64,000 nt of DNA from Microbacterium terrae (GTDB lineage: Bacteria; Actinomycetota; Actinomycetes; Actinomycetales; Microbacteriaceae). Position 1 is the first letter of the stretch; each line of letters begins with the position of its first letter. Location: contig NZ_JAFDSS010000001.1 of the NCBI RefSeq assembly GCF_017831975.1, forward strand, positions 2,542,001 through 2,606,000, read 5' to 3'. Both the position numbers and the translations under genes were made by a program. Under the pieces are notes generated by a model that worked only from the letters and a program-made list of their open reading frames with translations, made no database searches and was not told the DNA's origin. Positions 1-64,000 of this stretch are shown piece by piece.

Positions 1-1497
1 GTCACGAAGATCGGCACCCAGATCGCCGAGACGCTGCTCGCGCACGGGCTCGCCACCCGCAAGGACGTCGACCGCAAGGTGGTCGAGACCCTCGCCGCGG
101 CAGGGCTCCCCAATGCCGAGGACCGCGCCAAGCAGTACCCGCACGAGTTCTCCGGCGGCATGCGCCAGCGCGCGCTCATCGCGATCGGACTCGCCTGCAA
201 CCCCAAGCTGCTGATCGCCGACGAGCCCACCAGCGCCCTCGACGTCACCGTGCAGAAGACGATCCTCGACCAGCTCGAGCGCATGACCGGCGACCTCGGC
301 ACCGCGGTGATGCTCATCACCCACGACCTCGGCCTCGCCGCCGAGCGCGCCGCGCGCGTGGTCGTGATGAACCGCGGACGCATCGTCGAGCAGGGCCCCG
401 CCCGCCAGATCCTCGAAGACCCGCAGCACCCGTACACCCAGGCGCTCGTGAAGGCGGCGCCGTCGGTGGCTGCGGTGCGCCTGCGGCCCGAGGTGTTCCG
501 CCGCGGGGACGCCGCGGTCGACATCGCGCCGGCGGCCGAGGCACCGAGCGAGACGCCGGTCGAGCCGTCAGCCGAGGAGACGACGACGGATGCCGCGCCC
601 GCAGCCACCGCCGCCGCACCCGCGGCGACTCCCGCTGCAACGCCCGCCACGGATGCCCCGCCCGCGACGACCGCCGAGCGCGGCGCCACCGAGCCCGCGG
701 CATCCGTCCCCGACTACATCGTCGAGGTCGAAGGCCTGACGAAGATGTACCCGGTGCGCGGCAGCAAGGAGGACTTCGCCGCGGTCAAGGACGTGTCGTT
801 CTCGATCCCCCGCGGCGAGACCGTCGCGGTCGTGGGTGAATCGGGATCGGGCAAGACCACCACCGCCCGCATGGTGCTGAAGGTGGTCGACCCCACCGCC
901 GGTTCCATCCGCTTCGATGGTCAGGATGTCGCGAAGCTGAAAGGGCGCGAACTGCGCAGCTTCCGCCAGCGCGTGCAGCCGATCTTCCAGGACCCGTACT
1001 CGTCGCTGAACCCGATGTTCTCGATCGAGCGGATCATCAGCGAGCCGCTCGAGTTCTACAAGCGGGGCTCGGCCAAGGACCGTGCGGCGCGCGTGCGGCA
1101 GCTGCTCGACGACGTGGCGCTGCCGCAGTCGATGCTGCGCCGCTACCCGTCCGAGCTCTCGGGCGGCCAGCGCCAGCGCATCGCGATCGCCCGCGCCCTC
1201 GCCCTCTCGCCCGACCTCATCGTGTGCGACGAGCCGGTGTCGGCCCTCGACGTGCTCGTGCAGGATCAGATCCTGCGCCTGCTCGGCGACCTGCAGCGCG
1301 AATACGGGCTGAGCTACCTGTTCATCTCGCACGACCTCGCCGTGGTGCGGCTCATCAGCGACTACGTGTGCGTGATGAAGGACGGTCAGCTCGTCGAAGC
1401 GGCGTCGTCGGAGGAGATCTTCACCAACCCGCGCGACCCGTACACGCGGCGACTCCTCGCTTCGATTCCGGGCAACGAGCTCGACATCGCCGTCTGA
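1..1497 (+). CDS. Oligopeptide-type ABC transporter, fused double ATPase (5' partial)
   Basis: Two peptide-transporter ATPase domains (DppD-like then DppF-like) in one polypeptide. The frame is open from base 1, so the start and first Walker A lie outside the window. Seen: a first signature (SGGMRQR) and Walker B (LLIADEPTSALD), a CPTP-like C-terminal region (PQHPYTQAL), a roughly 70-residue Ala/Thr/Glu/Pro linker, then a second domain with Walker A (GESGSGKTT), [15 protein letters not shown] and RDPYTRRLL. Single-chain DppD-DppF fusions are common in actinobacteria. It would energise a DppBC-type permease at the cytoplasmic face. The nearest DppB/DppC-like genes lie on the opposite strand, converging 71 bp downstream, so partnership with them is inferred. 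Substrate is probably di/oligopeptides, not shown. Confidence 0.93.
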   Translation, partial: VTKIGTQIAETLLAHGLATRKDVDRKVVETLAAAGLPNAEDRAKQYPHEFSGGMRQRALIAIGLACNPKLLIADEPTSALDVTVQKTILDQLERMTGDLGTAVMLITHDLGLAAERAARVVVMNRGRIVEQGPARQILEDPQHPYTQALVKAAPSVAAVRLRPEVFRRGDAAVDIAPAAEAPSETPVEPSAEETTTDAAPAATAAAPAATPAATPATDAPPATTAERGATEPAASVPDYIVEVEGLTKMYPVRGSKEDFAAVKDVSFSIPRGETVAVVGESGSGKTTTARMVLKVVDPTAGSIRFDGQDVAKLKGRELRSFRQRVQPIFQDPYSSLNPMFSIERIISEPLEFYKRGSAKDRAARVRQLLDDVALPQSMLRRYPSELSGGQRQRIAIARALALSPDLIVCDEPVSALDVLVQDQILRLLGDLQREYGLSYLFISHDLAVVRLISDYVCVMKDGQLVEAASSEEIFTNPRDPYTRRLLASIPGNELDIAV

Positions 1498-1568
1498 CCC
1501 CTCCCGCGGTCGCGCGCCGCGTCACGCGACCTCGCACCGCGGAAGGCGCGCGGGCGGAGTGCTCGGCG

Positions 1569-2531
1569 TCAGCGGGCTCGGGTCCTCGGGTCCATCGCCT
1601 CGCGCAGCGCCTCGCCGAGGAGCGTGAAGCCGAGCGCGGTGATGGTGATGCAGATGCCGGGGAGGAATGCGATCCACGCGTTGACCGCGAGCTCGAGCTG
1701 CGCATAGGTGAGCATCCGGCCCCACTCCGCGGTCTGCGGCACCCCGCCGCCGAGACCGAGGTACGACAGGCCGGCAGCCTCGATGACGGCGGTCGCCAGG
1801 GTGAGCGTCGCCTGCACGATCACCGGGCCGACCGCGTTGGGCAGCACGTGCGTCATCGTGATGCGGCCGCGGCCGAGACCGAGCGTCGCCGCCGACAGCA
1901 CATAGTCGCTCGAGCGCTGCTGCAGCATCGATGCGCGGAGGAGGCGCGCGAAGATCGGCACCTGCGCGGCGCCGATCGCGATCATGATCGCCAGCGGCGT
2001 CTGCCCCATGAGCGCCGCGATCGACACGGCGAGCAGCAGCGACGGAACCGACAGCAGGATGTCGACGAAGCGCATGACCAGCGTGTCGACCCAGCCGCCG
2101 AACGTGGCGGCGACGAGGCCCAGGATCATGCCGCCGACGAGACCGAGCACGGTCGACACGATGCCGATCAGCAGCGATGCCCGCGCGCCCCAGATGAGCT
2201 TCGAGAGCATGTCGCCGCCGAAGCGGTCGAGGCCGAGCGGGAACCCGGGGATCTCGCCGGGGCCCGGGATGTGCCCGGGGGTGATGTACTGCTGACCCGG
2301 CAGTGCTTCGGCCGGATACGGTGCCAGCCACGGGGCGAACACCGCGACGAGCACGAAGATCGCCGTGATGACGGCGCCGACCCAGGCGCTGGGGTTGCGG
2401 CGCAGGCGCCGGAACACGTCGCGCCAGAAGCCGCCGCCGCGCGTCTTGGCGGCGAGCAGCTCTCTGTCGTCGATCGCGGTGTCGTCGACGGGGCCGCCAC
2501 TCGCGGCCGGGGGGAGCATCGCGGACGTCAT
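1569..2531 (-). CDS. DppC-type ABC transporter permease
   Basis: 320-residue inner-membrane permease of the BPD_transp_1 family, second permease of a peptide/nickel-type importer. It has the DppC-type N-terminal segment (FRRLRRNPSAWVGAVI), a long first periplasmic loop containing GLDRFGGD and then five hydrophobic segments. The EAA loop reads EAAGLSYLGLGGGVPQTAEWG. The start is ATG at 2531, preceded by CGGAGGTGC; longer in-frame extensions merely cross the end of the upstream permease. It lies 28 bp after the DppB-like gene in a binding protein-DppB-DppC order. The 3' end converges on the fused ATPase gene. No ATPase gene follows on this strand, so it must use a protein encoded elsewhere, most simply the convergent fusion. 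Confidence 0.93.
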   Translation of the reverse strand: MTSAMLPPAASGGPVDDTAIDDRELLAAKTRGGGFWRDVFRRLRRNPSAWVGAVITAIFVLVAVFAPWLAPYPAEALPGQQYITPGHIPGPGEIPGFPLGLDRFGGDMLSKLIWGARASLLIGIVSTVLGLVGGMILGLVAATFGGWVDTLVMRFVDILLSVPSLLLAVSIAALMGQTPLAIMIAIGAAQVPIFARLLRASMLQQRSSDYVLSAATLGLGRGRITMTHVLPNAVGPVIVQATLTLATAVIEAAGLSYLGLGGGVPQTAEWGRMLTYAQLELAVNAWIAFLPGICITITALGFTLLGEALREAMDPRTRAR

Positions 2532-2559
2532 GCCGCACCTCCGATCAGGTTGCCCGCCA

Positions 2560-3564
2560 TCACTGCACCCGCACTCTCGGGTCGATGAAGCTGTACGACA
2601 CGTCGACGATGAGGTTGATGAGCGCGTAGAGGATGGCGATGAAGAGGATGAACCCCTGGAGCACGGGGTAGTCGCGGCTGAAGATCGCTCGGTAGAGGAA
2701 CGACCCGATGCCGGGGTAGGCGAAGACCGACTCGGTGAGGATCGCGCCCGACAGGAGCAGGCCGAACTGCAGGCCGATCGTGGTGACCACCGGCAGCAGG
2801 GAGTTGCGCATGATGAAGCGGCTGCGGATGGTGCCGCGCGAGATGCCCTTGGCCATGCCGGTGCGCACGAAGTCGGAGTTCTGCACCTCGAGCACCGATG
2901 CCCGGGTGATGCGGGTGATGATCGCGAGCGGGATGGTCGCCAGCGCGATGCCGGGCAGGATGAGGTGCAGGAACGCATCCCACGCGGCATCCCACTCCCC
3001 CGTGATGATGCCGTCGAGCACGTAGAGGTTCGTGTAGTGGGTGGCATCCATTCGCGGATCCTGTCGCCCGTCGGACGGCAGCCAACCCAGCTGCACCGCG
3101 AACAGCCACTTGAGCATGAACGCGAGGAAGAACACCGGGATCGTGATGCCCAGCAGGCTGCCGAACACGGCGACGTGGTCGCCGGCCCTGCCGTGGCGGC
3201 GCGCGGCCCAGTAGCCGATCGCGATGCCGAGGCCGACGGCGAGGATGATCGCGAAGATCGTCAGTTCGAGGGTCGCGGGGAACCGGCGCGCGAACTCCTC
3301 GGTCACCGGGCGCTGCGTCTGGATCGAGACGCCGAAGTTGCCCTGCAGGAGCTGGCCGAGCCAGGTGAAGTACTGGGCGATGAGCGGCTCGTTGAAGCCG
3401 TAGAGCTCATTGATCTCGGCGACGCGCTCGGGCGTCGCCCGTTCGCCGAGCAGGGCGACCGCCGGGCCGCCGGGGAGGGCACGGACCCAGAAGAACAGCA
3501 GCAGGGTCAGCCCGAAGAGTGTGGGGACGAGCAGGAGGAGGCGCCGGCCGATGGTGCGTAGCAC
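2560..3564 (-). CDS. DppB-type ABC transporter permease
   Basis: 334-residue permease with the hallmark DppB/OppB N-terminus (MLRTIGRRLLLLVPTLFGLT), the PGGP motif after the first membrane helix, a large periplasmic loop and then five helices. The EAA-type cytoplasmic loop is near residues 220-260. It starts with GTG at 3564, preceded by GGAGAGAT. It forms the translocation pore with the following DppC-like protein. Its start is 115 bp downstream of the binding-protein stop, and that gap holds a strong inverted repeat, so the permeases may be expressed below the binding protein. Confidence 0.93.
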   Translation of the reverse strand: MLRTIGRRLLLLVPTLFGLTLLLFFWVRALPGGPAVALLGERATPERVAEINELYGFNEPLIAQYFTWLGQLLQGNFGVSIQTQRPVTEEFARRFPATLELTIFAIILAVGLGIAIGYWAARRHGRAGDHVAVFGSLLGITIPVFFLAFMLKWLFAVQLGWLPSDGRQDPRMDATHYTNLYVLDGIITGEWDAAWDAFLHLILPGIALATIPLAIITRITRASVLEVQNSDFVRTGMAKGISRGTIRSRFIMRNSLLPVVTTIGLQFGLLLSGAILTESVFAYPGIGSFLYRAIFSRDYPVLQGFILFIAILYALINLIVDVSYSFIDPRVRVQ

Positions 3565-3627
3565 GTGGGATCTCTCCGGTGGGGCGACCGCGGTCGCAGA
3601 GCGAGCAGGACGAGCGAGCAGAGGGCG

Positions 3628-3671
3628 ACGGATGCCCCGGCCCGGCGATGCGGCCGGACCGGGGCATCCGT
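3628..3671 (-). terminator. Hairpin between binding-protein and permease genes
   Basis: Perfect 13-bp arms ACGGATGCCCCGG (3628-3640) and CCGGGGCATCCGT (3659-3671) with an 18-base loop, just after the binding-protein stop. There is no U-tract. Such hairpins between a binding protein and its permeases usually stabilise the upstream message or cause partial termination. The arms contain the genome-wide word GGATGCC. A matching hairpin occupies the same position in the second peptide-transporter operon at 31881-31921. Confidence 0.65.
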
Positions 3672-3678
3672 CATCGGC

Positions 3679-5337
3679 TCACTCGCTGAGCTCGACCATG
3701 TTGTAGACCTCGTCCTGCACCGGGCTCGCCGGGTACGACGTCACTCGGGCGTCGAAGGCCAGCGTCGGCACCGGGTGTGCGAGGGGCACACCGGGCAGGA
3801 ACTGCATGATCTGCTCGTTGATCGCGAGGTACGCGGCTTCCTGCTCCTCTTCGGTCGCGAGACCGCGCGCCTCGCTCAGCGCGTCGAAGAGCTCCTGGTT
3901 GTCGAAGCCCCACTCGTTCGTGGGCAGTCCGAAGAACGTGCCGACGAAGTTGTCGGGGTCGTTGTAGTCGCCCGTCCAGCCGAGCAGGTGGATGCCGTGC
4001 TCGGTGCCGCCCTGCATGAGGTCGAGGTACTCGACCCATTCGTTCGTCACCGGGTTGACGGTGATGCCGACGGCCTCGAGCTGGCTCTGCAGGTTGGTGA
4101 AGATCTGCTCGGGGTTGGGCATGTACGGGCGCGAGATGTTCACCGGGTAGTTGAAGGTGATCTCGAGCGGGTTCGCCTCGTCGTAGCCGGCCTCGGCGAG
4201 GAGGGCCTTGGCCGCGTCGGGGTCGTACGCGTACTCGGTGACGGCGTCGTTCCAGCCGATGACGGCGGGCGGCATGAACTGCGTCGCCGCCTCGGTGCCC
4301 TCGGGGAGCACCTGGGTGATGAGCGCGTCCTTGTCGATCGCCTGGGCGATCGCCTGGCGCACCTTCACGTCGCCGAGACCCGGCGCCGCCTGGTTGATGC
4401 CGAGGTACAGCACGTTGAACGCCTCGCGGTTGACGAGGTCGAACCCGGCGTCTTCGAGCGCCTGCAGGTCGGCGGGGGCGACCAGGTCGTACCCGTCGAT
4501 GCTGCCCGACTCGAGAGCCTGGCGGCGGGCGGTGGTGTCGCCGATGACCTTGAAGATCACCTCTTCGACCTGACCCTGCTCACCCCAGTAGTCGGGGTTC
4601 GCGGTGAGCACGGTCTGCTCCCCGGGAGAGATCGAGTCGAACACGAACGGCCCGGTGCCGGTCGGGTGGCCCTGACCGTACTCGCTCTGAACCGGTGCCT
4701 CCTCGGTGCCGCCGACCTCGTCTGCGCCGAACTCCTCGAGGGCCGAGGGGCTCTGGATGGAGAACGACGGCAGCGACAGCGCCGGGATGAAGCCGGCGAA
4801 CGGCGCCTTCAGCGTGATGGTCGCCTGGGTGTCGCTGTCGGCCGTGCAGCCGCCGTAGATCGACTCGTCGCCGAACCCGCGCATGATGACGCCCCAGTAG
4901 TAGGCCATGCTCTGCGATGCCGCGACGCCGGTGAAGGCGTTCTGGCGGTCGAAGTTGAAGCAGACCGCTTCGGCGTTGAAGTCCGTTCCGTCGTGGAACT
5001 TCACACCCTCTTCGAGGGTGAAGACGTAGGTGGTGTCGTCGGGCTGCTCCCAGCTCTTGGCGAGGAGCGGTGCGGGGTCGGCCGTGCCGGGCACGGTGCC
5101 GACGAGGCCTTCGAACATCTGACGGGCCACGCGGAACGTCTCGCCGTCGCTCGCGAAGGCGGGGTCGAGGCTCGCGGGGTCGCCCGAAGCGCCGAAGACG
5201 AACGTGGTGTCGACGTCGCCGGGCTCTTCGGTGCTGCCTCCGCCGTCGCGCTGGCTCGCGCAGGCGGTGAGGACGAGTGTGCCGACGGCGACTGCGGCAG
5301 CGCCGGTGATCAAGCGCCTTCTCGCAGAGTGGAGCAT
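3679..5337 (-). CDS. Peptide/nickel-type ABC transporter substrate-binding lipoprotein
   Basis: 552-residue SBP_bac_5 family lipoprotein, the extracellular receptor for the DppBC-like permease encoded after it. It has a positively charged N-terminus, a hydrophobic stretch and a lipobox LTAC with Cys26 as the lipidated residue, then a Gly/Ser/Glu linker. Family features include GDPASLDPAFASDGETF, the FHDGTDFNAEAV segment and a C-terminal WTGDYNDPDNFVGTFF block. The ATG at 5337 is chosen because GGAAGGTG lies 8 bases upstream; an in-frame ATG 18 bp further up lacks this. Substrate is not determinable here; dipeptides or oligopeptides are the usual ligands. It is divergent from the gene at 5591. 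Confidence 0.92.
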   Translation of the reverse strand: MLHSARRRLITGAAAVAVGTLVLTACASQRDGGGSTEEPGDVDTTFVFGASGDPASLDPAFASDGETFRVARQMFEGLVGTVPGTADPAPLLAKSWEQPDDTTYVFTLEEGVKFHDGTDFNAEAVCFNFDRQNAFTGVAASQSMAYYWGVIMRGFGDESIYGGCTADSDTQATITLKAPFAGFIPALSLPSFSIQSPSALEEFGADEVGGTEEAPVQSEYGQGHPTGTGPFVFDSISPGEQTVLTANPDYWGEQGQVEEVIFKVIGDTTARRQALESGSIDGYDLVAPADLQALEDAGFDLVNREAFNVLYLGINQAAPGLGDVKVRQAIAQAIDKDALITQVLPEGTEAATQFMPPAVIGWNDAVTEYAYDPDAAKALLAEAGYDEANPLEITFNYPVNISRPYMPNPEQIFTNLQSQLEAVGITVNPVTNEWVEYLDLMQGGTEHGIHLLGWTGDYNDPDNFVGTFFGLPTNEWGFDNQELFDALSEARGLATEEEQEAAYLAINEQIMQFLPGVPLAHPVPTLAFDARVTSYPASPVQDEVYNMVELSE

Positions 5338-5577
5338 GTGCTGTGCACCTTCCATGTCGTGTGGGCGCCGCTGCACGTCATCGTGGAGCAGAGGTGCGCA
5401 GAGCCCTCGCGGGGTGTGATGGCTCGACGCTACCCGCGCGGCGGGGTCCACGGCATTACACCTGTGTCTCGATTGTGTTTCGACCCGTCCGAACCGCCCT
5501 CGGAGGGCGATGTGCGCAGTCGCCGACGAGCCGGTGCAGCATTTCGCTGACGCGACGGCGCAGAACACCCGCGCGGC

Positions 5578-5583
5578 TAACGT
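5578..5583 (+). promoter_or_regulatory. -10 element TAACGT, leaderless start
   Basis: TAACGT ends 7 bases before the ATG at 5591, so transcription would begin at or next to the start codon. No Shine-Dalgarno sequence is needed in that case. The 253-bp divergent region 5338-5590 otherwise shows no clear operator. Confidence 0.5.
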
Positions 5584-5590
5584 TGAGGCC

Positions 5591-6454
5591 ATGGCGCGCA
5601 CCCGGGACGAGGCATCCGTCCCCGAAGTCAGGCTCTCGGACGGCACGATCGCACGCGTCGTGCCCTCGCCGTATGGCGGCGGGTGGGAGCTCGACGTCGA
5701 CGGCACGCCCCAATCGCACGTCGATCTCGACGATCCGACGCACCTGCACTTCGAGTACATCGCGCGCATGGGAGCGGTGATCGACCGGATGCGGATGCCC
5801 GGGCAGCCGCTGACCGCGATCCATCTCGGCGCCGGTGCGCTGACCCTCCCCCGCTACATCGAGGCGACCCGTCCGGGCTCGCGCCAGCAGGTCATCGAAC
5901 TCGAGCAGACGCTGTGGGACCTGGTGCGCGAGAACCTCCCGCTGCCGCGCGGCGCGTCGCTGCGGGTGCGCATCGGCGATGCACGCGCGGGCCTGGGGCG
6001 TCTGCCCGCCGGGCTCCACGGCGCAGCCGATCTCGTCGTGTCGGACGTGTACTCGGGAGCGCAGACCCCGGCGCACCTCACCACCGTTGAGTTCTACACC
6101 GAGGCATCCCGCTTCCTCGCGCCCGACGGCGTGCTGCTGGTCAACGTCGCCGACGGCGCAGGGCTCGCCTTCGCGCGCCGGCAGGTGGCGACGGTGCGCG
6201 CGGTGCTCGAGCACGTGATCGTGCTCGCCGAGGTGCAGACCCTCAAGGGGCGCCGGTTCGGCAACCTCGTGATCGCCGCGTCCCGCGCCCCGCTTCCGAC
6301 CGAGTGGCTGCCGCGGCTGATGGCGGCGGGGCCCCATCCGGCGAAGGTCGCCGAGGGGCGCGAGGTCGACGAGTTCGCGCGCGGCGCGCGCGTGTCGACG
6401 GATGCCGATTCCACGGCCTCGCCGAAGCCGACGGCGTCGCTGTTCACCCGCTGA
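5591..6454 (+). CDS. Spermidine synthase-like methyltransferase-fold protein
   Basis: 287 residues resembling the spermidine/spermine synthase superfamily. Seen: an N-terminal beta region with HVDLDDPTHLHFEYI, a nucleotide-binding glycine motif (AIHLGAGALTLPRYI), an acidic residue after the next strand (QVIELEQTLWDL), then VVSDVYSGAQTP and a late LVNVADG strand. Actinobacterial proteins of this type are often annotated spermidine synthase but stand alone without a decarboxylase partner, as here, so real aminopropyl transfer is unproven. The Arg/Ala/Thr-rich C-terminus looks disordered. The start is fixed by the TAACGT hexamer 7 bases upstream. Confidence 0.75.
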   Translation: MARTRDEASVPEVRLSDGTIARVVPSPYGGGWELDVDGTPQSHVDLDDPTHLHFEYIARMGAVIDRMRMPGQPLTAIHLGAGALTLPRYIEATRPGSRQQVIELEQTLWDLVRENLPLPRGASLRVRIGDARAGLGRLPAGLHGAADLVVSDVYSGAQTPAHLTTVEFYTEASRFLAPDGVLLVNVADGAGLAFARRQVATVRAVLEHVIVLAEVQTLKGRRFGNLVIAASRAPLPTEWLPRLMAAGPHPAKVAEGREVDEFARGARVSTDADSTASPKPTASLFTR

Positions 6455-6592
6455 CACCGCCGTCGCCCCGCGGGCATCCCGCGTCTGTCCGAACCCCGTC
6501 GCGGTTCTCCCGCCGACCCCGCGTGCCGATCCGCCGGTCTCCGGGGCGAGCGGGCACACTGGATACGGCGGCACGCGAGCGAAGGGAGCGCC

Positions 6593-7120
6593 ATGAGCTT
6601 CATCCAGGGATTCGACCCCGACACCCTCCGCGAAGAGGTCGACCCGAGCGCATGCAGCGAGCGCCTCGCCGAGATCGGCGAGCAGCGCAGCCTTCCGGCC
6701 CTGCTCGAACGGGTCTGGCTGCTGAAGGTGCTCGGCCGCCCCGAGGACTCCCTCGTGCTGTCGGAGGAGTCGGTACGCGTCGCGCGCATGGCGGGCACCC
6801 GCAAAGACCTGCTGCGCGCACGCATCCTGCACGCCTCGGTGATGCAGGCGCGCGGCGCGTTCGCCGCCGCTGAGCACGAGATGACCACCTGCGCCGAGGA
6901 AGCCGAGGGACAGGGATGGGCGGCGATCGCCGCCTTCGCCTACCAGCACCGCGGCAAGGTCCATTTCGACACCGAGGACTACGAGGCGGCGCGCAAGGAC
7001 TTCAAGCGCGCGCTGTTCCTGCGGCAGGAGTCGGGCGCCACCGACGACCAGCTCGAATCGACGCTCCTCGCGATCGACGCCGCCGATCGGCGTCGGGCTG
7101 CCGCATCGGTGGCGAGCTGA
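6593..7120 (+). CDS. TPR-repeat protein
   Basis: 175-residue, probably cytoplasmic, all-helical protein. Helix pairs resembling tetratricopeptide repeats are visible near residues 75-110 and 113-150 (AYQHRGKVHFDTEDYEAARK). No enzymatic motif, signal peptide or membrane segment is seen. The ATG is preceded by AAGGGAG at good spacing. It follows the spermidine-synthase-like gene by 138 bp on the same strand but has no obvious functional link to it. The role is unknown; TPR units normally bind other proteins. Confidence 0.75.
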   Translation: MSFIQGFDPDTLREEVDPSACSERLAEIGEQRSLPALLERVWLLKVLGRPEDSLVLSEESVRVARMAGTRKDLLRARILHASVMQARGAFAAAEHEMTTCAEEAEGQGWAAIAAFAYQHRGKVHFDTEDYEAARKDFKRALFLRQESGATDDQLESTLLAIDAADRRRAAASVAS

Positions 7121-7172
7121 GCCCGTGCACCGCGTGGGCCGCGCGCAGCACCGCAGTGTCGTAGGTATGTTC

Positions 7173-7178
7173 TAGCGT
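7173..7178 (+). promoter_or_regulatory. -10 element TAGCGT, leaderless start
   Basis: TAGCGT ends 7 bases before the ATG of the SprT-like gene, and there is no purine-rich ribosome site between. The same hexamer at the same spacing precedes the genes starting at 11319 (-), 14011 (-) and 27651 (+). Confidence 0.6.
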
Positions 7179-7185
7179 TCCCGGC

Positions 7186-7674
7186 ATGTCAGACCTCGCC
7201 GATGTCCGCCGCTGGGCGGACGCGCTCATCGCCCTCCACCTCGACGCGTCGTGGTCGTTCGGCTTCGACAACGCCAAGCGGCGAGCCGGGCTCTGCGACT
7301 ACACGCGCAAGCGCATCAGCGTCTCGCGCTATCTTTCGGCACGCTACGACGACGACACGAACCACCAGACCCTGCTGCACGAGGTGGCCCATGCCCTGGC
7401 CGGCCCGTCGGCCGGTCACGGACCGCAGTGGCGCGCGGTGGCGCGGGATCTCGGGTACGTCGGCGGCACCACCCATCACGGCGAGACGGCGACCGAGCTC
7501 GCTCCCTGGATCGGGGTCTGCCCGGCCGGGCACGTCGCCCACCGTCACCGCCGACCGGGGCGCCCGATGTCATGTGCGAAGTGCGCTCCCACCTACGACG
7601 CGACGCACAGCTTCACGTGGACGCGGCGCGAGATCACGCCCGCCGCACGACTGGCGGCGCTGACGCCGCGCTGA
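7186..7674 (+). CDS. SprT-like zinc metalloprotease domain protein
   Basis: 162 residues. The catalytic HEVAH motif (His65, Glu66, His69) is followed nine residues on by His78 in GPSAGHGPQW, the third zinc ligand typical of the SprT/Spartan family. A C-terminal part with VCPAGH and CAKC resembles the zinc ribbon found in such proteins. Family members in eukaryotes cut DNA-protein crosslinks; bacterial SprT functions are poorly known. It is preceded by a leaderless-type -10 box and is probably monocistronic, ending in a bidirectional hairpin shared with the convergent ComB-like gene. Confidence 0.85.
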   Translation: MSDLADVRRWADALIALHLDASWSFGFDNAKRRAGLCDYTRKRISVSRYLSARYDDDTNHQTLLHEVAHALAGPSAGHGPQWRAVARDLGYVGGTTHHGETATELAPWIGVCPAGHVAHRHRRPGRPMSCAKCAPTYDATHSFTWTRREITPAARLAALTPR

Positions 7675-7697
7675 CCTGGGTCCGCGCCCCGACCGGA

Positions 7698-7723
7698 CGC
7701 GGCGGCGAAGCGAGGCCGCCGCG
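7698..7723. terminator. Bidirectional hairpin between convergent genes
   Basis: Perfect 9-bp arms CGCGGCGGC (7698-7706) and GCCGCCGCG (7715-7723) with an 8-base loop lie in the 85-bp gap between the SprT-like stop and the ComB-like stop. A wider 10-bp inverted pair CCGCGCCCCG / CGGGGCGCGG flanks it (7682-7691, 7750-7759). There is no U-tract on either side. Confidence 0.6.
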
Positions 7724-7759
7724 GCACACCGAGCCCACTGCCGCGCACGCGGGGCGCGG

Positions 7760-8401
7760 TCAGAAGGCGACGAAGACCCCGTCACGCAGGACGGGAACGA
7801 CGGATGCCGCATCCACCGCTGCGGCCGCGAGCACCTCGTCGCGCTGCCCGCGGTCGATCAACTCGCGCCCCGACCCGCTCGCGGTGAGCAGGTGACGCAC
7901 AGCGCCGCGGAGCGCCCGGAACGACTCTCCGGCCGCGGCGGCCTCGGGTGAGGTGTGGTCGATGCCGAGCCGACCGAGCGCGTCGATGACGGCACCGGCC
8001 CCGAACTGGTCCTCGACCGCGAAGCGCAGGCGGCCATCGCCGTCGCGCGACGACAGCTCCCCCGCGGCGATCACCGCGATGCTCGTGCGCGCTCCGCGCA
8101 TGCGCTGCACAGCCATCACCGCCTCGGCCACCGCCGAGGCGTTGCGCAGGCCCCCGAGCAGCACGGTCGCGCCGGTGTCCGCTGCCGCCCGCGCGACCGC
8201 GGCTCCGTTGAGAGAGACGGCATCGGCTGACGCGTCGAGCGCGACGGCGTCGCCACCCTCGAGGCTCTGGATGACCGTCGACGAGAAGCGCAGCACGTCG
8301 ACGACAACGACGACGTGGGCGGGCGCGAGCGTCGCGAGAGCGTCGACGCCCCACTCGTGTCGCACCTGGTACGAGGTCTGGGCGAACGGACTCTCGGGCA
8401 T
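7760..8401 (-). CDS. comB: 2-phosphosulfolactate phosphatase (ComB)-family protein
   Basis: 213 residues matching the ComB family: an early strand with VVVVDVLRFSSTVI, a GGLRNASAVAEAV motif, AVIAAGELSSRDGDG and VEDQFGAGAVI. ComB hydrolyses 2-phosphosulfolactate in coenzyme M synthesis, but actinobacteria lack that pathway and the family is widespread in them, so the substrate here is unknown. The start at 8401 is supported by TACGCT ending 6 bases upstream, a leaderless arrangement. It is divergent from the SRPBCC-like gene, with only 33 bp between the two starts. Confidence 0.8.
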   Translation of the reverse strand: MPESPFAQTSYQVRHEWGVDALATLAPAHVVVVVDVLRFSSTVIQSLEGGDAVALDASADAVSLNGAAVARAAADTGATVLLGGLRNASAVAEAVMAVQRMRGARTSIAVIAAGELSSRDGDGRLRFAVEDQFGAGAVIDALGRLGIDHTSPEAAAAGESFRALRGAVRHLLTASGSGRELIDRGQRDEVLAAAAVDAASVVPVLRDGVFVAF

Positions 8402-8407
8402 CCGTCC

Positions 8408-8413
8408 AGCGTA
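8408..8413 (-). promoter_or_regulatory. -10 element TACGCT, leaderless start
   Basis: Read on the minus strand, TACGCT ends 6 bases before the ATG at 8401. The divergent + gene at 8435 has only a weak CACACT candidate at 8424-8429. Confidence 0.5.
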
Positions 8414-8434
8414 CGTCGGGTGCCACACTGGAGC

Positions 8435-8950
8435 ATGCGGATCCTGCTGAAGCTCGTGATCGACTGCGACCCCGATGCCGCGTGGCGCGCTGTGCACTCC
8501 CCGCGCGCCGTCGCTGAGCTGTACGGACCGGTGCTCGACCTCGCGCCGCTCGTGCCGGGCGGGTTGCCGACCTCGTGGAGTCCGGGCGACGACGTGCCCG
8601 TGGAGCTCAGCGCGTTCGGCTCGGTTCCGATGGGGCGGCAGCTGATCCACCCGAGCGACCGGTTCGTCGACGAGCCGGAGGGCCGCGTGCGGATCTTCCG
8701 AGACAGCGGCATCCCGCTCACGGGTCCTCTCGCGAGCCTCGACGTCTGGGATCACCAGATGGCGATCTCGCCCGCGGCGGGCGGGAAGACGCTGTGGCGC
8801 GATCGCCTCGTGATCGGCGGCCCCACGGCGCCGCTGCTGTGGCCCGTGCTGTGGAGCGTCTGGCAGTGGCGCGGGGCGCGCATCCGTTCACTCGCACCGT
8901 CCTGGGCGCACGACGAGACGACGGAACGGGATGCCGCGGCCGAAGCCTGA
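8435..8950 (+). CDS. SRPBCC (START/Bet v1-like) domain protein
   Basis: 171 residues beginning with a strand typical of SRPBCC proteins (MRILLKLVIDCDPDAAWRAV), a central region of beta strands and a long C-terminal amphipathic segment (WPVLWSVWQWRGARI). No catalytic motif is evident; these proteins bind hydrophobic ligands or serve as cyclase/dehydratase folds. ATG 8435 gives the compact family N-terminus. The product is probably soluble and cytoplasmic. The function cannot be inferred from its neighbours. Confidence 0.65.
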   Translation: MRILLKLVIDCDPDAAWRAVHSPRAVAELYGPVLDLAPLVPGGLPTSWSPGDDVPVELSAFGSVPMGRQLIHPSDRFVDEPEGRVRIFRDSGIPLTGPLASLDVWDHQMAISPAAGGKTLWRDRLVIGGPTAPLLWPVLWSVWQWRGARIRSLAPSWAHDETTERDAAAEA

Positions 8951-8995
8951 CCGCGGCACCCCGGGGGCGGGACCCGAACCCGCCGTCTGTGACCG

Positions 8996-10513
8996 CTACT
9001 CGGCGAGCGCCTCGACGGGCGCGACCCGTGTCGCGAGTCTGGTGGGGACCACCGCGGCGACGAGCGTCAGCACCGCGGTCGCGACGACGATGATCGCGAC
9101 GGGCAGCCACGGCACCGCCGGAAGCACGAGGGTCGGCGACGTCCAGGCCGGCGGCATCGGCACCGATCCGAGGAGCGACTGCGCACCGGCCCAGCCGTAG
9201 GCGGTGCCGAGCACAAGGCCGGTGACGACCGCGGTGATCGTGATGTGCGCGGCCTCGAGCAGCACCATCCCGCGCACCTGCGCGGTCGACACGCCCAGCG
9301 CACGCAGCAGGCCGAGCTCGCGCCGACGCTGCACCACGCCGAGCGTGAGCAGGTTCACGAGGCCGACCGCGGCGATGAGCGCCGACACGGCGACCAGTCC
9401 CATCATGATTCCGGCGAACGTGTCGAGGAGCGTCTCGAGCTGCGGGGCGATCTCGCCGCCCGACGAGGCGGTGATGACCGACTTCACCGTTTCGAGGGCG
9501 ACGGCGAACATCGTCACCAGGGTGACGCCGATCACGACGCCGATCGCCATGCGGCTCGAGCGCTCCGGGTGGCGCATCGCGTTCTCCGCGGCGAGCCGTG
9601 CGGTGGCCGACCGGCCGAAGGCCCGCCCGACCAGGCGCAGCACCGGCGGCATCACGAGAGCGGCGCCGAGGGCGAGCCCGGTGAATGAGAGGAGCCCGCC
9701 GACGAAGGCGACGGCGACGCCGAACGGACTCACGAGCCCGAACGCGATACCCGCGGCGAGAAGGGCCGCGCCGGTCACGAACAGTGCGATCGCGGCGACG
9801 TTGCGCGCCGGGCGGCGTGCGGCGTCGGAGGCGGAGACCTCGACCGATCCCCCGAGCGCCTGCAGCGGCGTCACGGTGAGCACGCGTCGCGAGCCCGCCC
9901 AGGCAGCCATCCACGTCGTGAGGGCGACGACGACGGCCGGCACGACGAGCACCGGCTGCACGACCGCGTATTCGACGTCGGCGATGCCCAGCACCGCCTC
10001 GGCGACCGCCATTCCGGCCGCGGCGAGCACGATGCCGCCGAGCAGCCCGAGCGTCGCGCCGATGACTCCGACGACGAGTCCCTGACGGCCGATCTCCTCA
10101 CGCTGCGAGCGTGCCGACGCGCCGATGAGGCGCAGGAGCGCGATGCGCCGGGTGCGACCGGCGACGACCGTCGCGAAGGTGTTCGCGGTGACGACGGCCG
10201 CGACGTACACCGCCACACCCACGAGCAGCACGGTGAGGATCGCCAGCACGATCGCCACGGTGTCGCCGCCGCCGATGAACGGATCCGCGGCGACGATCGC
10301 GGCGATGTAGCCGGTCGCCGTCAGCAGCACCGCTCCGAACGCCGTCGAGATCGCGGCGACGAGGATGCTCGCGCCCATGCCGCGGTCGCGGAGCCAGGCG
10401 AACCGGGCGAAGCGAGCCGAGGCGGCGTCACCGGACGAGGGCCTCCCGCCCGTGGCATCGCCGGCGGACACCGAAGCCCGCGGCATCCCGCCGTCGACGA
10501 CTCCCGCGCTCAC
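8996..10513 (-). CDS. FtsX-like ABC transporter permease
   Basis: 505-residue integral membrane protein with two FtsX-type units. Hydrophobic segments occur in the first 120 residues, around 150-230, and at the C-terminus. The last unit carries GLVNLLTLGVVQRRRELGLL and RALGVSTAQVRGMV, the coupling-helix signature of FtsX/MacB permeases. It ends with PVEALAE. GTG at 10513 gives a GTGA overlap with the ATPase stop; an ATG nine codons on is an alternative. With the ATPase it forms a type VII ABC complex, often used for antimicrobial resistance or lipid/lipoprotein handling. It probably forms a regulon with the two-component system at 12186-14011. Confidence 0.9.
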   Translation of the reverse strand: MSAGVVDGGMPRASVSAGDATGGRPSSGDAASARFARFAWLRDRGMGASILVAAISTAFGAVLLTATGYIAAIVAADPFIGGGDTVAIVLAILTVLLVGVAVYVAAVVTANTFATVVAGRTRRIALLRLIGASARSQREEIGRQGLVVGVIGATLGLLGGIVLAAAGMAVAEAVLGIADVEYAVVQPVLVVPAVVVALTTWMAAWAGSRRVLTVTPLQALGGSVEVSASDAARRPARNVAAIALFVTGAALLAAGIAFGLVSPFGVAVAFVGGLLSFTGLALGAALVMPPVLRLVGRAFGRSATARLAAENAMRHPERSSRMAIGVVIGVTLVTMFAVALETVKSVITASSGGEIAPQLETLLDTFAGIMMGLVAVSALIAAVGLVNLLTLGVVQRRRELGLLRALGVSTAQVRGMVLLEAAHITITAVVTGLVLGTAYGWAGAQSLLGSVPMPPAWTSPTLVLPAVPWLPVAIIVVATAVLTLVAAVVPTRLATRVAPVEALAE

Positions 10514-11319
10514 GACGCCACCGCCGCAGCCGTCGCCGACGCGGCCGTCGCGGACGCGGCCGCACCGAGCTCGGAGGCGAGCATGTACGCCGAGATCTCC
10601 TCGGCGCTCTGACGGGGCTTGTCGGCGACGATCCGGCCGTCGCCGAGGAACACGACGCGATCGGCGTGGCTGGCCGCCACGGGATCGTGGGTGACCATCG
10701 CGATCGACTGGCCGTGGTCGCGGCTCGCCGCTGCCAGCAGCGAGAGCACCTCGCGACCCGACCGCGAGTCGAGGTTGCCGGTCGGCTCGTCGGCGAACAC
10801 CAGGTCGGGGGCGGTCGCCAGGGCGCGGGCGATCGCGACGCGCTGCTGCTGCCCGCCCGAGAGCTGGTGCGGTCGATGGTTCAGACGCCCGCCGAGCCCG
10901 AGCGTCTCGACGAGCCCGTCGATCCGCGCCCGCTCGAGCGCGCTCGGCCGGCGCCCGTCGAGGTCGAAGGGCAGCAGGATGTTTCCGATCGCGTCGAGCG
11001 TCGGCACGAGGTTGAACGCCTGGAACACGAACCCCACCCGCCGGCGGCGCAGGATCGTGAGCTCGAGGTCGGACAGCTCGGTGATGTCGGTGTCGCCGAT
11101 CCACGCGCGCCCCGAGGTCGGCGCGTCGAGGCCCGCCATGATGTGCATGAGCGTGGACTTGCCCGAGCCCGACGGACCCATGATCGCGGTGAACTCACCG
11201 CGGCGGATGCCGATGCTCACGGCGTCGAGCGCGCGCACGACGCCTGCGCCGGCGCCGAAGGTCTTGGTCAGCTGCTGCACCCGGGCCGCGAGGCCGAGGT
11301 CGGTCGATGTGATCTCCAT
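10510..11319 (-). CDS. ABC transporter ATPase (LolD/MacB type)
   Basis: 269 residues. Walker [11 protein letters not shown]-loop FQAFNLVP, signature LSGGQQQR, Walker [13 protein letters not shown] and the H-loop THD are all present and ordered. The GNLDS motif is typical of MacB/LolD/YknY ATPases that pair with FtsX permeases, and the permease gene follows with a GTGA overlap. The tail is an Ala/Thr-rich run. The start at 11319 is chosen over an ATG 63 bp upstream because TAGCGT lies exactly 7 bases before it, a pattern repeated in this window; a GGAGG directly abuts the ATG, too close for ordinary initiation. Confidence 0.92.
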
Positions 11320-11326
11320 GCCTCCG

Positions 11327-11332
11327 ACGCTA
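11327..11332 (-). promoter_or_regulatory. -10 element TAGCGT of the ATPase/FtsX operon
   Basis: On the minus strand TAGCGT ends 7 bases before the ATG at 11319. It lies about 40 bp from a candidate operator at 11369-11385. Confidence 0.55.
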
Positions 11333-11368
11333 CGAACCGCGGTGGGGCCGCCGCGTCGGCCCGGGGAC

Positions 11369-11399
11369 TCATCCGCGTACATCGCAAGGATGATCCCTA
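11369..11399. promoter_or_regulatory. Candidate response-regulator operator
   Basis: Contains TCATCC...GGATGA as an inverted repeat around CCGCGTACATCGC (11373-11385). Nearly the same core, CCGCGGATACATCGC on the minus strand, occurs at 14054-14068 upstream of the histidine kinase. Both sit between a minus-strand TAGCGT and a plus-strand TATGGT. Binding by the LuxR-type regulator encoded at 12186 is an inference. Confidence 0.45.
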
Positions 11400-11420
11400 C
11401 CGCTCACGTGCCGGCGGGGC

Positions 11421-11426
11421 TATGGT
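11421..11426 (+). promoter_or_regulatory. -10 element TATGGT for the hemerythrin gene
   Basis: TATGGT lies 28 bases upstream of the ATG at 11455, leaving room for a short leader with the GAGAGGAG ribosome site. The same hexamer recurs at 14088-14093 and 43019-43024. No good -35 is visible. Confidence 0.4.
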
Positions 11427-11454
11427 CCACGCAGACGCTGTCGAGAGGAGCATC

Positions 11455-12144
11455 ATGCCCGCCACGCCCCTGCCCCCGAGCGGCGACGTCCCCACCGGGC
11501 CGAAGACCTGCGACGCGAGCGGGATGATCGAGATCCACCGGCTGTTCCGTCGCGGATTCGGTGAGGGACCGAGCCTCGTCCGCCGGGTGGCCGAAGGCGA
11601 TCTCGATCATGCGGCGGCGGTGTCGACGCAGCTCGAGACGATGTCGATCGGGCTCCACGCGCACCACGGGGGCGAGGACGAGCGGCTGTGGTCGGCGCTC
11701 GAGGAGCGGGCGCCGACCTGCGCCGGGCACGTCGAGCGGATGAAGGCCCAGCATTCCGAGCTCGCCGTGCACCTCACCGCGCTCGACGAGGCGCTCCCGG
11801 CCTGGCGGGCATCGGCGACGGCGACTCATGCCGCACCCGTGCTCGCCGCACTCGACGGCGTGAACGCGGCCATCGCCGTGCACCTCCCCGACGAGGAGGC
11901 CAACATCGTGCCGGTCATGGAGTACACGATCACCACGGCCGAGACCGACTGGTTCGCCGAGCACGGCCGCACGTCGGTGCCGAAGGGGCAGACCTGGCAG
12001 CAGCTCGGCGAGATCCTCGCCTCGCAGCCCGACGGCGGCGACGAGTGGCTGCACAAGCACATGCCGGCTCCCGGTCGCTGGGCGTGGGCGCTGATCGGCC
12101 GCCGCAGGTACGCGGCGCATCGGGCCGCGCTCGAGCGCGCCTGA
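11455..12144 (+). CDS. Hemerythrin-domain protein
   Basis: 229 residues, mostly helical. Carboxylate and histidine ligands of a hemerythrin-like four-helix bundle are visible: [34 protein letters not shown] and [13 protein letters not shown]. This fits binding of a non-haem di-iron centre for O2, NO or iron handling. The ATG at 11455 follows GAGAGGAGCATC. It is divergent from the ATPase/FtsX operon and lies next to the two-component system, with a shared candidate operator upstream, so it may belong to the same stress regulon. Confidence 0.8.
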
Positions 12145-12185
12145 CCAGCATCCGACCCCGCCCGCCCCGTCGAGACAGGACCCGG

Positions 12186-12848
12186 TCAGGCGAGGCCGTG
12201 CTCGAAGGCGAACACGACGAGCTGCACCCGGTCGCGCAGGCCCAGCTTGGTGAGGATGCGGCTGATGTGCGTCTTCACCGTGGCCTCGGAGAGGAACTCC
12301 CGGCCGGCGATCTCGGCGTTGGAGAGCCCGCGCGCCGCGAGGGCGAAGATCTCCCGCTCGCGCTCGGTCAGCTCGCCGTACGCCGCGGGCACGGCACGAG
12401 GCGCGGCATCGGCGAAATGGGCGAACAGATCGCGGGTGGCGGATGCCGCGATGACGGCCGATCCGGAGTGCACGGTGCGGATGGCCGCGAGCAGGAACTC
12501 GGGGTCGGCGTCCTTCAGGAGGAACCCGCTCGCCCCCTGACGGATGGCGCGCGCCGCAGCCTCGTCGAGGTCGAACGTGGTCAGCATCACGATGCGCGGC
12601 GGGTCAGGATCGGCGAGCAGCTCCGCGGTCGCCGCGAGGCCGTCCATCACCGGCATCCGGATGTCCATCAGCACCACGTCGGGGCGGCTGGCGCGCACCA
12701 CGTCGAGCGCTTCACGGCCGTCGGACGCCTCGGCCACGACCTCGAGGTCGGGCTGGGAGTCGACGAGCATGCGGATGCCCGCGCGGAAGAGGCCCTGGTC
12801 GTCGACCAGCGCCACCCGGATGCGCTTCGCCTCGCCCCGCCCGCTCAT
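12186..12848 (-). CDS. LuxR/NarL-family response regulator
   Basis: 220 residues: a receiver domain with the acidic pair DD (VALVDDQ), phospho-acceptor Asp62 in VVLMDIRMP, the conserved T (MLTTFD) and K (FLLKDADP). A C-terminal GerE helix-turn-helix follows (LTEREREIFALAARGLSNAEIA, then TVKTHISRIL). The gene overlaps the kinase gene by ATGA, so the two are translationally coupled. The likely targets are the ATPase/FtsX operon and its own operon, given the shared promoter motif. Confidence 0.93.
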   Translation of the reverse strand: MSGRGEAKRIRVALVDDQGLFRAGIRMLVDSQPDLEVVAEASDGREALDVVRASRPDVVLMDIRMPVMDGLAATAELLADPDPPRIVMLTTFDLDEAAARAIRQGASGFLLKDADPEFLLAAIRTVHSGSAVIAASATRDLFAHFADAAPRAVPAAYGELTEREREIFALAARGLSNAEIAGREFLSEATVKTHISRILTKLGLRDRVQLVVFAFEHGLA

Positions 12849-14011
12849 CGCGCGCCGCCGACCGGGATCGATGCCGTCACCACGAACTCGCCCGCGGCCG
12901 CACCCGCCTCGATGCGTCCGCCGGCGAGCTGTGCGCGCTCGCGCATGCCGATGAGGCCGTGCCCGCGCGACGGCTCAGCAGACGGCGCTGCCGCATCGAC
13001 AGGATTCCGGACCGACACGTCGACACGGTCGGCGAGCCAGGCGAGCCTGACGTCGACGGCACCGCCCTCCGCCCCGTGGCGCAGCGCGTTGGTCAGCGCT
13101 TCCTGCAGGATGCGGAACACGGCGAGCTGCACCGCCGCGGGCGGCTCGCCGGGCGGTGCAGGGTCGACGTCGACGCGCAGCACGACCCCCGCCGCGCGCA
13201 CCTGCGCGTAGAGCTCCTCGAGGTCGGCGAGCGTCGGCTGCGGCCCGTCGCCCTGGCTGTGGCGCAGCTGGGTGAGCAGCAGCCGCACGTCGGCGAGGGC
13301 GGCGCGGGCAGTGGTCGAGATGGTGCCGAGCGCCTCGGTGGCGACAGCGGGATCGGATGCCGCCGCATAGCGCGCCCCGTCGGCCTGGGCGATCACCACC
13401 GCGAGCGAGTGGGCCACCACGTCGTGCATGTCGCGGGCGATCCGCACCCGCTCCTGCTCCGCCGACGCGTCAGCCTCGGCGACGAGGGCCGCCCGGCGGC
13501 TCTCGCGGGCCCGCGTCGCCGTCCGCACCAGCGCGCCCACCGTCCACGACAGCCCGAGGGCGAAGGCGGCCGCGATGAGCGTCGCCGCCGCGAGCGGCAG
13601 CGTCGCGAGCGTCAGCCGTCCGCCCGCGAACTCGGGGAGGAGGAACAGGTACCCCGTGATCACGACGGAGCCGACGAGGCTCGAGGCCAGGCCCGCCCAG
13701 AAGACGATCCGCGTGCCGTACGCCGCGGTGGCGTACAGCACTCCGAAGATCGCGAAGTCGGCGACGATCGGCGGGCGCCCGAACGACATCTGCACGATCG
13801 CGCCGGCCCACGCGATCCCGAGCGCCACGGCGGGCGAGAGGCGGCGCACCGCGAGCGCGCCCGCCATGAGCAGGCACGTGAGCGCGCTCGCGACGGGGGC
13901 GACCGCGTCGGTCCAGCCGTTGCCGAGCTCCGACCACAGCGCGACGAGCCCGAAGAGCCCGGCCAGCATCACGTCGAGGACGAGCTGGTGGGGCTTCAGC
14001 GGGCGGGTCAC
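12845..14011 (-). CDS. Sensor histidine kinase (HisKA_3 type)
   Basis: 388 residues. Five or six membrane segments fill residues 10-160, then a HisKA_3 dimerisation domain with His196 in RIARDMHDVVAHSLAV, and a compact ATPase domain with N-box EALTNALRHG and G-box SRGHGLIGMRERAQLAGG. There is almost no extracellular loop, so sensing is probably within the membrane, as in kinases that monitor envelope or antimicrobial stress together with an ABC exporter. GTG 14011 is supported by TAGCGT 6 bases upstream. Paired with the downstream response regulator. Confidence 0.93.
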   Translation of the reverse strand: MTRPLKPHQLVLDVMLAGLFGLVALWSELGNGWTDAVAPVASALTCLLMAGALAVRRLSPAVALGIAWAGAIVQMSFGRPPIVADFAIFGVLYATAAYGTRIVFWAGLASSLVGSVVITGYLFLLPEFAGGRLTLATLPLAAATLIAAAFALGLSWTVGALVRTATRARESRRAALVAEADASAEQERVRIARDMHDVVAHSLAVVIAQADGARYAAASDPAVATEALGTISTTARAALADVRLLLTQLRHSQGDGPQPTLADLEELYAQVRAAGVVLRVDVDPAPPGEPPAAVQLAVFRILQEALTNALRHGAEGGAVDVRLAWLADRVDVSVRNPVDAAAPSAEPSRGHGLIGMRERAQLAGGRIEAGAAAGEFVVTASIPVGGAR

Positions 14012-14017
14012 GCTCTC

Positions 14018-14023
14018 ACGCTA
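14018..14023 (-). promoter_or_regulatory. -10 element TAGCGT of the two-component operon
   Basis: On the minus strand TAGCGT ends 6 bases before GTG 14011, a leaderless geometry. The motif GCGATGTATCCGCGG at 14054-14068 lies about 30 bp upstream and resembles the candidate operator at 11373-11385. Confidence 0.55.
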
Positions 14024-14107
14024 CGGGAGCGATCGGGCCGCGGCATCCGTCCCGCGATGTATCCGCGGTCATCCTCGCGACCGGTCCTATGGTCTGCCGG
14101 GCAACCA

Positions 14108-14136
14108 TTGCGGCATCCGCCCGGAGGCTTTACTGT
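14108..14136 (+). promoter_or_regulatory. Promoter of the pyrimidine/hydantoin operon
   Basis: TTGCGG (14108-14113), a 17-base spacer and TACTGT (14131-14136) form the best sigma-70-like promoter in this gap. The leader would be about 118 bases. Two GGAAAC boxes lie just downstream at 14149-14154 and 14160-14165, spaced 11 bp, where a repressor could bind. A second hexamer, TATGGT, lies at 14088-14093. I do not recognise a riboswitch in the leader. Confidence 0.5.
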
Positions 14137-14260
14137 CGCGTCACAGGCGGAAACCGACGGGAAACGTGAAGTCGCCAGGATCGGTCCACGGGGCCGCTCC
14201 CATCGACGCCACCCCGGAGGTCCTCACCCGAGGGATCAAGTCGATACGGACGGAGACACG

Positions 14261-15109
14261 ATGACGACGGTACGCGCGGCCATCTCGCAGACCACCTGGA
14301 CGGGCGACAAGGCGTCGATGCTCGACAAGCACGAGGGGTTCGCGCGGGATGCCGCCGCCCAGGGCGCGCAGGTCGTGTGCTTCCAGGAGCTCTTCTACGG
14401 CCCGTACTTCGGGATCACGCAGGACAAGAAGTACTACCGCTTCGCCGAGCAGGCCGACGGCCCCATCGTGCAGCGCTTCGCCGCCCTCGCGAAGGAGCTC
14501 GGCGTGGTCACCGTGCTGCCCATCTACGAAGAGGCCGAGACCGGGGTCTACTACAACACGTCGGTGCTCGTCGACGCCGACGGCACCGTGCTCGGCAAGT
14601 ACCGCAAGCACCACCTGCCGCACCTCGACCGGTTCTGGGAGAAGTTCTACTTCCGTCCGGGCAACCTCGGCTATCCGGTCTTCGAGACGGCGGTCGGTCG
14701 CGTCGGCATGTACATCTGCTACGACCGCCACTTCCCCGAGGGGTGGCGCGAGCTGGGCCTGAACGACGCGCACATCGTCTTCAACCCGAACGCCACCAAG
14801 CCCGGCCTGTCGAACCGGCTGTGGGAGGTCGAAGGCCCCGCGGCAGCGGTCGCGAACGGATACTTCGTGCTGCAGCCGAACCGGGTCGGCCGGGAGGACA
14901 ACGAGTACGGCGACCTCGCGGTGGACTTCTACGGCACCAGCCAGGTGATCGATCCACGCGGCAACTTCGTCGGGGAGCGCGGCTCGGGCGAGCACGAGGA
15001 GCTCCTGGTGCGCGACCTCGACATGAACATGGTGCTCGAGATGCGCGACGACTGGCAGTTCTACCGCGACCGCCGCCCCGACTCGTACACGAAGATCGCG
15101 AAGCCCTGA
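14261..15109 (+). CDS. Nitrilase-superfamily amidohydrolase, probable beta-ureidopropionase
   Basis: 282 residues. The catalytic triad of the carbon-nitrogen hydrolase superfamily is present: Glu43 (CFQELFYG), Lys116 (KYRKHHLP) and Cys153 (YICYDRHFPEG). The length and the FQELFYGPYF and RHFPEGWRELGL blocks resemble N-carbamoyl-beta-alanine / N-carbamoyl-D-amino acid amidohydrolases. The expected reaction is hydrolysis of an N-carbamoyl amino acid to the amino acid, CO2 and NH3, following the hydantoinase encoded next. It is first in a long operon. The ATG has GGACGGAG upstream. Whether the product is beta-alanine or a D-amino acid is not settled by sequence alone. Confidence 0.87.
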   Translation: MTTVRAAISQTTWTGDKASMLDKHEGFARDAAAQGAQVVCFQELFYGPYFGITQDKKYYRFAEQADGPIVQRFAALAKELGVVTVLPIYEEAETGVYYNTSVLVDADGTVLGKYRKHHLPHLDRFWEKFYFRPGNLGYPVFETAVGRVGMYICYDRHFPEGWRELGLNDAHIVFNPNATKPGLSNRLWEVEGPAAAVANGYFVLQPNRVGREDNEYGDLAVDFYGTSQVIDPRGNFVGERGSGEHEELLVRDLDMNMVLEMRDDWQFYRDRRPDSYTKIAKP

Positions 15110-15123
15110 CGAATGACTGGTAT

Positions 15124-15210
15124 CGGTCGTTGAGCGAGCGCAGCGAGTCGAAACGCGCCACCGGCGTCGACGTTTCGTCTCGGTCGCTTCGCTCCCTCGC
15201 TCAACGACCG
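15124..15210. repeat. ERIC-like inverted repeat pair
   Basis: Two facing copies of the dispersed repeat: CGGTCGTTGAGCGAG... to TCGAAACG, then CGTTTCGTCTCG... to CTCAACGACCG, able to form a long imperfect hairpin. It lies inside the operon between the amidohydrolase and hydantoinase genes, so it must be transcribed and could affect mRNA decay or gene ratios. Confidence 0.85.
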
Positions 15211-15224
15211 GGGAACGGAGAATC

Positions 15225-16658
15225 ATGACCACCACACTCATCACCGGCGGAACCGTCGTCTCGGCCACCGGGCGCGGCGAAGCCGATGTGCTCATCGACG
15301 GCGAGACCATCGTCGCGGTGCTCGCACCCGGTTCGACGCTGCTCGGCACCGACCTCGCGGCATCCGTCGACACCGTGATCGACGCCACCGGCAAGTACGT
15401 CATCCCCGGCGGCATCGACGCCCACACCCACATGGAGCTGCCGTTCGGCGGCACCAACGCGTCGGACACGTTCGAGACCGGCACGCGCGCCGCCGCGTGG
15501 GGCGGCACGACGAGCATCATCGACTTCGCGGTGCAGCGCTACGGCGAGCGCGTGCAGGACGGCCTGGCCGCCTGGCACGAGAAGGCCGCAGGCAACTGCG
15601 CCATCGACTACGGGTTCCACCAGATCATCGGCGGCGTCGACGACGACTCGCTGTCGGCGATGCGGGGCCTGCTCGACGAGGGCATCTCGAGCTTCAAGCT
15701 GTTCATGGCCTACCCCGGCGTCTTCTACTCCGACGACGCGCAGGTGCTGAAGGCGATGCAGGTGTCGGCCGAGACCGGCCTCCTCACGATGATGCACGCC
15801 GAGAACGGCCCCGCGATCGACGTGCTCGCCGCACAGCTGGCCGAAGCCGGCAAGAAGGCGCCGTACTACCACGGCATCGCCCGCGCCTGGCAGATGGAGG
15901 AGGAGGCCACGCACCGCGCCATCATGCTGGCGAACCTCACCGGCGCCCCGCTGTACACGGTGCACGTGAGTGCGAAGCAGGCCGTCGACCAGATCGCCTG
16001 GGCCCGCGACCAGGGCTGGAACGTCTTCGGCGAGACCTGCCCGCAGTACCTGTACCTCTCGCTCGAGGAGCAGCTCGGCGCATTCAGCGAGGAGTGGGGC
16101 CAGTTCGAGGGCGCCAAGTGGGTGTGCTCCACGCCGCTGCGGAGCAAGGGCGACGGCCACCAGCACCACATGTGGCAGGCGCTGCGCACCAACGACATCC
16201 AGATGGTCTCGACCGACCACTGCCCCTTCTGCATGAAGGGGCAGAAGGAGCTCGGGAAGGACGACTTCCGCAGCATCCCGAACGGCATCGGCTCGGTCGA
16301 GCACCGCATGGACCTCATGTACCAGGGCGTCGTCACCGGCAAGATCACGCTCGAGCGGTGGGTCGAGCTCACCTCCACCACCCCGGCGCGCATGTTCGGG
16401 CTGTACGGGCGCAAGGGCGTGATCCAGCCCGGCGCCGACGGCGACGTGGTCGTCTACGACCCGAACGGGCACACCACCATCTCGGCGGCGACCCACCATA
16501 TGAACATGGACCACTCCGCCTGGGAGGGCTACGAGATCGACGGCCACGTCGACACCGTGATCTCGCGCGGCAAGGTCGTCGTCGACGGCGGCGTGTACCT
16601 CGGCGCGAAGGGCGACGGGCGGTTCCTGAGACGCGGCCTCAGCCAGTACCTCATCTGA
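15225..16658 (+). CDS. hydA: Dihydropyrimidinase / hydantoinase
   Basis: 477-residue cyclic amidohydrolase. The metal site is complete: His67 and His69 (DAHTHMELPFGG), carboxylated Lys158 (SFKLFMAYPG), His191 (MMHAENG), His247 (YTVHVSA) and Asp331 (STDHCPF). It opens the ring of 5,6-dihydropyrimidines or 5-substituted hydantoins to the N-carbamoyl amino acid, the substrate of the upstream enzyme. The length equals that of D-hydantoinases. ATG 15225 follows ACGGAG. ERIC-like hairpins lie on both sides. The N-terminal strand and the C-terminal SRGKVVVDGG block form the usual beta-sandwich. Confidence 0.94.
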   Translation: MTTTLITGGTVVSATGRGEADVLIDGETIVAVLAPGSTLLGTDLAASVDTVIDATGKYVIPGGIDAHTHMELPFGGTNASDTFETGTRAAAWGGTTSIIDFAVQRYGERVQDGLAAWHEKAAGNCAIDYGFHQIIGGVDDDSLSAMRGLLDEGISSFKLFMAYPGVFYSDDAQVLKAMQVSAETGLLTMMHAENGPAIDVLAAQLAEAGKKAPYYHGIARAWQMEEEATHRAIMLANLTGAPLYTVHVSAKQAVDQIAWARDQGWNVFGETCPQYLYLSLEEQLGAFSEEWGQFEGAKWVCSTPLRSKGDGHQHHMWQALRTNDIQMVSTDHCPFCMKGQKELGKDDFRSIPNGIGSVEHRMDLMYQGVVTGKITLERWVELTSTTPARMFGLYGRKGVIQPGADGDVVVYDPNGHTTISAATHHMNMDHSAWEGYEIDGHVDTVISRGKVVVDGGVYLGAKGDGRFLRRGLSQYLI

Positions 16659-16659
16659 C

Positions 16660-16744
16660 CGTTTCGTCTCGCTTCGCTCGCTCGACGACCGAGGGGCGGC
16701 ACACCCCGGTCGTTGAGCGAGGAGCGAAGCGACGAGACGAAACG
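16660..16744. repeat. ERIC-like inverted repeat pair
   Basis: Facing arms CGTTTCGTCTCGCTTCGCTC... and ...GAGCGAAGCGACGAGACG. They fill most of the 106-bp gap between the hydantoinase and flavin oxidoreductase genes and could fold into a long hairpin. The second arm ends 20 bases before the next start codon. Confidence 0.87.
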
Positions 16745-16764
16745 TCGCAAACCTAGGAGCAACC

Positions 16765-17784
16765 ATGGACTTCGGAGTCGTCCTCCAGACCAATCCGCCC
16801 GCGGCGCGCACCGTGCAGCTGGCGAAGCTCGCCGAGGCGCACGGCTTCAGCCACGTGTGGACCTTCGACTCGCACCTGCTCTGGCAGGAGCCCTACGTGA
16901 TCCACTCGGCGATCCTCGCCGAGACCAAGCGGGTCATGGTGGGGCCGTTCGTGACGAACCCCGCAACGCGGGACTGGACGGTCACGGCATCCGTCTTCGC
17001 CACCCTCAACGAGATGTACGGCAACCGCACCGTGTGCGGCATCGGCCGCGGCGACTCGGCCGTGCGCGTCACCAACGGCAAGCCGGTGACGATGCGCGAG
17101 CTGCGCGAGTCGATCCATGTGATCCGCGAGCTCGGCAACTCGCGCGCCGTCGAGTACCACGGCGCGACCCTGCAATTCCCGTGGAGCCGCGGCTCGGAGC
17201 TCGAGGTGTGGGTCGCCGCGTACGGCCCGCTCGCGCTCGCGCTCACGGGCGAGGTGGGCGACGGGTTCATCCTGCAGCTCGCCGACGTCGACATCGCCGC
17301 GTGGATGATCAAGACGGTGAAGGATGCCGCAGCCGCCGCCGGGCGCGACCCCGAGTCGCTGCAGTTCTGCGTGGCCGCGCCGATGTACATCGGCGACGAC
17401 CGGGAGCACATGCGCGAGCAGTGCCGGTGGTTCGGCGGCATGGTCGGCAACCACGTCGCCGACATCGTCGCCAAGTACGGCCACCACGGCGAAGGCGTGC
17501 CCGAGGCGCTGACCGACTACATCGAGCGGCGCACCGGCTACGACTACAACACGCACGGCAAGAGCGGCAACGACCACGTCGACTTCGTGCCCGACGAGAT
17601 CGTGGAGCGCTTCTGCATCCTCGGCACCGCCGACGAGCACATCGCCAAGCTCGAGCAGCTGCGCGCGCTGGGGGTGACCCAGTTCGCCGGATACCTCCAG
17701 CACGACAACAAGGAGGAGACGATGCGGGTCTACGGCGAGACCGTCATCCCGGCGCTGCAGACCCACGTCACGGCGAAGTCGTGA
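16765..17784 (+). CDS. LLM-class flavin-dependent oxidoreductase
   Basis: 339-residue bacterial luciferase-like TIM-barrel protein. Typical strands are VWTFDSHLLW near the N-terminus, GPFVTNP, and the CGIGRGDSAVR and VAAYGPLALALTGEVGDGFIL blocks. It resembles the subfamily annotated as F420-dependent oxidoreductase CPS_4043 type (TIGR03842, from memory), which I recall near hydantoinase genes. It could use FMN or F420. In this operon it may oxidise or reduce the heterocycle before ring opening, a step for which no dihydropyrimidine dehydrogenase is seen. The start follows CTAGGAGC. Its stop overlaps the next gene by GTGA. Confidence 0.85.
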   Translation: MDFGVVLQTNPPAARTVQLAKLAEAHGFSHVWTFDSHLLWQEPYVIHSAILAETKRVMVGPFVTNPATRDWTVTASVFATLNEMYGNRTVCGIGRGDSAVRVTNGKPVTMRELRESIHVIRELGNSRAVEYHGATLQFPWSRGSELEVWVAAYGPLALALTGEVGDGFILQLADVDIAAWMIKTVKDAAAAAGRDPESLQFCVAAPMYIGDDREHMREQCRWFGGMVGNHVADIVAKYGHHGEGVPEALTDYIERRTGYDYNTHGKSGNDHVDFVPDEIVERFCILGTADEHIAKLEQLRALGVTQFAGYLQHDNKEETMRVYGETVIPALQTHVTAKS

Positions 17785-18731
17785 CGACGGCTCCCCCCGC
17801 AGACGCGCCGCCCAGCGGCATCCGTCGCCCCGACCGTGACACCCGCGGCCTGTTCGCGGCGATGTGGGGTGTGATCGGCGTCGTCGCGGTGATCGTCATC
17901 TGGGAGCTCTACAAGTTCCTCGGTCCCGCCGAGGGCGTGGTGATCTGGGCGGTCGAGGGAGAAGCCGGATCGGGCGTGATCATCCTCCCCCGCACCCACG
18001 ACCGCGCGATGCCGCACGTGTGGGACATGGTCGCGCGCCTGTTCGAGCCGACCAGCGGCGGCGACACCCCCGCGCTCTGGGTGACCGTCGCGCAGGCGGC
18101 GCTCGTGACTCTCGGCATCGCGGCCGTCGGCTGGCTGATCGGCGTCATCGTCGGCGCACTCCTCGGACTCGCGATGCAGCGCTGGCGGCTCGTCGAGTGG
18201 GGCCTGCTGCCCTGGGTCGTGGTGAGCCAGATCGTGCCGCTCATCGCGTTCGCCCCGGTGGTCAACGCCATCGGCAACCAGATCGACCGGGGCGGCACCC
18301 CCTGGCCGCAGTGGCTGTCGGTGGCTGTGATCGCGTCGTACCTCGCCTTCTTCCCCGTGGCGATCGGCGTGCTCCGCGGGCTCGACGCCCCCGACCGCAT
18401 CCACATCGACCTGATGCACACCTACGCCGCCGGCTACTGGCCGACGCTCCTGCGGCTGCGGCTTCCCGCCGCGGTGCCGTACCTGCTGCCGGCGCTGCGC
18501 CTCGCCGCGGCCAACGCCGTGCTCGGCGCGGTCGTCGCCGAGGTGTCGATCGGCATGCGCGGCGGCATCGGCCGCATGCTCATCCAGCTCGCCGGGCAGG
18601 CATCGAGCGACCCGGCCGCGCCCTGGGGCCCGACGTTCGGCGCCATCGTGCTCGGACTCATCGCCGCCGGCTCCGTGGCCCTGCTCGGACTCTGGCTCAA
18701 GAACTACCGCAGAGGAGAGGCCACCGCATGA
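17781..18731 (+). CDS. ABC transporter permease (SsuC/TauC/ThiX type)
   Basis: 316 residues, with a first membrane helix near residues 27-50, a periplasmic stretch, and the BPD_transp_1 core with EAA-type loop DLMHTYAAGYWPTLLRLRLPAAVPYLLPALRLA split over several motifs. The AAPWGPTFGAIVLG end is typical of permeases paired with NMT1-type binding proteins. GTG 17781 overlaps the previous stop. One of two permeases flanking the ATPase gene, so the pore is probably a heterodimer. Confidence 0.9.
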   Translation: MTTAPPADAPPSGIRRPDRDTRGLFAAMWGVIGVVAVIVIWELYKFLGPAEGVVIWAVEGEAGSGVIILPRTHDRAMPHVWDMVARLFEPTSGGDTPALWVTVAQAALVTLGIAAVGWLIGVIVGALLGLAMQRWRLVEWGLLPWVVVSQIVPLIAFAPVVNAIGNQIDRGGTPWPQWLSVAVIASYLAFFPVAIGVLRGLDAPDRIHIDLMHTYAAGYWPTLLRLRLPAAVPYLLPALRLAAANAVLGAVVAEVSIGMRGGIGRMLIQLAGQASSDPAAPWGPTFGAIVLGLIAAGSVALLGLWLKNYRRGEATA

Positions 18732-19558
18732 GCGCTGGACAGCCACAGGCATCGCACGACGGCACGGCGGCCGCGGCCGCGGTGCGGGTCGCCGAGGTCG
18801 GCAAGGTCTTCCCGACGAAGTCCGGCGAGGTCGTCGCGCTGACCGGAGTCGACCTCGAGGTCGCGGCCGGGGAGTTCGTATCTCTCATCGGCCCCTCAGG
18901 ATGCGGCAAGTCGACGCTCCTGCGCCTCATCGCCGACCTCGACGAGGCATCCTCCGGCGCACTCGAGATCTTCGGCAAGCCGGCGCGGCGAGCGCGGCTC
19001 GACCAGGACTACGGCATCGCCTTCCAGCAGGCGGGTCTTCTCCCCTGGCGCACGGTCGCGGCGAACATCTCGCTCCCCCTCGAACTCAACGGCATCGGCA
19101 AGACCGCCCGAGCGGCTCGCGTCGCCGAGCTCGCAGAGCTCGTGGGCCTGACGGAGTTCATCGGCCACTACCCCGACCAGCTCTCGGGCGGGATGCAGCA
19201 GCGCGTGGCGATCGCCCGCGCCCTCGCAACGAGCCCGCGACTCCTCCTCATGGACGAGCCCTTCGGAGCCCTCGACGAGATGACGCGCGAGCACCTGCAG
19301 TCCGAGCTCTCGCGCATCGCTGCCGAGACGGGCGCCGCGGTCGTGTTCGTCACCCACTCGATCCCCGAGGCGGTCTTCCTCTCGGACCGGGTCGTCGTGA
19401 TGAGCCCCCGGCCCGGACGCATCACCGAGGTCATCGAGACCGCCCTCGGCGCGTCCCGCGGCGAGGAGCTGCGCGAGGCGCCCGAGTACTACGAGCGCGT
19501 GACCGCGGTGCGCGAGGCGCTGCACGGCACGCGGCTCGAGAGGGCGAACGAACGATGA
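18728..19558 (+). CDS. ABC transporter ATPase (SsuB/TauB/ThiZ type)
   Basis: 276 residues with Walker A GPSGCGKST, Q-loop FQQAGLLPWRTV, signature LSGGMQQR, Walker B LLLMDEPFGALD and switch His in VFVTHSIPEAVFLSDRVVVM. The LLPWRTV and PFGALD forms are characteristic of nitrate/taurine/pyrimidine-type importers. It overlaps both flanking genes by ATGA, so expression is tightly coupled with the two permeases. Confidence 0.93.
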   Translation: MSAGQPQASHDGTAAAAAVRVAEVGKVFPTKSGEVVALTGVDLEVAAGEFVSLIGPSGCGKSTLLRLIADLDEASSGALEIFGKPARRARLDQDYGIAFQQAGLLPWRTVAANISLPLELNGIGKTARAARVAELAELVGLTEFIGHYPDQLSGGMQQRVAIARALATSPRLLLMDEPFGALDEMTREHLQSELSRIAAETGAAVVFVTHSIPEAVFLSDRVVVMSPRPGRITEVIETALGASRGEELREAPEYYERVTAVREALHGTRLERANER

Positions 19559-20400
19559 CGGCGCAGGCGACGACGGATGCCGCGGCCCCGCGGCTCTCGC
19601 GCGGGGCGCGTGGTCAGCGCGGGGCGGGGGGCACGTCACGTGCTCTCCCGTCCTGGCTGCGGTTCGTGGCCCCGATCGTGGTGGGCGCCGTCATCGCAGT
19701 GCTGTGGAGCGCGTACGTCGCGTCGGGGGCGGCGCCGCGCATGCTCCCGAGCCCGGCCGCGATCGCCGAGGAGTTCGTGCTGCGGTGGGACATCATCTGG
19801 GAGGACATGCTGGTCACGGGGACGAACGCCCTGATCGGCCTCATCGCGGGCTCGATCATCGCGGTGCTTCTCGCAGGCCTGGCAGCGGCCGCACGCCCGA
19901 TCGACGGCATGCTCGCTCCCCTCATCGCGGCGCTCGCCGTCATCCCGATCGTCGCCCTCACGCCGATCTTCAACACGATGTTCGGCGCCTCAAGCCAGTT
20001 CGGCCGCCAGGCGGTTGCGACGATCGCCGCGTTCATCCCGGTGTTCGTGAACGTGCTGCGCGGGCTCCGTCAGACCCGCGCCGTGCATCGCGACGTGCTG
20101 CGGGCATCGGCGGCCACGAGCGGTCAGACCTTCCGCCACCTCACGCTCCCGACCGCGCTCCCGTACCTGATGACGGGCCTGCGCATCGCCTCATCGCTCG
20201 CGGTCATCGCCGCGCTCGTCGCCGAGTACTTCGGCGGTCCGGCCGACGGCATCGGCACCGCGATCGCCACGTACGCCAAGTCGGGACGCGCCGACCTCGC
20301 GTGGGCCTACGTGTTCGGCGGCATCCTCATCGGCCTCGCCTTCTTCCTGGTCACCTCGCTGCTCGAGCGCCTGGTGACGAGAGGAGACGCCGGCTCCTGA
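19555..20400 (+). CDS. ABC transporter permease, second subunit
   Basis: 281 residues. An Ala/Arg-rich N-terminus precedes the first helix at about residues 38-55; the family sequence RMLPSPAAIAEEF follows, then five helices with the loop RASAATSGQTFRHLTLPTA. The SsuC/TauC/ThiX-like fold matches the first permease but the sequence is clearly different, so the importer uses two distinct pore subunits. ATG 19555 overlaps the ATPase stop. Confidence 0.91.
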   Translation: MTAQATTDAAAPRLSRGARGQRGAGGTSRALPSWLRFVAPIVVGAVIAVLWSAYVASGAAPRMLPSPAAIAEEFVLRWDIIWEDMLVTGTNALIGLIAGSIIAVLLAGLAAAARPIDGMLAPLIAALAVIPIVALTPIFNTMFGASSQFGRQAVATIAAFIPVFVNVLRGLRQTRAVHRDVLRASAATSGQTFRHLTLPTALPYLMTGLRIASSLAVIAALVAEYFGGPADGIGTAIATYAKSGRADLAWAYVFGGILIGLAFFLVTSLLERLVTRGDAGS

Positions 20401-20455
20401 GCGCCGCTCGTGACCGGCATCGCAACACCTGCACCACCGACCCGAAAGGACCAGC

Positions 20456-21631
20456 ATGAGACACAGCACCCAGCGCGGCCTCGCCGCAGCATCCATCGCC
20501 GCTGTTTCGGCACTCGCGCTCGCCGCGTGCACAGGCGGATCGACGCCCGACACGTCGTCCTCGGGCGACGCGGAGGACTTCGAACCGCTCACCGAGATCT
20601 CACTCCAGCTGCAGTGGCTGCCCCAGGCGCAGTTCGCCGGCTACTACGTCGCTCTCGACCAGGGCTACTTCGAGGAGGAGGGTTTCGACACCGTCGACAT
20701 CATCCCCTCGGGCGGCGACATCGTGCCCCAGGACGCCCTCATCGCGGGCGACGCCGACTTCGCCGTCGCCTGGGTGCCGAAGGTGCTCGGCTCGCTCGAG
20801 GCCTCGGGCGTCGAGCTGACCGACATCTCGCAGGTGTTCCAGAAGTCGGGCACCCTGCAGGTGTCGTGGGCCGGCGACGGCATCGAGTCGGTCGCCGACT
20901 TCGAGGGCAAGCGCATCGGCTCGTGGGGCTTCGGCAACGAGTGGGAGATCTTCGCGGCCATGGCCGCGGACGGCCTCGACGCGAGCTCGGTGTCGATCAC
21001 GACACAGGGCTTCGACATGAACGCCCTGCTCGACCGCGACGTCGACGCCGCCCAGGCCATGACGTACAACGAGTGGGCGCAGATCCTCGAGGTGGTGAAC
21101 CCCGACACCGGTGAGCTGTACCAGCCCGAGGACTTCGACGTCGTGAGCTACGAAGACACCGAGGGCGCCATGCTGCAGGACGCCATCTGGGCCGACACCG
21201 AGCGCCTCTCCGACCCGGCCTACGCCGACGCCGCGGTGCGGTTCCTCAAGGCCGTCACCAAGGGGTGGGTCTTCGCGCGCGACAACCCCGAGGAGGCCGC
21301 CGGGATCGTCTTCGACATCGCCTCCACCGCCGAGCTCGCCTACCCGGTCGGCCCGACCCACCAGCTGTGGCAGATGAACGAGGTCAACAAGCTCATCTGG
21401 ACCGGCGCCGACTTCGGTCTCGTCGACTCCGCAGCCTGGGACAAGACGGTCGCCGGTGCGCTTTCGGCGGTGAACCAGGATGGCCTCGAGCTCATCACCA
21501 CCGAGCCCGCCGAGTCGGCCTACTCCAACGAGTACATGCAGCAGGCGCTCGACGAGCTCTCGGACGAGGGCGTCGAGGTCGGCGGCGAGTACACGCCCAT
21601 CGAGGTCACCCTCACCGAGGGCGGCCAGTAG
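20456..21631 (+). CDS. NMT1/THI5-type substrate-binding lipoprotein
   Basis: 391-residue lipoprotein: signal peptide, lipobox LAAC with Cys25, then the NMT1 opening LQLQWLPQAQFAGYYVALDQG, which is the family hallmark for ThiY-like pyrimidine-binding proteins. Later NMT1 blocks include IAGDADFAVAWVPKVL and GKRIGSWGFGNEWE. An AAAGGA site precedes ATG 20456. Given the hydantoinase/ureidopropionase genes upstream and the aminotransferase downstream, a pyrimidine base, dihydropyrimidine, hydantoin or carbamoyl derivative is the likely cargo. Thiamine precursor uptake is the alternative, but no thi gene is present. Confidence 0.9.
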   Translation: MRHSTQRGLAAASIAAVSALALAACTGGSTPDTSSSGDAEDFEPLTEISLQLQWLPQAQFAGYYVALDQGYFEEEGFDTVDIIPSGGDIVPQDALIAGDADFAVAWVPKVLGSLEASGVELTDISQVFQKSGTLQVSWAGDGIESVADFEGKRIGSWGFGNEWEIFAAMAADGLDASSVSITTQGFDMNALLDRDVDAAQAMTYNEWAQILEVVNPDTGELYQPEDFDVVSYEDTEGAMLQDAIWADTERLSDPAYADAAVRFLKAVTKGWVFARDNPEEAAGIVFDIASTAELAYPVGPTHQLWQMNEVNKLIWTGADFGLVDSAAWDKTVAGALSAVNQDGLELITTEPAESAYSNEYMQQALDELSDEGVEVGGEYTPIEVTLTEGGQ

Positions 21632-21644
21632 GAGCGGTCGGGGG

Positions 21645-21731
21645 CGTTTCGTCTCGCTTCGCTTGCTCAACGACCGGGGGGTCATTCGCTCCCCGGTCGT
21701 TGGGAGAGGAGCGCAGCGACGAGACGGAACG
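21645..21731. repeat. ERIC-like inverted repeat pair
   Basis: CGTTTCGTCTCGCTTCGC... (left) faces ...GCAGCGACGAGACGGAACG (right), both flanking CGACCGG/CCGGTCG. It sits between the binding-protein and aminotransferase genes of the same operon. Confidence 0.85.
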
Positions 21732-21769
21732 CCCTTGACCCGCCGGCCCAGAACGGGGAACGTGTCGCC

Positions 21770-23083
21770 ATGACCGAAGAAGATCTCGACGCCCGCGCGA
21801 AGCGACTCGACCGCGCCCACGTCTTCCACTCCTGGTCGGCGCAGGCCGGCCTCGACCTGCCCGTCGTCGCCGGCGGCTCGGGCGCCGTCGTGTGGGATCA
21901 CGCCGGCACCAGGATGCTCGACTTCTCGAGCCAGCTCGTCAACGTGAACATCGGGCACCAGCATCCCGCCGTCGTCGACGCGATCCGCGAGCAGGCCTCA
22001 GCGCTCGCCACCATCGGCCCGGCGACGGCGAACCTCCGGCGCGGCGAGGCCGCCGCCCGCATCGTGGCGAAGGCCCCGGCAGGCTTCTCGAAGGTGTTCT
22101 TCACCAACGGCGGCGCCGACGCGAACGAGAACGCGATCCGCATGGCGAGGCTGCACACCGGTCGCGAGACGGTGCTGTCGACCTACCGCTCGTACCACGG
22201 CAACACGGGCGCCGCCATCATGGCGACCGGCGACTGGCGGCGGATGCCGAACCAGTTCGCGCACGGCCACGCCCACTTCTTCGGCCCGTACCTGTACCGC
22301 AGCGAATTCTGGGCGACGACGCCCGAGCAGGAGTCCGAGCGTGCGCTCCAGCACCTGCGCCGGGTGGTCCAGTCCGAGGGGCCGCAGACGATCGCGGCCA
22401 TCCTGCTCGAGACGATCCCCGGCACCGCCGGCATCCTGCTCCCCCCGCCCGGCTACCTCGCCGGCGTCCGCGCACTCGCCGACGAGTACGGCATCGTGCT
22501 CATCCTCGACGAGGTGATGGCGGGCTTCGGCCGCTCGGGCCGGTGGTTCGCCTTCGAGGGCTACGACGTCGTGCCCGACCTCATCACCTTCGCCAAGGGC
22601 GTGAACTCGGGCTACGTGCCGGTCGGGGGCGTGATCATCTCCGACGAGATCGCCGCGACGTTCGACGAGCGCGTCTTCCCGGGCGGCCTCACCTACTCGG
22701 GGCATCCGCTGGCGGCGGCATCCATCATCGCCTCCATCGACGCGATGGACGGCGAGGGCATCGTCGAGAACGCCCGTCGCATCGGCGCCGAGGCGATCGG
22801 CCCGGCGCTGCACGACCTCGCGGCGCGGCATCCGCTCATCGGCGAGGTGCGAGGCGAAGGCGTGTTCTGGGCGATGGAGTTCGTCGCCGACCCCGCCACC
22901 CGCGCTCCCCTGCCTGCAGCCGGGATCGCCGCGCTCAAGAAGGAGATCGTCGCCCGCGGCGTCGTGCCCTTCGTCGCCGACAACCGCATCCACGTGGTGC
23001 CGCCGTGCGTCGTGACCGGCGATCAGGTGGCCGAGGCGGTCGCGGCGTACGACGCCGCCATCACCGCCGTCGAGGCATCCTGA
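21770..23083 (+). CDS. Class III aminotransferase, probable beta-alanine (omega-amino acid) transaminase
   Basis: 437-residue PLP enzyme of the aspartate aminotransferase superfamily subgroup III. Lys276 (LITFAKGVNSGY) is the Schiff-base lysine and Asp247 (LILDEVMAGFGR) pairs with the pyridine nitrogen; FTNGGADANENAIRMAR binds the phosphate. It probably transfers the amino group of beta-alanine, product of the upstream amidohydrolase, to pyruvate or 2-oxoglutarate, giving malonate semialdehyde for the dehydrogenase at 25904. A clear paralogue lies at 62729, paired with another dehydrogenase. Last gene of the operon, ending at a hairpin. Confidence 0.88.
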   Translation: MTEEDLDARAKRLDRAHVFHSWSAQAGLDLPVVAGGSGAVVWDHAGTRMLDFSSQLVNVNIGHQHPAVVDAIREQASALATIGPATANLRRGEAAARIVAKAPAGFSKVFFTNGGADANENAIRMARLHTGRETVLSTYRSYHGNTGAAIMATGDWRRMPNQFAHGHAHFFGPYLYRSEFWATTPEQESERALQHLRRVVQSEGPQTIAAILLETIPGTAGILLPPPGYLAGVRALADEYGIVLILDEVMAGFGRSGRWFAFEGYDVVPDLITFAKGVNSGYVPVGGVIISDEIAATFDERVFPGGLTYSGHPLAAASIIASIDAMDGEGIVENARRIGAEAIGPALHDLAARHPLIGEVRGEGVFWAMEFVADPATRAPLPAAGIAALKKEIVARGVVPFVADNRIHVVPPCVVTGDQVAEAVAAYDAAITAVEAS

Positions 23084-23088
23084 CGCCC

Positions 23089-23125
23089 CTCCGCCCCTCC
23101 CCTGCCGGCGAGGACGCGGGCGGAG
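23089..23125. terminator. Bidirectional hairpin between convergent genes
   Basis: CTCCGCCC (23089-23096) and GGGCGGAG (23118-23125) pair across a 21-base loop in the 44-bp gap between the aminotransferase stop and the response-regulator stop. Confidence 0.5.
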
Positions 23126-23127
23126 TG

Positions 23128-23820
23128 CTAGATCCAGCCCTGCTCCCAGGCGCGCTCGGCGGCCTCATGGCGTGACGCCGCGTCGAGCTTCGTCATCGCC
23201 GACGAGAGGTAGTTGCGCACGGTCCCGGGAGCCAGATGCAGCCGATCGGCGATCTGCTGCACGCTGAGGGTCGATCGACTGTGGCGCACCACGTCGAGCT
23301 CGCGCTCTGTGAGCGGGCAGCGCTCGGCGCTCAGCGCGGTGGCCGCGATCTCGGGGTCGACGTAGCGCTTGCCGGCCGCCACGGTGCGGATGACGTCGGC
23401 GAGCTCCTCCGCGGGCGTGGACTTGGGCACGAAACCCGACACCTTCGACGCGAGCGCACGCCGCAGCACCCCGGGGCGCGCATGGCGGGTGACGATGACG
23501 ACGCGGGTCGAGTGGGCGGCGAGGATGCGAGCGGCGGCCTCGAGCCCATCGGCCTCGGGCATCTCGAGGTCGAGCAGGCATACGTCGGGCAGGTGCTCCG
23601 CTGCCTGCTCGATCGCGATCCGGCCGTTCTCCGCCGTCGCGACGACCTCGATGTCGGGCTCGAGGCCGAGGAGTGCGACGAGCGCGCCGCGGATCAGGTG
23701 CTCGTCATCGGCGACGAGGAGACGGATGCGACGCGCCTCGGTCTCGCCGGCGGCGGCGACCCCCGTGCCGCCCGTGCGGCCCCCGGGACCCGCGCTGCCC
23801 GCGTCGCCCCCGGCGCTCAC
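23128..23820 (-). CDS. DesR-like LuxR-family response regulator
   Basis: 230 residues. About 30 Gly/Ala-rich residues precede a receiver domain with VADDE, phospho-acceptor Asp84 (VCLLDLEMPEADGLEAA) and the KST lysine. The GerE HTH reads LTERELDVVRHSRSTLSVQQIADRL. The layout matches the DesR/YvfU group. It starts with GTG in a GTGA overlap with the kinase. No exporter genes lie next to this pair, so its targets are elsewhere or limited to itself. Confidence 0.91.
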   Translation of the reverse strand: MSAGGDAGSAGPGGRTGGTGVAAAGETEARRIRLLVADDEHLIRGALVALLGLEPDIEVVATAENGRIAIEQAAEHLPDVCLLDLEMPEADGLEAAARILAAHSTRVVIVTRHARPGVLRRALASKVSGFVPKSTPAEELADVIRTVAAGKRYVDPEIAATALSAERCPLTERELDVVRHSRSTLSVQQIADRLHLAPGTVRNYLSSAMTKLDAASRHEAAERAWEQGWI

Positions 23821-25040
23821 GCCGTCATCTCCGCGTCGACGGATGCTGCCGCTGCGCGGGCGGGCACCGTGGCCCGCACCGAGAAGCGGTGTCCGGCGGC
23901 ATCCGCCACCACCGTGCCGCCGACTGCGGCGAGCCGGTCGCGCAGCCCGGCGAGCCCCGACCCGGCAGCAGCGGCGTCACCGGCAGCAGCCGCGTCACCG
24001 GCGGGATGGGCTCCGTCGTTCTCGATCTCGAGGACCCAGTCGCCCGCGCGCTCCGCCAGCGCGATCGACACCGCCTGCGCCTCACTGTGGCGGAGGATGT
24101 TGGTCGTGGCCTCGCGCACGACCGACGCGAGGGCGCTGCGGACGGCGGCATCGGTGGGGAGCGCGGCGATGCTGAGCGCGCAGGCCGCGCCCGAGGCGGT
24201 CAGCACCTCGCGGGCGTTCTCGAGCTCGTCGTCGAGCGACACCCGGCGGTAGCCGGCCACCAGCGACCGGGTCTCCTCGAGCGCCTGCTTCGCGATGACC
24301 CGCACCTCGTGGATGTTCTCGCGCGCGGCATCCGGATCACGTTCGAGCAGCCGCTCCGCGAGCTCGGACTTGAGCGAGATCACCTGCAGGTGGTGCCCCT
24401 GGATGTCGTGCAGGTCGGAGGCGAACCGCAGCCGCTCCTGGGCGACCGCCAGTTGGGCGGCAGTGCGGCGGTGCCGGTCGAGTTCGACCACGATCTGCCA
24501 CCACCACACGCACGAGATCAGCATGAACGGCAGCAGGGCCGCATAGATCAGCGTCGGCCACGCGCCGGCGTCGGACGCGAACGCGAACGGGCCCCCCGCG
24601 ATCGCCGCGGTCAGCCACGCGTGGGCGACCAGCACGGCAGCACCGGCAGCGACGACCCACCAGCGCAAGCGGCGCGATACGAGACATGCGACGAGGCACG
24701 TCGCCGCCCACAGCGCCGCGGCACCGGTGAAGCCCGTCGCCGGATCGAAGAGAGCCAGCACCCAGACGGCGAGCGCGGGGGCGACGAGACCGGCAGTCCA
24801 CCCCGGGGCGGGAAGGCCGCCCGCCAGTCCCGACCGGAGGAACCAGCACCAGCGCACCTGCACACCCGTCGCGACCAGCTGCAGCACGATGATCACCGTG
24901 ATGAGCGCGCCGGGCGCCTCGCCGAGCGACTCGAGCATCAGGAGCGCAACGAATGCGCCGAAGAATCCGATGAAGAAGACGATCGAGCCCAGCGTGTACA
25001 GCCACGTGTGGCGGACGCTCCGCGAGCTCTCTGTGGGCAT
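23817..25040 (-). CDS. DesK-like sensor histidine kinase
   Basis: 407 residues: five or six membrane helices in residues 15-185 without a large extracellular loop, then a HisKA_3 domain with His211 in RFASDLHDIQGHHLQVISLK, the DesK/LiaS signature. A shortened ATPase domain follows (N-box REATTNILRHS; AGSGLAGLRDRLAAVGG), interrupted by an Ala/Gly/Asp repeat tract. The ATG at 25040 is chosen because the -10 hexamer TACTGT ends 7 bases upstream; a longer reading would run across that promoter. Membrane-embedded sensing of lipid state or amphiphiles is typical of the group. Confidence 0.9.
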   Translation of the reverse strand: MPTESSRSVRHTWLYTLGSIVFFIGFFGAFVALLMLESLGEAPGALITVIIVLQLVATGVQVRWCWFLRSGLAGGLPAPGWTAGLVAPALAVWVLALFDPATGFTGAAALWAATCLVACLVSRRLRWWVVAAGAAVLVAHAWLTAAIAGGPFAFASDAGAWPTLIYAALLPFMLISCVWWWQIVVELDRHRRTAAQLAVAQERLRFASDLHDIQGHHLQVISLKSELAERLLERDPDAARENIHEVRVIAKQALEETRSLVAGYRRVSLDDELENAREVLTASGAACALSIAALPTDAAVRSALASVVREATTNILRHSEAQAVSIALAERAGDWVLEIENDGAHPAGDAAAAGDAAAAGSGLAGLRDRLAAVGGTVVADAAGHRFSVRATVPARAAAASVDAEMTA

Positions 25041-25047
25041 GGCTTCG

Positions 25048-25071
25048 ACAGTAGACCAGTGACAAATGTCA
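25048..25071 (-). promoter_or_regulatory. Leaderless promoter with palindromic operator of the DesKR-like operon
   Basis: TACTGT (minus strand, 25048-25053) ends 7 bases before the kinase ATG. The palindrome TGACAAATGTCA (25060-25071) lies 6 bp upstream of it, within or next to the -35 region. Autoregulation by the encoded DesR-like protein is the simplest reading, not demonstrated. Confidence 0.5.
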
Positions 25072-25244
25072 TCGCCGCGGCGTGAGGAACCGCCCGCGAA
25101 GACGTGATGCCGCGACACTGCCGCCGGGCTCGCACACCTCGAAGGATGGAGTCATCGCCGGGGGCGGCATCCGTCCCCTCCACGACATCCGGCGTCCGCC
25201 GGGAGCACGTGAAACGCACGAGAGCAACACGAGAGGAACACACC

Positions 25245-25742
25245 ATGATCGAGGCACTGCAGGACTTCGTCTCCGACTTCCCGACCTGGATGCAGTGGGT
25301 GGGCGTCATGCTCGTCTCGGCCATCCCCTTCGTCGAGTCGTACTTCGGATCGCTCATCGGCGTCGTCATCGGCCTCCCGCCGGTCGTCGCTGTCGCGGCC
25401 GCCGTCATCGGCAACGTGATCTCGATGCTCGCGTTCGTGATGAGCGCCCACGGCGTGCGCACCCGCGTCGTCGCCGGACGCAGCGGCGGGGTCGCCGTCG
25501 ACGATCGCGAGCCCGAGGAGACGCCGCGGCGCCAGAAGCTGCGCCGCGCCTTCGACCGCTACGGGGTCGCCGGGGTGAGCCTGCTCGGTCAGACGATCCT
25601 CCCGAGCCAGATCACCTCGGCCGCGATGGTGTCGTTCGGCGCGAACCGCAACCTCGTCATCTTCTGGCAGACCATCTCGATCATCCTGTGGGGCGTCGTG
25701 TTCGCGATCCTCGCGACCCTCGGCGTGAACCTCACCCGCTGA
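25245..25742 (+). CDS. Small multidrug-export-type (DedA-like) membrane protein
   Basis: 165 residues with hydrophobic segments near 15-35, 40-65 and 135-160, the motif SAIPFVESYFGSLIGVVIG and a conserved cytoplasmic stretch RRAFDRYGVAGVSLLGQTILPSQ. This matches the Pfam small multi-drug export family, a sibling of DedA/VTT proteins, whose export role is weakly supported. GAGAGGAA precedes the ATG. It is divergent from the DesK-like kinase operon, 204 bp apart, so co-regulation is possible. Confidence 0.75.
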   Translation: MIEALQDFVSDFPTWMQWVGVMLVSAIPFVESYFGSLIGVVIGLPPVVAVAAAVIGNVISMLAFVMSAHGVRTRVVAGRSGGVAVDDREPEETPRRQKLRRAFDRYGVAGVSLLGQTILPSQITSAAMVSFGANRNLVIFWQTISIILWGVVFAILATLGVNLTR

Positions 25743-25773
25743 CGCGGCATCCGTCCCGCACTCGCGGTTCTTC

Positions 25774-25810
25774 CTGCCCCTTTCCCTTCCCGCGGAGGGG
25801 GAAGGGGCAG
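25774..25810 (+). terminator. Hairpin after the membrane-protein gene
   Basis: CTGCCCCTTTCCC and GGGGAAGGGGCAG pair with one mismatch around a short CG-rich loop. It lies in the 161-bp gap upstream of the dehydrogenase gene, with no T-run. Confidence 0.5.
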
Positions 25811-25903
25811 AAGGGCGAGGATGCCTCGGGGGTTGCGTGCGGGCGTCGGGGGCGCAGACTGGTACCGAACCCCCACGAGGGGCACTCGATGGAGAGGACG
25901 ACG

Positions 25904-27436
25904 ATGACCGACACCACGACCCTTGAGCGGACGACACCATCCGCCACCGCGATCGTCGAGCACTGGGTGGGAGGACGCCCCTGGGCGGGCGAGTCCGATC
26001 GCACCGGCGACGTGTTCGACCCGGCTCGGGGAGTCGTGCAGCGCCAGGTGCGCTTCGCGACGGCGGCCGACGTGGATCACGCCGTGGACGTGGCGACGGA
26101 TGCGGCGGCCGCGTGGCGCTCCGCGAGCATCGCCAAGCGCCAGCAGGTGATGTTCGCATTCCGCGAGATCGTGAACGCCCGAAAGGACGAGCTGGCGGCG
26201 ATCCTCACGAGCGAGCACGGCAAGGTTCTCTCCGACGCCCTGGGCGAGATCGCCCGCGGCCTCGAGGTGGTGGAGTTCGCGTGCGGCCTCGGTCACCTCA
26301 CCAAAGGCGCGTACAGCGAGAACGTGTCGACCGGCATCGACGTCTACACGCTGCGCCAGCCGCTCGGCGTGGTGGGCATCATCAGCCCGTTCAACTTCCC
26401 GGCCATGGTGCCGATGTGGTTCTTCTCGGTCGCGCTCGCCGCCGGCAACGCCGTGATCCTCAAGCCGTCGGAGAAGGACCCGAGCGCGGCGAACTGGATG
26501 GCCGCTGCCCTCACCGAGGCAGGCCTCCCCGATGGTGTGCTCAACGTGGTGCACGGCGACAAGGTGGCGGTCGACGGGCTCCTCGAGCACCCTGAGGTGA
26601 AGGCGATCTCGTTCGTGGGATCCACCCCGATCGCGCGCTACGTGTACGAGACCGGCACCCGCAACGGCAAGCGCGTACAGGCGCTCGGCGGCGCGAAGAA
26701 CCACATGCTCGTGCTGCCCGACGCCGACCTCGACCTCGCCGCCGACGCGGCGGTCAACGCCGGGTTCGGCTCGGCCGGCGAGCGCTGCATGGCGATCTCG
26801 GTCGTGCTCGCGGTCGACACGGTCGCCGACGCGCTGATCGACAAGATCTCCGACCGCATGGGGCGCCTGCGCACCGGCGACGGGACGCGCGGGTGCGACA
26901 TGGGGCCGCTCATCACCGGCGCGCACCGCGACAAGGTCGCCTCCTACGTCGACGTCGCCGCCGAAGACGGGGCATCCGTCGTCGTCGACGGCCGCGGGAT
27001 CGAGGTCGACGGCGACCCGAACGGGTTCTGGGTCGGCCCCACCCTCATCGACAGGGTGCCGACCACCTCGGCCGCCTACCGCGACGAGATCTTCGGACCG
27101 GTGCTCTCCGTCGTGCGCATCGAGGGCTACGAGGAGGGGCTCGACCTCATCAACTCCGGCGCCTTCGGCAACGGCACCGCGATCTTCACCAACGACGGCG
27201 GCGCGGCCCGGCGGTTCCAGAACGAGGTGCAGGTCGGCATGATCGGCATCAACGTGCCGATCCCCGTCCCGGTCGCGTACCACTCGTTCGGCGGCTGGAA
27301 GGCTTCGCTGTTCGGCGACGCCAAGGCCTACGGCCCGCACGGCTTCGAGTTCTTCACCGCCGAGAAGGCCGTCACCTCGCGCTGGCTCGACCCCTCGCAC
27401 GGCGGGATCAACCTGGGCTTCCCGCAGCACACCTGA
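25904..27436 (+). CDS. mmsA: CoA-acylating methylmalonate/malonate-semialdehyde dehydrogenase (copy 1)
   Basis: 510-residue aldehyde dehydrogenase. Catalytic Cys295 lies in AGERCMAISV. The position usually held by the general-base Glu reads GGAKNHMLV, without Glu, as in CoA-dependent MmsA/IolA enzymes. SPFNFPAMVPMWFF and the C-terminal YHSFGGWK blocks are family marks. It would convert malonate semialdehyde to acetyl-CoA and CO2 with NAD and CoA, completing beta-alanine breakdown. ATG 25904 follows GGAGAGGACG; an in-frame ATG 15 bp upstream is less well placed. Paralogue at 61036, with a nearly identical 137-bp block near the 3' end. Confidence 0.93.
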   Translation: MTDTTTLERTTPSATAIVEHWVGGRPWAGESDRTGDVFDPARGVVQRQVRFATAADVDHAVDVATDAAAAWRSASIAKRQQVMFAFREIVNARKDELAAILTSEHGKVLSDALGEIARGLEVVEFACGLGHLTKGAYSENVSTGIDVYTLRQPLGVVGIISPFNFPAMVPMWFFSVALAAGNAVILKPSEKDPSAANWMAAALTEAGLPDGVLNVVHGDKVAVDGLLEHPEVKAISFVGSTPIARYVYETGTRNGKRVQALGGAKNHMLVLPDADLDLAADAAVNAGFGSAGERCMAISVVLAVDTVADALIDKISDRMGRLRTGDGTRGCDMGPLITGAHRDKVASYVDVAAEDGASVVVDGRGIEVDGDPNGFWVGPTLIDRVPTTSAAYRDEIFGPVLSVVRIEGYEEGLDLINSGAFGNGTAIFTNDGGAARRFQNEVQVGMIGINVPIPVPVAYHSFGGWKASLFGDAKAYGPHGFEFFTAEKAVTSRWLDPSHGGINLGFPQHT

Positions 27437-27455
27437 GGTGCGCGCCGCTCCACAT

Positions 27456-27541
27456 CCCGCGAGCGGGCACTTCGACCCCGAACAGGCACGATCCGCACGT
27501 GATTCTCATGCCCGCTCGGAGCGGAAGCACCCGCTCGCGGG
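27456..27541 (+). terminator. Large inverted repeat downstream of dehydrogenase copy 1
   Basis: CCCGCGAGCGGG (27456-27467) and CCCGCTCGCGGG (27530-27541) are perfect 12-bp arms. The 62-base loop holds a smaller hairpin CCGCTC/GAGCGG. It lies in the 214-bp gap before the next gene. Confidence 0.5.
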
Positions 27542-27638
27542 GGAAGAGGACCGGCCCATCGACCACGCGCGCGGCGCACGCCGCCCGCACGGATGTCGGC
27601 CGATGACGCGGACGGGCCGGGGCGCTGCCGCGCCGGGG

Positions 27639-27644
27639 TAGCGT
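27639..27644 (+). promoter_or_regulatory. -10 element TAGCGT, leaderless start
   Basis: TAGCGT ends 6 bases before GTG 27651, with no ribosome-binding sequence between. Confidence 0.55.
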
Positions 27645-27650
27645 GAAACG

Positions 27651-28367
27651 GTGACCACCGCCCCCACCTCGACCGTCCGCTGGGATGCCGTCTCCGCACC
27701 CCACGGCACCGCGGCCCTCCGCCACACGCACTGGCTCGACGCCACCCCGCGCGCCGTCGACGGTGCGCCGGGCGAATGGTGGGCCGAGGACGGCCGGGTG
27801 CACGGCCGCGGCCTCCCCGAGACGGGCACCGTCGACCTCGAGCCGTTCACCGGCGTGCGCGAGGCCGACCTCCTTCTGAAGGCCTTCGCCCGCACGGGGT
27901 CGCTGGCGCTGCGGGTCTACGACCCCGAGAATCCCGACCGCCTCGCTCTGCGCGGCATCGAGGCGTATCCGCGCGACGACGCGTGGGCGATCGCCGGCCG
28001 CTTCGTCGCCGCCGAGGACGGGGCGCAGGAGACCATCCTGAGCGTCGACGGACATGAGCGCACGGTCGCGGCGACCGGCTCGATCGAGCTCACCGTCGCG
28101 GGCGAGCCGGTGCATCTCACCGTGTCAGCCGACGGCGAGGGTTTCAGCGCCGTCATCGCCGACGCATCCGCCGCCGACGGTGCGTACCGATTCCGGTTCC
28201 TGCCGATCGCGGCGCCGACCGTCGACGGTGCGGTCACCGTCGACTTCAACGACGCGTACCTCCCGCCGTGCGCGTTCAGCGACCAGTATGTCTGCCCGCT
28301 GCCGCCGCCGGAGAACCGCCTCGCTGCCGCCGTCACCGCGGGCGAGAAGCGCGCGATCCGCGACTGA
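27651..28367 (+). CDS. DUF1684-family protein
   Basis: 238 residues. The C-terminal pattern [20 protein letters not shown], then LPPPENRL and a final AGEKR, is the hallmark of DUF1684 as I recall it. The N-terminal half is mostly beta strand. There is no signal peptide or membrane helix. The function is unknown; conserved Asn, Tyr and Cys residues suggest a binding or catalytic site. GTG 27651 is supported by the leaderless promoter. It converges with the second peptide-transporter operon. Confidence 0.82.
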
Positions 28368-28428
28368 TCCGCCGCACGAGCCCGCTCCCGCACGCCCGGC
28401 TCGGCGAACGCGCCGCCGCGTCTCAGCC

Positions 28429-29286
28429 TCAGAGCGCGACGAAGTGACCCGGTTCGACCTCGGTGAGCACCTCGGCGGCATCCGGCGCATCGGCAGCGGG
28501 CCGCGACGCGACGTGCGCCAGCCGCTCCCGTGCGCGTGCCGGGTCGGGCACGAGCACGGCTTCGAGGAGGCGCCGCGTGTACGGATGCCGCGGCGCGGCG
28601 AACAGCGTCGAGGTGGGGGCGAGTTCGACGATGCGTCCTCGACGCATCACCGCCGTCCGGTCGGCGATCTCGCGCACCACGGCGAGATCGTGCGAGATGA
28701 ACACGTAGGTGAGTCCGAACCGCTGCTGCAGGTCCTGCAGCAGGTCGGTCACCTGCGCCTGCACCTGCATGTCGAGCGCCGAGACCGGCTCGTCGCACAC
28801 GATGAGCCGTGGCCGCGGGGCGATCGCCCGGGCGATCGCGATGCGCTGCCGCTGCCCGCCGCTGAACGCCCGCGGACGCTTGTCGACGGCATCGCCCTCG
28901 ATCCCGACCGCGGCGAGGGCTTCGCGCGCCGCGTCGCGGGCATCCGCCTTCGACAGCGCGCCCGCGACCTCGAGCGGCTCGAGCACGGACTGCAGGGCGG
29001 TGCGGTGCGGGTTGAGCGACGAGAACGGATCCTGATGGATCACCTGCATCCGCGCGTCGGGGTCGACGACGACGGACCCCGCCGTGGGGTTCTCCACCTG
29101 CAGGATGAGTCGTCCGAGCGTCGACTTCCCACTCCCCGACTCGCCGACGACGCCGACGGTCTCGCCGGCGTGCACGGTGAGGTCGACGCCGTCGACCGCT
29201 GCGAGCGTGCCGGTGACCCGGCCCCAGGCGCTTCGGACCGGGTACGTCTTGCGCAGATCCTGCACAGTCACGAGCGCGTCGGTCAT
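28429..29286 (-). CDS. OppF-type ABC transporter ATPase
   Basis: 285 residues with Walker [11 protein letters not shown]-loop [11 protein letters not shown], signature FSGGQRQR, Walker [13 protein letters not shown] and the CPTP-like tail [12 protein letters not shown]. It pairs with the OppD-type ATPase to drive the permease encoded further upstream in the operon. The start is ATG 29286, in an ATGA overlap with the preceding gene. Last gene of a five-gene operon (binding protein, B, C, D, F). Confidence 0.93.
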
Positions 29287-30050
29287 TGCCCGCTCCGATC
29301 GGGTGCCGCCGCCAGGAGCGACCGGGTGTACGGATGCTGCGGCTCGGCGAACACCGTGTCGACGGGGCCGCGCTCGACGATCGCGCCGTCCTTCATCACC
29401 GCGACGGTGTCGCAGATCGCGGCCACGACGCCCAGGTCGTGGGTGACGATCACGATGGTGAGCCGTCGCTCGTCGCGCAGCTGCGCGAGGAGCGCCAGGA
29501 TCTCGGCCTGGACCGTGGCGTCGAGCGCTGTGGTCGGCTCGTCGGCGAGGAGCAGCCGCGGTTCGGCGAGGAGGGCCATCGCGATCATCGCGCGCTGGCG
29601 GAGCCCGCCCGACAGCTCGTGCGGATAGCGCCCGAACACCCGCTCCGGGTCGGGCACGCGCGCCGCTGCGAGCGCCTCGATGGCACGCTTCTTCGCGTCG
29701 GCGCGCGACGACCTCCGCTGCCGCCGCGCCACCTCGACGAGGTGGGCGCCCACCCGCATCAGCGGATTGAACGAGGTCATCGGATCCTGGAACACCATCG
29801 CGATCGGCAGGCGGGCGGTGTCTGCGACGGGCTGCCCGTCGAACTCCGCGCGTTCCCAGGTGCGCGTGGACCCGTCGGGGAGGATGTCGGTGATCGCGCG
29901 CAGCAGCATCGACTTGCCCGAGCCGGACTCGCCGACGATGCCCACGACGGCTCCGACGGGCACGTCGAGCGACTGATCCTCGATGACCCGGAAGGTGCCG
30001 TGGGCGGCGGGCAGGTCGACGGTCAGCCCGTCGATGCGCAGCAGGCTCAT
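29283..30050 (-). CDS. OppD-type ABC transporter ATPase
   Basis: 255 residues. Walker [11 protein letters not shown]-loop [15 protein letters not shown], signature LSGGLRQR, Walker [14 protein letters not shown]-loop THD and tail [11 protein letters not shown]. It is somewhat shorter than a typical OppD (about 320) because the C-terminal extension stops soon after the peptide-transporter motif. ATGA overlaps join it to both neighbours. Confidence 0.93.
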
Positions 30051-30898
30051 GCGTCGCCCCTCTCGACGACGGTGCGGCGCAGCGCATCGCCCAGCACATT
30101 GAACGACAGCACGGTCGCGGTGATCAGCAGGCCGGGGATGAGCGCCAGCCAGGGGCTCCGCGCAAGGGAGCCCTGGGCGGTCTCGAGCAGGCTCCCCCAC
30201 GACGCCATCGGCGGCTGGATGCCGAGCCCGAGGAAGCTGAGCGCCGCCTCGGTCAGCATCGCCGACGAGATCGTCGCGGCGGCGGCGACGATGATGGTCG
30301 GCGTCGCCTCGGGGAGCACGTGACGCCACACCACGCGCCGCGGCTTCTCGCGGAGGAACCGGGCGTAGCCGACGTAGGTGCGCTCCCGCAGCGACATCGC
30401 CTCGGCGCGCACGAGCCGGGCGGTCGGCATCCACGCGAACAGTCCGATGACGAGGATGATCGTCCACAGTCCGGGCCGCAGGAACACGCTCGCGACGATG
30501 ACCAGCACCATCCACGGGATCGACGAGAGGAAGTCGACGAGCCGCATGAGCACCTCGTCGGTCGCGCCGCGGGCGTAGCCGGCGACGAGGCCGACCACGA
30601 CGCCGATAGCGGTCGCGGTGAGCATGGCGAGAACGCCGACAGCGAGCGAGATGCGCCCGCCGTAGACGACGCGCGAGAAGTAGTCCCGGCCGAGCTCATC
30701 GGTGCCGAACCAGTGCTCCGCGCTCGGGGGCAGCCAGCGCGCGGCGAGGTCGGTGGTGGTCGGATCGAGCGGCAGCAGCGGCGCGAGCAGGCACACCAGC
30801 GCGAGCACTGCGAGGAAGCCGGCAGCCGCGATCGCGGGCGCGGATCGGAACGAGCGGGCACGCTGGCGCACGGCGGCGAGCGTCGTCGCGGCGGTCAT
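30047..30898 (-). CDS. OppC/DppC-type ABC transporter permease
   Basis: 283 residues: a first helix near 25-43, the extracellular motif HWFGTDELGRDYFSRVVYGG typical of DppC/OppC, then five helices. The EAA loop is near RFLREKPRRVVWRHVLPEA and the C-terminal ending is LGDALRRTV. ATG 30898 overlaps the upstream permease by ATGA. Confidence 0.93.
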   Translation of the reverse strand: MTAATTLAAVRQRARSFRSAPAIAAAGFLAVLALVCLLAPLLPLDPTTTDLAARWLPPSAEHWFGTDELGRDYFSRVVYGGRISLAVGVLAMLTATAIGVVVGLVAGYARGATDEVLMRLVDFLSSIPWMVLVIVASVFLRPGLWTIILVIGLFAWMPTARLVRAEAMSLRERTYVGYARFLREKPRRVVWRHVLPEATPTIIVAAAATISSAMLTEAALSFLGLGIQPPMASWGSLLETAQGSLARSPWLALIPGLLITATVLSFNVLGDALRRTVVERGDA

Positions 30899-31854
30899 CT
30901 CGCCCCTCCCAGCCTGATGCGGGGATCGACGACGACGTAGAGGATGTCGGCGATCAGGTTGCCGATGATCACGAGCACCGCAGACAGCAGCAGCACGGCG
31001 AGGATCACGGGGTAGTCGAGGCTGCGCGTCGCCGTGAGGAAGTACGGGCCGATCCCCGGCCAGGCGAACACCGACTCGGTGACGATGGCGCCGGTGACGA
31101 GCAGCGGCAGCGCGAGCCCCAACTGCGTCACGACGGGGAGCAGCACGTTGCGGCTGACGTGGGTGCCGAGGATGCGGGTGCGCGATGCGCCGTACGCCCG
31201 CTGGACGAGCACGTAGTCCTCGCCGGTCTGCGAGATCGTCGCCGAGCGCACGTAGCGCGCGAGCTCGGGGAAGAAGGCGACGACGAGCACCGTGAAGGGC
31301 AGCACGAAATGCTGCAGGAAGTCGAGGGGGTCGCCCTGCTTGCCGACGGAGTGCATGCCGATGATCGGGAACCAGCGGAGCACGTACCCGAAGACGTAGA
31401 TGAGCAGCAGCGCGAACCAGAACGACGGCGTCGCGATGCCGATGCCGGCCGCTCCGTCGATGATGCGGTCGGTGAACCGGCCGCGGCGGCTGCCGGCGAG
31501 GAGGCCGAGCGCGACGGCGAGGACCAGGGCGGTCAGGTATGCCGGAGCGACCAGCACGATCGTGTTCGGGATGCGGGCGGCGAGTTCGGCCGCGATCGGC
31601 TGGCGGCTGGTGAGCGAGAACCCGAAGTCGCCCTGCACGACGTTCCCGAGCCAGTACGCGTACTGGGCGAGCACGGGCTGGTCGAGGCCGTACCGTTCGC
31701 GGATGATCGCGACGGTCTCGTCCGACATGCTCGGCGTGGTGATCGAGTCGACCACGTCGTACGGCGCGAGCTGGATCAGCAGGAACACCAGCAGCGTGAG
31801 GGCGAGCAGCATCGGCACGACCTGCAGCAGGCGGCGCGCGATGAACCTGAGCAC
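30895..31854 (-). CDS. OppB/DppB-type ABC transporter permease
   Basis: 319 residues beginning LRFIARRLLQVVPMLLALT, the usual OppB N-terminus. A long periplasmic loop is followed by five helices, with ESVFAWPGIGPYFLTATRSLDYP and the C-terminal VVDPRIRLG family blocks. GTG 31854, preceded by GAAGGAAC, is chosen over an ATG 45 bp upstream, whose extra residues would be encoded by part of the intergenic hairpin. Confidence 0.92.
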   Translation of the reverse strand: MLRFIARRLLQVVPMLLALTLLVFLLIQLAPYDVVDSITTPSMSDETVAIIRERYGLDQPVLAQYAYWLGNVVQGDFGFSLTSRQPIAAELAARIPNTIVLVAPAYLTALVLAVALGLLAGSRRGRFTDRIIDGAAGIGIATPSFWFALLLIYVFGYVLRWFPIIGMHSVGKQGDPLDFLQHFVLPFTVLVVAFFPELARYVRSATISQTGEDYVLVQRAYGASRTRILGTHVSRNVLLPVVTQLGLALPLLVTGAIVTESVFAWPGIGPYFLTATRSLDYPVILAVLLLSAVLVIIGNLIADILYVVVDPRIRLGGAR

Positions 31855-31880
31855 GGGGTGTTCCTTCGGGGTGGGACGTG

Positions 31881-31921
31881 CGGATGCCGCGGACCGCACC
31901 TGGGCGGGTCCGCGGCATCCG
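31881..31921 (-). terminator. Hairpin between binding-protein and permease genes (operon 2)
   Basis: Perfect 15-bp arms CGGATGCCGCGGACC (31881-31895) and GGTCCGCGGCATCCG (31907-31921) with an 11-base loop, 5 bases after the binding-protein stop. It occupies the same position and uses the same GGATGCC word as the hairpin at 3628-3671, suggesting a common role in tuning binding protein versus permease levels. Confidence 0.68.
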
Positions 31922-31926
31922 GTGGA

Positions 31927-33489
31927 TCACTTCTCGGTCAGCAGACCGAAGTTCTCCAGAGTGTAGATCGGCACGAGGCGGGCGTCCTCGACGCCGCCGA
32001 TGCGCGAGTTCACGGCGAGGATCTTGAGGTTGTCCGCGAGCGGGTAGATCACGGCGTCCTCGGCGATCTGGGCCTGGAGGTCGGCGTAGACGTCGGCGCG
32101 CGCAGCTGCGTCGAGCTCGACCGCTCCCGCGTCGAACAGCGCGTCGGTCTCGGGGTTCGAGTACGAGAAGTAGTTCGCCGAGGCGCCGGTGCGGTACAGC
32201 AGGCTGTACGCATCGGGGTCCTGCCCCATGATGTAGCCGCCGAGGAACGCGTCGTACTGCGAGTCGGCGCCCTTCTCGATCTCGGCGTACACCGCTGCCG
32301 GCTCCACACCGGCGAGCTCCACCGTGATGCCGGCATCCTGCAGCTGCTGCTGGATGAGGGTGGCCTGCGTCGTCTGCGCGGGGTCGGCCCCGGCGTACGC
32401 GAGGGTGAAGGTGAGGCCCTCGGCGCCGGCGCCCTCGAGCAGCGACGCGCTCTTGTCGGCATCCTGCTCGTACGTCTCGACGTCGTCGGTCGCGAATGGA
32501 TTCGACGGCGGGAGGATCGTGTACGCGTTCTCGTAGTAGTCCGACGAGAGGAACGCGGCGGTGTTGATGTCGTCGCGGTTCAGCGCGAAGAAGATCGCCT
32601 GGCGCACCTCGGGGTCGGTGAGGGTCGCTGCATTGAGGCCGAGGTACGCGACGCGTCCTTCGGCGTAGGGGTACACGTCGAGACCGGAGGCCTCGAGCTC
32701 GTCGATCTGATCGGCCGTCACGAACGACGCGTCGGCCTCGCCGGTCTGCAGCGCCGTCTTCACCGTGTCGGCGTTGGCGACGATGCGCAGCGTGAGGTTC
32801 TCGATGTTCGCCGGCTCGCCGTAGTAGTTCTCGTTCGCCTCGAACGTGAGGTACTGGCCGCGCTCGTACTCGGTGAGCGCGTACGGGCCCGAGCCCACCG
32901 CGATCGGGTCGAGCTCTGCGCCCGAGAAGTCGGTGACATCGCCGTAGACGTGCTCGGGGATGATGTACGTCTCGGTCGCGATGTTGCTGAGGGCAGCGGC
33001 GCTGATCGACGGCAGGTGGAAGACGACGGTCTGCTCGTCCTCGGCGGTGGCGGTGATGGGCTGGTCGCCGATCCACAGCAGGTCGGCGTTGCCGTTCTCC
33101 TTGACCGCCTTCTGCGTGTACGTGAACACGACGTCGTCAGCCGTGAGCGGCTCGCCGTCGGACCACAGCAGGTCGTCCTTCAGCGTGACGGTGACCGAGA
33201 GGCCGTCGGCGGCGGGCTCGATCGACTCTGCGAGCTCGTTGACGACGGTGCCGTCGCCCTCGACGCGGGCCAGCGGCGAGTAGATGAGGTTCGTGACGGT
33301 GAGGCCCCAGCGGTCGCTGACGTTGATGGGGTTCAGCGAGCTCGGGTCGCTCGCGATCACGTAGGTGAACTCGCCCGTCGCCGCCGAATCGCCGTCGGCG
33401 TCGGGGGTCGAGGTGGTCGGAGCGCACGCGGTGATCGCCAGCGCTGCAGCCGCGGTGATGGCTGCCAGTGCGAATCGTCTCTTGGTCAT
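31927..33489 (-). CDS. Peptide-type ABC transporter substrate-binding lipoprotein
   Basis: 520-residue SBP_bac_5 protein with a signal peptide, lipobox ITAC (Cys22) and a Thr/Asp/Ser linker. Family blocks are ASDPSSLNPINVSDRWG, LLWSDGEPLTADDVVFTYT and a late DAFLGGYIMGQDPDAYSLLY. It is only distantly similar to the receptor at 3679, so the ligands probably differ. GAGGA precedes ATG 33489, and a -10-like TAGCCT (minus strand, 33529-33534) lies upstream. First gene of the operon that includes both permeases and both ATPases. Confidence 0.93.
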   Translation of the reverse strand: MTKRRFALAAITAAAALAITACAPTTSTPDADGDSAATGEFTYVIASDPSSLNPINVSDRWGLTVTNLIYSPLARVEGDGTVVNELAESIEPAADGLSVTVTLKDDLLWSDGEPLTADDVVFTYTQKAVKENGNADLLWIGDQPITATAEDEQTVVFHLPSISAAALSNIATETYIIPEHVYGDVTDFSGAELDPIAVGSGPYALTEYERGQYLTFEANENYYGEPANIENLTLRIVANADTVKTALQTGEADASFVTADQIDELEASGLDVYPYAEGRVAYLGLNAATLTDPEVRQAIFFALNRDDINTAAFLSSDYYENAYTILPPSNPFATDDVETYEQDADKSASLLEGAGAEGLTFTLAYAGADPAQTTQATLIQQQLQDAGITVELAGVEPAAVYAEIEKGADSQYDAFLGGYIMGQDPDAYSLLYRTGASANYFSYSNPETDALFDAGAVELDAAARADVYADLQAQIAEDAVIYPLADNLKILAVNSRIGGVEDARLVPIYTLENFGLLTEK

Positions 33490-33622
33490 GGAATCCTCAG
33501 CTGTCGAAGTGCGCGAACGCGCCCGACAAGGCTAAGCGGATTGCACGATGAGCCATTCCCGGAGGTTTCGTTCTGTGACATCCGGCGTCGGCTCGTGACG
33601 CGGGATGCACCCAAATCGAGGG

Positions 33623-34078
33623 TCAGGCAGGGAGCAGGGGACGGTTCTCGTAGAACGTCTGCAGCACGACGGTGGTGCGGGTGTTGACGGATGCCGCCTG
33701 CCGGATGTCTCGGATCAGGGTCTCGAGGTGCCGGGGCGAGGTCACCCGCACGAACAGGATGTAGCTCGCATCGCCGGCGATCGAGTGGCACGCCTCGATC
33801 TCGGTGAGGTGCTCCAGCATCTCGGGGGCATTGTCGGGCTGCCCGGGATCGAGGGGCGTGATCTCGATGAACGCCGACAGCGGCTTGCCCACCGACTCCG
33901 CATCGAGCGTGGCGCGGTAGCCGGTGATCACACCGCGCGACTCGAGTCGGCGCAGCCGCGCCTGCACTGCCGAGACCGAGAGCCCGACGGCGGCCGAGAG
34001 GTCTGCAAGAGTCGCACGGGCATCGAGCGAGACCGCCCGGACGATCCCGGCGTCGATGTCGTCGTCGATGTGGGCCAT
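33623..34078 (-). CDS. Lrp/AsnC-family transcriptional regulator
   Basis: 151 residues: an N-terminal HTH (DIDAGIVRAVSLDARATLADLSAAVGLSVSAVQARLRRLE region) and a C-terminal RAM ligand domain (SAFIEITPLD, CHSIAGDASYILFVRV, TVVLQTFYENRPLLP). Such proteins respond to amino acids and often control a divergent gene. Here it is divergent from the 34197-37563 gene set. ATG 34078 is supported by TACCCT (34086-34091, minus) ending 7 bases upstream, a leaderless start. Confidence 0.92.
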   Translation of the reverse strand: MAHIDDDIDAGIVRAVSLDARATLADLSAAVGLSVSAVQARLRRLESRGVITGYRATLDAESVGKPLSAFIEITPLDPGQPDNAPEMLEHLTEIEACHSIAGDASYILFVRVTSPRHLETLIRDIRQAASVNTRTTVVLQTFYENRPLLPA

Positions 34079-34085
34079 GACGCCC

Positions 34086-34160
34086 AGGGTAACAGCGCGG
34101 AGTGGCCCAGACCGGAAACTTTCCTGCGGAAACATGGATGATGCGGAAGTTCTCTAGAAT
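34086..34160. promoter_or_regulatory. Divergent promoter region with GGAAAC boxes
   Basis: Minus-strand -10 TACCCT (34086-34091) serves the Lrp gene and plus-strand -10 TAGAAT (34155-34160) serves the 34197 gene. Between them are GGAAAC at 34114-34119 with an adjoining inverted TTTCC, GGAAAC at 34128-34133, and GGAAG at 34145-34149. These are good candidates for Lrp binding. Confidence 0.5.
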
Positions 34161-34196
34161 CGACCCGTACCCGCACTCCTCAGATCGGAGGTTCCC

Positions 34197-35633
34197 ATGT
34201 CCTTCAACTCCGTCTCCGCCCGGACGGCCATCGTCGGCGAACCCGAGGTCGTCGAGGACGTCGAGGTGCACCCCGCGTGGCTGAGCCTCAAGGCCGCCGC
34301 GACCGCCCTGCAGGCGATCCAGCACCAGGACGGGTCGATCCCGGATGCCGCCGACCACACTGCGGCCCGCACCCACGTCGACGCCATCGTCGGAGCGATC
34401 ACGGCGCTGCGCCCGCTCTTCCCCCACGACGACGCCTACCTCGCGGCATCCGTCGCCGACTTCCGCCGCTGGGCCGACGGCGGGTTCGCGGTGCCCGACT
34501 TCCTCGACTCGCTGAACGCCTTCCAGCCGCAGCAGCAGCGCGTCGACGGCATCCGTCATCTCGTCGTGTTCCCGATGTACACGCAGAACGGCTCGAGCGA
34601 TCGCCACATCGAGGCCGTCCTCGTCGAGGTGATCTGGCCCGAGTTCATCGCGCGCCTCGAGACCGAGTACTCCAATCGCCTCTTCGTCTCGCTGCGGTTC
34701 CTCGACTTCACGCCCGGCTACGACACGAACTCGGCGGTGCTCTTCCCCGAGACCGTCGCGATGCGCGAGATCCCGGCGTTCACGTGGGGCGCGATCTTCC
34801 AGGACCGCGAGGCGGCGCGCTACCGCCGGGTCGTGCGTGCGGCATCCGCGATCACGAAGCTCGATCTGCCCGACGACGCCGCGCGCATGCTCGACGATCA
34901 GGAGCTCACCGAGAAGACGTTCGTGATGTGGGACATCATCCACGACCGCACCCACATGCGCGGCGACCTCCCCTTCGACCCGTTCATGATCAAGCAGCGC
35001 ATGCCGTACTTCCTGTACTCGCTCGAGGAGCTGCGCTGCGACCTCACCGCGTTCCGCGAGTGCGTCGCCATCGAGCGGCGCCTGTCGGCGCGGTCGGATG
35101 CCGCGGGCGGCGAGCGCGTCGAGCCGTTGGACGCCGCCGAGGCCGAGATGCTCGTGCACGCGAAGCTCGTGCAGTACGCGGTGATCTTCGACCGCATCTT
35201 CCGCTTCGCGATCACTGGCACGCGCACCCGCAACTACGACGGCGTCGGCGGTCAGCTGCTGTTCGCCTGGCTGCACCAGCGGGGCGTGCTGCACTGGACC
35301 GACACCTCGCTCGCGTTCGACTGGGACGAGGTTCCGGCCGCGGTCGTCGCCCTCGGCGAGGCGATCGACGACCTCTACTGGCGCTCCATCGACCGCCCGA
35401 AGACGGCGCACTGGCTGGCCGCCTACGACCTCGTGCGCGCGACGCTCACCCCGAACCCCGCGTCGGCGTGGGCGCAGGGACTCCCCGCAGAGGTGCTCGC
35501 CGGAGCGCCGAAGGGGTACACCGACGCCGTGCTCGACGACGAGTTCCCGCTGTCGATGTTCTACGAGGCGCTCGAGAAGAAGATGCGCGACGTGATCGCC
35601 TCCACCGCCGGCATCGTCGGTACCGATGCCTGA
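34197..35633 (+). CDS. Conserved actinobacterial protein, possibly DUF6421
   Basis: 478 residues with no signal peptide or membrane helix. I do not recognise a characterised family; it resembles proteins I recall labelled DUF6421, but this is weak. Visible features: a His/Asp-rich block FVMWDIIHDRTHMRGDLPFD that could bind metal, a following MIKQRMPYFLYSLEELRCDL, and TGTRTRNYDGVGGQLLFAWL. GGAGG precedes ATG 34197. Its stop overlaps the SDR start (ATGCCTGA), so the two are coupled, and an Lrp regulator is divergent. An oxygenase or hydrolase acting with the SDR on an amino acid-derived compound is conceivable but unproven. Confidence 0.6.
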   Translation: MSFNSVSARTAIVGEPEVVEDVEVHPAWLSLKAAATALQAIQHQDGSIPDAADHTAARTHVDAIVGAITALRPLFPHDDAYLAASVADFRRWADGGFAVPDFLDSLNAFQPQQQRVDGIRHLVVFPMYTQNGSSDRHIEAVLVEVIWPEFIARLETEYSNRLFVSLRFLDFTPGYDTNSAVLFPETVAMREIPAFTWGAIFQDREAARYRRVVRAASAITKLDLPDDAARMLDDQELTEKTFVMWDIIHDRTHMRGDLPFDPFMIKQRMPYFLYSLEELRCDLTAFRECVAIERRLSARSDAAGGERVEPLDAAEAEMLVHAKLVQYAVIFDRIFRFAITGTRTRNYDGVGGQLLFAWLHQRGVLHWTDTSLAFDWDEVPAAVVALGEAIDDLYWRSIDRPKTAHWLAAYDLVRATLTPNPASAWAQGLPAEVLAGAPKGYTDAVLDDEFPLSMFYEALEKKMRDVIASTAGIVGTDA

Positions 35634-36402
35634 GACGCCCGCCGCTCCCCCCGGAGCCGTCACGAGCGGCGCTCGATCCCCGGTCGTTGAGCGAGCGGAG
35701 CGAGACGAAACGCCCGCCGTCGCCGGACGGCTCGTGCTGATCGCCGGGGCGACCAGCGCCTCCGGCACCGCGGCCGCGCGCGCCCTCGTGGCGGCGGGAG
35801 CGCGGGTCGTCGCCGTCGGTCGCGACAGCGGGCGCCTCGACGCCCTGGCCGCGGACGTGCGGACGACGGATGCCGCCGGCAGCGTCCGCACCGAGGTGTG
35901 CGACCTCGGCGACGAGGCATCCGTCACCGCTCTCGCCGGTCGCATCCATGCGGCCGACGGCCCGGTCGACGGCGTGCTGCACCTCGTCGGCGGTTGGCGG
36001 GGCGGCGGCGGGCTCGCCGGCCAGACCGACGCGGACTACCGGTTCCTCGAAGGCTCGTTCACGGCGCTGCGGCACGTCACGCGCGCCTTCGACGCCGACC
36101 TGCGGGAATCGGATGCCGCGCGCCTGGCGATCGTGTCATCGACGGCGCTCGATCGCCCGCTCGCCGGCGGCGCGAACTACGCCGCGGTCAAGGCCGCGTC
36201 GGAGGCGTGGGCACGCGCTGTCGCGCAGGGCTTCGCCACGGCGGCCCGCGATGCCGGTGCGCCGCTGCGCGCGGCATCCGTCGTCTTCCGCGTGAAGACC
36301 CTCGACGGACTGGAGTCCCGTCTCGCAGGCGCCTACACGGCGCTGTGGAACGCCGACGCCGCGGCCGTCAACGACACCGTCATCGACCTCAGTCGCGCCT
36401 GA
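35626..36402 (+). CDS. Short-chain dehydrogenase/reductase with repeat-derived N-terminus
   Basis: 258 residues. The Rossmann motif is GATSASGTAAARAL and the catalytic residues are Ser171/Ser172, Tyr185 and Lys189 (YAAVK). The only plausible start, ATG 35626, overlaps the previous stop. Residues 19-29 (PVVERAERDET) are an in-frame translation of a near-perfect copy of the dispersed ERIC-like repeat (35681-35712), so the first 30 residues are recent sequence of no catalytic importance. Substrate unknown; NAD(P)-dependent alcohol/ketone chemistry in partnership with the upstream gene is likely. Confidence 0.85.
   Translation: MPETPAAPPGAVTSGARSPVVERAERDETPAVAGRLVLIAGATSASGTAAARALVAAGARVVAVGRDSGRLDALAADVRTTDAAGSVRTEVCDLGDEASVTALAGRIHAADGPVDGVLHLVGGWRGGGGLAGQTDADYRFLEGSFTALRHVTRAFDADLRESDAARLAIVSSTALDRPLAGGANYAAVKAASEAWARAVAQGFATAARDAGAPLRAASVVFRVKTLDGLESRLAGAYTALWNADAAAVNDTVIDLSRA
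35681..35712 (+). repeat. ERIC-like repeat inside a reading frame
   Basis: A single copy running CGGTCGTTGAGCGAG to GAGACGAAACG, almost identical to the copy at 37636-37667. It is read in frame near the SDR N-terminus. Confidence 0.88.
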
Positions 36403-36436
36403 TCGCCGTGCCGCGGGCGGCGTCGGCCACCGGCAT

Positions 36437-36469
36437 CCGAGGTGCCCGCCCACGGGCGCGGCACCTCGG
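36437..36469 (+). terminator. Hairpin after the SDR gene
   Basis: CCGAGGTGCC (36437-36446) pairs perfectly with GGCACCTCGG (36460-36469); the loop can add a GCCC/GGGC inner stem. It lies 34 bp after the SDR stop and just before the threonine aldolase promoter. Confidence 0.6.
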
Positions 36470-36478
36470 ACCACGAAC

Positions 36479-36484
36479 TAGATT
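36479..36484 (+). promoter_or_regulatory. -10 element TAGATT, near-leaderless start
   Basis: TAGATT ends 8 bases before GTG 36493. Together with the hairpin upstream, this suggests that the threonine aldolase gene is a separate transcription unit. Confidence 0.5.
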
Positions 36485-36492
36485 GGACAACC

Positions 36493-37563
36493 GTGACCAC
36501 CCTGCATGACCCCAGCGTCCGCGGCTTCGCCTCCGACAACTACTCCGGCATCCACCCCGAGGTTCTCGCGGCCATCACCGCGGCCAACGACGGGCACCAG
36601 GTCGCCTACGGCGAAGACGTCTACACGGAGCGGCTGCAGGATCTCGTGGCGCGCCACTTCGGCGAGGGCACCGAGGCGTTCCCCGTGTTCAACGGCACCG
36701 GCGCGAACGTCGTCGGCCTGCAGTCGATGCTCCCCCGCTGGGGCGCTGTGATCTCGGCCTCGACCGCGCACATCAACGTCGACGAGGGCGGCGCGCCCGA
36801 GCGGGTGGGTGGCATCAAGATCCTGAACGTGCCGACCGACGACGGCAAGCTCACCCCCGACCTCATCGACCGCGAGGCGTGGGGCTGGGGCGACGAGCAC
36901 CGCGCCCAGCCGCTGGTGGTCTCGATCACGCAGTCGACCGAGCTCGGAACCCTCTACACCGTCGACGAGGTGCGCACGATCGCCGACCACGCGCACGCCC
37001 ACGGCATGCACCTGCACATGGACGGCGCGCGCATCTCGAATGCGGCGGCTTCGCTCGACGTGCCGCTGCGCGCGTTCACGCGCGACGCCGGGGTCGACGT
37101 GCTGAGCTTCGGCGGCACCAAGAACGGCGCGATGCTGGGCGAGGCCGTCGTCGTGCTCACGCCCGAGGCTGCCACGGGGCTGAAGTACCTGCGCAAGCTC
37201 GACATGCAGCTCTCATCGAAGATGCGCTTCGTCTCGGCCCAGCTGGTCGCGCTCCTCGAGGGCGACCTGTGGCTGCGCAACGCGCGCCACTCCAACGCGA
37301 TGGCGCAGCGCCTGCGCGCCGGCGTCGAGGCCGGTCTCGCCGACGGCTCGATCCACGGCGTCTCGTTCACCCAGCCGACGCAGGCCAACGGCGTCTTCGC
37401 GACCCTGCCCGAGGGCGTGGCCGATCGCCTGCGCGAGTCGTTCCGCTTCTACGACTGGGATGCCGCTCGCAGCGAGGTGCGCTGGATGTGCTCGTTCGAC
37501 ACCTCGGAGACCGACATCGACGCGTTCATCGCCGCGATCGCGCGGGAGACCTCGGCCGTCTGA
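36493..37563 (+). CDS. Low-specificity L-threonine aldolase
   Basis: 356-residue fold-type I PLP enzyme. Lys210 (LSFGGTKNGAMLGEAVV) forms the Schiff base, Asp177 (LHMDGARISNA) pairs with the cofactor, and FNGTGANVVGL holds the phosphate. It cleaves threonine or other beta-hydroxy-amino acids to glycine and an aldehyde. GTG 36493 is chosen from the promoter geometry; an in-frame ATG 51 bp upstream would read through the hairpin. Neighbourhood with an Lrp regulator and an SDR suggests amino-acid turnover. Confidence 0.92.
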   Translation: MTTLHDPSVRGFASDNYSGIHPEVLAAITAANDGHQVAYGEDVYTERLQDLVARHFGEGTEAFPVFNGTGANVVGLQSMLPRWGAVISASTAHINVDEGGAPERVGGIKILNVPTDDGKLTPDLIDREAWGWGDEHRAQPLVVSITQSTELGTLYTVDEVRTIADHAHAHGMHLHMDGARISNAAASLDVPLRAFTRDAGVDVLSFGGTKNGAMLGEAVVVLTPEAATGLKYLRKLDMQLSSKMRFVSAQLVALLEGDLWLRNARHSNAMAQRLRAGVEAGLADGSIHGVSFTQPTQANGVFATLPEGVADRLRESFRFYDWDAARSEVRWMCSFDTSETDIDAFIAAIARETSAV

Positions 37564-37589
37564 GCCGGTTTCGTCGCGGCGGCGGTCAC

Positions 37590-37667
37590 CGGTCGTCGAG
37601 TGAGCGGAGCGAGACGGACGCACGGGCGCGGTCTCCGGTCGTTGAGCGAGCGGAGCGAGACGAAACG
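37590..37667 (+). repeat. Two direct ERIC-like repeats
   Basis: Copies at 37590-37620 (ending GAGACGGACG) and 37636-37667 (ending GAGACGAAACG) lie in the same orientation in the 112-bp gap between convergent genes. Confidence 0.87.
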
Positions 37668-37675
37668 CCTCGAGG

Positions 37676-39589
37676 TCAGGCCCCCTCGAGCCACTCCGCG
37701 TACGCGTCGAAGGCGTAGTCCCGTCCGAGGAACGAGCGCACCAGATCGGCCGCGTCGCGGGACCCGCCCGGTTCGAGGATGAGCTCGCGATACCGCGCCG
37801 CGACCGCGGCATCCATGAGGTCTCCGTCGAACGCCGACAGCAGGTCGCGCGCGATCACGAGGCTCCACTGGTACGTGTAGTAGCACGCGCCGTACCCGGT
37901 GAGGTGGCCGAAGCCGGCGTACGAGTGCAGCCCGCGTACGGGCTGCACGGGGCTGGTCGAGGCGTACAGCCGCTCGGTCGCCTGCTGCAGGTCGGCCGGG
38001 CGGTCGACGTGCAGGTGGTACGACACCGTCGCGTGCCCGAGCTGGCGACGCACCTCGAGGGCGCGGCCGAACGCGTCGGCCGTGCGCATGCGTGCGACCA
38101 GGTCGGCCGGGATGGGCTCGCCGTCGGCGTTCGCGGTGAAGGTCGCGAGCACCCCGGCATCCCACGCCCACTCCTCGAGCAGCTGGCTGGGCGCCTCGAC
38201 GAAGTCCCACTCGGTGGCGACGCCGGTGAACCGCGACCAGCGCTGACGCCCGCCGAGGATGTCGTGCACGAGGTGGCCGAACTCGTGGAAGAACGTCACG
38301 ACCTCATCGTGCTCGAGACGTCCGCGCGAGAAGTTGCACAGCAGCACCGCCTCGGGGAACGATCGACCGGCGATGCCGGGCACCAGCGGGAAGCACGCCG
38401 CGTGGTTGAACTTGCCGTCGCGCGGGTGCAGGTCGAGGTGGATGCGGCCGAGCAGGTCGTCACCGCGGAAGACCTCGAAGCTCTGCACGTCGGCGTGCCA
38501 GGTGCCCGGTGACACCGGGCGGTACTCCACGTCGAGGAGGCGCCCGGTGACATCGAGCACACCCTGCAGCACCTGGTCGAAGCCGAAGTACGAGCGCACC
38601 TCCTGGGCGTCGACGTCGTACTGCTCGCGCTTGATCCTGCTGAGCAGGTACCAGAAATCGGCGATCGTGACTTCTTCGGCGTCGGGCTCGTCCTCCTGCA
38701 GGCGGGCGAGCAGGCGCTCGTACTCCGGCAGCGAGGCGGGCGCGGATGCCGCGTCGACCTGTGCGAGGAACCGCGGGATCGCGGCGCCCGAGCCGATCAT
38801 GCGCGTGCCGGTCTCGTAGTCGGCCCAGTCGGTGAAGCCCAGGAGCCGCGCCCGCTCCTCACGCACGGCCAGGAGCTCGGCGAGCACGGCGTCGTTCTCG
38901 GGCCAGGCGAGGTCGTTGTACGCGCTCAGCATGGCGAGCCGCGTCTCGCGGCTGCGGGCGTATTCCCGCACCGGCATGAGATCGGTGTACTCGGTGGTGA
39001 GGGCGACGAGACCGTCGTCGCCGACAGGGTGCGCGTCGATGAAGTCCTGCGGCAGTCCGGCGAGCGCCTCGGGTGCGACGCGGATCTCACGCCGCCCCTC
39101 GCGGACGTTGCGCGAGAAGGCCAGCGACAGCGCGGTGTCGCGCTCGGTCAGCTCACCCACGCGTGCTCGGGCCTCGTCGTCGAGATCGACGCCGCCCCGC
39201 CGGAAGTCGCGGACCAGGTGCTCCAGCAGGCGCTGCTCGTCGTCGGCGAGCCCCGCCGCATCGGCGTCGGCGAACACGGCCCACAGCTCGCGGTCGAGGA
39301 GTCGGTCGGCTGCGAGCTTCTCCGCCTTCTCGACCTGCTGCTCGGCGGCCTCGCGCACCGCCGCGTCGGGGTGCGCCTCGCTCAGCAGATACGCCTCGCT
39401 GGTGGCCTCGGCGAGCGCGATGTCGGCGTCGTTCCAGAGTTCCAGGCGCTCGCGCGTCGACAGTTCCGTCTCGGCGATCAGGCGCGCGTCGACGGCGCGC
39501 ACCCGATCGAATCGTTCGGCAGGGCGCTCGGCGGCGAACGTGAGCCAGCCTGCGGCGTCGGTGGGGAAGGTCAGCAGCGCAACAGTCAC
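37676..39589 (-). CDS. M3-family oligopeptidase / peptidyl-dipeptidase
   Basis: 637-residue cytosolic zinc peptidase of the thimet oligopeptidase/Dcp family. HEFGH at 435-439 supplies two zinc ligands and the catalytic Glu436; Glu465 in FVEAPSQ is the third ligand. The long helical N-terminal part and the late SYAGFGHLTGYGACYYTY block are typical. Its role is breakdown of short peptides, fitting the two peptide importers in this window. GTG 39589 is preceded by TAGGCT (minus, 39597-39602) at 7 bases. Confidence 0.93.
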   Translation of the reverse strand: MTVALLTFPTDAAGWLTFAAERPAERFDRVRAVDARLIAETELSTRERLELWNDADIALAEATSEAYLLSEAHPDAAVREAAEQQVEKAEKLAADRLLDRELWAVFADADAAGLADDEQRLLEHLVRDFRRGGVDLDDEARARVGELTERDTALSLAFSRNVREGRREIRVAPEALAGLPQDFIDAHPVGDDGLVALTTEYTDLMPVREYARSRETRLAMLSAYNDLAWPENDAVLAELLAVREERARLLGFTDWADYETGTRMIGSGAAIPRFLAQVDAASAPASLPEYERLLARLQEDEPDAEEVTIADFWYLLSRIKREQYDVDAQEVRSYFGFDQVLQGVLDVTGRLLDVEYRPVSPGTWHADVQSFEVFRGDDLLGRIHLDLHPRDGKFNHAACFPLVPGIAGRSFPEAVLLCNFSRGRLEHDEVVTFFHEFGHLVHDILGGRQRWSRFTGVATEWDFVEAPSQLLEEWAWDAGVLATFTANADGEPIPADLVARMRTADAFGRALEVRRQLGHATVSYHLHVDRPADLQQATERLYASTSPVQPVRGLHSYAGFGHLTGYGACYYTYQWSLVIARDLLSAFDGDLMDAAVAARYRELILEPGGSRDAADLVRSFLGRDYAFDAYAEWLEGA

Positions 39590-39596
39590 ATGCCCG

Positions 39597-39602
39597 AGCC
39601 TA
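39597..39602 (-). promoter_or_regulatory. -10 element TAGGCT, leaderless start
   Basis: Read on the minus strand, TAGGCT ends 7 bases before GTG 39589. It lies only 5 bp before the 3' end of the upstream gene on the same strand. Confidence 0.5.
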
Positions 39603-39606
39603 CGGG

Positions 39607-41382
39607 TCAGGCGGTGGCCGGCGCCTCGCGATCGGCGGAGTCGCCCTCGGACTCGTGCTCCGCTTCGGCGGTGGCGTCCTCGGACGCATCCGAGTCTTCG
39701 GAGTCGTCGGCGTCCGCCTCGGACTCCGTCGCATCCTCCGCGTCGGAGTGCGCGCCGGCGTCGGCTTCCGCGTCGCCATCCGCGTCGTGGGCGTCTCCAT
39801 CGGTCTGCGCCTCGTCCACGGCGGTGTCGGCGTCGTGAGCATCCGCATCGTCACCGCCATCGGCCTCTCCGGCCTCGGCACCGTCGCCGTCGGTCTCTGC
39901 GAGCGACTCCTCCAGCGCGCTGAGCACGGCGTCGTCGTCGGTCTGGCCGACCGGCTCGGACTGCTCGTCACCGGCGTCCGCATCGGTGAGGGCGGTGTCG
40001 TCCAGCGGAACCTCGGGGCGGACGAGCTGCTTGACCTCGGCCATGAAGCTCATCAGCTGGTGCTGCTGCCAGCGCAGCTGGCGCGTGCGGTCCTCGGCGT
40101 CGCGGAGCACAGCCTGCGAGTGGGTCGTGACGGTGTCGATGATCCGCTCGGCCTTGGCGCGCGCGCGGTCGAGGTGCTCGTTCGCGCGCAGCTTGGCCTC
40201 GGCCTCGACCTGCATCGCCTGGGCGCGCATCAGACGGTCGAAGTCGTCGGCCTTCGCCGCGACGCGCTGAGCGTGCTCGATCGACGCTGCGACCTGCTCG
40301 TTCGCGTCGGACGTGATGCGCTCGGCGTGGGCGACCGCCTGGTTGTGCAGCGACAGGAACTCCTGCTGCGAGTCGTCCTGACGGCGGGTGAGCGCCTCTT
40401 CGAACTCGAGGGCACGCAGTCGCTGCTCGCGGACCGCCTCGTCGGCCTCCTCACGGGCGCGGCTGGTCTCGCGGGCGACCATCGAACGCAGCGCCGCCGC
40501 GCCCTTCTCGGCCTCGGAGCGGATCGCCGCTGCCTCCTGCTCGGCCTGCGCCACCTTCTCGCCGGCGTGCGCGGCCTCGCGCTCGAGACCGGCCTGGTGA
40601 GCCGTCAGCTCGGTGTCGATGCGCAGACGCACCTGCTGGGCGTCGTGCTGGGCACGCGTGAGCATCGCGTCGACCTCGGCCTGCGCGTCGCGGCGGCGGT
40701 TCAGGATCTCTTCGTGCGACGCCTGCAGCAGGCGGTCCGCCTGCACGGTGGCGTTGCGGATGAGCACGCTCGCCTGGTCCTCGGCGACGCGCAGGATCTC
40801 GTCGAACTGGCGGCGACCGTCGGACTCCACGGCGGCTGCCGTGCCCGCGAGCTCGTCGCTGAGCGCCTGGATGCTCGCCTCGGCCTGCGCCGCTCGCGCC
40901 TCGGTCGCGGCGAGGTCGGCCTCGAGCTGTGCGATCCGGCCACGGCTCTCCGCCGCAGCCTCCCCGATGCGGACGTCCACGTCGCCCGCGGCCTGAGCTG
41001 CGCGGTCGTTCGCCGCAGCGAGGTCCGCCTCGAGCCGCTGCACGGCCTTGGCGGCGCGGGCGTTGACCGCGGCCATCTGCGCCTCGAGCCGGTCGACGCG
41101 CTCCTGGTGCTCGGCCGAGGCCGCATCACCGCGCTGTCGCTGGCGCTCCTCGAGCATCTCCAGCTTGCGGGCGGCTGTCTGCAGACGCGCGCTCAACTGC
41201 GCGATGGCGCCGTCGACCTCGTCCTTGTCGTATCCGCGGAAGGCGGTCGTGAACGACGCACCCGCGGTCGATGCCGACGCGGTGGCCGGCGTCGACGCCG
41301 GAACCGCCGAGATGAGGCTGTCGAAAGCAGAGACGCCGATGGGCTTCGTGGTCGGCTGCGGCTCGTTGTGGTCGGCCATCAT
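39607..41382 (-). CDS. DivIVA-domain long coiled-coil protein with acidic tail
   Basis: 591 residues. A DivIVA/Wag31-like motif FRGYDKDEVD occupies residues 48-57. An almost uninterrupted coiled coil of Ala/Glu/Arg/Gln-rich heptads follows (about 58-455, EILNRRRDAQAEVDAML and similar), then about 115 residues dominated by Asp, Glu and Ala. DivIVA proteins mark curved or polar membrane and recruit cell-wall synthesis; the long coil recalls cytoskeletal Scy/FilP-like scaffolds of actinobacteria. It is distinct from the short essential Wag31. A -10-like TAATGT (minus, 41504-41509) lies upstream. ATG 41379 is an equally good start. Confidence 0.82.
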   Translation of the reverse strand: MMADHNEPQPTTKPIGVSAFDSLISAVPASTPATASASTAGASFTTAFRGYDKDEVDGAIAQLSARLQTAARKLEMLEERQRQRGDAASAEHQERVDRLEAQMAAVNARAAKAVQRLEADLAAANDRAAQAAGDVDVRIGEAAAESRGRIAQLEADLAATEARAAQAEASIQALSDELAGTAAAVESDGRRQFDEILRVAEDQASVLIRNATVQADRLLQASHEEILNRRRDAQAEVDAMLTRAQHDAQQVRLRIDTELTAHQAGLEREAAHAGEKVAQAEQEAAAIRSEAEKGAAALRSMVARETSRAREEADEAVREQRLRALEFEEALTRRQDDSQQEFLSLHNQAVAHAERITSDANEQVAASIEHAQRVAAKADDFDRLMRAQAMQVEAEAKLRANEHLDRARAKAERIIDTVTTHSQAVLRDAEDRTRQLRWQQHQLMSFMAEVKQLVRPEVPLDDTALTDADAGDEQSEPVGQTDDDAVLSALEESLAETDGDGAEAGEADGGDDADAHDADTAVDEAQTDGDAHDADGDAEADAGAHSDAEDATESEADADDSEDSDASEDATAEAEHESEGDSADREAPATA

Positions 41383-41607
41383 GGTCTCGCTCTCGGGGGG
41401 TCGCGTTCAGGTGATCCGGCAGTGCGCAGCGGTCGGTCGGACGGATGCGGCGCTGTCGCACCAGATGGCACACCGGGAGGAATGCGCCGGTTCGGGTAGT
41501 GGAACATTACCCTTCGCGCGGGCGCGTGAACGAACCTGTCGTCGACCTTGTCAGCAGACGCACAACGTCGGGGCGGTGCGATTTGTGGGCTCGGTACGAA
41601 CGGCGCG

Positions 41608-42195
41608 TCAGCGCAGCATCCCGACGCTGGCGAGCGCCATGCGGATGAGGGTGCCGCGGCCGCCCTCCATCTCGGCGGCGAGGGCGTCGGATGCCGCCTC
41701 CTCGGGCTTCAGCCACGTCACCTCGAGAGCATCCTGACGCGGCTCGCACGTGCCGGTCACCGGCACCACGAACGCCAGCGAGACGGCGTGCTGACGATCG
41801 TCGTGGTACGCGCTGACGCCGGGGATCGGGAAGTACTCGGCGACCGTGAACGGCACCGGCTGCGCGGGAAGGAGCGGAAAGGCCATGGGCCCGAGGTCGT
41901 TCTCGAGATGACGGAAGAGCGCGTCGCGCACGGTCTCGCCGTAGCGCACGCGGCCCGACACGATCGTGCGGGTGATCTCGCCGACCGGCGTCGCCCGCAG
42001 CAGGATGCCGACCTCGGTGACCTGCCCCATGCCGTCGGTGCGCACCGGAATGCCCTCGACGTAGAGCATCGGCAGGCGCCGTCGCGCCTCCTCGAGTTCG
42101 ATGTCGCTCAGCCAGCCCGGGTTCGAGACGTTGCCCGCCGGAGGGCCGAAGGGCTCGTCGCCGGCCGGTTCTGGGTCGGGTGTGCGCACGGACAT
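41608..42195 (-). CDS. NUDIX-fold protein with degenerate box (DUF4916-like)
   Basis: 195 residues. WLSDIELEEARRRLPMLYVEGIPV and a NUDIX-like core are seen, but the box GRVRYGETVRDALFRHLENDLG lacks the REUxEE glutamates that bind magnesium (RHLEND instead), as in the family I recall as DUF4916. Pyrophosphohydrolase activity is therefore doubtful. The start is ambiguous: ATG 42195 touches AGGAGG, while GTG 42189, two codons on, would have ideal spacing; TATACA 6 bases before the ATG also allows a leaderless start. Confidence 0.78.
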   Translation of the reverse strand: MSVRTPDPEPAGDEPFGPPAGNVSNPGWLSDIELEEARRRLPMLYVEGIPVRTDGMGQVTEVGILLRATPVGEITRTIVSGRVRYGETVRDALFRHLENDLGPMAFPLLPAQPVPFTVAEYFPIPGVSAYHDDRQHAVSLAFVVPVTGTCEPRQDALEVTWLKPEEAASDALAAEMEGGRGTLIRMALASVGMLR

Positions 42196-42328
42196 GCCTC
42201 CTGTATACCCCTTCGCGTGTCCGCGCGTGCTGAGCGCCTCGGTCCGCTCGCTCAGTACGCTCTCCTGCTCACCTTCCCGATCAAGATCTGACGGCGCGCG
42301 CGTCGGCGGCCGGTGGCAGGATGAGGGC

Positions 42329-42982
42329 ATGTCCGACGCCCTCATCCTCGACGCCCACGCGGTGCTGTGGTCGGGCGACCGCGACGCCGTCGCCGGGCGT
42401 CCGCTGCTCCTCCTCCTCCACGGCTACGGCGCCGACGAGCGCGATCTCCTCGGGCTGAGCGCCTATTTCCCCGAGGAGTTCACGGTCGCGAGCCTCGCGG
42501 CGCCGCTCGCGCCCCCGTGGCCGATGCCGGGCCGCTCGTGGTACCCGATCGACGGCCTCGACGGGCGCAATCCCGCCCACGTCACCGCGGCCGCGCAGGC
42601 CGTGATCGACTGGGTCGACGCGCATGCGGCGGATGCGGCATCCGTCGGTCTTCTCGGTTTCTCGCAGGGCGGTGCGGTCTCGCTCCAGGCGCTGCGCCTC
42701 CAGCCCGAGCGCTTCGCATTCGTCGTGAACCTCTCGGGCTACGCGACGCCGGGCGACCTCCCGGGCGACGCCGCCCTGGCCGAGGTGAAGCCGCCGGTCT
42801 TCTGGGGCCGCGGCACCGCCGACGACGTGATCCCCGAGTTCGTCATCGAGCACAGCACGACGTGGCTCCCCGAGCACGTCGACCTGAGCGGGCGGGTGTA
42901 CCCGGGGCTCACCCACAGTGTGTCGGAGGCCGAGATCGCCGACGTGCGGGTGTTCCTCGAGAAGCAGCTCGAGCGGGCCTGA
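42329..42982 (+). CDS. Phospholipase/carboxylesterase-family alpha/beta hydrolase
   Basis: 217 residues. LLLLLHGYGADERDLLGL forms the oxyanion region, nucleophile Ser112 sits in LGFSQGGAVS, the acid is Asp165 or Asp166 (GTADDVIP) and the base is His196 (YPGLTHSVS). The size and motifs match YpfH-type carboxylesterases. The substrate is unknown. ATG 42329 follows AGGATGAGG. It is divergent from the NUDIX-like gene with 133 bp between. Confidence 0.88.
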   Translation: MSDALILDAHAVLWSGDRDAVAGRPLLLLLHGYGADERDLLGLSAYFPEEFTVASLAAPLAPPWPMPGRSWYPIDGLDGRNPAHVTAAAQAVIDWVDAHAADAASVGLLGFSQGGAVSLQALRLQPERFAFVVNLSGYATPGDLPGDAALAEVKPPVFWGRGTADDVIPEFVIEHSTTWLPEHVDLSGRVYPGLTHSVSEAEIADVRVFLEKQLERA

Positions 42983-43018
42983 CACCGGATTCCCAGCCCG
43001 ATCGGCCACATCTTCCGC

Positions 43019-43245
43019 TATGGTTGACGGGCTCCTGTCCCGAGTGTGAGGAACACCGTTGAAGCTGATCGACGCGTCCGCGATCTGAATCCGCGCTGAT
43101 CCGTCGATCCCGACGGTCCGCGACATCCATCGCGCCGACCGTCGATCCGGCCGCTTCCTCCTCGGCAGCTGCACGCCTCCCATCGGGGCGCCTCCGAGGT
43201 GATCGCCGGCTCCGCCGTCAGCGCACGTCTGACCCAGGAGGCCTC
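43019..43245 (+). promoter_or_regulatory. Putative attenuator leader of the ABC-F gene
   Basis: A -10 candidate TATGGT (43019-43024) is followed by a leader of about 215 bases. It holds a nine-codon open frame, a hairpin of 8+4 bp (CGACGGTC 43111-43118 with GACCGTCG 43137-43144, and CGCG/CGCG inside), and two copies of GCCTCC (43175-43180, 43190-43195) complementary to the GGAGGC that contains the ABC-F ribosome site (43237-43242). This layout fits ribosome-mediated attenuation. Confidence 0.5.
43059..43088 (+). CDS. Leader peptide MKLIDASAI upstream of ABC-F
   Basis: TTG start with GAGGAA 5 bases upstream (43048-43053), eight further codons and a TGA. The peptide is nine residues. It ends 157 bp before the ABC-F ATG. 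Drug-stalled translation of such an upstream frame is known to induce many ribosome-protection genes; for this peptide it is an inference. Confidence 0.45.
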   Translation: MKLIDASAI

Positions 43246-44961
43246 ATGCCGACCCACACCCTTTCTCCATCCATCGTCCTCGACCGCGTCTCGTTCACCT
43301 GGCCCGACGGCACCACCGCGCTCACCGACCTCTCCGGGTCGTTCGGCACGGGCCGCACCGGCCTCGTCGGACGCAACGGATCGGGGAAGTCCACCCTGCT
43401 GCGCATCGTCGCGGGCGAACTCGCCCCTGCCGCAGGTCACGTCATCGCGAACGACGACGTCGCCTATCTTCCGCAGCGGCTGACGCTCGACGTCGAACGC
43501 GCCGTCGCCGACCTGCTCGGCGTCGGCGACACGCTCCGCGCCCTGCGCGCGATCGAGTCGGGCGACGTCGACCCGCGTCACTTCGACGCGGTCGGCTCCG
43601 ACTGGGACGTCGAGGCGCGCTCGCACGCGGCCCTCGCCGAAGCCGGCCTCGCACCCGACATGCTCGACCGCCGCGTCGGCGAGCTGTCGGGCGGCGAGGC
43701 GGTGCTCACCGCCATCGCCGGCATCCGGCTGCGCGGTGCGCCGATCACACTGCTCGACGAGCCCACCAACAACCTCGATCGCGATGCGCGGGCGCGGCTG
43801 TACGACATGGTGCGCGGATGGCGCGGCGCACTCGTCGTGGTGAGCCACGACGTCGCCCTCCTCGAGCTGGTCGACGACACCGCCGAGCTGTACGGCAGCG
43901 AGCTGTCGGTGTTCGGCGGACCGTACTCGCAGTGGCGGGCGTGGCTCGACGCCGAGCAGGGTGCCGCGCGCGACGCCGAACGGGCGGCGCGTCAGGCCCT
44001 CCGCCGCGAGAAGCGCGAGCGCATCGAGGCCGAGACCACGATCGCGCGGCGCGCGGCGATGGGCCGCAAGGCCCAGCTCGAGAAGCGCGTGCCGCCGATC
44101 GTGGCGGGCAATCTCCAGCGGGCCGCGCAGGTCTCGGCCGGCAAGCTCCGCGGCGAGAAGGCGGACCGTGAGGCGACGGCGAGGCAGAGCCTCGACGCCG
44201 CCGAGCGGCGGGTGCGCGACGACGACCTCGTGAAGATCGACCTGCCCGATCCGGGCGTGCCCGCGGGGCGACGCATCCTGACCCTGGCCGACGGTGCGCG
44301 GTCGTGGACCGTGCAGGGCCCCGAGCGCGTGGCGCTCGTCGGCGCGAACGGCGCCGGCAAGACGACGCTGCTCGAGCAGCTGCTCACCCCCGCCGCCCCG
44401 ACGGCCTCGCCGGCACCCTCGCCGGGGGCTTCTGTGCCTAATGCAGGACGGACGCAGCGCGACGCCGACGGGACCCCCGGAATTCCGGGGGTCCCCGAAG
44501 CGCCCGCCGCATCCATCCTGAGTACGGCACGCGGGCAACTGCACACCGACCGCGTCGGGTATCTGCCGCAGCGGGTGGACGGGCTCGACGAGGATGCCTC
44601 GGTGCTCGAGAACGTCGCCCGTGCGGCGCCGGGCGTGAGCACGGTCGACCTGCGCAACCGCCTGGCGCGCTTCCTCATCCGGGGCGCGATGGTCGATCGC
44701 CCGGTGTCGGCGCTGTCGGGAGGCGAGCGGTTCCGCGTCGCCCTGGCGCGCCTGCTCCTGACCGACCCGCCGCCGCAGCTGCTGGTGTTCGACGAGCCGA
44801 CGAACAACCTCGACCTCGACACGGTCGATCAGCTGGTCTCGGCTCTCGCCGCCTATCGGGGCGCGGTGCTCGTGGTGAGCCACGACGACGCATTCCTGAA
44901 GCGGCTCGGCGTCGACCTCGTGCTCGATCTCGATCGCGACGGCACGCTCACCGAGCAGTGA
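43246..44961 (+). CDS. ABC-F family ATPase (ribosome-protection type)
   Basis: 571 residues with two ATPase domains and no membrane segments. NBD1 has Walker A GRNGSGKST (Lys49), LSGGEAVLTAIA and LLDEPTNNLD. An Arg/Ala/Glu-rich interdomain linker spans about 235-325. NBD2 has GANGAGKTT, LSGGERFRVALARLLL and VFDEPTNNLDLD. ABC-F proteins act on the ribosomal exit site; many give resistance to macrolides, lincosamides or pleuromutilins. NBD2 contains an unusual 40-45-residue Pro/Ala/Ser insertion soon after Walker A, encoded around a perfect 26-bp palindrome at 44470-44495. The structured leader upstream suggests inducible expression. Confidence 0.9.
   Translation: MPTHTLSPSIVLDRVSFTWPDGTTALTDLSGSFGTGRTGLVGRNGSGKSTLLRIVAGELAPAAGHVIANDDVAYLPQRLTLDVERAVADLLGVGDTLRALRAIESGDVDPRHFDAVGSDWDVEARSHAALAEAGLAPDMLDRRVGELSGGEAVLTAIAGIRLRGAPITLLDEPTNNLDRDARARLYDMVRGWRGALVVVSHDVALLELVDDTAELYGSELSVFGGPYSQWRAWLDAEQGAARDAERAARQALRREKRERIEAETTIARRAAMGRKAQLEKRVPPIVAGNLQRAAQVSAGKLRGEKADREATARQSLDAAERRVRDDDLVKIDLPDPGVPAGRRILTLADGARSWTVQGPERVALVGANGAGKTTLLEQLLTPAAPTASPAPSPGASVPNAGRTQRDADGTPGIPGVPEAPAASILSTARGQLHTDRVGYLPQRVDGLDEDASVLENVARAAPGVSTVDLRNRLARFLIRGAMVDRPVSALSGGERFRVALARLLLTDPPPQLLVFDEPTNNLDLDTVDQLVSALAAYRGAVLVVSHDDAFLKRLGVDLVLDLDRDGTLTEQ
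44470..44495. repeat. Perfect 26-bp palindrome inside the ABC-F gene
   Basis: The half-site GGGACCCCCGGAA is followed directly by its exact reverse complement, with no spacer. It is translated as part of GTPGIPGVP in the NBD2 insertion. Confidence 0.9.
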
Positions 44962-44966
44962 CCCCC

Positions 44967-45005
44967 GCCGCGGCATCCGTTCGACGTTCGAGCGGATGCC
45001 GCGGC
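44967..45005 (+). terminator. Hairpin after the ABC-F gene
   Basis: GCCGCGGCATCCG (44967-44979) pairs perfectly with CGGATGCCGCGGC (44993-45005); the 13-base loop can extend the pairing. It lies 5 bp after the ABC-F stop and before the Lhr start, again built on the GGATGCC word. Confidence 0.65.
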
Positions 45006-45061
45006 AGCCTCGATGTGCGCGCAACCACCCCGATGTCGGCGTCCGCGAGCAAGATGGAGGG

Positions 45062-48000
45062 GTGGCGGATGTGCTGGAGCGGTTCGGACCTGCGACGCAG
45101 GACTGGTTCCGCGGCGCGTTCCGGGGCCCGACCGACGCACAGATCGGCGCGTGGAAGGCGATCTCGGCCGGCAAGCACGCGCTCGTGGTCGCACCGACCG
45201 GGTCGGGCAAGACCCTGTCGGCGTTCCTGTGGGCGATCGACCGGGTGTTCCGCGAGAAGGCTCCCGCCGAATCGCCGCCGCGCGCGGCGAAGGGGGCGAA
45301 GGGACGGACGAAGACGGATGCCGCGCCCACGCGCATCCTCTACATCTCGCCGCTGAAGGCGCTCGGCGTCGACGTGGAGCGCAACCTCCGATCGCCGCTG
45401 GTCGGCATCGGCCAGTCGGCGCGCCGGCTCGGCATCGAGGTGCCTGGCGTCACCGTCGGGGTGCGCTCGGGCGACACCCCGGCCGGCGATCGCCGCAAGC
45501 TCGTGTCGTCACCGCCCGACATCCTCATCACGACGCCCGAGTCGCTGTACCTGATGCTCACGAGTCGCGCGGGCGAGACGCTGCGCGACGTGCACACCGT
45601 CATCATCGACGAGGTGCACGCGGTCGCCGCGACCAAGCGCGGAGCCCACCTGGCCGTGAGCCTCGAGCGTCTCGACGCACTTCGGCGCTCGTTCGACCCG
45701 AAGGCCGAACCGGCGCAGCGCATCGGCCTCTCGGCGACCGTTCGGCCGATCGACGAGGTCGCCCGATTCCTCGGCGGTGCCGAGCCGGTCGAGATCGTGG
45801 CCCCGCGGGCGAGCAAGGCGTTCGACATGAAGGTCGTCGTGCCGATCGACGACATGCTCAACCCTCCGCCGCCACCGAGTCCGTACACGAGCGACGCGAG
45901 CCGAGGCGAGCCGCGTGCCGACGACGCTCCGGCGATCGACGAGGACTGGTTCGCCGACGGCTCCTCGACAGGCTCGGGGGGCGGTCGCGTGAGCGGGGCC
46001 GGCGAGACCGAGATGACCGGGTCGGTCTGGCCGCACGTGGAGGAGGCGATCGTCGACCGCATCCTGCAGCAGCGCTCCACGATCGTGTTCTGCAACTCGC
46101 GTCGCCTCGCCGAGCGCCTCACCGGGCGGCTCAACGAGATCTACTCCGAGCGGCTGGGGCTCGACCTTCCCGACCAGACCGTGCCGGCGGCGATGATGGC
46201 GCAGGCCGGTGCGACCGCCGGCGCCGACCCGGTGCTCGCCAAGGCCCACCACGGGTCGGTGTCGAAGGAGCAGCGCGCGCAGGTCGAGGAGGAGCTCAAG
46301 TCGGGCGTGCTCCGCTGCGTCGTCGCCACCTCGAGCCTCGAACTCGGCATCGACATGGGCGCGGTCGACCTCGTGATCCAGGTCGAGGCCCCGCCGAGTG
46401 CGGCGTCGGGACTGCAGCGCATCGGTCGCGCCGGGCATCAGGTGGGCGAGGTCAGCCGGGCGGCGCTGTTCCCCAAGCACCGGGGCGACGTGCTCCACAC
46501 TGCGATCGTCACCGAGCGCATGCTCGCCGGCCAGATCGAGGCCATCGCGATCCCGCAGAACCCGCTCGACATCCTGGCGCAGCAGACCATCGCCGCGGCG
46601 GCGATCGCCCCGCTCGACGTCGAGGGCTGGTACGAGACGCTCAAGCGCAGCGCCCCGTTCCGCTCGCTCCCCCGCTCGGCGTACGAGGCGACGCTCGATC
46701 TGCTCGCGGGGCGGTTCCCGTCCGACGAGTTCGCGGAGCTGCGCCCGCGTGTCATCTGGGACCGCGACCTGGGAGTCCTCACGGGCCGCCCCGGTTCGCA
46801 GCACATCGCGGTGACGAGCGGCGGCACCATTCCCGATCGGGGCCTGTTCGGCGTCTTCGTCGCGGGCGAATCGCAGAACGCCCGCGTGGGCGAGCTCGAC
46901 GAGGAGATGGTCTACGAGTCGCGCGTCAACGACGTCTTCACCCTCGGCACCACCAGCTGGCGCATCACCGAGATCACGCACGACCGGGTGAACGTCGTAC
47001 CGGCCTTCGGGCAGCCCGGCAAGGTGCCGTTCTGGCACGGCGACGGCATCGGCCGCCCCGCCGAACTCGGCGAAGCCCTCGGCAAGTTCTCGCGCGAGGT
47101 CTCGACCGCCTCTCCCGACAAGAGCTCCTCCCGCCTCGCCGACGCCGGCCTCGACGCGTACGCGCAAGACAATCTGCTGGCCTATCTCGCCGAGCAGCGT
47201 GAGGCGACCGGCACGCTTCCGACCGATCGCCAGCTCACCGTCGAGCGCGGTCGCGACGAGGTCGGCGACTGGCGCATCATCCTGCATTCCCCGTACGGCA
47301 TGCAGGTGCACGCGCCCTGGGCGCTGGCGGTGAACGCCCGGATCCGCGAGCGCCTGGGCGTCGAGGGCTCGGCGGTGGCGAGCGACGACGGCATCATCGC
47401 GCGGGTTCCGGATGCCGCGGCCGAGCCGCCGGGCGCCGACCTCTTCGTCTTCGACGCCGACGAGCTCGAGCAGATCGTCACCGACGAGGTCGGCGGATCG
47501 GCGCTGTTCGCCTCGCGGTTCCGCGAGTGCGCGGCGCGGGCGCTGCTCATGCCCCGGCGCAACCCCGGCCGTCGTACACCGCTGTGGCAGCAGCGCCAGC
47601 GCTCCGCACAGCTGCTCGAGGTCGCGCGCCGGTACCCGACGTTCCCGATCATCCTCGAGACGCTGCGCGAGGTGTTGCAGGACGTCTACGACGTTCCGGC
47701 GCTCCTGCGGATCACCCGGAGCATCGCCGACCGCCGCATCCGGCTCATCGAGACCGAGCCCGCCCAGCCGTCGCCGTTCGCGCGCGACCTGCTGTTCGGG
47801 TACGTCGGCGCGTTCATGTACGAGGGCGACTCCCCGCTCGCCGAGCGACGCGCCGCCGCGCTGTCGGTCGATCCGGCGCTGCTCAGCGAGCTGCTCGGCA
47901 AGATCGAGATGCGGGAGCTCCTCGATCCCGACGTCATCGCCCAGTTCGAGCGCGAGGCGCAGCGCCTCGACCCGGAGCGTCGCGCGCGCGGCCTCGAGGG

Positions 48001-49942
48001 CGTCGCCGACCTGCTCCGCGTGCTCGGGGCGATGGATCCGGGCGAGGTCGCGGCACGGCTGGAGGCGGATGCATCGTCTCGCTCAGCGACCGATCCCGCG
48101 ACAGATCCCCGGTCGCCGAACGAGCACCGCAGCGACGACACCGACCGCACCCCGCACGCGACCGACGCCGAGGCGTCCGCCCATCTCGACGCCCTCATCG
48201 CCGCACGCCGCGCGGTGCCCGTCACGATCGCCGGGACGGCACGCGTCGCGGCGATCGAAGATGCGGGGCGCCTGCGCGATGCGCTGGGCGTGCCGCTCCC
48301 CGTCGGCATCCCCACCGCGTTCCTCGAGCCGGTGCCCGATCCGCTCGGCGACCTGGTCGCCCGCCATGCGCGCACGCACGGTCCGTTCACGGCCGAGGCG
48401 GTCGCGACGCGACTGGGCGTCGGGGTTGCTGTCGCCCGGCACACGCTGCAGCGCCTCGAGTCGCACGGACGCGTGACGAGCGGGTTCTTCCTGCCCGAGT
48501 CGCCGGGCGACTCGGGATCGCGCGCCGACGAGACCGAGTGGTGCGACACCGAGGTGCTGCGCCGCCTGCGGATGCGCTCGCTCGCCGCGATCCGGGGCAG
48601 TGTCGAGCCGGTGCCACGCGAGGCGTATGCCCGGTTCCTCCCCGGCTGGCAGCACCTCACGCGCCCGCTCGAGGGGATCGACGGCGTGGCCGCGGTCATC
48701 GAGCAGCTCGCCGGGGTGCCGATCCCGGCGAGCGCGTGGGAGTCGCTCGTCCTCCCCTCGCGCGTGGCCGACTACACCCCCGCGATGCTCGACGAGCTCA
48801 CCTCGACCGGCGAGGTGGCGTGGTCGGGGCACGGCGCGCTCCCCGGTCGCGACGGCTGGATCGCCCTGCACCCCGCCGACGCCGCGACGCTGAGCCTCGC
48901 GCCGCCGACCGACGACGAGATCGCACCCGGGTCACTCGACGCGCAGCTGCTCGCCGCACTCGACGGCGGCGGGGCGTACTTCGCCGCTCAGCTGCGTGCG
49001 ATCAGCGGCGCCGAGAACGACCTGGCGGTGGTCGAGGCGCTCTGGCGCCTCACCTGGTCGGGGCGTGTCACGAACGACACGTTCGCCCCGGTGCGCACCC
49101 TCGTGGGGGGCGGGTCGCAGGCGCATCGCACCACGCGCAAGGCACCGCGCGCCCGGATGTACCGAGGTGCGGCGGTGCGCACGGTCGCGGCAGCCGTCCC
49201 TCCCCGTCCGCCCGCGATCGGCGGCCGGTGGTCGCTGCTGCCCGAGGCGGAGCCGGATGCTGCGCTGCGCGCGACCGCCACCGCGAGCATGCTGCTCGAC
49301 CGGTACGGCGTCGTCACGCGCGGCGCGGTGCAGGCCGAGGGCGTTCCCGGCGGCTTCGCACAGGCGTATCGCGTGCTCGCCGGATTCGAGGAGGCCGGGC
49401 ACTGCCGCCGCGGGTACGTCATCGAGAAGCTCGGCGCGGCCCAGTTCGCCGCGTCGTCGACGGTCGACCGGCTGCGCGAGTTCGCCGCTCTCGCCGATCC
49501 GCCGCCGCGGCGCGCGATCACCCTGGCTGCGACCGACCCGGCCAATCCGTACGGCGCCGCGCTCGCATGGCCAGCTCTCGAGGGGGTCGGACACCGCCCC
49601 GGGCGCAAGGCCGGCGGGCTCGTCGTGCTCGTCGACGGCACGCTCGTGCTCTACGTCGAGCGCGGCGGGAAGTCGGCCCTGGCCTTCACCGGCGACGAGG
49701 CCATGATCGCCGCCGCGGCGAACGACCTCGTCGCGACAGCACGGATGCGCAGACTCGACACGATCACCGTCGAACAGGTCAACGGAGCGTTCATCCACGG
49801 CACGGGGTGGGGCAGGGCGCTGCGTGCCGCGGGATTCGTCGAGTCCCCGCGCGGGCTGACCCTGCGCCGTCAGACGGCGGGCGACGCGATCCGGCAGGCG
49901 GCGGCGCAGCCGCCCGGGGGGCGCGAGGCGTCGCGTGCCTGA
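45062..49942 (+). CDS. lhr: Lhr-type ATP-dependent DNA/RNA helicase
   Basis: 1626-residue superfamily 2 helicase. Walker A is APTGSGKT (Lys50), the DEVH box is IIDEVHAVAATKRGAHL, and later come SATVRPIDEVARFLGG, FCNSRRLAERL, TSSLELGIDMGAVD and the QRIGRAGHQVG motif VI. The Lhr-core winged-helix part and the long Lhr C-terminal extension follow; Lhr works in DNA repair. GTG 45062 reproduces the family N-terminus (ADVLERFGPATQDWFRGAF); a longer reading would start inside a hairpin. Two low-complexity insertions, one repeat-derived (48075-48139), interrupt it. Overlaps the Nei2 gene by 8 bp. Confidence 0.94.
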   Translation: MADVLERFGPATQDWFRGAFRGPTDAQIGAWKAISAGKHALVVAPTGSGKTLSAFLWAIDRVFREKAPAESPPRAAKGAKGRTKTDAAPTRILYISPLKALGVDVERNLRSPLVGIGQSARRLGIEVPGVTVGVRSGDTPAGDRRKLVSSPPDILITTPESLYLMLTSRAGETLRDVHTVIIDEVHAVAATKRGAHLAVSLERLDALRRSFDPKAEPAQRIGLSATVRPIDEVARFLGGAEPVEIVAPRASKAFDMKVVVPIDDMLNPPPPPSPYTSDASRGEPRADDAPAIDEDWFADGSSTGSGGGRVSGAGETEMTGSVWPHVEEAIVDRILQQRSTIVFCNSRRLAERLTGRLNEIYSERLGLDLPDQTVPAAMMAQAGATAGADPVLAKAHHGSVSKEQRAQVEEELKSGVLRCVVATSSLELGIDMGAVDLVIQVEAPPSAASGLQRIGRAGHQVGEVSRAALFPKHRGDVLHTAIVTERMLAGQIEAIAIPQNPLDILAQQTIAAAAIAPLDVEGWYETLKRSAPFRSLPRSAYEATLDLLAGRFPSDEFAELRPRVIWDRDLGVLTGRPGSQHIAVTSGGTIPDRGLFGVFVAGESQNARVGELDEEMVYESRVNDVFTLGTTSWRITEITHDRVNVVPAFGQPGKVPFWHGDGIGRPAELGEALGKFSREVSTASPDKSSSRLADAGLDAYAQDNLLAYLAEQREATGTLPTDRQLTVERGRDEVGDWRIILHSPYGMQVHAPWALAVNARIRERLGVEGSAVASDDGIIARVPDAAAEPPGADLFVFDADELEQIVTDEVGGSALFASRFRECAARALLMPRRNPGRRTPLWQQRQRSAQLLEVARRYPTFPIILETLREVLQDVYDVPALLRITRSIADRRIRLIETEPAQPSPFARDLLFGYVGAFMYEGDSPLAERRAAALSVDPALLSELLGKIEMRELLDPDVIAQFEREAQRLDPERRARGLEGVADLLRVLGAMDPGEVAARLEADASSRSATDPATDPRSPNEHRSDDTDRTPHATDAEASAHLDALIAARRAVPVTIAGTARVAAIEDAGRLRDALGVPLPVGIPTAFLEPVPDPLGDLVARHARTHGPFTAEAVATRLGVGVAVARHTLQRLESHGRVTSGFFLPESPGDSGSRADETEWCDTEVLRRLRMRSLAAIRGSVEPVPREAYARFLPGWQHLTRPLEGIDGVAAVIEQLAGVPIPASAWESLVLPSRVADYTPAMLDELTSTGEVAWSGHGALPGRDGWIALHPADAATLSLAPPTDDEIAPGSLDAQLLAALDGGGAYFAAQLRAISGAENDLAVVEALWRLTWSGRVTNDTFAPVRTLVGGGSQAHRTTRKAPRARMYRGAAVRTVAAAVPPRPPAIGGRWSLLPEAEPDAALRATATASMLLDRYGVVTRGAVQAEGVPGGFAQAYRVLAGFEEAGHCRRGYVIEKLGAAQFAASSTVDRLREFAALADPPPRRAITLAATDPANPYGAALAWPALEGVGHRPGRKAGGLVVLVDGTLVLYVERGGKSALAFTGDEAMIAAAANDLVATARMRRLDTITVEQVNGAFIHGTGWGRALRAAGFVESPRGLTLRRQTAGDAIRQAAAQPPGGREASRA
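48075..48139. repeat. Degenerate ERIC-like repeat pair inside lhr
   Basis: CGTCTCGCTCAGCGACCG faces CGGTCGCCGAACGAGC...AGCGACGAC, recognisable as a decayed inverted pair. It is translated in frame as a Ser/Asp/Pro/Thr-rich segment between the helicase core and the C-terminal region. Confidence 0.65.
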
Positions 49943-50732
49943 GGGCGACACCGTCTTCCGCACCGCCCGCCGCCTCGATGCAGCCCTCCGAGGCGGCCTG
50001 GTCACGCGGTTCGAACTGCGCGTCCCGCAGGCGGCCACCGTCGATCTCACCGGGCGCACCGTGCACGGGGTCGCCTCGCAGGGCAAGCATCTGCTGCACC
50101 GGATCGGAGACCAGACCCTCCACACCCACCTGAAGATGGAGGGCGAGTGGCACGTCTACCGCCGGGGCGAGCGCTGGCGGGCAGCGGGCCTCCGCGCACG
50201 CGCCGTCGTCGGGGCCCGGGCGCCCGACGGAGCCGAGTTCGAGACCGTGGGGTTCGACCTGGCCGACATCCGCGTGGTGCCGACATCCGACGAGGACCTG
50301 CTGGTCGGCCACCTCGGCCCCGACCCGCTCTCGGAGCACTGGGGGCCGGCCGATGCGGCGGAGGCATCGAGGCGCCTCGCCGCCGACACCCGGCCGATCC
50401 ATGTCGCGCTTCAGGATCAGCGCAGCGTCGCCGGGTTCGGCAACGAGTACGCGAACGAGATCCTCTTCGTGCGCGGCATCCTGCCCACCACACCGGCCGA
50501 CACGGTCGACGCCGCCGCGGTCATCGACCTCGGCGCCCGCATGATCATGGCCAACCGGGATCGCGCGGACCGCACCTTCACCGGCGATGCACGGCCCGGC
50601 CGCACCACGTGGGTCTACCGCCGTGAAGGGCGTCCGTGCCGGCGGTGCGGCACGCAGATCCGGGGCGGACACCTCGGCGCCGATCCGACGCGCGAGCGCA
50701 TCGTCTTCTGGTGCCCGCGCTGCCAGGTGTGA
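49935..50732 (+). CDS. nei2: Nei2-type Fpg/Nei DNA glycosylase
   Basis: 265 residues. After Met removal, Pro2 and Glu3 (PEGDTVFRTARRL) form the catalytic N-terminus for base excision and beta/delta-elimination; Lys51 (GKHLL) is the second catalytic residue. The zinc finger has Cys235, Cys238, Cys260 and Cys263. The VAGFGNEYANEILF helix-two-turn-helix motif is present. It removes oxidised pyrimidines. GTG 49935 overlaps the lhr stop (GTGCCTGA), and the Lhr-Nei2 pair is common in actinobacteria, implying joint work in DNA repair. Confidence 0.92.
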   Translation: MPEGDTVFRTARRLDAALRGGLVTRFELRVPQAATVDLTGRTVHGVASQGKHLLHRIGDQTLHTHLKMEGEWHVYRRGERWRAAGLRARAVVGARAPDGAEFETVGFDLADIRVVPTSDEDLLVGHLGPDPLSEHWGPADAAEASRRLAADTRPIHVALQDQRSVAGFGNEYANEILFVRGILPTTPADTVDAAAVIDLGARMIMANRDRADRTFTGDARPGRTTWVYRREGRPCRRCGTQIRGGHLGADPTRERIVFWCPRCQV

Positions 50733-50802
50733 TCACGCCCCACGGAACGGACGAAGTGTCGTCGTGAACCGCGCCCGGCACCGCCTCGAGGGGCACCCGC
50801 CC

Positions 50803-50884
50803 GGAAACAGCGCGGTTTCCTGTCCGTCACACAACTCCGGACGATCTGTCCTGCCGCGCCCCGAGGGGCCCCGGATCGTCCGGA
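50803..50884. promoter_or_regulatory. Candidate operators upstream of the polyamine-type operon
   Basis: GGAAAC (50803-50808) and its inverse GTTTCC (50815-50820) come first. Then TCCGGACGATCTGTCC (50836-50851) and CCGGATCGTCCGGA (50871-50884) form an 11-bp perfect inverted pair, TCCGGACGATC/GATCGTCCGGA. The second box type recurs around the pucR gene at 60904-60915 and 61003-61017. The pair could also fold as a hairpin after nei2. The 259-bp gap has an AT-rich patch ATATTGAATT near 50931. Confidence 0.5.
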
Positions 50885-50991
50885 CTCGACGTCCGCCGCG
50901 TTGCGGCCACGGGGTGCGCCATATTGAATTCCCGTACACATCCACCGTCCGCGCAACGTCGCGCGGAACCCGAACGGGAGGACCACATCAG

Positions 50992-52158
50992 GTGACCACG
51001 GCCATCGACGCGGACCCGCACGCGATCACGTCCACCACCGACGGACGCGGCGGCGTCATCCTCGAGGGGATCACGAAGTACTACGGCGACCAGCTCGCGG
51101 TCGACGACCTGTCGCTGAACATCGAGCCGGGCGAGTTCATCTCCCTGCTCGGCCCGTCGGGATGCGGCAAGACGACCACCCTGCGCATGATCGCCGGCTT
51201 CGAGCACCCCGACGCGGGCGACATCCGCATCTCGGGTGCTTCGGTGCTCTCGGCCCCGCCGTACCGCCGCGACGTCAACACCGTCTTCCAGGCGTACGCG
51301 CTCTTCCCGCACCTGAGCGTCGCCGAGAACGTCGCGTACGGCCTGCAGCAGCGCCGAACACCCAAGTCCGAGGTGCGCGAGCGCGTGACCGAGGCGCTCG
51401 ATCTCGTGCAGATGCGGCGTTTCGGCGACCGCAAGCCCACGCAGCTGTCGGGCGGCCAGCAGCAGCGCATCGCCCTCGCCCGCGCCCTGGTCAACCGCCC
51501 CGCCGTGCTCCTCCTCGACGAGCCGCTGGGCGCACTCGACCGGCAGCTGCGCGAAGAGATGCAGCTCGAGCTGAAGCTCCTGCAGGCGCGTCTGGGCATC
51601 ACGTTCGTCTTCGTCACCCACGACCAGGGCGAGGCCCTCTCGATGAGCGACCGCATCGCGATCATGCGAGCCGGCCGCATCGAGCAGCTCGCCGACGCCG
51701 ACACGGTGTACGCGCGGCCTGCCTCGGCGTACGTGGCGGCGTTCGTGGGTCAGCAGAACTTCTTCCGCGGCGCGGTCTCCGAGGGCGGCGCCGCCGTGGT
51801 GGGGGCGAACGCCCTCGTCCGCGCAGCCGGCCCGGTGCTCGGCGGCATCGCGCAGGGCGAGGCGGCAGTGCGCCCCGAGTACATCGCGATCGAGAAGGAT
51901 GCCGCGGCCGGGTCCGCGCCCGAGGCGAACAGCGCCCGCGGCGAGCTCATCGGTGTGTCGCACCTCGGCGACACGATGCAGTTCCTCGTGCGCCTCGGCG
52001 CCGATCAGAGCCTCATCGTGCGACGCCCGACGCCCGATGCGCCGACGCTGCGCGTGGGTGACGCCGTGCTGTGCACCTGGGCCGCTCACCACGTGCTGCT
52101 GTTCCCCAGCGACGCCGCGGCCGAAGAGGGCGGGTACATCGCCCCGCCGACGGCCTGA
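50992..52158 (+). CDS. potA: PotA-type ABC transporter ATPase
   Basis: 388 residues: Walker A GPSGCGKTT, Q-loop FQAYALFPHLSV, signature LSGGQQQR, Walker B LLLDEPLGALDRQLRE, H-loop THDQGEALSMSDRIAIM, then a C-terminal TOBE regulatory domain (VRPEYIAIEK, then GVSHLGDTMQFLV). This is the polyamine/2-aminoethylphosphonate/Fe-type ATPase layout. GTG 50992 has GGGAGGAC about ten bases upstream. First gene of a PotA-PotD-PotB-PotC-like set followed by catabolic genes. Confidence 0.92.
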   Translation: MTTAIDADPHAITSTTDGRGGVILEGITKYYGDQLAVDDLSLNIEPGEFISLLGPSGCGKTTTLRMIAGFEHPDAGDIRISGASVLSAPPYRRDVNTVFQAYALFPHLSVAENVAYGLQQRRTPKSEVRERVTEALDLVQMRRFGDRKPTQLSGGQQQRIALARALVNRPAVLLLDEPLGALDRQLREEMQLELKLLQARLGITFVFVTHDQGEALSMSDRIAIMRAGRIEQLADADTVYARPASAYVAAFVGQQNFFRGAVSEGGAAVVGANALVRAAGPVLGGIAQGEAAVRPEYIAIEKDAAAGSAPEANSARGELIGVSHLGDTMQFLVRLGADQSLIVRRPTPDAPTLRVGDAVLCTWAAHHVLLFPSDAAAEEGGYIAPPTA

Positions 52159-52235
52159 TCCGACCGCCACCGCGACCCGCATCGACGCCGGGGAGCACGC
52201 CCGGCACCTGCCGGACCGCTGCCCCGCCGCCCGCC

Positions 52236-52306
52236 AGACCGCACCACCCGCACGATCCGCAAGACCGCACCACCCGCACGATCGGCAAGACCGCACCACC
52301 CGCACC
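52236..52306 (+). repeat. 26-bp tandem repeat, about 2.7 copies
   Basis: Units start at 52236, 52262 and 52288, each beginning AGACCGCACCACCCGCAC; the first two differ at one base. They lie in the 231-bp gap between the ATPase and binding-protein genes. Otherwise this gap shows only C-rich, purine-poor sequence that could leave the RNA unstructured. Confidence 0.85.
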
Positions 52307-52389
52307 ACCGCAGTACCCCGCACCGCAGCATCCGTCCCGAGCCCCACCCGCACCGCCGCCACCGGCTCCGACCCGACCAGGAGACACCG

Positions 52390-53574
52390 ATGACCGAGTC
52401 CCGCAATCCGCTCCGCATCCTCGTTCCCGAGAGCGCGGCACCGCGCATCGCCCGCGACCTGTCGCGTCGCGGCTTCCTCAGCCTCGCCGCCCTCGCCGGC
52501 GGCACCGCCGTTCTCGCCGCCTGTGCGCCCGGGGGCGGCAGCACCCCCGAGGCACAGGCCGACGGCGGAGAGCTGGAAGACAGCCTGTCGGTGTACACGT
52601 GGGGCGACTACGACTCGCCCGACGTCGTCTCTTCGTTCACGAGCGAGCTCGGCCCGAAGGTGACGCTCGACTCGTACTCGTCGAACGAGGAGCTCATCGC
52701 CAAGCTGATCGCGGCGAAGGGCACCTCGGGCTACGACATCGTCGTGCCGACGGGGGTGTTCATCCCGCAGATGATCGAGAACGGCCTGCTCACGAAGTTC
52801 AACAAGGACCTGCTCCCGAACCTGGCGAACATGGACCCGACGGCTCTCGGCCGGGCCTGGGATCCGAGCAACGACTACTCCGTGTGCAAGGCGTGGGGCA
52901 CGACCGGGTACGTCTACGACAAGACGGTCATCACGCGGGAGCTCACGACCTGGGCCGACTTCTTCGACGCGGCGCAGAACGAGGCGAGCGGCAAGACCAG
53001 CATGTCCGACGACCCGGCCGGCATCATCGGCTCGTACTTCTGGGCGAACGACACGGACTGGAACACGACCGACCCCGACGAGCTCGAGGCCTGCCGCGCG
53101 TTCCTCGTCGACGAGATCGCCCCGCACATCTCGGCGTTCGACTCGTACCCCGGCACGAACGCGATCCCGCAGGGCACCCAGGTGCTGATGCAGGCGTGGA
53201 ACGGCGACGCGCGCCTGGGCATCCTCGAGTCGAGCGACCCCGACCGCTGGCAGTGGGTGCTGCCCGGACCGCAGACCGAGCTGTGGATGGACAACTGGGC
53301 GATCGCGGCCGGCGCACCCCACCCCGAGGCAGCCCACGCCTTCATCAACCACTCGATGACGCCCGAGAACCTCTACCTGAACCTCGACTACATCGGCTAC
53401 AACGTCGGCGGCGCCGACATGCAGCAGGCGGCGACCGACAACGGCCTCGAGCTGCCGGAGCTCATCTTCTTCAGCGAGGACCAGCTCGCCGCGATGCACG
53501 AGCAGGAGCTCAACGACTCGCAGACCGTGCGCGTCGACATCTGGACCGAGATGAAGGCCGCCGCCGGTGCGTAG
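52390..53574 (+). CDS. potD: PotD-type polyamine substrate-binding lipoprotein
   Basis: 394 residues. The N-terminus has a twin-arginine motif (SRRGFL, Arg26-Arg27) and a lipobox LAAC (Cys45), so it is probably Tat-exported and lipidated. The mature part starts with LSVYTWGDYDSPDVVSSF, the PotD/PotF opening, with YDIVVPTGVFIPQMI, KAWGTTGYVYDKTVI and MDNWAIAAGAPHPEAAHAFI. Putrescine or spermidine is the expected ligand. Its stop overlaps PotB (GTGCGTAG). Confidence 0.91.
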   Translation: MTESRNPLRILVPESAAPRIARDLSRRGFLSLAALAGGTAVLAACAPGGGSTPEAQADGGELEDSLSVYTWGDYDSPDVVSSFTSELGPKVTLDSYSSNEELIAKLIAAKGTSGYDIVVPTGVFIPQMIENGLLTKFNKDLLPNLANMDPTALGRAWDPSNDYSVCKAWGTTGYVYDKTVITRELTTWADFFDAAQNEASGKTSMSDDPAGIIGSYFWANDTDWNTTDPDELEACRAFLVDEIAPHISAFDSYPGTNAIPQGTQVLMQAWNGDARLGILESSDPDRWQWVLPGPQTELWMDNWAIAAGAPHPEAAHAFINHSMTPENLYLNLDYIGYNVGGADMQQAATDNGLELPELIFFSEDQLAAMHEQELNDSQTVRVDIWTEMKAAAGA

Positions 53575-54505
53575 AACCTCGCCCGGTCCCCTCCTCGCCG
53601 TTCCGGCGTGGGTGTGGCTGCTGGTGTTCTTCGTCGCCCCGGTGGGGATGGTCATCTGGTTCAGCTTCGGCTACAAGCCGGGCATCTTCGGCACCCACGC
53701 GAACGACATCCTCTCGTTCGACCGGTACGTCGAGGCGATGTCGCCGACGTTCTTCGCGACCTTCCAGAACACCCTGTGGGTGGGTGTGCTCGGCACCATC
53801 CTGTGCTTCCTGATCGGTGCGCCGGTGGCGTACTGGATGGCGTTCAAGGTGAAGCCGGAGCGGCGCGGCATCCTCATCGCCCTCGTACTCGTGCCGTTCT
53901 GGACGAACTTCCTGGTGCGCACGATCGGGTGGCAGGTGATCCTGTCGCCCGAGGGCGGACTGTCGCAGATCCTGCAGGGCATCGGCGTCATCGACGGGCC
54001 GCTCGAGCTGCTCTACACCCGCACCGCGGTGCTCATCGGCGTGGTCTACAACTACCTGCCGCTGATGATCCTCCCCCTGTTCGTCGCGTTCGACCGCGTG
54101 GGTCCGGCGCTGCGCGAGGCGTCGAAGGACCTCGGCGCGGGCAAGCTCGTCACGTTCTTCCGGGTCACCCTGCCGCTGTCTCAGCCCGGCATCATCGCCG
54201 GCGTGCTGCTGGTGTTCATCCCGCTCATGGGCGACTACATCACCGCGACGGTGCTCGGCGGCGCGAAGGGCAACATGGTCGGCCAGCTCGTGGCGAGCCA
54301 GTTCCAGACCGCGCAGAACTGGGCGCTCGGCTCCGCCATGGCGGTGCTGCTCATGCTCGTGATCACCCTGACGATCGCGATCGCCGGCGTCATCATCTGG
54401 CTGATCGCCCTGCCGTTCCGCTCGCACAACCGCCTCGTGCTCGGAACCGAGACGACGAAGACGGATGCCGCGCCCGCGGCAGCTCCCGTGGAGGTGACGA
54501 CGTGA
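53567..54505 (+). CDS. potB: PotB-type ABC transporter permease
   Basis: 312 residues with six predicted helices. Family marks are WVWLLVFFVAPVGMVIWFSF at the first helix and the EAA loop LREASKDLGAGKLVTFFRVTLP with SQPGIIAGVLL. GTG 53567 overlaps the potD stop by 8 bp. The C-terminal tail is Ala/Thr-rich. Confidence 0.92.
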   Translation: MRRTSPGPLLAVPAWVWLLVFFVAPVGMVIWFSFGYKPGIFGTHANDILSFDRYVEAMSPTFFATFQNTLWVGVLGTILCFLIGAPVAYWMAFKVKPERRGILIALVLVPFWTNFLVRTIGWQVILSPEGGLSQILQGIGVIDGPLELLYTRTAVLIGVVYNYLPLMILPLFVAFDRVGPALREASKDLGAGKLVTFFRVTLPLSQPGIIAGVLLVFIPLMGDYITATVLGGAKGNMVGQLVASQFQTAQNWALGSAMAVLLMLVITLTIAIAGVIIWLIALPFRSHNRLVLGTETTKTDAAPAAAPVEVTT

Positions 54506-55419
54506 CCGAGACGCTGACCGAGACCCTGCTGCGTCAGGACGAGGCGCCCGCTTCGCGCGCCCCGAAGAACCTGCGCCGCGCGAAGCGACCGTGGTCGGAC
54601 GTGGCGTTCGGCGTGTGGGGCGTGCTCGTCATGCTCTTCCTCTTCGCGCCGATCATCGTGATCATCATCTACTCGTTCAACACCGGGCGCCTGCTGGTGT
54701 CGTGGGACGGGTTCGGGTTCGACGCCTTCGCCACGATCCTCGACAAGCCCGCCATCCAGAGCGCCGTGCGGGTGTCGCTCATCACGGCGCTCATCGCCGC
54801 GGTGATCGCCACGGTGCTCGGCACCCTCGCGGGCATCGCGATGGCGCGGCATCCGGGCAAGTGGGTGTGGTGGTTCCTGGGCCTGCTGCTGCTGGTCTCG
54901 GTGACGCCCGAGATCGTCGACGCGGTCGCCCTGCTGCCGTTCATGGTGTTCCTCGGCCAGGATCTCGGCATCGGCATCTTCAACGACGGCATCGTGCGCC
55001 TGTCGGTGGGCTCGTCGCTGTTCGCGACGGCTGTCGTGTCGTACATCGTGCGGGCGCGCCTGGTCGGCATGGACGCGAACCTCGAAGAGGCGTCGGGCGA
55101 CCTGTACGCGAAGCCGGTCACGACGTTCCGTCGGGTGACGCTGGCCCTCGCGATGCCCGCCGTGCTCGCCGGATTCCTGCTCGCGTTCACACTCAGCCTC
55201 GACAACACGATCATCGCCGCCTTCGTGCAGGTCTCGGGCACCACCCCGTGGCCGGTGTACGTGCTGAGCGCGGTGCGTTCGGGGCTGAGGCCCGAGATCG
55301 CTGCCGTGTCGACCGTGATGCTTCTGCTCACGCTCGTGGCCCTGGCCCTCGTCGCGCTCGTGCTCAAGCGTGCGGGCGACTCCGCCACGCAGATCGCCCG
55401 CACGATGACCGGCGGCTGA
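54502..55419 (+). CDS. potC: PotC-type ABC transporter permease
   Basis: 305 residues. A charged N-terminal stretch precedes helix 1 (LVMLFLFAPIIVIIIYSFNT), with the EAA loop LEEASGDLYAKPVTTFRRVTL and FTLSLDNTIIAAFVQ, typical of PotC. GTG 54502 forms a GTGA overlap with potB. With PotB it makes the heterodimeric pore. Confidence 0.92.
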   Translation: MTETLTETLLRQDEAPASRAPKNLRRAKRPWSDVAFGVWGVLVMLFLFAPIIVIIIYSFNTGRLLVSWDGFGFDAFATILDKPAIQSAVRVSLITALIAAVIATVLGTLAGIAMARHPGKWVWWFLGLLLLVSVTPEIVDAVALLPFMVFLGQDLGIGIFNDGIVRLSVGSSLFATAVVSYIVRARLVGMDANLEEASGDLYAKPVTTFRRVTLALAMPAVLAGFLLAFTLSLDNTIIAAFVQVSGTTPWPVYVLSAVRSGLRPEIAAVSTVMLLLTLVALALVALVLKRAGDSATQIARTMTGG

Positions 55420-55432
55420 CCCGGAGGTGCCG

Positions 55433-57088
55433 ATGACCCACGCCGACCTCGTCTTCACGGGCGGGCCCGTCTTCACCGCCGACACGGTGCGGTCACGCGC
55501 CCGGGCGGTCGCCGTCGCGGGCGGCCGCATCGTCGCCGTGAGCCCGGGCGACCTCGACGATCTGATCGGGCCGTCGACCGAGGTGGTCGACCTTCGGGGA
55601 CGGATGCTCGTCCCGGGGTTCCAGGACGCGCACGTTCATCCGGTCTGGGGCGGACTCGACATGCTGCGCTGCGATCTGTCGGAGCAGGCGACCGCTGCCC
55701 AGTACCTCGACACCATCGGCGCCTTCGCCGCCGCGCATCCCGATGACGCATGGGTGCTCGGCGGCGGGTGGCAGATGTCGGCGTTCCCGGGCGGCACGCC
55801 GACCGCGGCAGCACTCGACACCGTCGTGCCGGATCGCCCCGCCTTCTTCCCCAATCGCGACGGCCACGGCGCGTGGGTGAACTCCGCCGCCCTCCGCCTC
55901 GCGGGCATCGACCGCGACACCCCCGACCCCGCCGACGGCCGCATCGAACGCGGCCCTGACGGCACCCCGTCGGGCACCCTCCACGAGGGCGCGATGTCGC
56001 TCGTCAACCGGCACCTCCCCGAGGAGCCGCTGAGCCGCCTCACCGAGGCACTGCTCGTCGGCCAGCGCTACCTGCACTCCTTCGGGATCACTGCGTGGCA
56101 GGACGCGATCGTCGGCCCGTACGGCGATGCGGGCGACCCGGGTCCTGCCTATCTCGCCGCAGCCGAAGCCGGAACGCTGACGGCGCGCGTGGTCGGCGCG
56201 ATCTGGTGGGACCGCACGAAGGGCCTGGAGCAGATCCCGTCGCTCATCGAGCGGCGCGCCCGCTACCGCGGCGGCCGCTTCGCGGCCACGAGCATCAAGA
56301 TCATGCAGGACGGCGTCGCCGAGAACTTCACCGCGGCGATGCTCGAGCCGTACGGCGACGGGCACGGGCACCCGACCGACAACTCGGGCATCTCGTTCGT
56401 CGCTCCCGACGTGCTCAACGAAGCGGTGCCGCTGCTGGATGCCGCGGGGTTCCAGGTGCACTTCCACGCGATCGGCGACCGGGCCGTGCGCGAATGCCTC
56501 GATGCGGTGGAGAACGCGATCGCGCGCAACGGCCGCAGCGACAACCGGCACCACATCGCCCACATCCAGGTGGTGCACCCCGAAGACATCCCGCGTTTCC
56601 GCGATCTCGGTGTCGCCGCGAACATGCAGTCGTACTGGGCTACGCTCGAGCCGCAGATGGTCGACCTCACCCTGCCCTTCCTCGGCGATCCGCGCAGCGC
56701 CTGGCAGTATCCGTTCGGCGACCTGCTGCGCTCGGGCGCGGTGCTCGCCGCCGGCAGCGACTGGTCGGTGTCGACCCCCGACCCGCTCGCCGCGATCCAC
56801 ACGGCGGTCAACCGCACCGCGGCGCCCGGCCACGAGGAGGGCGACTACGACCCGTTCCTCCCCGAGCAGGCGATCGACCTCGCCACGTCGCTCACCGCGT
56901 ACACCGCCGGATCGGCGTGGGTGAACCACCTCGACCACGTCACCGGCACGATCGAGGCCGGCAAGTTCGCCGACCTCGCGGTGCTCGACCGCGATCCGTT
57001 CGCCGGGCCCGCCGATCGGATCGGCGCCACGCGCGTGCTGCAGACGTTCGTCGAAGGCGAGCGCGTGTTCGCCGCCGGCGATGCCTGA
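55433..57088 (+). CDS. YtcJ-like amidohydrolase (Amidohydro_3)
   Basis: 551 residues. The metal motif is His67/His69 in PGFQDAHVHPVWGGLDML, with a later FHAIGDRAVRECLDAVENA and GSDWSVSTPDPLAAIHTAVNR, all typical of the YtcJ group, whose substrates are mostly unknown amides or imides. ATG 55433 has GGAGG 5 bases upstream. It sits between the polyamine-type importer and an amine oxidase, so an acylated polyamine or gamma-glutamyl/carbamoyl derivative is conceivable. Its end ATGCCTGA offers a possible start for the next gene. Confidence 0.88.
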   Translation: MTHADLVFTGGPVFTADTVRSRARAVAVAGGRIVAVSPGDLDDLIGPSTEVVDLRGRMLVPGFQDAHVHPVWGGLDMLRCDLSEQATAAQYLDTIGAFAAAHPDDAWVLGGGWQMSAFPGGTPTAAALDTVVPDRPAFFPNRDGHGAWVNSAALRLAGIDRDTPDPADGRIERGPDGTPSGTLHEGAMSLVNRHLPEEPLSRLTEALLVGQRYLHSFGITAWQDAIVGPYGDAGDPGPAYLAAAEAGTLTARVVGAIWWDRTKGLEQIPSLIERRARYRGGRFAATSIKIMQDGVAENFTAAMLEPYGDGHGHPTDNSGISFVAPDVLNEAVPLLDAAGFQVHFHAIGDRAVRECLDAVENAIARNGRSDNRHHIAHIQVVHPEDIPRFRDLGVAANMQSYWATLEPQMVDLTLPFLGDPRSAWQYPFGDLLRSGAVLAAGSDWSVSTPDPLAAIHTAVNRTAAPGHEEGDYDPFLPEQAIDLATSLTAYTAGSAWVNHLDHVTGTIEAGKFADLAVLDRDPFAGPADRIGATRVLQTFVEGERVFAAGDA

Positions 57089-57203
57089 GTCCAGTCCGTC
57101 CGATCCGGCGCAGAACTCCGACGTTGTGACGCGCGCGACACCTGTACCTCGGCGCCGCGAGGCCGCAGGATCGAAGCACCGACACGACAGGGAAGTGATA
57201 CCC

Positions 57204-58640
57204 GTGGGCACCACCGTCTACGAACGACAGCGGCCGGCAGCATCCGTCATCGACCAGAGCCTCTCGGGCACGCGGCAGAGCGTGTTCTGGCTCGACGACC
57301 TCCCCGGGGTCGAGCCGCGCCCGCCCTACGCCGGAGAGTCGACGGCAGACCTCGTGATCGTGGGCGGCGGCTACACCGGCCTGTGGACGGCGCTGCTCGC
57401 GAAGCGCCGGGATCCGGATGCGCGCGTGGTCGTGCTCGAGGCCAAGCGTGTGGGCTGGGCCGCGTCGGGGCGCAACGGCGGCTTCTGCGAGGCGAGCCTG
57501 ACGCATGGGCGCGACAACGGAGTCAACCGCTGGCCCGACGAGATCGACCGCCTCGACCGGCTGGGCCTGGCCAACCTCGACGGCATGGGCGAAGACATCG
57601 CCGCCCACGGCATCGACGCCGATTGGGAGCGCGTCGGAGCCCTCTCGGTCGCCACCGAGCCGCACCAGCTCGCCTGGCTCGACGAGTGGGTCGACGAGGC
57701 GACCTCGCGCGGCGACCGCTCGCTGGTGAGGCTCGACGAAGCCGCGACCCGCGCGACGGTCGCGTCGCCGGCATACCTCGGCGCCGTGTGGGAGACGGAG
57801 ACGAACGCGCTGGTCCACCCCGGAAAGCTCGTCTCGGGACTCGCGACTGCCGCCGAGGAGGCGGGGGTCGTGATCCACGAGGCGTCGCCCGTGCACGCCC
57901 TCGACGACGTGGCGGGCGCCGTGAAGGTCGTCACCCTGCGCGGTCGCATCACCGCGAAGCGCGTCGCCCTCGCCACCAACGTCTTCCCGTCGCTGCTCAA
58001 GCGCAACCGACTCATGACCGTGCCGGTCTACGACTACGCGCTCATGACCGAGCCGCTGACCGACGAGCAGCTCGCAGCTGTCGGGTGGAACGACAGGCAG
58101 GGCATCAGCGACCTCGCCAACCAGTTCCACTACTACCGGCTGAGCGCCGACAACCGCATCCTCTACGGCGGCTACGACGCCGTCTATCACTACGGGCGCC
58201 GCATCCGCGAAGACTACGAGAACCGCCCGGAGTCGTTCCGCACGCTCGCGAGCCACTTCTTCACGACGTTCCCGCAGCTCGAGGGCCTGCGCTTCACGCA
58301 CCGGTGGGCCGGCGCGATCGACACCTCGACCCAGTTCTGCGCCTTCTTCGGCACCGCGCGCGCGGGGCGTGTGGCGTACGCCGCCGGCTTCACCGGACTC
58401 GGCGTCGCCGCGACCCGGTTCGCGGGCGACGTGATGCTCGACCTGCTCGCGGGCGAGAAGACCGAGCGCACCGAGCTCGAGATGGTGCGCAAGCGCCCGC
58501 TGCCGTTCCCGCCCGAGCCCGCCGCGGCGATCGGCATCAACGCGACGCGCTGGTCGCTCGACCGTGCCGACCACAGCGAGGGGCGTCGCAACCTGCTGCT
58601 GCGCACCCTCGACGCCCTCGGCCTCGGATTCGACTCGTGA
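57204..58640 (+). CDS. FAD-dependent amine oxidase (DAO family, PuuB-like)
   Basis: 478 residues. The Rossmann FAD motif is LVIVGGGYTGLWTALLAKRR with the acidic VVLEAKRVGWAASGRNGGF; the late block FTHRWAGAIDTSTQFCAFFG and AAGFTGLGVAATRFAG completes the DAO fold. Relatives include gamma-glutamylputrescine oxidase (PuuB). Next to a polyamine-type importer it likely oxidises an amine to an aldehyde, NH3 and H2O2. GTG 57204 follows AGGGAAGTGA; ATG 57081, overlapping the upstream stop, is an in-frame alternative that adds 41 residues. Confidence 0.87.
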   Translation: MGTTVYERQRPAASVIDQSLSGTRQSVFWLDDLPGVEPRPPYAGESTADLVIVGGGYTGLWTALLAKRRDPDARVVVLEAKRVGWAASGRNGGFCEASLTHGRDNGVNRWPDEIDRLDRLGLANLDGMGEDIAAHGIDADWERVGALSVATEPHQLAWLDEWVDEATSRGDRSLVRLDEAATRATVASPAYLGAVWETETNALVHPGKLVSGLATAAEEAGVVIHEASPVHALDDVAGAVKVVTLRGRITAKRVALATNVFPSLLKRNRLMTVPVYDYALMTEPLTDEQLAAVGWNDRQGISDLANQFHYYRLSADNRILYGGYDAVYHYGRRIREDYENRPESFRTLASHFFTTFPQLEGLRFTHRWAGAIDTSTQFCAFFGTARAGRVAYAAGFTGLGVAATRFAGDVMLDLLAGEKTERTELEMVRKRPLPFPPEPAAAIGINATRWSLDRADHSEGRRNLLLRTLDALGLGFDS

Positions 58641-58987
58641 GCACGCTCGAGCCCGGTGAGGTGACGGATGCCGCGGCCCTCGGCCTCGCGCATGAGCCGG
58701 TCGCCGCCGACGCGGCCACCTCGGGCGCGCCGACCACCGGCGTGGTCGAGCTCGGCGCGTTCGCCGGAGCCGAGGTGGGCGTCTGGGAGATGTCGGCCGG
58801 CGGCATGCGCGACGTCGAGGCCGATGAGCTGTTCGTCGTGCTCGCGGGTTCGGCCACTGTCGAGTTCGACGAGCCCGCCCTGCCGGCGATCGAGCTCGGC
58901 CCCGGATCGGTCGTGCGGCTGGCCGCGGGGATGAGCACGCGGTGGACGGTGCGCGACACGCTGCGGAAGGTCTACCTGGCGCTCTGA
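58637..58987 (+). CDS. Small cupin-domain protein
   Basis: 116 residues. GVWEMSAGGMRDVEADELFVVLAGSATVEF and the IELGPGSVVRLAAGMSTRW part are the two cupin motifs, in the DUF861/EutQ-like form. GTG 58637 overlaps the oxidase stop (GTGA). Possible roles are binding or isomerising the product of the oxidase, or ureidoglycine-type chemistry; neither is shown. The last codons are duplicated 172 bp downstream. Confidence 0.82.
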   Translation: MSTLEPGEVTDAAALGLAHEPVAADAATSGAPTTGVVELGAFAGAEVGVWEMSAGGMRDVEADELFVVLAGSATVEFDEPALPAIELGPGSVVRLAAGMSTRWTVRDTLRKVYLAL

Positions 58988-59284
58988 GTCGGTGCCGCGC
59001 GTTTCGTCTCGTCGCTGCGCTCCTCGCTCAACGACCGAGCCCGTCCTCCGGCCGCTGAGCGAGCAGAGCCCGACCCCCGGCCGCCGAGCGAGCAGAGCCC
59101 GACCCCCGGCCGTCGAGCGAGCGGAGCGAGACGAAACGCCTCAGCACCTGGCGCTCTGAGCCGGTGCTGCGCGTTTCGTCTCGTCGCTGCGCTCCTCGCT
59201 CAACGACCGAGCCCAGTCCTCCGGTCGTCGAGCGAGCGGAGCCAGTCCTCCGGTCGTTGAGCGAGCGGAGCGAGACGAAACGCC
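58974..59284. repeat. 172-bp tandem duplication and ERIC-like repeat mosaic
   Basis: The 297-bp gap between the convergent cupin and pucR genes has no gene. The cupin end plus leader (ACCTGGCGCTCTGAG...) recurs 172 bp on, at 59146. Between 59000 and 59282 are about eight full or partial ERIC-like copies: CGTTTCGTCTCG-type units on one strand, GAGCGAGCGGAGC-type units on the other, several truncated to GAGCGAGCAGAGCCCG. Confidence 0.85.
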
Positions 59285-60895
59285 TCAGCGCCCGGCGGAC
59301 CGCCGAACGAGCAGCGCGAGGTGCAGCGCCGTCTGCGTCTCGCCGTCGTCGAGGTCTACGCCGAGCAGTTCCTCGATGAGGGCGATGCGCTGGTAGAACA
59401 CCGAACGAGAGAGGTGCGACGCGGATGCCGCGGCCGTGCGGTTGCCGGGGTGGGCGAGCATGGCCTCGAGCACATCCAGGAGGTCGCCAGAGCGCTGCAG
59501 GTCGTGCACGATCAGGGGTGCGAGCATCCGCTCCCCGTGCTCGAGTACGCGGTGGTCGTCGCGCAGCGCGGTGACCAGCTGCACGAGCGGCCGGTTCTCG
59601 GCCCGCCGCAGGTGCGGCCCGCGGACGGCGCGTCGGCGTCTGCCGCGCGCGAGGTCGACAGCCTCGTGGAGCGACAGCAGCGCGGAGTCGAGGTCGTTCG
59701 CAGCGCGGCCGACCGAGACCGTCACCCGGTCGGCGTCGGCGGCCGGGTCGAGCAGCGCGCGGGTGAAGTCGAGGGCGACCGCGTCGGAGAAGTCCGCGTC
59801 GGCCGGCAGCGACAGCAGCACCGCGGCGGCCGGCGCCACGACACCGTCGGGCGCCGAGCCGACCAGCGCCCGCCCGCGCATCGAACGCACCGCGGCGTCT
59901 GCGGCTGTGACCGCCACTGCGGCGCCCGAGATCACCATGCCGTACAGCCGAGCCGATCTCAGCGGCAGTCCTGCGGCCTCGAGTCGCGCAGCCGCTCCGC
60001 CGGTGCCGGCGAACCGGCCGGCGAGCAGTCCGTCGACGAGACGGCGACGCCCGATCCGACCCCATTCGTCGACATCGCCGTCGGCGAGGCGGCCGACGGC
60101 GAGGGCGATCGCCCCCTGCTCGAGCACGGCGGTGCGTCCGGCGGCGTGCGGAGGGCCGGGGAGGGCGATGAGGTTCCCCCAGCGGATGCCGCGCGCCTCG
60201 ACCGGAACGATGCGCCAGTCGTCGGGCCCGGGCGCGATCCCGCGCGACCGGCGCTGCTCATCGCGGCGGTGCGCAGACCGCGACCGCAGCTCCCACTCGT
60301 GGAAGAGCTCCTCCTCGCCGGCGAGCGGCACCTCGGCCGCCACGACCTCGTGCGCGAGGTTCTCGAGCACGACGGGGGCCGAGAGCGTCTGGGCGAGCTG
60401 GTGCACGATGAAGTCCGCCGGCGCTCCGCGCAGCGCGAGCGCGGTGAACCGTTCACGCACCTCGTCGCGGGCGCGGAGCGCATCGGTCTGCCCCGCGATG
60501 ATGCGGCTGTGCACCGCCTCCGTCAGCGCGACGAACTTCACCTCGCGGTGGAGCACCACGAGTGCGAGCCCGCGCTCGGCGGCCGCCTGCTGCACGACTG
60601 CGGGAACGTACCGGTAGTGGGTGCCGAGCTCGAGCACGAGCGCCGAGAGGCCGGCATCCGACAGCTCTCCGATGAAGCGGCGCAGGTCGGCGGGATCCTC
60701 CGGCCAGGCCGAGCCGGTCGACAGCAGCAGCTCGCCGCCGTCGAGGAGCCGGGCGACGCCCGCGCTGTCGGAGACGTGCAGCCAGCGCACGCGTTCGTCG
60801 AGCGCGTCGTCGCCGACCAGCACTTCGGGAACGCCGTCGGCGACGGCCTCGAGGGCGATCACCTCGCGCACCGTCGGCAGCGTCTCATGGGTCAC
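59285..60895 (-). CDS. PucR-family transcriptional regulator
   Basis: 536 residues. The N-terminal PucR domain (LPTVREVIALEAVADGVPEVLVGDD, GGELLLSTGSAWPED) is followed by a GGDEF-like central segment and the C-terminal HTH_30 (LLDVLEAMLAHPGNRTAAASASHLSRSVFYQRIALIEELLGVDLDDG region). Relatives control purine, GABA, proline or polyamine catabolism. It is divergent from the dehydrogenase/aminotransferase pair. GTG 60895 is chosen because the conserved part begins there; a box TCGGACGATCCG (60904-60915) lies 9 bp before it, suggesting autoregulation. Confidence 0.91.
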   Translation of the reverse strand: MTHETLPTVREVIALEAVADGVPEVLVGDDALDERVRWLHVSDSAGVARLLDGGELLLSTGSAWPEDPADLRRFIGELSDAGLSALVLELGTHYRYVPAVVQQAAAERGLALVVLHREVKFVALTEAVHSRIIAGQTDALRARDEVRERFTALALRGAPADFIVHQLAQTLSAPVVLENLAHEVVAAEVPLAGEEELFHEWELRSRSAHRRDEQRRSRGIAPGPDDWRIVPVEARGIRWGNLIALPGPPHAAGRTAVLEQGAIALAVGRLADGDVDEWGRIGRRRLVDGLLAGRFAGTGGAAARLEAAGLPLRSARLYGMVISGAAVAVTAADAAVRSMRGRALVGSAPDGVVAPAAAVLLSLPADADFSDAVALDFTRALLDPAADADRVTVSVGRAANDLDSALLSLHEAVDLARGRRRRAVRGPHLRRAENRPLVQLVTALRDDHRVLEHGERMLAPLIVHDLQRSGDLLDVLEAMLAHPGNRTAAASASHLSRSVFYQRIALIEELLGVDLDDGETQTALHLALLVRRSAGR

Positions 60896-60903
60896 GCGTC
60901 CTG

Positions 60904-61017
60904 TCGGACGATCCGTATGGAATGACCCATCTTCGCGACGCCTAGCCATCGAAGCCGCCTCTTCTGCTCTGTAACACTGGGATCACGCCAGCCTAGATGA
61001 TGCCGAACGATCTGTCC
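60904..61017. promoter_or_regulatory. Divergent pucR / dehydrogenase promoter with PucR-type boxes
   Basis: Box TCGGACGATCCG (60904-60915) lies next to the pucR start. Box CCGAACGATCTGTCC (61003-61017) lies just after a promoter GTAACA (60971-60976), 17 bases, TAGATG (60994-60999), so it would cover the transcription start of the dehydrogenase gene. It matches 14 of 15 bases of a site at 50837-50851. Confidence 0.5.
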
Positions 61018-61035
61018 GGACCGAAAGGACCCACC

Positions 61036-62601
61036 ATGACGACCGCCGAAACCGCCGTTGCCCCCGAGACCGTCGCAGAGGTGCGCGTGATCCCCCATTG
61101 GATCGATGGCGATGAGCGTGCGTCGCAGTCGGGGCGGACGGCTCCTGTGTTCGACCCGGCGACGGGTGCGGTGCAGGCGCGGGTCGCGTTGGCGGACGAG
61201 GCGGAGATCGCTGCGGCGATCGCGTCGGCGAAGGCCGGGTTCGAGGTGTGGAAGGACTACTCGATCGCGAAGCGGCAGACGGTGCTGTTCGCGTTCCGGG
61301 AGCTGCTGAACTCCCGCAAGGGCGAGCTCGCCGCGATCCTGACCTCGGAGCACGGCAAGGTGCTCTCCGACGCGATGGGTGAGATCCTGCGCGGTCAGGA
61401 GGTCGTCGAACTCGCGACCGGGTTCCCGCACCTGATCAAGGGCGCCTACTCGGAGAACGCGTCCAGCGGCATCGACGTGTACTCCACCAAGCAGCCGCTC
61501 GGGGTGGTCGGGGTCATCTCCCCGTTCAACTTCCCCGCGATGGTGCCGATGTGGTTCTTCCCGATCGCGATCGCCGCGGGCAACGCGGTCGTCCTCAAGC
61601 CGAGCGAGAAGGACCCGTCGGCCGCGCTGTGGCTCGCACGGCTGTGGGCCGAGGCCGGTCTGCCGGCCGGGGTGTTCACGGTGCTGCAGGGCGACAAGCT
61701 CGCCGTCGATGGACTGCTCACGAGCCCCGACGTGCAGTCGATCTCGTTCGTCGGGTCGACGCCGATCGCGCAGTACATCTACGAGACCGCGTCCCGTCAC
61801 GGCAAGCGGGTGCAGGCGCTCGGCGGTGCGAAGAACCACATGCTCGTCCTCCCCGACGCCGACCTCGACCTCGTCGCCGACCAGGCCGTGAACGCCGGGT
61901 ACGGTGCCGCCGGGGAACGGTGCATGGCCATCAGCGTGGTGCTCGCCGTGGAACCGGTCGCCGACGACCTGATCGCCAAGATCACCGACCGCATCGGCCG
62001 ACTCCGGATCGGCAACGGCGCCGGGGTCGACGGTGTGGAGCCCGACATGGGGCCGCTGATCACCGACGTGCACCGCGACAAGGTCTCCTCGTACGTCGAC
62101 ATCGCCGAGGCGGACGGCGCGAAGATCGTCGTCGACGGCCGGGGCTTCCAGGTCGACGGGCACGAGGACGGATTCTTCTTCGGCCCCACCCTGATCGACG
62201 ACATCCCCACCACGTCGCGTGCGTACCAGGAGGAGATCTTCGGGCCCGTCCTCTCGGTGGTCCGCGTGCAGTCGTACGAGGAGGGACTCGACCTGATCAA
62301 CTCCGGTCAGTTCGGCAACGGCACCGCGATCTTCACCAACGACGGCGGCGCGGCCCGCCGGTTCCAGAACGAGGTGCAGGTCGGCATGATCGGCATCAAC
62401 GTTCCGATCCCCGTCCCGGTCGCCTACCACTCGTTCGGCGGCTGGAAGCAGTCGCTGTTCGGCGACGCGAAGGCCTACGGCGTGCACGGCTTCGACTTCT
62501 TCACCCGCGAGAAGGCCATCACCGCCCGCTGGCTCGACCCCGCCACCCGCCACCACTCCGAGAACACCGGCATCAACCTCGGCTTCCCCCAGAACCACTG
62601 A
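61036..62601 (+). CDS. mmsA: CoA-acylating methylmalonate/malonate-semialdehyde dehydrogenase (copy 2)
   Basis: 521 residues, clearly paralogous to the protein at 25904. Catalytic Cys296 (AGERCMAISV) and the Glu-less LGGAKNHML motif mark the CoA-dependent type. AAAGGACC precedes ATG 61036. The first third uses many G- and T-ending codons (GCG, GGT, TTG) unlike its C-ending neighbours, while a 137-bp block near 62310-62449 is almost identical to copy 1. It probably oxidises the semialdehyde produced by the following aminotransferase in polyamine or beta-alanine breakdown, under PucR control. Confidence 0.93.
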   Translation: MTTAETAVAPETVAEVRVIPHWIDGDERASQSGRTAPVFDPATGAVQARVALADEAEIAAAIASAKAGFEVWKDYSIAKRQTVLFAFRELLNSRKGELAAILTSEHGKVLSDAMGEILRGQEVVELATGFPHLIKGAYSENASSGIDVYSTKQPLGVVGVISPFNFPAMVPMWFFPIAIAAGNAVVLKPSEKDPSAALWLARLWAEAGLPAGVFTVLQGDKLAVDGLLTSPDVQSISFVGSTPIAQYIYETASRHGKRVQALGGAKNHMLVLPDADLDLVADQAVNAGYGAAGERCMAISVVLAVEPVADDLIAKITDRIGRLRIGNGAGVDGVEPDMGPLITDVHRDKVSSYVDIAEADGAKIVVDGRGFQVDGHEDGFFFGPTLIDDIPTTSRAYQEEIFGPVLSVVRVQSYEEGLDLINSGQFGNGTAIFTNDGGAARRFQNEVQVGMIGINVPIPVPVAYHSFGGWKQSLFGDAKAYGVHGFDFFTREKAITARWLDPATRHHSENTGINLGFPQNH

Positions 62602-62669
62602 CCCGATGACCCGGTAGTCGAGCGACAGAACGGAGACAAGACTCCGCCAGCGTCGTCCGCACCACGCTG

Positions 62670-62707
62670 CGTTTCGTCTCGCTCGTTCCTCGCTCGCTCA
62701 ACGGCCG
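62670..62707 (-). repeat. ERIC-like repeat
   Basis: CGTTTCGTCTCGCTCG... to ...GCTCAACGGCCG lies between the dehydrogenase and aminotransferase genes. A decayed facing copy may be present at 62611-62640. Confidence 0.8.
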
Positions 62708-62728
62708 CGATACCAGGAGGACTCCCTC

Positions 62729-64000
62729 ATGACCGACACGCTCTCGAGCGACGCCGTCTACACCGACCCGGCCGGGACCATCCGCGCGCTTCCCGACCTC
62801 GAGGCCGACGCGCGTGTGCGCGCCGACGACCGCAGCCACGTGTTCCACTCGTGGAGCGCGCAGGCCGTGATCGACCCGCTGCCCATCGCCACCGGCGAAG
62901 GCGCGACGTTCTGGGACTACGCCGGCAACGCGTACCTCGACTTCAGCTCGCAGCTGGTGAACCTGAACCTCGGGCACCAGCATCCCGATCTCGTCGCCGC
63001 CATCCAGCGGCAGGCGGGGCGCCTGTCGACCGTGCAGCCCGCGATGGCGAACGACGTGCGCGGCGAGCTCGCCCGGCGCATCGCCGAGGTGGCCGGCGAC
63101 GGGTTCGAGAAGGTGTTCTTCACGAACGGCGGTGCCGACGCGAATGAGAACGCGGTGCGCATGGCGCGCCTGGTCACCGGCCGGCGCAAGGTGCTGTCGA
63201 TGTACCGCAGCTATCACGGCAACACCACGACGGCGATCTCGCTCACCGGCGACCCGCGCCGCTGGCCGAACGAGCCGGCCGACGGCTCGGTGGCGAAGTT
63301 CTTCGGACCGTACCCGTACCGCTCGGCGTTCCACTCCGCGAACGCCGAGGAGGAGACCCAGCGCGCCCTGGAGCACCTCGAGCAGACGATCGTGCTCGAG
63401 GGTGCGTCGACGATCGCCGCGATCATCATCGAGACGATCGTCGGCACCAACGGCGTGCTCGTGCCGCCCCCGGGCTACCTCGTGGGCGTCCGTGAGCTGT
63501 GCGACAGGTACGGCATCGTCTACATCGCCGACGAGGTCATGGTGGGCTTCGGCCGGGTGGGCGAGTGGTTCGCATTCCAGGCGTTCGACGTGCAGCCCGA
63601 CCTCATCACCTTCGCCAAGGGCGTGAACTCCGGCTACGTTCCGCTCGGCGGTGTGGTGATCTCGCAGCGGATCGCCTCCCACTTCGACACGGTCGCGTTC
63701 CCCGGCGGGCTCACGTACTCGGGGCATCCGCTCGCGTGCGCGGCCGGCGTCGCCACGTTCGAGGTGTTCGAGCGCGACGGCATCCTCGAGCGGGTGCGCG
63801 ACCTCGGATCGCGCGTGGTCGAGCCGCGCCTGCGCGAGATGGCCACGCGGCATCCGTCGATCGGCGATGTGCGCGGCCTCGGCCTGTTCTGGGCGATCGA
63901 GCTCGTGAAGGACCGCGACACCCGCGAGCAGCTCGTGCCGTTCAACGCGGCAGGGGCGGATGCCGCGCCGATGGCCGCGATCGCCGCAGCGTGCAAGCGC
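62729..64000 (+). CDS. Class III aminotransferase, copy 2 (3' partial)
   Basis: 424 codons to the window edge with no stop, so the 3' end is missing; about 40 residues are probably lost by comparison with the copy at 21770. Lys297 (LITFAKGVNSGY) and Asp268 (YIADEVMVGFGR) are the PLP residues, and FTNGGADANENAVRMAR is conserved. AGGAGG sits 8 bases before ATG 62729. Compared with copy 1 it has a roughly 20-residue longer N-terminus. It follows dehydrogenase copy 2 and probably deaminates an omega-amino acid from the polyamine-type pathway. Confidence 0.92.
   Translation, partial: MTDTLSSDAVYTDPAGTIRALPDLEADARVRADDRSHVFHSWSAQAVIDPLPIATGEGATFWDYAGNAYLDFSSQLVNLNLGHQHPDLVAAIQRQAGRLSTVQPAMANDVRGELARRIAEVAGDGFEKVFFTNGGADANENAVRMARLVTGRRKVLSMYRSYHGNTTTAISLTGDPRRWPNEPADGSVAKFFGPYPYRSAFHSANAEEETQRALEHLEQTIVLEGASTIAAIIIETIVGTNGVLVPPPGYLVGVRELCDRYGIVYIADEVMVGFGRVGEWFAFQAFDVQPDLITFAKGVNSGYVPLGGVVISQRIASHFDTVAFPGGLTYSGHPLACAAGVATFEVFERDGILERVRDLGSRVVEPRLREMATRHPSIGDVRGLGLFWAIELVKDRDTREQLVPFNAAGADAAPMAAIAAACKR

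Follow-up and report, generated by a model that had tools for sequence, protein, structure and literature searches.

A short-frame leader with two alternative pairings upstream of an ABC-F gene in Microbacterium: a probable ribosome-mediated attenuator

The leader of an ABC-F ATPase gene in Microbacterium carries a very short reading frame set among conserved pairings of two mutually exclusive kinds, namely an OFF state (A:B together with E:F), which buries the ribosome site of the gene, and an ON state (B:E). We consider it very probable that this leader is a ribosome-mediated attenuator, most likely translational, responding to drugs that stall the ribosome early. An earlier note on this DNA had proposed that the ABC-F gene stands under a leader-frame attenuator sequestering its ribosome site, and the comparative evidence supports that proposal.

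The locus and the ABC-F protein

The window, i.e., the whole stretch of DNA analysed (64,000 nucleotides), corresponds to bases 2542001-2606000 of a 3.9 Mb single-contig Microbacterium genome. A phospholipase/carboxylesterase gene (Abhydrolase_2) ending at 42982 is followed by the leader, the ABC-F gene and an Lhr-type helicase. The features are given below with position, strand and, in brackets, the evidence for each.

43019-43024, +, -10-like hexamer TATGGT, the likely leader promoter (all 125 relatives have TANNNT at 38-42 nt 5' of the frame, against 6.7% in shuffles)
43032-43041, +, conserved 5' stretch CTCCTGTCCC (strongly conserved in the Microbacterium leader alignment A1)
43048-43053, +, ribosome site GAGGAA of the leader frame, 5 nt 5' of the TTG (sequence; its GG invariant in alignment A1)
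43059-43088, +, leader frame TTG...TGA, MKLIDASAI* (equivalent frame in 125 of 125 orthologous leaders)
43067-43082, +, segment A (GATCGACG.GTCCGCG), inside the frame, partner of B in the OFF state (A:B pairing statistics, 109 sequences)
43093-43110, +, segment B, GCGCTGA-T-CCGTCGATCC, just 3' of the stop of the frame (GCGCTGA(C) nearly invariant across family loci)
43111-43144, +, segments C and D, strong hairpin CGACGGTCCGCGA/TCGCGCCGACCGTCG (MFE structure)
43175-43180 and 43190-43195, +, GCCTCC copies (sequence)
43208-43213, +, anti-ribosome-site GGCTCC, partner of GGAGGCC at 43237-43243 (local fold; CUCC:GGAG helix conserved)
43217-43224, +, segment E, GTCAGCGC (B:E pairing in 13 family leaders; RNAalifold)
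43229-43233, +, segment F, CTGAC, closing a hairpin with E (GTCAG) in the OFF state (E:F covariation)
43236-43241, +, main ribosome site AGGAGG of the ABC-F gene, buried in the OFF state (local fold)
43246-44961, +, ABC-F ATPase gene, 571 aa, ATG at 43246 (Pfam, NCBIfam, AF2 model)

Judging from the sequence, the leader transcript probably starts near 43031; no good -35 was found upstream of TATGGT at 43019-43024. Segment B has two possible partners, A (OFF) or E (ON), and in the window the TCAGCGC of E (43218-43224) is perfectly complementary to the GCGCTGA of B (43093-43099). The C:D hairpin is an insertion found in longer leaders, while the element burying the main ribosome site is the conserved hairpin that adjoins it (43208-43243).

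The TTG frame MKLIDASAI with its own GAGGAA and the strong hairpin (CGACGGTCCGCGA...TCGCGCCGACCGTCG), both pointed out in the earlier note, are present at the positions given above. The two GCCTCC copies, which that note regarded as complements of the main ribosome site, are present as well (P ~0.025 on the window), but they lie in the variable middle of the leader and are not the conserved sequesterer. They were found in 15 of 68 representative relatives compared with 7.9 expected by shuffling, and this mild enrichment led us to reject them in that role; the conserved element in their place spans 43208-43233, and the actual partner is GGCTCC/GTCAG at 43208-43221.

The product of the downstream gene is an ABC-F ATPase. 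Pfam ABC_tran was detected in two stretches of the 571-aa protein, the AF2 model presents a two-helix linker (residues 227-327) between two ABC domains, and ABC-F structures are among the best fold matches of the model. The structure search made the ABC-F fold clear and did not separate the ARE from the housekeeping subfamily. The best NCBIfam model was NF000355 (ribosomal protection-like ABC-F), with 288 bits and thus under the cut-off of 380, so that "resistance gene" is a reasonable guess; the gene is probably of the ribosome-protection type, and the group to which the protein belongs may lie outside the training set of NF000355. Among relatives of the gene in public genomes, those that carry a name come overwhelmingly from Microbacterium.

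Conservation of the frame and of the alternative pairings

A search of 149 Microbacterium genomes detected the ABC-F protein in 126, and 125 orthologous leaders were used. All 125 have a short frame at the same place, preceded by a ribosome site of its own; a few of the frames escaped the automatic rule and were placed by eye from their position in the alignment. The frames start with TTG (88), GTG (29) or ATG (8), stop with TGA (95) or TAA (30) and consist of 2 codons in 48, 5-9 in 53 and 11-13 in 24 leaders. The nine codons reported in the earlier note therefore hold for the window, while frame length is lineage-specific, ranging from 2 to 13 codons elsewhere. The distance from the frame to the main start is 103-293 nt (median 166).

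These data bear on a different reading, according to which the leader is a structured RNA sensing a ligand or a protein, or a case of plain translational coupling, with the short frame being incidental. The strong conservation of the RNA combined with a loose peptide sequence would suit it. Nevertheless, start codon and ribosome site are kept in 125 of 125 leaders with TTG, GTG and ATG interchanging, and the pairings are arranged around the frame and, in prefix folding, flipped only by a ribosome on the first codons. Furthermore, Rfam gave no match at gathering in the window and none even at E<=1 in the leader, a conserved non-pairing pocket was not apparent, and the gap of 100-290 nt between frame and gene is too far for direct coupling. 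We thus regard this reading as highly unlikely.

The leader peptides include MKLIDATAL, MTEIVAAAQ, MKNVDASAPLSAR and MRNLAVA, as well as plain M-I-stop in 47 leaders. Conservation of the peptide, a check suggested in the earlier note, is seen in part, since the frame is always kept while the exact peptide is not maintained past the first codons or between clades; the RNA core is constant. The pattern MK-x-[IV]-D-A is common in Microbacterium leaders, as might be anticipated if an MKLIDA-type nascent chain together with a drug of the macrolide type arrested the ribosome late in the frame. Against such a peptide-specific arrest, the M-I-stop clade, with practically no peptide, keeps the switch, and for a ribosome that has reached the later codons or the stop no switching is predicted. 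In addition, the nucleotides of A that code for the peptide are also RNA-pairing nucleotides, which makes the conservation of the peptide explicable. Peptide-specific arrest is in our opinion quite unlikely.

In a tree of 61 ABC-F proteins, a branch with SH-aLRT 99 separates those with M-I-stop leaders from the rest, and the two-codon form would most simply have had a single origin, after which it was retained. The nucleotides that elsewhere code for the rest of the peptide persist in these leaders as RNA (alignment A1).

Two further observations concern the upstream part of the M-I-stop leaders. In many of them, GACAGGA at the main ribosome site has its exact complement, TCCTGTC, within the 5' stretch (CTCCTGTCCC in the window); the 5' stretch takes no part in the A-F pairings. 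A repeated promoter-region motif, GACACGCCCGGG(G)TTGCG / GACACGCCCGGGTATCGT, was also observed 5' of M-I-stop leaders (e.g., L015, L016, L018, and L020) and suggests a shared regulator or promoter type.

Regarding the OFF state, 78.5% of the A:B cells are paired in 109 Microbacterium leaders compared with at most 50.6% for slid partners, and the covariation score is 0.098 against 0.065 in shuffles (0 of 500 as high), a strength that is indicative, as in the other shuffle and self/non-self tests below, kinship not being fully removed. A clean A-U to U-A exchange is found in A:B at alignment columns 63:101; it coincides with the M-I-stop clade and therefore counts as one event on the tree, and MTEIV-type leaders are mismatched at this position. 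In 16 family leaders, E:F plus the helix between site and anti-site is 93.0% paired (slid, at most 45.1%) with a covariation of 0.116 against 0.068 (1 of 500 shuffles as high, again indicative), the CUCC:GGAG helix itself being 90.6% paired. In 68 divergent Microbacterium representatives, the duplex of E with its own F reaches -15.99 kcal/mol compared with -13.25 kcal/mol for the F of others (z -8.8), and the same self against non-self comparison gave z -6.3 for A:B and z -3.2 for B:E, equally to be read as indicative. The whole OFF state is 89.5% paired in 13 family leaders and at most 49.2% when slid. Covariation of the hairpins had been set beforehand as a refuting test, and A:B, E:F and the site helix do covary.

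The ON pairing, B:E, is 98.9% paired in the 13 family leaders compared with at most 47.8% when slid, and it was picked by RNAalifold unaided. In leader L141 a change in B is matched by a change in E; B:E covariation is otherwise scant because this pairing hardly varies. One position of E alternates between C and T, with F following by G or A and the G of B tolerating both (G-C or G-U), the pattern to be expected of an E constrained to pair with F as well as with B.

When taken alone, the leader of the window folds slightly better than shuffled sequences (z = -1.70; 9 of 200 shuffles as good), and with so modest a z a single sequence cannot decide. This value would be in line with chance features of GC-rich intergenic DNA, a reading refuted by the conservation and covariation in about 150 leaders, and its probability is in our view close to nil.

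Beyond Microbacterium, the gene is present in 39 of 150 genomes of the family (Microbacteriaceae). A compact version of the leader was found in 18 of those family leaders and in 3 from other families of the order. It has approximately 90-124 nt between frame and gene and encodes peptides such as MKFFDGFAPQSAR, MTDSTGFATTR, and MTDLGSSVPR, and TCAGYGC (E) lies just 5' of the main ribosome site. The compact frames end in ...CGCTGA (one in ...CACTGA), so that the stop codon belongs to the GCGCTGA element; across the leaders, B is thus either just 3' of the stop or overlapping it. Tamaricihabitans halophyticus (Pseudonocardiaceae; L203) carries a 64% identical ABC-F, the same leader core and an MRNPDAIA frame, and on this similarity the gene and its leader were probably acquired together by transfer.

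A different leader frame, M..E-V-D-R-L-stop (e.g., ATGGAGATCGAGGTCGACAGACTCTAG), was observed 5' of an ABC-F relative in L157, L217 (Cryobacterium), L218 (Herbiconiux), and L221 (Leucobacter). These leaders are devoid of the GCGCTGA/TCAGYGC core and, within the same gene family, apparently represent a second class of leader. An element search of the whole source genome returned one strong match (E 5e-15), and no further copy was convincing (next match E 0.19). The sole other-family match at E<0.001 in a 149-genome sample of the order (G264, L140) corresponds to the start of a DnaQ-like exonuclease gene and was rejected as a chance match.

Predicted behaviour of the leader with a ribosome on the frame

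According to the mechanism that we propose, the promoter would yield a leader RNA beginning near 43031, and ordinary ribosomes would finish translating the short frame and dissociate. While standing at the stop, a ribosome would cover B, and after its departure A would re-pair with B; E would then pair with F, and the adjoining GGCTCC:GGAGGCC helix would bury the ribosome site of the ABC-F gene (OFF). A drug holding the ribosome on the first codons would instead place its footprint over A and leave B free to capture the emerging E (GCGCTGA:TCAGCGC) ahead of the synthesis of F. With E already taken by B, F and the main ribosome site would stay open and the ABC-F protein would be made (ON). In longer leaders, B:E would enclose the C:D hairpin in its loop, which is the prediction for the window, or the signal would be relayed through B:C and D:E.

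Release of the main site by blocking the start of the frame was not seen at full-length equilibrium, the mean unpaired fraction of the site in 125 leaders being 0.222 when free and 0.212 when blocked (0.26 and 0.24 in the window), while other family leaders presented a weak trend to release (P = 0.05). The switch model consequently needs an order of pairing during transcription, which we infer, and prefix folding was used instead, i.e., folding of the RNA up to the end of E, the point at which the leader would commit to one pairing, with a ribosome placed on the first codon. Under these conditions B:E, in terms of computed tendencies, rises from 0.0005 to 0.89 in the window, from 0.01 to 0.87 in the M-I-stop clade, from 0.20 to 0.80 in short leaders and from 0.53 to 0.83 in other family leaders, compared with 0.05-0.19 in shuffled controls with a stalled ribosome. 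When the footprint was shifted along the window leader, only P-site offsets of 0 to approximately +18 nt raised B:E, and a ribosome near the stop (+24) covers B, with B:E at 0.01.

In the same computations, stalling in long leaders raises D:E in 24 of 42 and B:E in 15 of 42. In the window with a stalled ribosome, B:E is predicted to form with C:D kept, the expected C:D pairs increasing from 6.5 to 11.5. An obligatory six-segment domino in all long leaders is thus only partly supported, as some lineages use B:C and D:E and the window is predicted to use B:E directly.

By analogy with known systems, induction would probably come from drugs that arrest the ribosome at initiation or immediately afterwards, such as pleuromutilins, lincosamides, and streptogramin A; we infer these drugs, like the resistance role. 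As for the output, the same sensor could act at transcription, with the OFF hairpin or the naked leader RNA causing early termination (by a U-tract-less intrinsic terminator or a Rho-dependent one) that stalling would prevent. Actinobacterial terminators often have no U tract. Two Streptomyces genes, lmrC (PMC8546547) and are5sc (PMC12421871), are controlled at transcription. On the other hand, the + strand of the leader yielded no terminator-like site (a G+C-rich hairpin with a U tract), the last conserved hairpin overlaps the main ribosome site, the helix between site and anti-site is itself conserved, and tiaA of Streptomyces looked translational. A transcriptional output is therefore possible but on the unlikely side, and translational control is preferred because of the absence of a terminator-like site on that strand.

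With somewhat less than even confidence, we further suggest that position rather than peptide is sensed: a ribosome on the first few codons would open the gene and one at the stop would keep it shut. Under this rule the frame could have been cut to M-I-stop in one lineage, and elsewhere a four-segment switch (A:B and E:F against B:E) could have gained an even-numbered insertion (C and D) with its logic unchanged.

Relation to known attenuators

This kind of control is already known, but its form here was previously undescribed, and none of the literature found describes such a leader in Microbacterium or in the rest of the family. The novelty lies in the GCGCTGA/TCAGYGC switch, in a frame of two codons, in the position rule that we predict and in the even-numbered insertion of a hairpin pair. 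If true, a large environmental genus of actinobacteria would possess a defined and conserved RNA that senses drugs stalling the ribosome early, and the series of four- and six-segment leaders would illustrate how such switches grow without a change of sign. The presence of the gene in 126 of 149 genomes further suggests that Microbacterium commonly carries an intrinsic gene of the resistance type that is probably inducible.

The genes tiaA and are5sc of Streptomyces coelicolor (ARE5 ABC-F) have very short leader frames (MVGDDDISG and MLV) and alternative hairpins in the 5'UTR, and respond to stalling at the start codon by lincosamides, streptogramin A and pleuromutilins, with the output of tiaA being apparently translational (PMC12421871). 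As they are described, the Microbacterium leader shares with them the actinobacterial ABC-F gene, the very short frame and the alternative hairpins; the peptides differ. In Streptomyces lincolnensis, lmrC is likewise an actinobacterial ABC-F gene with LSAP-responsive, ribosome-mediated control. Its attenuator, unlike the one proposed here, is transcriptional, with a frame that overlaps the terminator and whose removal leads to constitutive expression (PMC8546547).

Similar in having a minute leader frame, a stall close to its start (predicted for the Microbacterium leader) and a hairpin in which the ribosome site of an ABC-F gene is buried are also cplR of Clostridioides difficile (uORF MR[I/M], hairpin-buried ribosome site, translational attenuation shown; PMC10201436) and vmlR of Bacillus (uORF MIN; PMC9226507). 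These two additionally use U-tract terminators, whereas no terminator was found in the Microbacterium leader, of which a two-codon M-I-stop version exists. Finally, the exchange of hairpins around a leader frame and the release of a ribosome site, proposed here for the Microbacterium leader, are features of erm-type translational attenuators. The erm leaders rely on macrolide-dependent stalling well inside the peptide, at the tenth codon in ermBL (PMC8274638), whereas in the Microbacterium leader only early stalling is predicted to work.
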